A stretch of 24,568 nucleotides of DNA from a virus, in IMG/VR virus record IMGVR_UViG_3300023184_000498, positions 1 to 24,568 of that record. One strand, 5' to 3'. The notes below the pieces were generated by a model that saw only the letters and a list, made by a program, of their open reading frames with translations, was not told the origin of the DNA and did not search any database. This document shows positions 1-24,568 of the stretch, piece after piece; the stretch's first letter is position 1, and every line of letters starts with the position of its first letter. A program made the translations under genes and the position numbers.

Positions 1-280
1 TTACAAGGGATTCATTAGCAATCGTTCCGAATGCTACAGGAATTTGATGTTGATTACAGAATGTAAGCAAACGAATTGTTGAGCGGAAATACGCTTCTGT
101 TAATTGTCCACCGTAACAAGGTGTAGCAATAAAAATACGCTCTTTGCGAAGATCGTCTAGTTTTACTTCTAATCTGTTTTCGCCTTGTCCAGGCTGAGGT
201 GGAGTCGCACCCGCGGTTGGCAATTTCGGCACAGCCGGCAAAGCCATAGGTGTTACTTTATTTAATTTCTTTTTTTCCAT
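1..280 (-). CDS. Glycosyltransferase-like protein, N-terminal part (cut by window start)
   Basis: The first 93 residues of a protein whose C-terminus lies outside the window. It starts at an ATG (280) preceded by GGAG five bases upstream. Residues 1-47 are a charged, Pro/Ala/Gln-rich leader. From about residue 48 the sequence (IFIATPCYGGQLTEAY, then GTIANESLV) has the pattern of the first beta strand and following helix of GT-A fold glycosyltransferases found in marine phages and bacteria, which would transfer a sugar from a nucleotide-sugar donor. The DxD metal site that would confirm this is beyond the edge. It lies 17 bases after the gp19-like gene and is probably read from the same late promoter at 903-910. 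Substrate (DNA base, capsid or tail protein, host glycan) cannot be told. Family call is fairly secure; role is open. Confidence 0.7.
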   Translation of the reverse strand, partial: MEKKKLNKVTPMALPAVPKLPTAGATPPQPGQGENRLEVKLDDLRKERIFIATPCYGGQLTEAYFRSTIRLLTFCNQHQIPVAFGTIANESLV

Positions 281-297
281 AATAACTCCAAGTTATA

Positions 298-885
298 TTA
301 TAAAGGTTCTACTTCGAAAATAGTATATTTGAACGATGCTATCGCGGTAAAATATTCTACGGTTGCTGATGCTATATCAAAATCAAGAGCTTGCAATGAT
401 ATAGGGAACAGGTTTTTAAATATTATATTTACTTTAGGGTTGTTTGTCGAGTCGAGAATGGTCAATACTCCATCCGAGTATGCCAAAACTTCTTCTTTTC
501 CGCTAGGTTTAGTAACAAACGGAAATCTACTAGGCCTATCTTGAGTGAATGCCGAAAATTGATCATATGATTCTGGAAACCCAAGGGCAATTAACCAACG
601 ATACAATTCTATATAATTCGACATATCTTCAGCAATAAGAAATCTAATAGTAAACTCACCAAAATTAACTTTATCTCCTATTACCGGAATGTCCGAAAAA
701 GGAGAAGGTTGTGTTGCGAATCCTAACTGCAAGTCCGGAATGTTTGCGGACTGACAAGTAAAAGATGTTTTTGGCAAATCTTTAATACCAAACTTAAATG
801 CATTTGGTCTTAAGAAATCATACGTTGTTGGTAATGAATTTATATAACTCTGTTTAATTACATCTATGTTTGCTGTATATGCCAT
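298..885 (-). CDS. gp19-like tail-tube-fold structural protein
   Basis: A 195-residue protein, about the length of T4-type tube proteins. It has the typical layout of the gp19 superfamily: a 'SFTCQSANIPDLQLG' strand region (about 41-55), 'FGEFTIRFLIAEDMSNY' followed by a helix with 'WLIALGFPE' (about 75-105), and a C-terminal 'LFPISLQALDFD' plus terminal strands. The same blocks occur in order in gp19 at 6890-7465, so the two look like distant paralogues. In T4 such paralogues cap the tube at the baseplate (gp48, gp54); marine T4-like phages carry this form near the head genes as a virion protein of undefined position. It has its own late promoter (903-910) and the RBS AGGAG, and follows the gp23 terminator. 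Fold is likely; exact place in the tail is inference. Confidence 0.7.
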   Translation of the reverse strand: MAYTANIDVIKQSYINSLPTTYDFLRPNAFKFGIKDLPKTSFTCQSANIPDLQLGFATQPSPFSDIPVIGDKVNFGEFTIRFLIAEDMSNYIELYRWLIALGFPESYDQFSAFTQDRPSRFPFVTKPSGKEEVLAYSDGVLTILDSTNNPKVNIIFKNLFPISLQALDFDIASATVEYFTAIASFKYTIFEVEPL

Positions 886-902
886 CTCTATCTCCTACTA
901 TG

Positions 903-910
903 TATTTATA
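903..910 (-). promoter_or_regulatory. T4-type late promoter for the gp19-like gene
   Basis: Perfect TATAAATA on the minus strand, 17 bases before the ATG at 885, with the RBS AGGAG between. This octamer is the -10-like element of T4 late promoters, read by a gp55-type sigma factor with the sliding clamp. It sits just after the gp23 terminator, so it restarts transcription for this gene and the glycosyltransferase. Confidence 0.85.
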
Positions 911-925
911 GCCTGTGCAAAGAGT

Positions 926-952
926 AAAAAAGGGGGAATTACTTCCCCCTTT
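926..952 (-). terminator. Intrinsic terminator after gp23
   Basis: A perfect 10-bp stem (929-938 with 943-952) with a five-G/five-C core and a 4-base loop. On the minus strand the loop reads GTAA, a GNRA-type tetraloop, and the stem is followed by six T (931-926). It starts 27 bases after the gp23 stop codon. This is a textbook rho-independent terminator for minus-strand transcription, well placed to end abundant gp23 mRNA. Confidence 0.9.
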
Positions 953-979
953 AAATTCCGATCTTTGTCGGCTACTTGA

Positions 980-2266
980 TTACATTAGGTTCAATACTTT
1001 AGTCTTGCGATAGTATTGGTTGCGACCTGCTGTAAATGTGTCTGCGTCTGCTGCTGAAGAGCTGTCTGAAGGTGTAACATATGGGTTAGCAATTAAACCA
1101 TAACGTGTCTTGAAGCCAATCTTTGGCTGGAAGCTGTTAGGATCGATTGCACGAACCATTTGTAGAGGAACATATGGGCAGTAGAACATACCTGCATCAT
1201 AAGGAGAAGAACCCTTATAACCAACCATATAGAACTGATTAGCAGCTCCTAGGTTTGCAGAATACGGATCAATGTAAACACGGAAACGACCGTTCAATAC
1301 ACCTGCGAATGTGTTGCCTGTATCGTCAACATTTAGATTTGTCGATAGAGCTGGAGTATAGTCTAGAACACCAGACATAGCTAATGCACTTGCAACGTCT
1401 GCAGAACAAACGATGAAGTTACCTTTTCCTCTACGAGTGTCTTGTGCAATGTGGTTAGCATCGCGTTCAATGTTGAACAATAGACCTTTGAAACGCTCAA
1501 CAGACCAACGTCCATTAGAGTCAATGTCTAAGTCAAATGTACCTGCTGTTGCTGTTGCTGGAGAACCAGTCTTTGCAACTTTATAAATTGTTCTAACGAT
1601 TTCACGATTGATTTCAAACATGAATTCTTGTGACAAGATGTTTGACAATTCTGCTTCTGCGTCAAGACCGTGAATTGCTTTCAAGTCTTGTGCCAATTCA
1701 ACAGTATATTCTGCTTTCAATGCTCTTGACTTAGCAGTAACTGTTGTCTTGTCGATAGAGAAGCTCATTTCGCTGAATGAATCTTGACCTTCCATTGCGC
1801 CTGTGTTTGTAGCATTCGCAGTATTGTATGTACCAAATACTGGGTTGTTACCTTCAGCGTTAGTGAATGAGCTAGAGAAAGAAGTATTTGCTTCGTTGAA
1901 CAATGCTTCTTTTCTTGTCGTTGTGTTATTACGCTCTGAACCATACATAGATCTCATTGCGAAGATCAAGCCTGTTGGGCCAGTCATTGGTTGTACACCG
2001 CAAATATCATATGCCATTAGATTAGGCATAGCACGACGTACTAGACCAATCATAATAGGATCATACTTATCAATACCAGCTGTTGCGCTAATATTGTTTG
2101 TAGGTGCTGTTTCGAAAAGTGCTTGACGCTCTTCACGTAAAGACTTTTCTTGGTTCTCTAACAATACAGCAGTTACTTGACGCTTGTAATTGTCTTTGAT
2201 TTGAGGAAGATCTGGGTGGTCAAGAATCGCACTCCATTTCTGTTGGATATTTTCCGATAAAAACAT
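980..2266 (-). CDS. 23: Major capsid protein gp23
   Basis: The 428-residue precursor of the main head shell protein, shorter than T4 gp23 (521) and close to marine T4-like versions. Hallmarks are the N-terminal scaffold-binding segment (residues 1 to about 52), 'YDPIMIGLVRRAMPNL' (about 68-83), 'DICGVQPMTGPTGLIFAMRSMY' (about 87-108) and a C-terminal 'RYGLIANPY'. The T4 protease gp21 cuts after Glu in an L-x-E type context; 'ALFE' ending at residue 52 is the likely site here, by inference. It follows gp22, has its own late promoter (2306-2313) and a strong RBS (AAGGAG), and ends at an intrinsic terminator. No gp24 vertex gene follows, as in cyanophages, where gp23 probably also serves at the vertices. 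Confidence 0.96.
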   Translation of the reverse strand: MFLSENIQQKWSAILDHPDLPQIKDNYKRQVTAVLLENQEKSLREERQALFETAPTNNISATAGIDKYDPIMIGLVRRAMPNLMAYDICGVQPMTGPTGLIFAMRSMYGSERNNTTTRKEALFNEANTSFSSSFTNAEGNNPVFGTYNTANATNTGAMEGQDSFSEMSFSIDKTTVTAKSRALKAEYTVELAQDLKAIHGLDAEAELSNILSQEFMFEINREIVRTIYKVAKTGSPATATAGTFDLDIDSNGRWSVERFKGLLFNIERDANHIAQDTRRGKGNFIVCSADVASALAMSGVLDYTPALSTNLNVDDTGNTFAGVLNGRFRVYIDPYSANLGAANQFYMVGYKGSSPYDAGMFYCPYVPLQMVRAIDPNSFQPKIGFKTRYGLIANPYVTPSDSSSAADADTFTAGRNQYYRKTKVLNLM

Positions 2267-2305
2267 TTTCTGTCTCCTTGTTGTGACTTTTTAAATGACT
2301 TATTT

Positions 2306-2313
2306 TATTTATA
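2306..2313 (-). promoter_or_regulatory. T4-type late promoter for gp23
   Basis: Perfect TATAAATA on the minus strand, 40 bases before the gp23 ATG (2266). It lies immediately beyond the gp22 stop region and overlaps a short inverted repeat (2298-2303 with 2311-2316, 7-base loop). Confidence 0.85.
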
Positions 2314-2315
2314 AG

Positions 2316-3488
2316 TTATTGTCTTTTGATTGTTCTTGTTAAGGCGCTTGCATACGCTGAAACAACATCGTTGCCTTCAGTAAAGTTTGCCTGTGTCCCT
2401 GTGTCTTCTGTTAATGCCTGAGGAGCTGCCTTTTTAACTGCATCTTCGCGGGGGAAATAATTTTCCTTAATAACAGCAACTTTTTCTTTGTAGATTTCTT
2501 CGTTATCAAAATCCACACCTTCTAAAAGTTTTGTTAGTTTGCTTGCTTCAGTATCTGCTAGATCTTTTGCCATTTCTTTAATGATAAGTTTACGCTTTAG
2601 ATCTGTTACTTCAGCATTTAAGCTAACATTGTCTTCCACATGGCCATTTAGGCTTTCTTCCAACTCTGTTACCTTAGCTTGTAATTCACCTAGTACATCA
2701 TATTTTTCTTCAGGCACTTCAACGTAATGTTCTTTGAAGAGCGCCTTTAGACCTGACATGAAATCTTCTGCAATCTCAGTGCGAAGACCATTTTCAATCG
2801 CCAATTTATTTTCTTCAATGTAGTTCTCAACTACATAATTCATATAAGCATCAACTTTTTCTACAATACTTTCTTTATATGCTACAAATTCTTCAGCATA
2901 TCTTTCTTCTAATGAAGCAGCAACTTTTTCCATTTCATTGTTTACGCGAGCAATAACTGCTGCCTCAAAAATGGATGTTGCTTTTTCTCTGAATTCTTCA
3001 GATAATTCTTCACCGAAGATTGGAGACAAGTCAATTGGTTCTACCAATGTTTCTTCCTCGTCTTGAGTTAAGTCTTCTTCAGAAATAACTTCTTCGTTTT
3101 TCTCAGTACCTTCTTGGAATACAACTCCAGTATTCTGAGGGATCTGAGATAGATCTTTTGTTGTTGTGAAGTTTGGAGCTTGACCAACGGGAGCTTTCAT
3201 TTGGATATCATTTTTAGATATTCCGCCTGAAACCTTTGCGCCTTGGTTTTCGTCTTTTTCTTCGCGAGTCTCAAAACTTGCTTCTTTGGAATCGCCTTGC
3301 TTTGGTGACGAACTATCGCCAGAGTTGGCAGGGCTAATTGTGGAATCTTTTCCGCTAGTTGGAACTTGAGGTCCTGCGTGTGGGGCATCTTTGGAATCAC
3401 CCTGGCGCGGTTGGCCTAGGTCTTCTTGTAAAGAAGCTTTAACATTTACACGCTCTAGCAATTCCTTAACTTTACTTTCTACTGACAT
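2316..3488 (-). CDS. 22: Prohead core scaffolding protein gp22
   Basis: A 390-residue acidic protein, longer than T4 gp22 (269). It forms the inner scaffold around which gp23 assembles and is later digested by gp21. Residues 20-150 are a low-complexity, acidic and Ser/Gly-rich region with two 'QGDSK(D/E)A' copies (about 29-35 and 64-70). The hallmark 'LSEEFREKATSIFEAAVIARV' type block lies at about 162-182. Residues about 262-305 form a predicted coiled coil (E/K/L heptads). The C-terminus 'VVSAYASALTRTIKRQ' matches the family end. It has its own late promoter (3524-3531) and RBS (AGGAG). The extra length comes mainly from the disordered N-terminal region. Confidence 0.93.
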   Translation of the reverse strand: MSVESKVKELLERVNVKASLQEDLGQPRQGDSKDAPHAGPQVPTSGKDSTISPANSGDSSSPKQGDSKEASFETREEKDENQGAKVSGGISKNDIQMKAPVGQAPNFTTTKDLSQIPQNTGVVFQEGTEKNEEVISEEDLTQDEEETLVEPIDLSPIFGEELSEEFREKATSIFEAAVIARVNNEMEKVAASLEERYAEEFVAYKESIVEKVDAYMNYVVENYIEENKLAIENGLRTEIAEDFMSGLKALFKEHYVEVPEEKYDVLGELQAKVTELEESLNGHVEDNVSLNAEVTDLKRKLIIKEMAKDLADTEASKLTKLLEGVDFDNEEIYKEKVAVIKENYFPREDAVKKAAPQALTEDTGTQANFTEGNDVVSAYASALTRTIKRQ

Positions 3489-3523
3489 TAGTGTCTCCTA
3501 AATGTATGAATATTCTCAATCAA

Positions 3524-3531
3524 TATTTATA
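3524..3531 (-). promoter_or_regulatory. T4-type late promoter for gp22
   Basis: Perfect TATAAATA on the minus strand, 36 bases before the gp22 ATG (3488) and just after the gp21 stop codon (3539). Confidence 0.85.
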
Positions 3532-3538
3532 ATTCTAG

Positions 3539-4189
3539 TTACCTAGACAATTGATTAATAAATTTTTCAAAAATCTGTAACTTAACTTCGTCTAAATCCT
3601 TAGCTGAAGTCTTCTTAATTTGTCTTTGTGCAATCTCAACGTCCATTGCTTTCCAGATACCGTTATCTAGAATCCATTCTGCATTTTCCATAATTCCTTG
3701 CACAAAGGCGTCTGGGGCAGAAGGATCAGCAACGATGTCAACAGTTGCAAGATAGAAATCATCCTGCACCTCATTGATACCTTCGGAGTTCATTTTAAGC
3801 GATCCTAACCCTCTTGTGGATACGCCCAAACGAACTTCATTTTCTATTAAATTCTTTGCAATAACTCCCATTGGAGTTTCTAATATTTTTGCTCTACCAA
3901 TAACATCTTTACCTTCCATTCTAAGGCTAGTTATTAGGTGGGAAACCTGATGGAGGTTGATAGAAGGATTCTCCGGATGGCCAAGCTCTCCAAGCGAACG
4001 CTTTTCGCCTATTAACTTTTGATAGTTATTAACTTCGCGTTCCATAATACCTTGACCATATGAACGCTTGTTTCTATTAGGTGTTTCTGCTTGCGCAAAG
4101 ATGCCTTCGATAAAAACATTTTTACCGCCGCCTTCTTTTGACTCTACAAGATAATTTAAATCCTGAGCAACTTCTTTAATTAACTTCAT
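3539..4189 (-). CDS. 21: Prohead core protease gp21
   Basis: A 216-residue serine protease (T4 gp21 has 212) that matures the prohead by cutting gp22, gp67, gp68 and gp23. The catalytic pair is visible: His71 in 'GELGHP' and Ser124 in 'GVSTRGLGS'; a conserved acidic segment 'DIVADPSAPDAFV' follows at about 151-163. The N-terminal 'FIEGIFAQAETPNRN' and 'RSYGQGIMEREV' are also family features. The start has a good RBS (AGGAAG). It sits between the extra 137-residue gene and gp22, preserving the T4 order of core genes, protease, scaffold and capsid. Confidence 0.95.
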   Translation of the reverse strand: MKLIKEVAQDLNYLVESKEGGGKNVFIEGIFAQAETPNRNKRSYGQGIMEREVNNYQKLIGEKRSLGELGHPENPSINLHQVSHLITSLRMEGKDVIGRAKILETPMGVIAKNLIENEVRLGVSTRGLGSLKMNSEGINEVQDDFYLATVDIVADPSAPDAFVQGIMENAEWILDNGIWKAMDVEIAQRQIKKTSAKDLDEVKLQIFEKFINQLSR

Positions 4190-4201
4190 ACGTCTTCCTG
4201 T

Positions 4202-4615
4202 TTATCTTGGTGCTATTTGTTGATTAGGCTCTATAAATCCTGCGGATTTTCCTAATACTAAATAAAGCATAGAATATGGTGGCATAAGAACAGTAATATT
4301 AGCGCTTGCATTAGATTGATCGTGAAAACCTGCGCCTTGATCTAATTCCATACTACCTTGACCATGCAAATACATTACATTTGCTGAGGCAAATGAATTG
4401 GGCCCTCTTGCAATAACAATAGGACCTAGCCCAGAATCAGATGCGGAAAAAATTACTGTTTGTATATTAACTTCGCTATTTGCTTGATCCAATGTTTCGT
4501 CAGATTTTTTCAATTCTAATAAAGTTATATTAGCTTGTGCAGCTCCCGCATCATTAATTAACTTAATAACGCTTTGCTGTCTTACATTTTGAAGTGTTGT
4601 TTTTAGTATGGCCAT
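4202..4615 (-). CDS. Unrecognised virion-cluster protein between gp68-like and gp21
   Basis: A 137-residue protein that I cannot assign to a T4 gene. T4 has no gene between gp68 and gp21. The sequence is rich in Ala, Asn, Ser and beta-forming residues ('VNIQTVIFSASDSGLG', 'NVMYLHGQGSMELDQGAGF'), with no signal peptide, membrane segment or catalytic motif. It looks like a small beta-sandwich structural protein, for example a head decoration or core component, but that is inference from composition and position. It ends 12 bases before gp21 and starts 9 bases after the gp68-like gene, so it shares their transcript from the gp67 late promoter. RBS is weak (AAGAG). Confidence 0.75.
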   Translation of the reverse strand: MAILKTTLQNVRQQSVIKLINDAGAAQANITLLELKKSDETLDQANSEVNIQTVIFSASDSGLGPIVIARGPNSFASANVMYLHGQGSMELDQGAGFHDQSNASANITVLMPPYSMLYLVLGKSAGFIEPNQQIAPR

Positions 4616-4624
4616 TTGTAACTC

Positions 4625-5101
4625 TTACATTGTAGGTTTCATAGGTTTTATGCCACCAGCTTTAACTTTAAATCTAGTTGCTTGACGTTTAATATGTGTT
4701 GCCATATTAATTTCATCTACTTGTTCTACTTCTTCGGTTGTAGGTTTCTTACCTGTTTGCGGAACGCCCATTCTTTTTTGCAAAGCTTTTAATTGGTCTT
4801 CATCTGAACCACCGGTTAAAGCTTTACCAACTTTACCTGCAACTTTTTTTGCAGTATCAACTACACTACTTACCATATCGCCCATTGCGCCTTCTTCAAC
4901 AGATTCAACTTCTTCATTTCTAGATTTGCCTTTAGCAGCATAAGATGCAGCCAACGCCATTTGAATTCGTTTCTTTTTGGATTTGCCTGCAAACTTAGGA
5001 TTGTCTGAATGCACGAAATCGTGTATGTATGTTCCGGCAGGATCAGACGCCTTTAATTTTTCTTCTAAAGTTTCTTCTCTAAGTTGATTAAACTGTTTCA
5101 T
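4625..5101 (-). CDS. Prohead core protein, gp68-like candidate
   Basis: A 158-residue charged protein in the T4 gene 68 position (T4 gp68 has 141 residues), starting inside the end of gp67 (14-base overlap). Residues about 28-52 carry a motif seen in many marine phage scaffold-type proteins: 'HDFVHSDNPKFAGKSKKKR' followed by 'IQMALAA'. The rest is low in hydrophobic residues, with acidic blocks ('EEVESVEEG', 'TEEVEQVDEI') and a basic C-terminus, as expected for an internal core protein that gp21 would cut. Direct similarity to T4 gp68 is not obvious, so the call rests on position, composition and the motif. Confidence 0.6.
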   Translation of the reverse strand: MKQFNQLREETLEEKLKASDPAGTYIHDFVHSDNPKFAGKSKKKRIQMALAASYAAKGKSRNEEVESVEEGAMGDMVSSVVDTAKKVAGKVGKALTGGSDEDQLKALQKRMGVPQTGKKPTTEEVEQVDEINMATHIKRQATRFKVKAGGIKPMKPTM

Positions 5102-5267
5102 CTTCGATAACTTCCGTTTTGCCGATAGATGATGCTATTTCTATTTTCTTTGTATCTAATGCGTCAGATAATTTAACAGAAATCGCATCGTTAAAATTTT
5201 GTAAAGCATCTGCTTGACGATTTGATATAATATTATCAACCATTTGTTGTATTGCTGTAGATTCCAT
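5088..5267 (-). CDS. 67: Prohead core protein gp67
   Basis: A 59-residue protein directly after the portal gene, as gp67 (80 residues) is in T4. The family signature 'ALDTKKIEIASSIG' is near the C-terminus. I chose the ATG at 5267 because AGGA stands 7 bases before it; an upstream in-frame ATG (5288) lies too close to the late promoter at 5293-5300 and has no RBS. gp67 is an internal scaffold component that helps set head shape and is removed by gp21. The stop codon overlaps the start of the gp68-like gene. Confidence 0.85.
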   Translation of the reverse strand: MESTAIQQMVDNIISNRQADALQNFNDAISVKLSDALDTKKIEIASSIGKTEVIEDETV

Positions 5268-5292
5268 TTTTGTTTCCTTTGCTAGCATTATT

Positions 5293-5300
5293 TATTTATA
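5293..5300 (-). promoter_or_regulatory. T4-type late promoter for gp67 and following prohead genes
   Basis: Perfect TATAAATA on the minus strand, just beyond the gp20 stop (5303) and 26 bases before the gp67 ATG at 5267. It should drive gp67, the gp68-like gene, the 137-residue gene and gp21. Confidence 0.85.
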
Positions 5301-5302
5301 GA

Positions 5303-6868
5303 TTACTGAGACGGCTGTTGCTGATCTTGTCCCGGTGGTAATTGACCAGGAGGCATACCAGGCATACCTATTTGTGGAGGAGGTGGTTCAGCTTTAATCT
5401 GAGCATCCATATCCTGTATATCATAATCAGACATACGCAAGACATTTTTCTTGATGTAGTTCTGACTAAAATATGCGCCTACAAAAGGTTGCAGTTGCGT
5501 CAATAAATCTATTCTATTACGTAAATTCTCAGCATTTTTCATTTCTTCAAAATACTGGTCCTGAGCATATCTATATTGGATATCATCTTTAATTTGATTC
5601 CAATCTTTTTCTGTAACAACACCCTTTAACAACAACTGTGTTTTTAACAGATCTTGAAATAGCTCATTAAATTTCTTTCTAAGTCTGCCAACAAACTTAG
5701 CAAATTTTAATTCATCTCTAGTTATCTCTGTTGCTCTACCAAAAGAAATGCCAGTTTGAGGCTGCATTCTTGATACAGGAACATTTAATGCCTGATATAA
5801 CTTAGTCTGAAAGTAATTAATGTCCTCAATTTGTCCGAGATTTTCTCCACCCGGCAACGTAGTAATTTCTGTTCCTCTACCACCTTCTCTGCGAGGTAAC
5901 CAGAAATCTTCAAGCATCGACATCATTTTACGATCGTCTCTAATTTCGCCTGTGCTGGAATCGTACACAATCTTGTTACGATAACGAGCCATAATATCTT
6001 TTAAATATTGTTCAGCTTTTATCTTTGGTAAATTTCCAACATCAATATAAAATATTCTTCTCTCAGGCGCTCTTGCTAATCTATAAATCACTAAAGCATC
6101 TTCCATCATCTTCAGTTGATTTACTGGCTTAATTGCCTTGTGTAAATGTCCTAACACTACATTTTTATCTAAATCCATCAAACCGGACGGAACAAAGGTT
6201 ATTGCATCTAATGAAATTTTTATACCCTGACCCGAATTAGCAGTAGTCGAAGTATATCCCGGATTATAAGTAATACCTTTTTCATTATATAGAAAGTATT
6301 CTTCTGAAGATTTGATAATTTCTACACCAGTAGTCTTATCTTTTTCTTTTTTAACCTCGCGAATTTTTTTAATTTTTCTCGGATCAATTATTAGCGTTTC
6401 TAAAATACCTCTTTTTGGATTAGAGGTATCTATAATTTTTTGCATATAGAATCTACCATCTATATACCAACGTCTAAAATAATCTAATCCTTTATCATCA
6501 AAATTAATTAATCTATAAATTTTATCAAATTCTGATACAATAGTATCTTTAATATCGTTCGGTATATCTAGTTTATCTAAATTAATTTCTACCGAAGGTT
6601 CGTCATCTAATGCAGCAATTGCTTCAGTTATAATTTCATCTACTGCCGCGGAAGCGTCAGAATATAATGCTGCTTCTCTGTATCTAGTAATTAACTCATA
6701 TTCAGATTTTGCTGTAGCATCTAAATCAACATATGTACCAAAATATCCACCGGCCTGAACCGTGGATGCGCCGTCGTCAGAAACAGGAGTAGCAAAGCCT
6801 TGTAGCTTTCTGTCTATTTCTAAGTCCTCATCTTTACCAATGGTAAAACCAAATAGTTTAATCGCCAT
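5303..6868 (-). CDS. 20: Portal vertex protein gp20
   Basis: A 521-residue protein, almost the same length as T4 gp20 (524). Twelve copies form the portal ring at the unique head vertex through which DNA is packaged by gp16/gp17 and to which the neck attaches. Family features include 'YREAALYSDASAAVDEIITEAIA' type N-terminal helix (about 63-87), 'YIDGRFYMQKIID', 'RAPERRIFYIDVGNLPK' in the middle, 'LPGGENLGQIEDINYFQTKLYQAL' in the C-terminal half, and 'RLRKKFNELFQDLLK'. The last 30 residues are Pro/Gln/Gly-rich and probably disordered. The start has an AGGTGA RBS and follows gp19 by 21 bases. This is the marker gene used to survey cyanomyoviruses. Confidence 0.97.
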   Translation of the reverse strand: MAIKLFGFTIGKDEDLEIDRKLQGFATPVSDDGASTVQAGGYFGTYVDLDATAKSEYELITRYREAALYSDASAAVDEIITEAIAALDDEPSVEINLDKLDIPNDIKDTIVSEFDKIYRLINFDDKGLDYFRRWYIDGRFYMQKIIDTSNPKRGILETLIIDPRKIKKIREVKKEKDKTTGVEIIKSSEEYFLYNEKGITYNPGYTSTTANSGQGIKISLDAITFVPSGLMDLDKNVVLGHLHKAIKPVNQLKMMEDALVIYRLARAPERRIFYIDVGNLPKIKAEQYLKDIMARYRNKIVYDSSTGEIRDDRKMMSMLEDFWLPRREGGRGTEITTLPGGENLGQIEDINYFQTKLYQALNVPVSRMQPQTGISFGRATEITRDELKFAKFVGRLRKKFNELFQDLLKTQLLLKGVVTEKDWNQIKDDIQYRYAQDQYFEEMKNAENLRNRIDLLTQLQPFVGAYFSQNYIKKNVLRMSDYDIQDMDAQIKAEPPPPQIGMPGMPPGQLPPGQDQQQPSQ

Positions 6869-6889
6869 AATTTAAATCACCTATAAGAA

Positions 6890-7465
6890 TTAAGCAAGAG
6901 TTGTCAATGAATCAATTAATTGTGCTGCAGGATTATTCGTAAATTCAAAAGTTTGATATTGGAATGTAACTGAGAATGTTGATAATTGATCGTTAGATCC
7001 AAAATCTAATCCAACTGCACCAAGGTCAACTGGGAATGCTCCCAATAATTTATATTGTTTCAACACCGCACCGTTGCGGTCTAATTGAGAAACAAACATA
7101 TCTGTTTGATATTGAGCTGGTTGTAAAGCACCTGTCTTATTAGCCATGTTCTCTATACCATTCATCCATTGTTCGATAGCGGATCTAATAGTAAATCCAG
7201 AATCGTTTAGGACTGTTATTTGGAATGGAGCAAATTCTCTGTCACCTGCCATTTTAATTAATCTACCGCGGTAGTATACTGGGGTAACCCCTAAGGATTG
7301 CCCTGGCAATTCTGCAACAGTAACTAAAAATGGAGATTTTGTTACAGCTGCTGCTCTAGATGAGACATAGTTTGGGAATGTCAATTGAACAGCAAACTGA
7401 TTGGGACGTGCCCCACCATTGGTAAGTTCGGATTTAAATCTTTCTACATTAAATGGTATTGCCAT
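6890..7465 (-). CDS. 19: Tail tube protein gp19
   Basis: A 191-residue protein (T4 gp19 has 163) forming the inner tube of the contractile tail. It has 'ARPNQFAVQLTFPNYV' at the N-terminus, 'VTVAELPGQSLGVTPVYYRG' (about 49-68), 'FQITVLNDSGFTIRSAIEQWMNGI' (about 81-104) and the C-terminal 'GAFPVDLGAVGLDFGSNDQ', all typical of the family. It follows gp18 by 15 bases with a clear AGGAG RBS and precedes gp20, the T4 order. The gene at 298-885 appears to be a distant paralogue. Confidence 0.95.
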   Translation of the reverse strand: MAIPFNVERFKSELTNGGARPNQFAVQLTFPNYVSSRAAAVTKSPFLVTVAELPGQSLGVTPVYYRGRLIKMAGDREFAPFQITVLNDSGFTIRSAIEQWMNGIENMANKTGALQPAQYQTDMFVSQLDRNGAVLKQYKLLGAFPVDLGAVGLDFGSNDQLSTFSVTFQYQTFEFTNNPAAQLIDSLTTLA

Positions 7466-7480
7466 TTTTCTATACTCCTA

Positions 7481-10126
7481 TTAAGCGCCGACTTCTTCGA
7501 AGGAAACGCCTGTTCTTGTAGCTACAAAATTCAACTGGATAAAGTTGATTGCTCTTGCAGGTTTGATGTAAATGTCTGCAACGAATTCATTGCGATCTAC
7601 GATATCTGCAGTGTTGTTTGTTTCATCACACACTACTCTAAAGTCTGTAATGCCTCGACGACCTTGAACATCTCTTAAGAATGGTTCTACAAGATTCTTA
7701 AATTGAGCTCTTGTAAATGGATCGTTGAATTCAAACAACTGGAATTTTGATGCTGTTGAAATAGATTTTTCCAACACTATAAACAATCTACGTACATTTA
7801 TACGATCAAATGCACTTGGTCTTGACAATAGTGTTTTATCTCCAAACAACAATGTTCCTTGTCCTGGGAATGTAACTACAGGATTAATACCTGCTTTGTA
7901 TAAATTGTCTCTATCTGTCTTAGATGGAGAATATGCCAATTTAACAACATTTTTAATTACGCCTCTGTTATATCCTGCAGGTGAGAACCAAGGATCAGCG
8001 ATATAATCTGTTCTCGCTGCAAGACCAGCAATGTCGCCATTCAATGGAACATAGCGATACTTGTCATTGTAGCGATCATATTGATATTTCCAACCAGAGT
8101 CTAGAACAGCAAAAGATGAACTTGTTAATTGATTTCTGTAATTAACAACATTTGTTGCAGCGTTTGTAGTATTAACAACATCTGTATATTGAGGAGAAGC
8201 AAATACTATGCAATCTCTTCTAGATTCTGCGATACCAATAACAGTATTAACGACACCGATATTTGTAGTTGGTCCCATTGGGATTAAACTTACATCATAC
8301 AATTCGTCATTGCTAAACAATTCATATCCTGCCTGTACGTTTGCAGCAGAAACTGACGCGCCGTCTACACCGCCAGACAATGTCGTAGTAACATTTGCAG
8401 TCAACTCTACGAATGCTGTTGTGCTTTGTCCGCCCCAATTTGTTCCTTGAGCAGGATGGTCAATCCATTTAATATATTTAGATTGATTGTTAATTACATT
8501 TTTGTAGTAATTTGTAGAATTGTCAGAATTCTTAGAATCCGATGCTTTAGATACAAATGAGAATTTTTCTAAGATTGAGTTTCTAGTTCCAGAAATCTTA
8601 CCATCGTTGTCAACAACAATTACGTGTAATTCATCTGAACTGCCGCCTCTTCCAGAAACATACGAAGATGTGTTTGGCGCTGCGTCAAACTGAGAAGCAT
8701 ATTGCCATCCTGAGAATGAATCATTATCTGCAAAGGATACCTTAATAGAATTTCCTAATGTACCAGGATATTTTGCAGCAAATGAACCATATCCAAATCC
8801 ACCAGACGCAAATTCGTTGTTATATACGTCTTCATTTTCAATCAACAACGCTGCTCTGTTAATAATAACATTACCCTGTGCAACAATATTAGAAGAATCT
8901 ATAATTGTTACTGTAGGAGCAGAAGAATATTGACTTCCACCATTTATAATATTAATACGATTTATAGTATATCCAACAGAAGCAATTGCTAACGCATTAC
9001 TTACATATGGACGATCTTGTGTAGCTGGGGTAATAATTACGTTAGGAGTACTTGTCCATCCTGAACCTGCACTATCTAATGTAATTTGAGAAATTAATGC
9101 TTCAATACGAACAGTTGCTGTAGCAAGAGTTCCACCAAGAGTGCTATTCTTATTAATAGTAATATTTGGAGTGTAACCATAACTACCTTGAGCACCATTT
9201 ACTACGGTAATTGTATCTACAAGTCCGTAACCAACATTTGCAACAACGCTAGGTGCAACATTTACATTTGGTCCACTAATTGTTACGTTAGGTGCGCCAA
9301 TATATCCATTACCCATAGATGTTATAGCAAATCCTACAACAGATGTATTTGATCTAATAATTGTAGCTGTTGCGTGATTTCCGCCAGCTACAAGGTTTCC
9401 AGAAAATACAACATTTGCATTACCAGAAACATTACCTGCACTATTAATTTGCAATCCAGTTAATTTGTAATGAATGTTTAATCTAGCAGATGCTCCTGTA
9501 GATTGTTGATTTTGTATTACAATATTAGATGCGCTGCTATAGTTGTTACCCGAATCTTGTACAACTATATCTACAATTTCGCCTGCGCCTAAAACAGCAG
9601 TTGCTGCAGCGCCAGAACCGCCACCACCACTAAATGAAATTGTCGGTGGTGTAGCATAACCGTATCCTCTTAATACCATATTAATACCTGACAAAGTGCC
9701 AGTAGAGGATAATATTGCATTACCTGTTGCTCTAGTACCACCAGAATCTGGTGTAGAGAATGTAACTGTTATATCGTTTTGATTAATAAAGCTTGCGGGA
9801 TTAGTTGATAATGTTACTCCTGTAACGGTACCGGATGGAGCAGAAACCGCATTTCTAGCTATGGCTTTATCTACTACGCGAACTAATTTTAAATTGTTTC
9901 CATATGACAAAAAGTTTGCTGCAGTAAAGAAATATCCTGCAGTTGTGTCGTCGGGGTTTCCAAATTTTTCTACAAGACTTCTCTCTGTATCCACAGTCGT
10001 AACTTCTTCGACCGGTCCCCATTGAAAGGCTCCCGAAAATGCCCCTGCGGTAGTTGCTACCGAAGGCACACCCGCGGTGTTGTCAATTTCGGTAACTTGT
10101 ACGCCTGGTGAAAGCTGAAATGCCAT
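7481..10126 (-). CDS. 18: Tail sheath protein gp18 with inserted beta-repeat domain
   Basis: An 881-residue contractile sheath subunit, much longer than T4 gp18 (659). The N-terminus 'FQLSPGVQVTEID' and the C-terminal 100 residues ('FEFNDPFTRAQFKNLVEPFL', 'DVQGRRGITDF', 'ADIYIKPARAINFIQLNFV') are conserved sheath core. Between 'LVRVVDKAIARNAV' (ending about 94) and 'ALLIENEDVYNNEF' (from about 426) lies a 330-residue insert with seven copies of a roughly 40-residue unit built around G-x-G-Y-x-x-x-P-x-V-x-I. The insert falls about where the protruding outer domain of T4 gp18 begins, so it probably decorates the tail surface. It has its own late promoter (10178-10185) and RBS (AAGGAG). Confidence 0.96.
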   Translation of the reverse strand: MAFQLSPGVQVTEIDNTAGVPSVATTAGAFSGAFQWGPVEEVTTVDTERSLVEKFGNPDDTTAGYFFTAANFLSYGNNLKLVRVVDKAIARNAVSAPSGTVTGVTLSTNPASFINQNDITVTFSTPDSGGTRATGNAILSSTGTLSGINMVLRGYGYATPPTISFSGGGGSGAAATAVLGAGEIVDIVVQDSGNNYSSASNIVIQNQQSTGASARLNIHYKLTGLQINSAGNVSGNANVVFSGNLVAGGNHATATIIRSNTSVVGFAITSMGNGYIGAPNVTISGPNVNVAPSVVANVGYGLVDTITVVNGAQGSYGYTPNITINKNSTLGGTLATATVRIEALISQITLDSAGSGWTSTPNVIITPATQDRPYVSNALAIASVGYTINRINIINGGSQYSSAPTVTIIDSSNIVAQGNVIINRAALLIENEDVYNNEFASGGFGYGSFAAKYPGTLGNSIKVSFADNDSFSGWQYASQFDAAPNTSSYVSGRGGSSDELHVIVVDNDGKISGTRNSILEKFSFVSKASDSKNSDNSTNYYKNVINNQSKYIKWIDHPAQGTNWGGQSTTAFVELTANVTTTLSGGVDGASVSAANVQAGYELFSNDELYDVSLIPMGPTTNIGVVNTVIGIAESRRDCIVFASPQYTDVVNTTNAATNVVNYRNQLTSSSFAVLDSGWKYQYDRYNDKYRYVPLNGDIAGLAARTDYIADPWFSPAGYNRGVIKNVVKLAYSPSKTDRDNLYKAGINPVVTFPGQGTLLFGDKTLLSRPSAFDRINVRRLFIVLEKSISTASKFQLFEFNDPFTRAQFKNLVEPFLRDVQGRRGITDFRVVCDETNNTADIVDRNEFVADIYIKPARAINFIQLNFVATRTGVSFEEVGA
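8897..9667 (-). repeat. Seven tandem ~40-residue beta repeats within gp18
   Basis: Core motifs lie at gp18 residues about 154-167, 193-206, 231-243, 272-285, 314-325, 354-367 and 397-410, spaced 38-43 residues. Examples are GNGYIGAPNVTISG and GSGWTSTPNVIITP. The units are diverged at protein level, so this is an old repeat array rather than recent DNA duplication. The same motif type is widespread in surface proteins of bacteria and phages. Confidence 0.85.
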
Positions 10127-10177
10127 CTTCTTCTCCTTGATAATTTTATAGATAGCTCTATAATATGATTTTCTATT

Positions 10178-10185
10178 TATTTATA
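10178..10185 (-). promoter_or_regulatory. T4-type late promoter for gp18
   Basis: Perfect TATAAATA on the minus strand, 52 bases before the gp18 ATG, in the 70-base gap after gp17. It overlaps one arm of an 8-bp inverted repeat (10185-10192 with 10138-10145) whose other arm abuts the gp18 RBS. Confidence 0.85.
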
Positions 10186-10196
10186 ATTATCAGCAT

Positions 10197-11870
10197 TTAG
10201 ACATTTTCGAGCCATTTTCTTTGTAACTCTTGAATTTCATTCGGAGATTTTGAATTGGCGGCAAACCAAATTCCATCTGACATAACCTCTGGTTGGAATT
10301 GTTCTGGTATTCCAGTATCAACAATACCAAACGGTGTAAGATTTTCTTCAATTTGTTTCATTTGATCTTCATATAGAGCTTTTCTGAGATTACTGTCAGT
10401 TAAGTCCTTGAAGAATGATTCGTTAGTAGCCCACGAAAATAGGACTAAGCACATAACCAAATCGTCCTGGTATCCCTCGTCTGCCTTATGAGTTCCTCGG
10501 ACCTCAATAAATGTCGATATTTCATTAATAATATCTGGGTCGTGAATTAGTAGTTTCGTACCTTCAACCAAACTCTTGAATGATGTGCAACCCAATCGTT
10601 TTACTTGTTTTGTCGTTCTAACGCCAAGTGTGGCGCCATTACTAAATCCTCCAGAAAGATACTGTCCAGATTTACTATTACTTCCAACAAAGAATACGTT
10701 TTCATATTCTAAATCCATATACAAAGTATCTGCTACTTGCTGACCGTTGTCATTTATCTCTATTAGACAATATGCTTTGTGATAATCTTTTGCAACTTTA
10801 TAAATTATGTTTGGAAATAACAACGGACTTATCTTGTTACTTCTATACTTTGCAACTACGGAATATGGATATGATGTGATATCTAAAACCGTAAACGCTG
10901 AGTAATCTCCACCGACGCCTCTCGAGGTATCAGCAACTAACATATAAACATGATCTTCTTCAGGTTCGACAAATACGTCCAAACCGTCTTTACTATATAC
11001 ATAGGGTTTAACCGACATTTTACTAATAGTATCAGGATTGATAAGTGTATTAGAAGATCCTAAGAAGTTACATAAAACCTCTTGATTGAACTTAAGTTCG
11101 CCGAGCATTGCCCTTTGTTCTTCAGCCCACTTATCATCTCTACCCGGTATTCTGTTATAAGGAATAAACATAGGAACAAATCCGTTTAATCCCTGTTCCG
11201 CTTCATTCCAGAATTTCCAGAAATGATTATATCCTAGTGGAGTAGATGTCAGCAGAATCTTTGTTGTCTGACCCGCAGAAATTGTTGGGTAAACAGATGT
11301 AAAGAAATCCTCTGCAACATTGTTTGGAATAATTGCTGCTTCGTCAATGTATAACCAATTTACAGATTTACCTCGAATACCTGAAGAACTTGTCGCTGCT
11401 GTAAATACTTTGGATCCATTTTCTAATTCAATGTCACCTTTGTTAAATGTCTTAACACCTTGTTGCATCCATATAGGAAGCATTTCATACATCAGTTCAT
11501 AACGAGATAAAACCTCGCGAGCCGCTGAAGATTTGTTCGCCAGAATAGCAACTGTTTTATTTTCCTGAAATAACGTATACCATAGAATACATGCTGCAGA
11601 TGTAATAGTCTTGCCCTGTTGGCGACCTTCCATTAGAATCACTTTACGATTATTTAGAATAGTATGTACTTTTTCTTTTTGGCAATCATATAATTTGAAC
11701 GGCACTAAACCTTTATCCAAAGAAACAATTTGGCAATAATTTTCAATGAAGTAAATTGGATTCTGTGTACACTTTATAATTTCTTTAACTTGTTCTGTGG
11801 TGTACGATATGACAGTCCCAATCTGTTTTAGATTGGGATTGCCGTTATATGATGTTGGTTTATTGCTCAA
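10197..11870 (-). CDS. 17: Terminase large subunit gp17
   Basis: The 557-residue packaging motor ATPase and headful nuclease (T4 gp17 has 610). ATPase: Walker A 'GRQQGKT' (82-88), Walker B 'LYIDEA' with D176/E177, coupling motif 'LLTSTP' (206-211). Nuclease (RNase H fold): D314 in 'VADTSRG', E371 in 'LIEIND', D470 in 'YQDDLVM'. It translocates DNA through gp20 and cuts it. The only workable start is a TTG at 11870, right after an in-frame TAA; the next in-frame ATG is at the Walker A. The start lies inside the end of gp16 (11-base overlap), so translation is probably coupled. The N-terminal 'YNGNPNLK' agrees with marine phage homologues, supporting the TTG. Confidence 0.97.
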   Translation of the reverse strand: MSNKPTSYNGNPNLKQIGTVISYTTEQVKEIIKCTQNPIYFIENYCQIVSLDKGLVPFKLYDCQKEKVHTILNNRKVILMEGRQQGKTITSAACILWYTLFQENKTVAILANKSSAAREVLSRYELMYEMLPIWMQQGVKTFNKGDIELENGSKVFTAATSSSGIRGKSVNWLYIDEAAIIPNNVAEDFFTSVYPTISAGQTTKILLTSTPLGYNHFWKFWNEAEQGLNGFVPMFIPYNRIPGRDDKWAEEQRAMLGELKFNQEVLCNFLGSSNTLINPDTISKMSVKPYVYSKDGLDVFVEPEEDHVYMLVADTSRGVGGDYSAFTVLDITSYPYSVVAKYRSNKISPLLFPNIIYKVAKDYHKAYCLIEINDNGQQVADTLYMDLEYENVFFVGSNSKSGQYLSGGFSNGATLGVRTTKQVKRLGCTSFKSLVEGTKLLIHDPDIINEISTFIEVRGTHKADEGYQDDLVMCLVLFSWATNESFFKDLTDSNLRKALYEDQMKQIEENLTPFGIVDTGIPEQFQPEVMSDGIWFAANSKSPNEIQELQRKWLENV

Positions 11871-12288
11871 TTATATTACCGTTATCTTTATTTTGTTTTA
11901 ACGCTTTAAATAGTTCTGCAGTTGACCCCGCAAACACCACATTATTTTGAGTCCCAATTTTTTGCTGAGGCTCATCTGCTTTTAAATCTTTAACTTGTTT
12001 TTGTAGGTTCAATAAATCTTTGGATACATCCGACATTGTTTTCATAAACTGCCCAGCAACTTCATATGTTCTTGGATGTTCTGAATTTTTAGACAATTCA
12101 ATTAATTCATCTAATGTACTTTCACCCTTCATCAACAGCTTTCTCATAGTTTGTCTTGCTAGTTGATAATCGTCTTCCTGGTCTTCTTCTTTATTGTTGT
12201 TTAGGTTTTCAGGAATCGAAGGTAAATTTCCAGGTTCAGGGACATCATTAAGATCAAAGATATCATTGAGATTTTGTATATTTTTCAT
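11860..12288 (-). CDS. 16: Terminase small subunit gp16
   Basis: A 142-residue acidic, mostly helical protein (T4 gp16 has 164). It forms a ring that recognises DNA and stimulates gp17. Central helices 'DYQLARQTMRKLLMKGESTL' and 'HPRTYEVAGQFMKTMSDVSKDLLNLQKQVKDLK' (with a coiled-coil segment) match the family core, flanked by acidic, probably flexible ends. I use the ATG at 12288; a TTG five codons upstream is possible but less likely. The start overlaps the gp15 stop region and the gene overlaps the gp17 start, so gp15-gp16-gp17 look translationally coupled. Confidence 0.9.
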   Translation of the reverse strand: MKNIQNLNDIFDLNDVPEPGNLPSIPENLNNNKEEDQEDDYQLARQTMRKLLMKGESTLDELIELSKNSEHPRTYEVAGQFMKTMSDVSKDLLNLQKQVKDLKADEPQQKIGTQNNVVFAGSTAELFKALKQNKDNGNIIEQ

Positions 12289-12289
12289 T

Positions 12290-13039
12290 TTAAAAGTCTT
12301 CAAAGTTTTCTAAATAACCAAACGTGTCCGTGGTATTTGCCAACAGAGGATTTGTTTGAATTGTAGCAATTTGTCGTTGCTGTGTCAGAGAAGGATCATT
12401 AAATGTAGTTGCGGTAACTTTTCTAATAATACTGCCCTTAGTAACAGGGCCATAAAAATTAAGTTTAATAGTAAAACTCAATGTCCACATTATGGATCTT
12501 CTAGTTGTTAGATCGCCTTCATAGTCATCCTCAAATCCTATTGTACTTAAAATAATAGGCATATCATTTCTTATATTTAACTCGGGTACTGCCTTGATAG
12601 TTAAATTATAATCTGGATTAAAGTATGGAAGTATTTGTTCTATAATTTGCAAACCGTCATCTTGATTCTTTGCATAGATGAAAAGTAAGATGCTTATATT
12701 ATACGGAGTAGGGGCATATTGAGAATTAGCAGATGTACCACTATTAATTGTTCTAGATTGTTGTATAGGTGCAATTTTTCTATTAGGATCATAGTCCAAA
12801 GAAATCATCTCAAATCCCATACGAGGAAGAACAATCTGTACGTTTTGTGTATCAACGTTTGGTTGTTGTCGTATTTTAGTTAAGAATTTTTGTTTAGGAG
12901 AGTATGCTAACGGCACCTTTTGTATTTGTACTACATTGCCGTCAGCGTCTTTACGTTCAATAGTTATATTATTGAACATACTTCCAAAAGCAACAATTGC
13001 TTTTCTAATAGTGCCCCAGTAAAATCTTTGGTCTAACAT
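12290..13039 (-). CDS. 15: Tail completion and sheath stabiliser gp15
   Basis: A 249-residue protein (T4 gp15 has 272) that forms the hexameric tail terminator holding the top of sheath and tube and joining the tail to the neck. The N-terminal 'DQRFYWGTIRKAIVAFGSMFNNI' and 'VPLAYSPKQKFLTKI' and the middle 'VLPRMGFEMISLDYDPNRKI' are strong family markers, as is 'YNISILLFIYAKNQDDGLQI'. Its ATG shares one base with the gp14 stop (TAATG), indicating coupled translation. It belongs to the gp13-gp14-gp15 neck and tail-top set, in T4 order. Confidence 0.94.
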   Translation of the reverse strand: MLDQRFYWGTIRKAIVAFGSMFNNITIERKDADGNVVQIQKVPLAYSPKQKFLTKIRQQPNVDTQNVQIVLPRMGFEMISLDYDPNRKIAPIQQSRTINSGTSANSQYAPTPYNISILLFIYAKNQDDGLQIIEQILPYFNPDYNLTIKAVPELNIRNDMPIILSTIGFEDDYEGDLTTRRSIMWTLSFTIKLNFYGPVTKGSIIRKVTATTFNDPSLTQQRQIATIQTNPLLANTTDTFGYLENFEDF

Positions 13040-13788
13040 TATCTACCTACATCTCCGAAAGGATTTCTTTCAGAAAAATCCAATATGTTATCTGCTTCTG
13101 CAGCAAAGGTATCATTATCCGCATTGCCGGGATTATTATCTATGATATAGTCTTCGTTTACTATAGGAGTAAGTGCATTTGCCTCTGACACTAATGTGCC
13201 TCCGTTTTCCAAAACCATTTCAAATTTATCCGCGGATTGCGTGAATTGTCCAAACAAACTATCTATTTCATCTACACCCGTATTAAAGACTTCACTAGAA
13301 TATTGTAGTAATTCGCAACTCATTCTATATACAAACAATTTGCCTACTTGAAAAAACGGAGTTTGACTATCGACTTTGCGTATTTCGAATAAGGATTGAG
13401 TTAAAGGCATATAAATTATATCACCTTCAGCTGGTCTTGTTGATAGAACTGAGGTATTAGTACTACCCACAGTCTCTAACCATCTTCTTCTTGCGACAAT
13501 AAAGGTTGCCGAATCTCGAATATCCAAACCAAACTTTGTAATTAATTCGTCCTCGCCAGCATAGCCTGTTACGTTTTCCATATACATTTCGATTGGAAAC
13601 GCATTCTCATAACTGTTATATGGATCTTCGCCCAAAATCTTATCGGGATTGCTGATCTTACGTGGAAGGTAATAGGCTTCGAACCCATAAATTCTCATAG
13701 ACTCAATAATCAAATCCTCATAGAGCGTCTGCTCGTTAGAATTCCCTATTGTTCTACCTGACTGGAAATAATGATTAACTGTTGCCAT
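13039..13788 (-). CDS. 14: Neck protein gp14
   Basis: A 249-residue protein (T4 gp14 has 256) that with gp13 closes the filled head and forms the collar to which the tail binds. Markers are 'EQTLYEDLIIESMRIYGFEAYYLPR' (about 19-43), 'PIEMYMENVTGYAGEDELITKFGL' (about 65-88), 'FIVARRRW' and 'LFEIRKV'. The C-terminal 60 residues are acidic and Asn-rich. The start has an AGGAAT RBS. A 68-base gap separates it from gp13 and holds a 9-base direct repeat (CTATTGACT on the plus strand, twice, 13795-13814 region) but no recognisable late promoter. Confidence 0.94.
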   Translation of the reverse strand: MATVNHYFQSGRTIGNSNEQTLYEDLIIESMRIYGFEAYYLPRKISNPDKILGEDPYNSYENAFPIEMYMENVTGYAGEDELITKFGLDIRDSATFIVARRRWLETVGSTNTSVLSTRPAEGDIIYMPLTQSLFEIRKVDSQTPFFQVGKLFVYRMSCELLQYSSEVFNTGVDEIDSLFGQFTQSADKFEMVLENGGTLVSEANALTPIVNEDYIIDNNPGNADNDTFAAEADNILDFSERNPFGDVGR

Positions 13789-13856
13789 ATTCCTATTGAC
13801 TTTCTATTGACTCGGTGTTATCATTTGCTATGTACCGGGTTAATAAAAATAACTAA

Positions 13857-14600
13857 TTATCCTGTAAACATATCTACTGGTAATTCGAATCTTAATTGCA
13901 TTTCTGTTTCAATCTTCAAGATTTCATCCATTGCATCTTGATATATCTGATCTGCATTTAGAGTTACTCCTCCAGGAAGTTGTACTCCGACAAACTTCTT
14001 CAAGTTCAAACCCCATTGTCTCTTAATCAATGCTGTGCAGTATCTTTTAAGGAACATATCATTGTAAACATCTCTGTATGTTTCCGGATCTAATATTCGA
14101 TAACACTCTACAATGATGTAATCTCCGACATTTACATCTCCGCTCCAGTCCATATCTATGTATAGACGATTCATATGTCTATTAAATCTAACAGGTTTAA
14201 CACCTACTAATACTTGATTAATCAATTCCAATTCTTGTTTAACCTGATAATAATATATCAAGTTAGTGGACATTAAACTATATAAATCGTTTATTAAAAT
14301 TTGATATCTAATACTAAATATATTTGTTCCGTCAGATTTGTTTGAGAACGGTAGTATTCTCTGGACGCCCACAACAGTATCAGGCACTTCAATATATTGG
14401 TTTGCTATATTCTGCGCGGTCATTTGATGCTTTAAGTAAACCGTTTCTACTGCATCATAATGATATTCTCTATAGAATTGAAAAGCATCATCTATTCTAT
14501 CTTCTATTTGGTCATCATCTACATTTATTTCTATGACAGGTGCGCCCAAATTGCGCAAGCAATATTCTTTTAGACCTTGTCTAGATGTTACGATTGCCAT
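13857..14600 (-). CDS. 13: Neck protein gp13
   Basis: A 247-residue protein (T4 gp13 has 309). It begins with the family block 'SRQGLKEYCLRNLGAPVIEINV' (about 5-26), then 'DDAFQFYREYHYDAVE' and later 'ECYRILDPETYRDVYNDMFLKRY' and 'LIKRQWGLNLKKF', all typical of gp13 homologues. It is a head-completion and neck component acting after packaging, together with gp14. The RBS (AGGATAAGG) is adjacent to the ATG. It follows the unrecognised 268-residue gene by 14 bases and is the first gene of the block that keeps T4 order. Confidence 0.94.
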   Translation of the reverse strand: MAIVTSRQGLKEYCLRNLGAPVIEINVDDDQIEDRIDDAFQFYREYHYDAVETVYLKHQMTAQNIANQYIEVPDTVVGVQRILPFSNKSDGTNIFSIRYQILINDLYSLMSTNLIYYYQVKQELELINQVLVGVKPVRFNRHMNRLYIDMDWSGDVNVGDYIIVECYRILDPETYRDVYNDMFLKRYCTALIKRQWGLNLKKFVGVQLPGGVTLNADQIYQDAMDEILKIETEMQLRFELPVDMFTG

Positions 14601-14614
14601 ACCTTATCCTTTTT

Positions 14615-15421
14615 TTATTTTAGTATTATTGCAAATTTAGTCCACACATTTGCTTGTGCATTGGTCTGAGCTTGATTATAGATACCTGTTCCTGTATACA
14701 ACCAAGTTGCCTCAGGTGGGTTCCTGTATACATCGGTTGCAGCATGTTGCCAAAACAATCCATTTGGATCGGATAGATCTTGATTATCAAACACAAATGG
14801 TTTTGTCGCAGTATTACTAGTAGCTCTTGCCCAATAGTCTATAGTAATTGGCCAGGTACACCAAATATTACTAGTTGTTGTATTTACTAAACCATCGTGA
14901 AGCGGTCCTATATCATAATCAGTATTAATATTTTTAACTTTTAAAACAGGATTTCCACCAAATAATGTGGAATATGTTGATACAGAAAAAACATTTGCAG
15001 GTGTAAGGGATACATATGTATTACTCATAATATCTCCCCATACCAAAGTTCCATTTACGTTTGCTATTCTAAATAATGCAACGGTGTTTCCAGTTTCTAT
15101 ATTTAATTGAATTTCCGAGCTAGTGGTTTCTCCAAATTCTGGTCTAATTCCCTTGGTTATTCGTATATCTCCTATTTCACCTTCCCATCCTCTTTTAGAA
15201 TTAACTGAACCTAAATTTATCAATGGGTCTATCTTATTTGTTCCAACTCTAATTCTTGTTAATCCCTTTGGTTGATATGCTGCAGGCAAAGAGGAACCGA
15301 TCCTTAATTGACTTTCGAAGTATCCATATACTTCAGATGCCGGGCTGTTAATAAACAACTGTATTACACGTTTACCTTGTTGTGCAACGACAGACATAAA
15401 GGCATTAAATATTCCAGCCAT
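14615..15421 (-). CDS. Unrecognised virion protein upstream of gp13
   Basis: A 268-residue protein of unknown family at the place where T4 encodes fibritin (wac). The N-terminal 100 residues include 'RIRVGTNKIDPLINLGS' and 'WEGEIGDIRITKGIRPEFG'; the phrase 'IGDIRITKGI' resembles the end of LamG/concanavalin-like domains often found in phage adhesins, but the usual preceding strands are not clear. The rest is beta-rich with many Thr, Asn and Trp and no coiled coil, so it is not a fibritin. Its ATG overlaps the stop of the collagen-like gene by one base (TAATG), which suggests coupled production and a joint role, perhaps as a tip or attachment partner of that fibre. Function is inference. Confidence 0.75.
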   Translation of the reverse strand: MAGIFNAFMSVVAQQGKRVIQLFINSPASEVYGYFESQLRIGSSLPAAYQPKGLTRIRVGTNKIDPLINLGSVNSKRGWEGEIGDIRITKGIRPEFGETTSSEIQLNIETGNTVALFRIANVNGTLVWGDIMSNTYVSLTPANVFSVSTYSTLFGGNPVLKVKNINTDYDIGPLHDGLVNTTTSNIWCTWPITIDYWARATSNTATKPFVFDNQDLSDPNGLFWQHAATDVYRNPPEATWLYTGTGIYNQAQTNAQANVWTKFAIILK

Positions 15422-17667
15422 TAACTTACTCCAACACCACTAATCCACCATGCATTGGTATCAACCTTTAGTAGTGAAGCAAATCCCCACGATGAAATAT
15501 TTGCATTAGATCTTGGATTGGCGGAAGTTCCTGCTAAATATAAAGTTACACCAGGATGTCTTACCTGAATATTTGCTGAGCCCTGAACCACAATACTTAT
15601 TGCTGTTCCTATAGCAAATGGCACATTTGCTTGTGGAGGTATTGTTATTACTTGAGTAAATGCTGCATTTGCATCCCAACTATGAATGAATTTTCCTGAA
15701 TCTGATAAACGTAATGTATAGTTTCCATTTTGTACGTTTTGTGGGATACCCATAAACCCAGCAGACTTTGAACCTAAACTTCCAGTTTCATTTACATTTG
15801 CTGTTAAATTTCCACTTGCTATTTCTACAGAAGTTGCGACAATTGCACACGCCCGCGTATTTCCAGTAACAAATATATTTCTAGTTTGAACTGTTCCTTC
15901 GAGCGATAAAAGGAGATTATTGACTGTCAGATTATATAATGATATATTTCCATCTGCCAAGGCAGATAATACTCTAGCATTAGTAAAATATAAATTAGCA
16001 GATGTTTCTCTAACATTTGCCGTTGTTAGTGTAGGAGAAACTACACCTAGTATACTCGATGCATTCCCTACAGAACCCGCAGGCCCCGTTGCTCCAGTAG
16101 CACCTGCTCCTGTTGCGCCTGTTGCGCCTAGTGATCCTGTGGCTCCTGTTAGTCCCGTAGCACCCGTTGCACCTACATTTCCAGATAATCCAGTATTTCC
16201 TGTTATCCCTGTAGCACCAACGACATTGCCAACAACTATAACATTTGAATTATTTAAAGTTAATCGTAATATTCCAGATATTATATTTGCGCTAGTTACA
16301 TATAATCCTGTAGCACCGACATTTCCTGTACCACCAATGGGGCCTGTTGCTCCTATACCGGTAGCACCAGTATTACCTGCGGGTCCTGTGGCGCCTTGAA
16401 TACCTGTAGCACCTGTTGCACCTATTCCTGTTGCTCCTGTGGCTCCTGCGGCTCCTGTTGCACCAACAACGTTTCCTATGACTATGGTATTGGAGTTATT
16501 TAAAAATAATCTTAATGTTCCATCGCTTATATTTGCGCTAGTTACATATAATCCTGTTGCACCAACATTGCCGTCTCTGCCAACATACCCATCTGCACCA
16601 GTGGCACCTGTTAATCCTGTGGCACCTATTAAACCTACAAATCCTCGAAGACCTGTTGCTCCAGTTTCGCCTGTTGCACCTGTTGCACCTGCTCCTGTTG
16701 CTCCTGTAGATCCTAAAGGTCCTGTTGCTCCTGTTGCTCCCGTTGAACCGGTAGACCCAAGAAATCCTGTTAATCCTATTGGACCTTGTGGGCCCGTAGC
16801 GCCTTGCAACCCTGTAGCACCAGTTGATCCATTGTCACCTTTAACTCCCGCAGCACCAGCAAATCCTCGCAATCCACTTGCTCCAGTTGCGCCAGCATCT
16901 CCGGTTAAACCTGTGGCTCCTTGTGAACCTGTAGCGCCTTGTGTTCCTGTGGCTCCTGTTGCACCAAAACCTGTAGCACCAGTCAATCCGGTAGCGCCTC
17001 GAATGCCTGTAGCGCCTTGTGTTCCTGTGGCTCCTGTTGCACCAAAACCTGTAGCGCCAGTTAAACCTGTTGCACCAATATCGCCTGTTTCGCCAGTAAA
17101 TCCTATAGGTCCTGCAACTCCTCGAAGACCTGTTGCACCTGTTAACCCAGCAACACCTTGTGATCCTGTGGCACCAACATTACCTGTAGCACCGACGTTA
17201 CCCGTTAAACCTGTTGATCCTTGTGACCCTGTAGCACCTCGAAGACCTGTAGCACCAGTTAATCCAACTCCTGTTGCACCCACATATAAAAATATTGGAT
17301 TAAATGCTGCAGGTGTTTCTGGTTGTATACTTATTGATCCTGGGACTGCACCTGGATTTACTGTTACAATACCGTCCGATACTCTATCTACATTTGAACC
17401 ATTAATGGAATTTATGTAATAGACATATCTTCCCATATCAATATTTGCAGTTACCCCAGAAGTCAATCCATATTGAATTACGCTATTACCTATATCAGTA
17501 ATAGTTGACGTAAATGCAACAATGACATTGCCTGTTGTAGATCTTTGGATTTGTCCGTAAATTACTGAACCAACAAGGGATATTGGATTTGTATTAGCAT
17601 CCAAATGCCGTATGGTATCAGTAAACGTTAATCCCTGGGTTAACGAAATATTTTTGGTTAATGACAT
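15421..17667 (-). CDS. Collagen-like tail fibre protein
   Basis: A 748-residue fibre. Residues 1-128 form a beta-rich N-terminal domain ('[19 protein letters not shown]', 'VIYGQIQRS') likely to attach to the tail. Collagen-like Gly-X-Y blocks, dominated by Gly-Ala-Thr, cover about 129-372, 401-453 and 485-534, separated by two copies of a 30-residue beta module (about 373-402 and 455-484). Six G-X-G interruptions break triplet phase at residues near 208, 234, 326, 415, 438 and 521. The C-terminus has '[18 protein letters not shown]' (about 553-570), a common phage fibre module, and a terminal beta domain ending '[17 protein letters not shown]'. Such proteins trimerise. Role in host binding is inferred. 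Confidence 0.9.
16281..16557 (-). repeat. 31-base perfect direct repeat flanking one collagen block
   Basis: Identical 31-base copies at 16281-16311 and 16527-16557, 246 bases apart. They encode the same stretch (GLYVTSANI) of the two non-collagen modules in the fibre. Recombination between them would remove or add one collagen block plus one module, keeping the reading frame (246 is a multiple of three). Confidence 0.85.
16928..17055 (-). repeat. 50-base perfect direct repeat in the collagen-like region
   Basis: Identical 50-base copies at 16928-16977 and 17006-17055, offset by 78 bases (26 codons). Each carries the collagen interruption G-F-G, so the 26-residue step also restores triplet phase around it. 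Identity at DNA level points to recent duplication. Confidence 0.85.
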
Positions 17668-17669
17668 TT

Positions 17670-17867
17670 TTAGATGTATCCGTTATTTCTTAATTCTGTT
17701 TCTATTAAGTTAACTAAATTATCATCAAAAGAACTATGTTGACCTGCTAAAGTTATAATGAATTTATTTTTCATTCTTTTCACAGAATTCTTTTCTTCAT
17801 ATTCTTCTGCTGTGACAACAGTATTGTCCTCAACATGGTTAACTGCTAAACTTATAATATTAATCAT
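17670..17867 (-). CDS. Small hypothetical protein in fibre cassette
   Basis: A 65-residue protein of no family I recognise. It has no transmembrane segment or signal peptide; the first half is mixed with an acidic patch (AEEYEEKNS), the second has '[24 protein letters not shown]', consistent with a beta strand followed by an amphipathic helix. Its ATG overlaps the stop of the gene before it (ATGA), and it ends 3 bases before the collagen-like gene. Position between fibre genes and coupling to both suggest a virion component or a fibre assembly factor; this is inference only. Confidence 0.65.
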
Positions 17868-18346
17868 TTAAATCTCCCGTAATATACTCTATATGCAATG
17901 TTAATAATATCATCACCTGAGATATTAGTATAACCTTGTCTATCAAAATTATGTTTTATAACTAATTTTAGAATTCCTGGTTCAACAACTGTGGTTAAAA
18001 TAGAAGACCCTAAAAATAGTCCTGTACTAGGTTGTATTATTTGCCTAAATACTGTTGATCCTGCCCCTGCTATAACATAGCTTCCTGTGTCTGCGACGCC
18101 ACCGTTTATCTTATAAAATGGCATAACAAAATAGTCATTAGTATTTATTAAGGCATTATTAACAAGAACGTATTCTTCAGTTCTGTTTATATACCCAGCA
18201 GTAGGATTCAATCCTAATACTTGAGGTACTCCTATATATCCAGGAACATTATACAAAATATGCGGCATTTTTCGATCAAGCGAAAACTTGGTATTACCTT
18301 GCCCATCGGTAATTGTAAAATTTGAACTATTTAAAGATAAACCCAT
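17864..18346 (-). CDS. Unrecognised structural protein in fibre cassette
   Basis: A 160-residue, beta-rich protein with no assigned family. The start 'SSNFTITDGQGNTKFSLDRKMP' reads as paired strands typical of phage tail proteins. Many Tyr, Asn and Gly residues and no membrane segment or signal peptide fit a soluble virion protein. Its ATG overlaps the stop of the 378-residue gene by one base (TAATG), and its TGA overlaps the next ATG, so it is tightly coupled to both neighbours. It probably belongs to the tail-tip or fibre apparatus, by context only. Confidence 0.7.
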   Translation of the reverse strand: MGLSLNSSNFTITDGQGNTKFSLDRKMPHILYNVPGYIGVPQVLGLNPTAGYINRTEEYVLVNNALINTNDYFVMPFYKINGGVADTGSYVIAGAGSTVFRQIIQPSTGLFLGSSILTTVVEPGILKLVIKHNFDRQGYTNISGDDIINIAYRVYYGRFK

Positions 18347-19482
18347 TATTGAAATCCAAGATAAACTAAATTACCGGTCATTTCTGCACTTCCGTTTAAG
18401 AAAAAGGAAGACGTATTATATTTGTATGTTAACACTGATCCGCGGCCAGCAATGGTTTCTCCTTGTGGCCAAACTATTAAATTCTTTGCAAGAGCAATAG
18501 ACCCTGTACGTTCGTCATATAGGCCTCCTGTTAAAGGATCACTAGTACTACTATCATCTATGTTTCTACCTTGAGAATATCCAAATAAAATGTAATGTTC
18601 TGTTGCACCATAAGTATCATAACCATATTGTTGTCTTATATCAGAATACTTATTTAAATAAGCAATAGGATTAAATGTTATTACTCTAGGGTCGGTTACA
18701 TAATTTAATTGTCCTTTTGCATAATCTGTACCAAAAGACTCTATTAAATCTGAATAGCTTGCTATATATCTTAATGCGTCTGCTGCAGAAATATAAAATA
18801 AATTTACTGGAAGAGAACCACTTGTACCTTTTGGTAATCCCGGTATACTTTGAATATAATCATTAGGATCCTCAGTAGTGGATGTACTTCGTATTTCTTC
18901 TCCCCCAGATAAATTTCTTAGAAATAAATTTAATTCTGTTGGGATATACTCATATTTGTCGCCCACTTGAATTGCAGTATAAAGTAAATTTTTACTTATT
19001 TCAATACCATACCCTAAGTCTTCATCTTTTGCAACATACCCATATTTTGTTCCAATTCTTTCCCAGTTATATTTTGTATATTTTATTTGCTTAGATATAA
19101 ATCCTGTAAAAGAAATATCACCTATATAGAATTCAAAATATCCCGTTTTAATTGGAGGTTTATCTATTAATAAAATAGCAATAAAAGATGTTGTATCTAG
19201 GTTACCGTCTACTGAATAATTTTCAATAAAAGGTCCTGCTGTAGGAACATCTGGTCCTAGTGACTCTCTTCTACTAAGTGCACTATAATCTGAGATTGTT
19301 ATTCCTGCACTTGTCTCTTGATATAACTGCAATGATGAATCTTGTAATGTACTAGTAAATGCATAACTTAATGTTGCAGAATATTGTGTTGGATTTTTGT
19401 ATATGTATCCTCTCGCAGTACTAAAAACATTACCTAGAGTAACTGCTTCGGGCGATACATTTAAAAGATATACGTTTGCCAT
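18346..19482 (-). CDS. Structural protein with SYSDL-type surface repeats
   Basis: A 378-residue protein. The N-terminal half (1-200) is beta-rich and unrecognised. Residues about 234-306 hold two copies of a helical repeat known from bacterial secreted and surface proteins: 'ALRYIASYSDLIESFG' (about 236-251) and 'YLNKYSDIRQQYGYDTYGA' followed by 'EHYILFGYSQGR' (about 275-306). The C-terminal 70 residues are beta-rich and end in 'MTGNLVYLGFQ'. In bacterial proteins this repeat often sits with adhesin or RTX domains; its role is not settled. Here it suggests a host- or envelope-binding virion protein. It overlaps the next gene by one base. The N-terminus shares a 'NPTQY' segment with the protein encoded at 19484-20020. 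Confidence 0.75.
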   Translation of the reverse strand: MANVYLLNVSPEAVTLGNVFSTARGYIYKNPTQYSATLSYAFTSTLQDSSLQLYQETSAGITISDYSALSRRESLGPDVPTAGPFIENYSVDGNLDTTSFIAILLIDKPPIKTGYFEFYIGDISFTGFISKQIKYTKYNWERIGTKYGYVAKDEDLGYGIEISKNLLYTAIQVGDKYEYIPTELNLFLRNLSGGEEIRSTSTTEDPNDYIQSIPGLPKGTSGSLPVNLFYISAADALRYIASYSDLIESFGTDYAKGQLNYVTDPRVITFNPIAYLNKYSDIRQQYGYDTYGATEHYILFGYSQGRNIDDSSTSDPLTGGLYDERTGSIALAKNLIVWPQGETIAGRGSVLTYKYNTSSFFLNGSAEMTGNLVYLGFQ

Positions 19483-19483
19483 T

Positions 19484-20020
19484 TTATGCTATAAATGCTG
19501 GTACGTTGGCTTGATTACTAAATGCTAATAGAGTATATCGTCTTGTTATAGATGGCAATGAACTTTGATATGCTAAATATCGTTCTCTAATGTAAAAATT
19601 TTGAGTATCCATTAATAATGATGCAATTCTATATGACGTACTATTTACTGATTGTATATATGTTGTAGATGAAATTATTTCTCGAGTATCATAATCTATT
19701 AATATTGCTGCAGGTATATAACCAAACCCATGTATAGCAACTGTATATGTTACTGTATTTTGATTTGGAGTTTCCAACCCATCAGGAAATCCTTCACTAT
19801 ATACTATAGGATTTATACTAACCGATGGAAAGCTTTGTACAAAATCTGTTTGCCAAAGAATATTTAAATAATCAAATCTAGTATCAAAATAAACACGATC
19901 CAAATATTGTGTTGGATTTGTCAATGGCAAATTACTGCCTGTTTGCCCCGTAGGATTATTAAAGATAGATACTACCTTTTTTCCTCCAGTAGTCCCTGCC
20001 CAAAAAACATTAGTTGTCAT
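19484..20020 (-). CDS. Unrecognised virion-cluster protein
   Basis: A 178-residue protein with no family I can name. It is rich in Tyr, Asn, Ser and Thr and beta-forming residues ('TVTYTVAIHGFGYIPAAILID', 'SVNSTSYRIASLLMD'), which fits a tail or baseplate beta protein. Its ATG overlaps the stop of the 536-residue fibre gene by 4 bases (ATGA), and it ends directly before the 378-residue gene. A 17-base stretch (19903-19919) encoding NPTQY is repeated exactly in that following gene (19380-19396), which may mark a shared N-terminal element. Function unknown. Confidence 0.7.
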   Translation of the reverse strand: MTTNVFWAGTTGGKKVVSIFNNPTGQTGSNLPLTNPTQYLDRVYFDTRFDYLNILWQTDFVQSFPSVSINPIVYSEGFPDGLETPNQNTVTYTVAIHGFGYIPAAILIDYDTREIISSTTYIQSVNSTSYRIASLLMDTQNFYIRERYLAYQSSLPSITRRYTLLAFSNQANVPAFIA

Positions 20021-21627
20021 AGTTCAATTCTAATATACTTGCTGTTCAAATCTATTATCATTCTGCCGTCAGTGGATCTAAGTATACCCGCTGTTATAGT
20101 GCCAGCATTTTGAGATATTTCTGATAATGTGTTTGCACTAACGGATACGCCTGTAAATATATTGGGTGCAAGTTGTGATCTACCAATAGTTCCTGTAGTA
20201 ATTTTAGAACCACTTATAGAATTACTTGCAATTTCTCTATCAGTTATAGAACCAGATTGTATTTTGCCAGAAGTAACAGCGTTTGCTGCTAGTTTAAATG
20301 AACTAACAGAACTGTTTGCAATTTCTCTAGATGTTATAGTTTCAGGAATTATATTCAATCCCAAAATAACATTAGATGCAATCTTTCCAGATATAACAGA
20401 ATTTGAAGCAAGCTCCACATTACTAACTTGTCCTGCGTTTAAAGCAATGCCAGTAATTGCACCACCTACGCCACCCGGTGTAAAGAATGCCCAAGATGAC
20501 TTATCTTCTTTTAATATGTAAGTTGTACCGCTTAGTATAATTAAATCACCTGGATTATATACTGACACATCTGAAGGTAAAGATGTTACTGTTTTTATTC
20601 TTGCAGTACCTACGTTTGCGGTATATTGTTGTATTGTATTCCATACGCCACTATTATAGATATACAATCCTGCATTTGTTCCTGTTTTTCTATATAATTC
20701 GTATGCATTTGCTGTTGCAGGTAGAGTTCCACTGGATGGTGGTTGTCCGCTTCCTGAACCACCTACGTAGTCACTTAATAATTTCCAAGAACCACTAGTA
20801 AAGATATAAGCAAAATTGCCAACAACAATCGTTCTTCCAGAATAATTAGAAGGATCATTTGTCAAAGGAACAGTTAATAATACTTCTAATCCAGATGGTG
20901 CACTAGATGTAACTACACTTGAAAGGGTTCTCCATTGTCCCGACACAAACAAGTAAGGTTTGGTGTTTGATGTTTCATAAAACACTGTACCTTCTGGTGC
21001 GGTTTGTGGTTTTACTAATCCCACTTGGAATGCAGTATCACTTCTAAATCTAACCCAGCGAGAATCTGAACCTGCCGCTCTTGCAATAGATGCATCTGCG
21101 GGCAATCCTATGCCATTACCTACTGGATAGCTAGAATATATCCAAACGTCTCCTACATAAAATACAATTCTTCCAGACTGATTGCCAACCGCGGGCAAGG
21201 AAGATACTACAGGAATTCCGTTTATTGTTACGTTTGCGCTTCCGCCGCCTGTCGATACACTAATATTTGCCGCACTAATGCCGCCAGTAAAATTTGTTAG
21301 TAAAGCAGTGACATATTCTTGAGTGGCCAATGGTTTAGTAAACCATTTAATTGTTCCATCTTCATTTAATGTTAATCCTTCAGCTCCATTTAAAGCAAAA
21401 CCAATTTGACCCTGAGCAGGATGATACATACCCGTATCTCTATCACCGTCAAAAGTAAATGCTGGAGCCAACTTAGAATCGTTAGAATACCCTAAATGTT
21501 GTCCTCCAGAGTAAAGACCATTGATGTTATTATTTACTTTAATAAAGGCATCGCGAAGTAGATCTCCTTCTCCAGAATTGGCGACAGATCCTACATTTAC
21601 GTTTGATAGATTTTTTGATGCTGGCAT
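20017..21627 (-). CDS. Modular tail fibre / host-recognition protein with J-like C-terminus
   Basis: A 536-residue multi-domain virion protein. The N-terminal 'GDLLRDAFIKVNNNINGLY' (about 20-39) is a common marine phage fibre start; 'FDGDRDTGMYHP' with 'GAEGLTLNEDGTI' (about 59-93) is another frequent fibre module. Residues 150-380 hold five copies of a short hairpin unit of the form 'G..YvfvsGqWr.L' (near 151, 213, 264, 309, 359). Residues about 395-490 are repeats of 'ns(I/V)(t/s)...(K/R)(I/E)A', a trimeric rod type. The C-terminus 'AGILRSTDGRMIIDLNSKYI' resembles the end of lambda J-type host specificity proteins. Likely a receptor-binding or baseplate fibre; the RBS is weak (AAAGTT) and the gene follows the 68-residue gene by 4 bases. 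Confidence 0.8.
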   Translation of the reverse strand: MPASKNLSNVNVGSVANSGEGDLLRDAFIKVNNNINGLYSGGQHLGYSNDSKLAPAFTFDGDRDTGMYHPAQGQIGFALNGAEGLTLNEDGTIKWFTKPLATQEYVTALLTNFTGGISAANISVSTGGGSANVTINGIPVVSSLPAVGNQSGRIVFYVGDVWIYSSYPVGNGIGLPADASIARAAGSDSRWVRFRSDTAFQVGLVKPQTAPEGTVFYETSNTKPYLFVSGQWRTLSSVVTSSAPSGLEVLLTVPLTNDPSNYSGRTIVVGNFAYIFTSGSWKLLSDYVGGSGSGQPPSSGTLPATANAYELYRKTGTNAGLYIYNSGVWNTIQQYTANVGTARIKTVTSLPSDVSVYNPGDLIILSGTTYILKEDKSSWAFFTPGGVGGAITGIALNAGQVSNVELASNSVISGKIASNVILGLNIIPETITSREIANSSVSSFKLAANAVTSGKIQSGSITDREIASNSISGSKITTGTIGRSQLAPNIFTGVSVSANTLSEISQNAGTITAGILRSTDGRMIIDLNSKYIRIEL

Positions 21628-21631
21628 AACT

Positions 21632-21838
21632 TTAACTTAACTTTAAATGTGATTTGATTGTTTCAAGTTCCGATTTCAACATATTTATTTCCTCTTGCAT
21701 TGACTGAATTTGTGATGATATTTTTTTCTTTTGTTTATATTCAATTAATGCATGTCTATCAGTGTTTACAATAGCATGGCTATAAGGATCTTTAGAAAAT
21801 CCAGATTCGCCTTCTATAGGTACATAAGTTTGATTCAT
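21632..21838 (-). CDS. Small coiled-coil virion protein
   Basis: A 68-residue protein. The first part (about 14-35, 'FSKDPYSHAIVNTDRHALIEYK') matches a pattern I know from small proteins in structural clusters of T4-like phages ('kDp.s.Aivn.D...l..yk'). Residues about 39-64 are a parallel coiled-coil candidate with hydrophobic heptads (I, I, M, I, L, L, I). It starts one base after the stop of the 573-residue gene and ends 4 bases before the modular fibre gene. It is probably a small tail- or head-associated structural protein; the precise role is not known to me. Confidence 0.75.
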   Translation of the reverse strand: MNQTYVPIEGESGFSKDPYSHAIVNTDRHALIEYKQKKKISSQIQSMQEEINMLKSELETIKSHLKLS

Positions 21839-21839
21839 T

Positions 21840-23561
21840 TTATAATAAAGATGTTGCTACTAAATTTTTTATTTTCGGCAATATTGAAGGGTCGTTTGCA
21901 TAGAATACTATTTTGACTTGATATTGAGAAAAGTCTTTAAATGTTCCAGTAACGGATGCATTGGTTGCAACATTTGCAGTATTTTGATATGTCAGTCCTG
22001 GCTCTAATACTCTATATGTTTCTGTAGTAAATAATCGTTCATTTACGCCAGCAAAAGATTTTATTGCAGGTGCAACCAACGGTATTCTTGTCCATGGTCT
22101 ACCTTTAATTCCTGTAGAAAAACCAGAGTCGTTTCTACTCAATACTCTTGCAAAAACTTCTATATCAGTACCAATTTTTCTATTAACGTCTACCTTAACT
22201 TCTAACCCCGTAGAATCAAAGTCTTGATCTAAACTTACAACTTTACTTATATATCTTGATCTTGCAGTTCCATGATTTGGTTTTAATTCTGTATCTGATA
22301 CATCTGCAGAATAAGGCAATATTCTAGTATTAAATATTTGCCCTTTTAAAAGTTGCTTATCTAACATAGGAGAGACGTCTGCATTTTTAGTAGTCATAGT
22401 AATTTGGACTTTAATATCGCCGATTTCTCTTGCCCGTTGTCTTCCTATAACTTTTGCTAGATCTCCTGCAGCAACTTCTTTAAATTCCGATGCAAGTCCA
22501 GTACCCGCTTGCGTTGTCTGTACTTTATATGTGACACCTGCAGTATCACCAAAATTAACTTCAGTACTTAATAAACGCAATCTATTAAATTCTAAATTAT
22601 TGAGAGCTTTCGTTTGTACTGTAAATGTAGAAGATCCTGTTTCAAATTTTGCTTTTCTTAAAACAAAGGTTAAATCTTCTGTATTATCTCCAACCCATTC
22701 GCCTGTGTTCTGTGGTTTAAATAGAGTGCCTGCAAAAGGTTGTTTAACGGTTTTACCATCTCCTGCCTTTGCTGATAATAGTTGATACTTATCGGATTTT
22801 GTTGTTACGCAAAATGCATATTCTCCAGGCGTCAAATATATGGGATGGTCAAATATAAAGGCAGTAGCTAGTGTTGTTCCTGCTGTAGGATCTGCTGCAT
22901 TTATACTTGCGGGTTGTTTTAACACAAAGGATCCATTAAAATATTCTGTAGTCGAAGGTTTACCATTACTCATTGGTCTTAATTCAACTGCTAGTGGAAG
23001 AGCATCATCTTTAGTATATATGTATAGGTTAACTCCTGTCATAAAAAGACCAAGAGGATATCTAGTTTGATCTACAACAAAAGTTTGTGCTAAAGGATCT
23101 AATCTTGCTTGTGTAGTATTTACATCTCCAGATGATCCTTCAGGATTTGTTCTAAATTTTTCAGTTCTTCTTAAAGAAATTGTTCCACCTTGTTCAGTAT
23201 CCACAAGGTCTAATCCATGATTCATTAAAATGGATTCTGAAATATACTTACAATTTTCTATGCCATTTGGACTATCACCAAACGTAAGACGTATTTCACC
23301 TGTTAAAAATTTATATTGTCCTTCTGTACTTGGTATGTATAACCAACCCGAAGCATTTCCTTGTTGATCTGTTATTACAGCGTCCCCTAATACTGCACCG
23401 ACATTTCCTGGTCCAGTAAAGGGGGAAATATTAACACCGTTTACATATGTGTATATCGCAATATTTGGTGGCATTTGAGATACACCAAATGCAAGTAATT
23501 CCGATCCCGCAAAAACGGGTATATCGGATAATCGTGTCGATTCTTGTACTTGTTCTTCCAT
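21840..23561 (-). CDS. Cyanophage-type virion structural protein (DPLAQTF family), baseplate/fibre-associated
   Basis: A 573-residue protein of a family found in cyanobacterial and other marine T4-like phages, where members are often over 1000 residues. The N-terminal part (about 30-115) has the 'VNGVNISPF...DQQGNASGWLYIP...FLTGEIRLTFGD' pattern of DUF4815-like domains. At about 155-161 stands the family motif DPLAQTF, followed by 'YPLGLFMTGVNLYIYTKDD' and 'PIYLTPGEYAFCVTT', a jelly-roll-like region. The rest is beta-rich. It is usually labelled a tail fibre or baseplate protein; its position before the fibre cassette fits a baseplate linker. The ATG directly follows the preceding TAA, with AGGAAT as RBS. 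Confidence 0.8.
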   Translation of the reverse strand: MEEQVQESTRLSDIPVFAGSELLAFGVSQMPPNIAIYTYVNGVNISPFTGPGNVGAVLGDAVITDQQGNASGWLYIPSTEGQYKFLTGEIRLTFGDSPNGIENCKYISESILMNHGLDLVDTEQGGTISLRRTEKFRTNPEGSSGDVNTTQARLDPLAQTFVVDQTRYPLGLFMTGVNLYIYTKDDALPLAVELRPMSNGKPSTTEYFNGSFVLKQPASINAADPTAGTTLATAFIFDHPIYLTPGEYAFCVTTKSDKYQLLSAKAGDGKTVKQPFAGTLFKPQNTGEWVGDNTEDLTFVLRKAKFETGSSTFTVQTKALNNLEFNRLRLLSTEVNFGDTAGVTYKVQTTQAGTGLASEFKEVAAGDLAKVIGRQRAREIGDIKVQITMTTKNADVSPMLDKQLLKGQIFNTRILPYSADVSDTELKPNHGTARSRYISKVVSLDQDFDSTGLEVKVDVNRKIGTDIEVFARVLSRNDSGFSTGIKGRPWTRIPLVAPAIKSFAGVNERLFTTETYRVLEPGLTYQNTANVATNASVTGTFKDFSQYQVKIVFYANDPSILPKIKNLVATSLL

Positions 23562-24568
23562 TTAAATTCCTACTAAGTTATAGTTAACTGCTTTATATCC
23601 ATTTGGCATAATCTTAACAGCATTTGGATATAATACTTCCACTTCATTTGCCATAAATCCAATCCATCTTCCTTGACCTGCGATATGTTTAAATTCTTTC
23701 TTATATTCGAATGAATATAGATTTAATCCATTTGGTAACGTCGTTTCTAATTTTATATTTTCTTTCATTCGTTCATCTGAGAATAGATCACCGAAGAATC
23801 CACCTAAGAACGTATCATCTACCCAAGAAACAACTTCAACTGCTACGTAAGCAATCGCAACTGCAGCAACTACTTCAAATGCAAGCAAACCAACAGATCC
23901 AAGTTCTAACCCTAACGCTACACCGGCACCTTCAACTGCTGCTGCACCTTCATAAAATAACGTTGTTGCGCTAGACAAAATACCTGCGCCGCCACTTACC
24001 GCAGATCCTGCAACTGCATAATCAGACGCTAAACAAACTTCAGCAAATCCTGAACTAGCTAATGCGGCTTCGCCCCCACTTACAACAACAGCTGCAACTG
24101 CGGATGAACCTGCTGCAATTTCTGTTGTTGCAAGTCCAGCTTCTGTTGCCACCCCTCCCCAAACTTCAACAACTTGTGCACTAGATGCTATTGCTCCACC
24201 TCCTTCTGCCAAAGGAGCAAGTTCCATAACTGTATAAGAACCGCCGTTGACTAAGCCTGTTACTGCGCCTGTTACCGATGCTTCTGTTGCTACCGCACCT
24301 GGAACTGCTAGAACTTTAGATGCGGCATCTATACCAAAAAGCGAATTGTATATAGAATATCCAAGATCTTTCATAGCTCCCCATGCAACAGATAATACAC
24401 CTTCTCCATTAACTGCTGCTGCTTCTGCAAACGTAACTCCCCCTGTGCCGCCAACAAGCCCTCCTGCCACAAATCCTGCACTAACAGCCGCAGCTTGAAC
24501 GACTGATCCTAATACCAATGCTTGATATGTTTGATATGCAATATATCCTGCTAGTAATAATCCACCTG
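23562..24568 (-). CDS. Hydrophobic Ala/Gly-rich protein with C-terminal S74 chaperone domain (5' end outside window)
   Basis: The frame is open to the window edge: at least 334 residues are visible and 16 codons lie upstream of the first possible internal start (TTG, 24518), so the gene is cut at its 5' end. The last 72 residues are an intramolecular chaperone (peptidase S74) domain: 'FSDERMKENI' contains the Ser-Lys dyad (SDERMK), followed by 'LYSFEYKKE' and 'WIGFMANEVEVLYPNAV'. In phage fibres this domain trimerises, helps folding, and cuts itself off before the Ser. The rest is unusual: about 250 residues very rich in Ala, Gly and Val, with glycine-zipper-like and membrane-like stretches ('LLAFEVVAAVAIAYVAVEVV'). 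It may be a tail-tip or membrane-active virion protein; that is inference. Confidence 0.85.
   Translation of the reverse strand, partial: GGLLLAGYIAYQTYQALVLGSVVQAAAVSAGFVAGGLVGGTGGVTFAEAAAVNGEGVLSVAWGAMKDLGYSIYNSLFGIDAASKVLAVPGAVATEASVTGAVTGLVNGGSYTVMELAPLAEGGGAIASSAQVVEVWGGVATEAGLATTEIAAGSSAVAAVVVSGGEAALASSGFAEVCLASDYAVAGSAVSGGAGILSSATTLFYEGAAAVEGAGVALGLELGSVGLLAFEVVAAVAIAYVAVEVVSWVDDTFLGGFFGDLFSDERMKENIKLETTLPNGLNLYSFEYKKEFKHIAGQGRWIGFMANEVEVLYPNAVKIMPNGYKAVNYNLVGI

Follow-up and report, generated by a model that had tools for sequence, protein, structure and literature searches.

The minus strand of the window – the whole 24.6-kb virus record analysed here – carries head and tail genes of the T4 type, encoding the major head protein, scaffold, protease, portal gp20, tube gp19, sheath gp18, terminase, gp15, gp14 and gp13. 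The order gp13-gp14-gp15-terminase-gp18-gp19-gp20 is that of a T4-type sheath neighbourhood. The sheath protein gp18 is 881 residues long and matches Pfam sheath models above the curated cut-offs at residues 31-84 (Gp18_domIII_N), 629-766 (Phage_sheath_1) and 770-869 (Phage_sheath_1C); residues ~97-424 are outside all of these matches. While the PHROG tail-sheath profile aligns in one piece over residues 1-879, it uses just 453 profile positions, implying that the protein holds some 330-400 surplus residues. Close upstream of the neck genes lies a 748-aa tail-fibre-like protein (15421-17667, minus strand), which matches several collagen-like and tail-fibre PHROGs. The sheath, its parts and its context are as follows:

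7481-10126, minus strand: tail sheath protein gp18, 881 aa (PF22671, PF04984 and PF17482 above cut-off; phrog_23 tail sheath, E 1.5e-133)
9851-10126, minus strand: N-terminal sheath core, residues 1-92 (T4 domains IV/III), kept in all relatives
8855-9838, minus strand: eight-unit beta-repeat array, residues 97-424, at the site of T4 gp18 domain I (unit HMM, missing in bare relatives, AlphaFold2)
7484-8845, minus strand: C-terminal sheath core, residues 428-881 (the rest of domain II, domains III and IV), kept in all relatives, 73-82% identity within the eight-unit clade
6890-7465, minus strand: tail tube gp19, context (PF06841, phrog_45)
10197-11870, minus strand: terminase large subunit gp17, context (PF03237/PF17289)
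13039-13788, minus strand: neck / head-closure protein gp14, without the repeat in the window (phrog_460/679)

The tandem beta-repeat insert in this sheath is genuine and well delimited. A unit HMM of 45 positions, built from the units of relatives alone with those of the window excluded, scores the window sheath at 95.5 bits (E 1e-29); when run against 200 insert-shuffled copies, it reported a single one, at 3.5 bits. These scores, and the extent of the insert, agree with the first-pass annotation, which had described an 881-residue sheath with a tandem beta-repeat insert at residues 96-424, set between conserved sheath segments; the flanks are indeed common to the relatives. With the window sequence by itself, an offset scan gives a less clear answer (best score 61; shuffles, mean 41 and maximum 68), and the repeat is therefore evident mainly through its relatives. 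Phase and unit alignment yield eight units of 40-43 residues (~41) rather than the seven initially counted, with starts at ~97, 137, 177, 217, 257, 298, 340 and 383. Each unit is laid out as a beta strand, a G-x-[GN]-[YW]-x-x-x-P-x-V-x-I loop and strand, and then a long Ala/Thr/Val-rich strand. The G-x-G-Y core that had been ascribed to the units is recognisable, in the form G-x-[GN]-[YW], in about five of the eight; unit 4 lacks it, and unit 1 is barely detectable. The individual units are:

9719-9838, minus strand: unit 1, residues 97-136, degenerate, without GxGY (phase and unit alignment; unit-HMM match at 97-108, 1.7 bits)
9599-9718, minus strand: unit 2, residues 137-176, GYGYATPPTISF (unit HMM and alignment)
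9479-9598, minus strand: unit 3, residues 177-216, GNNYSSASNIVI (unit HMM and alignment)
9359-9478, minus strand: unit 4, residues 217-256, degenerate, no clear G-x-G-Y (phase and orthology to unit 4 of the relative L010)
9236-9358, minus strand: unit 5, residues 257-297, GNGYIGAPNVTI (unit HMM and alignment)
9110-9235, minus strand: unit 6, residues 298-339, GSYGYTPNITI (unit HMM and alignment)
8981-9109, minus strand: unit 7, residues 340-382, GSGWTSTPNVII (unit HMM and alignment)
8855-8980, minus strand: unit 8, residues 383-424, GSQYSSAPTVTI (unit HMM and alignment)

Trivial origins of the insert can be set aside. We reject a frameshift or assembly artefact, given that the insert recurs at the same length and in an open frame on no fewer than nine further contigs, including one with 99% identity. 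Recent tandem duplication or slippage is ruled out by the low scores of the window units against each other (-9 to 33), and is also countered by the units usually being nearest to the same-numbered unit of relatives (8 of 8 for L010, 6 of 8 for L007).

Searches with the repeat in Pfam and among PDB sequences returned no family and no credible solved relative. Ig-like Pfam models (Big, I-set, Hoc-type) gave no match with the sheath up to E 1 or with clean inserts of relatives up to E 10, Pfam found no carbohydrate-binding module (CBM) family in the window sheath, and the repeat itself had no match among adhesin families, carbohydrate-binding families or solved adhesins. BLAST with the insert alone returned only four records, all Prochlorococcus phage baseplate, and BLAST with the insert of the cleanest relative returned none. 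Since low-complexity filtering probably hides the repeat from BLAST, its absence in isolates was checked by HMM on fetched isolate sheaths.

The AlphaFold2 model of the full sheath, predicted from an alignment of 59 relatives, has a mean pLDDT of 81 and a pTM of 0.60. Residues 101-430 are modelled as nearly all strands, with block-mean pLDDT of 72-93, bearing out the beta character proposed earlier; given the low pTM, the model does not fix the placement of the array against the core. In a Foldseek search of solved structures, the best matches to the full model were T4-type sheaths (E 1e-32), matched end to end; this whole-protein comparison does not by itself prove the domain I fold. The viral library gave the sheath of phage S-WAM1 as top match, together with further large sheaths and with baseplate and virion proteins from cyanophages. 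When two units of the window were modelled in isolation, the pLDDT was 59, and this fragment was kept out of the fold search.

The first-pass annotation had proposed surveying gp18 homologues for presence, absence and copy number of the repeat. A first scan of viral contigs yielded 80 loci, and we then define the insertion point as site A, bounded by conserved anchors. The segment between the anchors is 18-26 aa when bare, ~101 aa with two units, 142 aa with three, 179-191 aa with four and 347-363 aa with eight; segments of ~272-278 or 239 aa hold four units plus another, nested domain. Relatives thus carry 0, 2, 3, 4 or 8 units at the same point, with the flanks conserved. We pooled 169 distinct sheaths from four viral-contig scans, one genome-contig scan and fetched isolates: site A is bare (a short linker) in 126, holds the repeat in 41, an unrelated module in one (S-WAM1) and domain I in one (T4), counts that describe a similarity-seeded sample and are not population frequencies. 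With 126 of 169 sheaths having no domain at all at site A, the module is dispensable for related sheaths. T4-type sheath genes also turned up on contigs (L087-L097) that binning had assigned to Alteromonadales, Flavobacteriales, Woesearchaeota, Poseidoniales and other groups; these are likely phage contigs misbinned into MAGs.

By HMM, none of the sheaths of isolated cyano-, pelagi-, methylo- and proteobacterial phages that we examined has the repeat at site A. Most of these carry a different insert at a second position, site B, corresponding to about residue 470 of the window sheath. Site B is occupied in 2 of the 43 sheaths with site A filled as compared to 79 of the 126 with site A bare (Fisher 3e-12, with rows that are related by descent and not independent samples). 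In one sheath (L183:2980-4908) it is site B, not A, that holds two units of the repeat. The sheath of S-WAM1 (L082, KU686210, 5989-8787; AOV61587, 932 aa) resembles that of the window in having a large insert at site A of a cyanophage sheath and differs in that this insert, two copies of TTLTVAxATxFxxGDLLxID...RGQLxTxAxxHAxG, is unrelated to the window repeat and is accompanied by an additional insert at site B. Site A therefore admits non-homologous inserts. A nested module of ~55 residues (W..x.Y..G..Y....AGT.G...P.H..G......W/LF.S) is present at site A in L027 and L046 and at site B in L107 (ACG-2014d); it resembles phage-fibre and CBM5/12-like domains, with a sub-threshold CBM_5_12 match in L046 (E 0.067).

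On a tree of the sheath cores the eight-unit sheaths form one clade (SH-aLRT 100), while the 'bare' and 'four units' states each require several changes. Within the eight-unit clade the number of units is fixed and their order is kept; as compared to the window protein, cores are 73-82% identical and inserts 34-51%. For eleven pairs, dN/dS is 0.20-0.54 in the inserts and 0.07-0.28 in the cores: both are under purifying selection, the insert usually the more relaxed of the two, with L013/L015 the lone pair in which the contrast is reversed. The dN/dS values of these pairs give no sign of diversifying selection on the insert, such as an arms-race adhesin might show. In the pair L003/L009, the cores are 97% identical and the synonymous divergence of the insert is three times that of the core, a pattern in the coding sequences that suggests module exchange by recombination.

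The repeat is not confined to sheaths. The insert itself is matched by PHROG profiles for baseplate wedge, head closure, tail fibre and a large virion protein. In relatives with four-unit sheaths, gp14 has two repeat units near its C-terminus (e.g. L029:2677-3606; carriers are L013-L015, L021, L027, L029, L034, L042, L046-L048, L051-L053 and L055), and in the four-unit genomes G007 and G008 the repeat is present in several genes. All this fits the earlier remark that the repeat family is common in phage surface proteins: the repeat is a module of several virion surface proteins. Several further copies are found in a 938-aa protein of G007 (the record of L029; C1:72792-74762). Among the records searched, the eight-unit clade has the array on the sheath only.

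In T4, gp18 domain I (residues 98-188) is inserted in domain II and projects from the tail. It takes no part in gp18-gp18 contacts; its partners are the baseplate, which it touches, and the long tail fibres, which it binds when they are retracted (PMC3004832). When the window sheath is aligned to T4 gp18, the array falls between DRDTAKNSSP and AEIEN of T4 (anchors ~97 and ~189), that is, on domain I. The two share the insertion point in domain II, a beta-rich character and, for the T4 domain, the length of two units with six strands. They differ in that domain I, read as two diverged units (YTISTPGSNYAVGDKITVKY ... GKITEVDADGKIKKINIPTGKNYAKA ... WTAEISSSSSGLAAVITLG), is degenerate and has a helix in place of the second motif loop, whereas the window has eight units, most with recognisable G-x-G-Y-like loops. 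With a two-unit profile HMM made from 87 natural pairs, T4 domain I reaches 16.1 bits, as compared to 11.3 bits for the best of 2786 scored background windows; the HMM aligns it almost without gaps across both motifs, in a register beginning at the insertion point. The nine Straboviridae domain I sequences divide into four that outscore all 2786 background windows and five that rank below 1 to 23 of these; the nine are related to each other and are not independent tests. Profile-profile comparison of the repeat with domain I gives 19.3, with 200 column shuffles reaching at most 14.5. The single-unit HMM does not separate T4 domain I from background, and neither do pairwise alignments of units with domain I (Z-scores mostly 0-3.4). 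The strand order of the array is comparable to that of T4 domain I in the full-length model; the isolated two-unit model has a pLDDT of 59. For the origin of T4 domain I, we found no account in the literature searched.

Could the repeat and T4 domain I be unrelated, with a mobile beta-repeat having entered a permissive loop in the way that the S-WAM1 module did? The S-WAM1 sheath shows that unrelated modules enter site A, most relatives between T4 and the window are bare there, and the single-unit model yields a weak similarity to T4. An independent origin nonetheless seems rather unlikely to us, as the two-unit profile places T4 domain I over all of the scored background and in register from the insertion point, and the strand order is comparable. 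We therefore consider homology of the repeat with T4 domain I likely on the strength of the sequence comparisons, short of proven. With T4 domain I probably a degenerate two-unit relative, the array looks like an expansion of the normal outer domain: probably an enlarged version of the known outer knob, not a foreign adhesin added to the sheath. The insert had been placed near the start of the T4 protruding domain; the T4 alignment puts it at the same position, and it is probably of the same family. The first-pass annotation had also noted that its reading would fail if the segment were the normal outer domain of all related phages. In part this applies: the array is probably an expanded domain I, but most of the surveyed relatives have no domain there. 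More tentatively, T4 gp18 domain I may be an eroded member, two units long, of a beta-repeat family that is widespread on virion surfaces, and T4-type sheaths may offer a choice of two ports for display – site A (domain I) and site B in domain II – which take 2 to 8 copies of the repeat or unrelated modules, giving tail arms of variable length while leaving the contraction machinery untouched.

As for function, we lean towards the array being an expanded form of the outward-facing domain I of T4-type sheaths that most likely serves as a weak, multivalent surface-contact module. A beta unit of ~41 residues, repeated eight times, would loop out of sheath domain II where T4 has domain I, so that on each sheath subunit a long beta arm would stand clear of the contractile core. 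Neither the core lattice nor contraction would be disturbed by the arm, because many relatives function with a bare linker of ~20 residues. Surface display of the array is a well-supported prediction, and by analogy with T4 the tail of this phage is probably covered with long projecting arms. The T4 tail has 138 gp18 subunits (PMC3004832); extrapolated from this number, a tail would bear hundreds of arm copies, the tape-measure gene lying outside the window. As generic virion-surface modules, the arms would make contacts, each weak but many in number, with cell surfaces or with particles ahead of fibre engagement, a role that we liken to that of the arrays of Ig-like domains in T4 Hoc. Ig-like virion decorations, Hoc among them, have been credited with weak surface contacts (PMC10385173; Fraser et al. 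2006 via PMC9230969). Like the array, Hoc is a string of repeated beta modules on the virion surface; unlike it, Hoc is a separate capsid decoration protein with Ig folds, while the array is of another repeat type and lies within the sheath subunit.

Weak multivalent adhesion appears the most plausible role, our first choice over fibre docking and sheath stabilisation. The array could mainly hold the retracted long tail fibres to the sheath and contact the baseplate, as domain I does in T4, with the longer array extending to a fibre of greater length or other placement. In favour of this, the three T4 mutations by which retraction is blocked (G106S, S175F and A178V; PMC3004832) fall, as we read the alignment, on G107 of the first motif loop and on S176/A179 of the second unit loop (precursor numbering); in motif terms these loops are G-x-N-Y in unit 1 and S-S-G-L-A-A in unit 2. 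On the other hand, the domain is missing from many related phages, and the same repeat is found on neck and other proteins. Furthermore, T4 has a fibritin whisker (PF07921) and none was found in the eight- and four-unit records G002, G004, G006 and G007, some of them fragments, which weakens the docking explanation, short of excluding it; overall we judge it improbable. Alternatively, contacts of the arms with adjacent arms or subunits could hold the extended sheath together, the arms having no ligand outside the tail. For phage 812 and other cases, a disc-stabilising role of additional sheath domains has been put forward (PMC9230969), and the fixed number and order of units in the clade, together with purifying selection on the array, would fit. 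A stabilising arm is equally hard to favour, given that T4 domain I makes no contacts between subunits, that copy number varies from 0 to 8 among similar cores and that the insert, unlike a lattice interface, shows much lower conservation than the core.

Extra outer domains on sheaths are not new, and neither is the idea that they adhere: multi-domain ('type 3') sheaths with Ig-like extra domains have been described, with adhesion or stabilisation suggested as their role (Evseev et al. 2022, PMC9230969). Display as such is thus already known, and the surprise that the first-pass annotation expressed at finding a presumed adhesive domain on a sheath calls for correction. Type 3 sheaths resemble that of the window in having extra beta domains away from the tube-contacting core; the difference is that the paper makes no mention of repeats, whereas in the window the extra part is a single tandem array whose ~41-residue unit has no match in Pfam, be it to Ig-like or to other families. 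Our literature searches, which covered mainly open-access papers, found no repeat arrays on sheaths. Within the literature searched, the eight-unit expansion, the 0-2-3-4-8 series at one site and the alternative use of two ports are new, as is the link, which we consider likely, between T4 domain I and a repeat common on virion surfaces.

Placing T4 domain I in a repeat family with natural copy numbers from 0 to 8 would provide a ready series for probing what outer sheath domains do. If the arms do adhere, tail length and arm length would jointly set the stickiness of the free virion, with a bearing on phage encounter rates in water.
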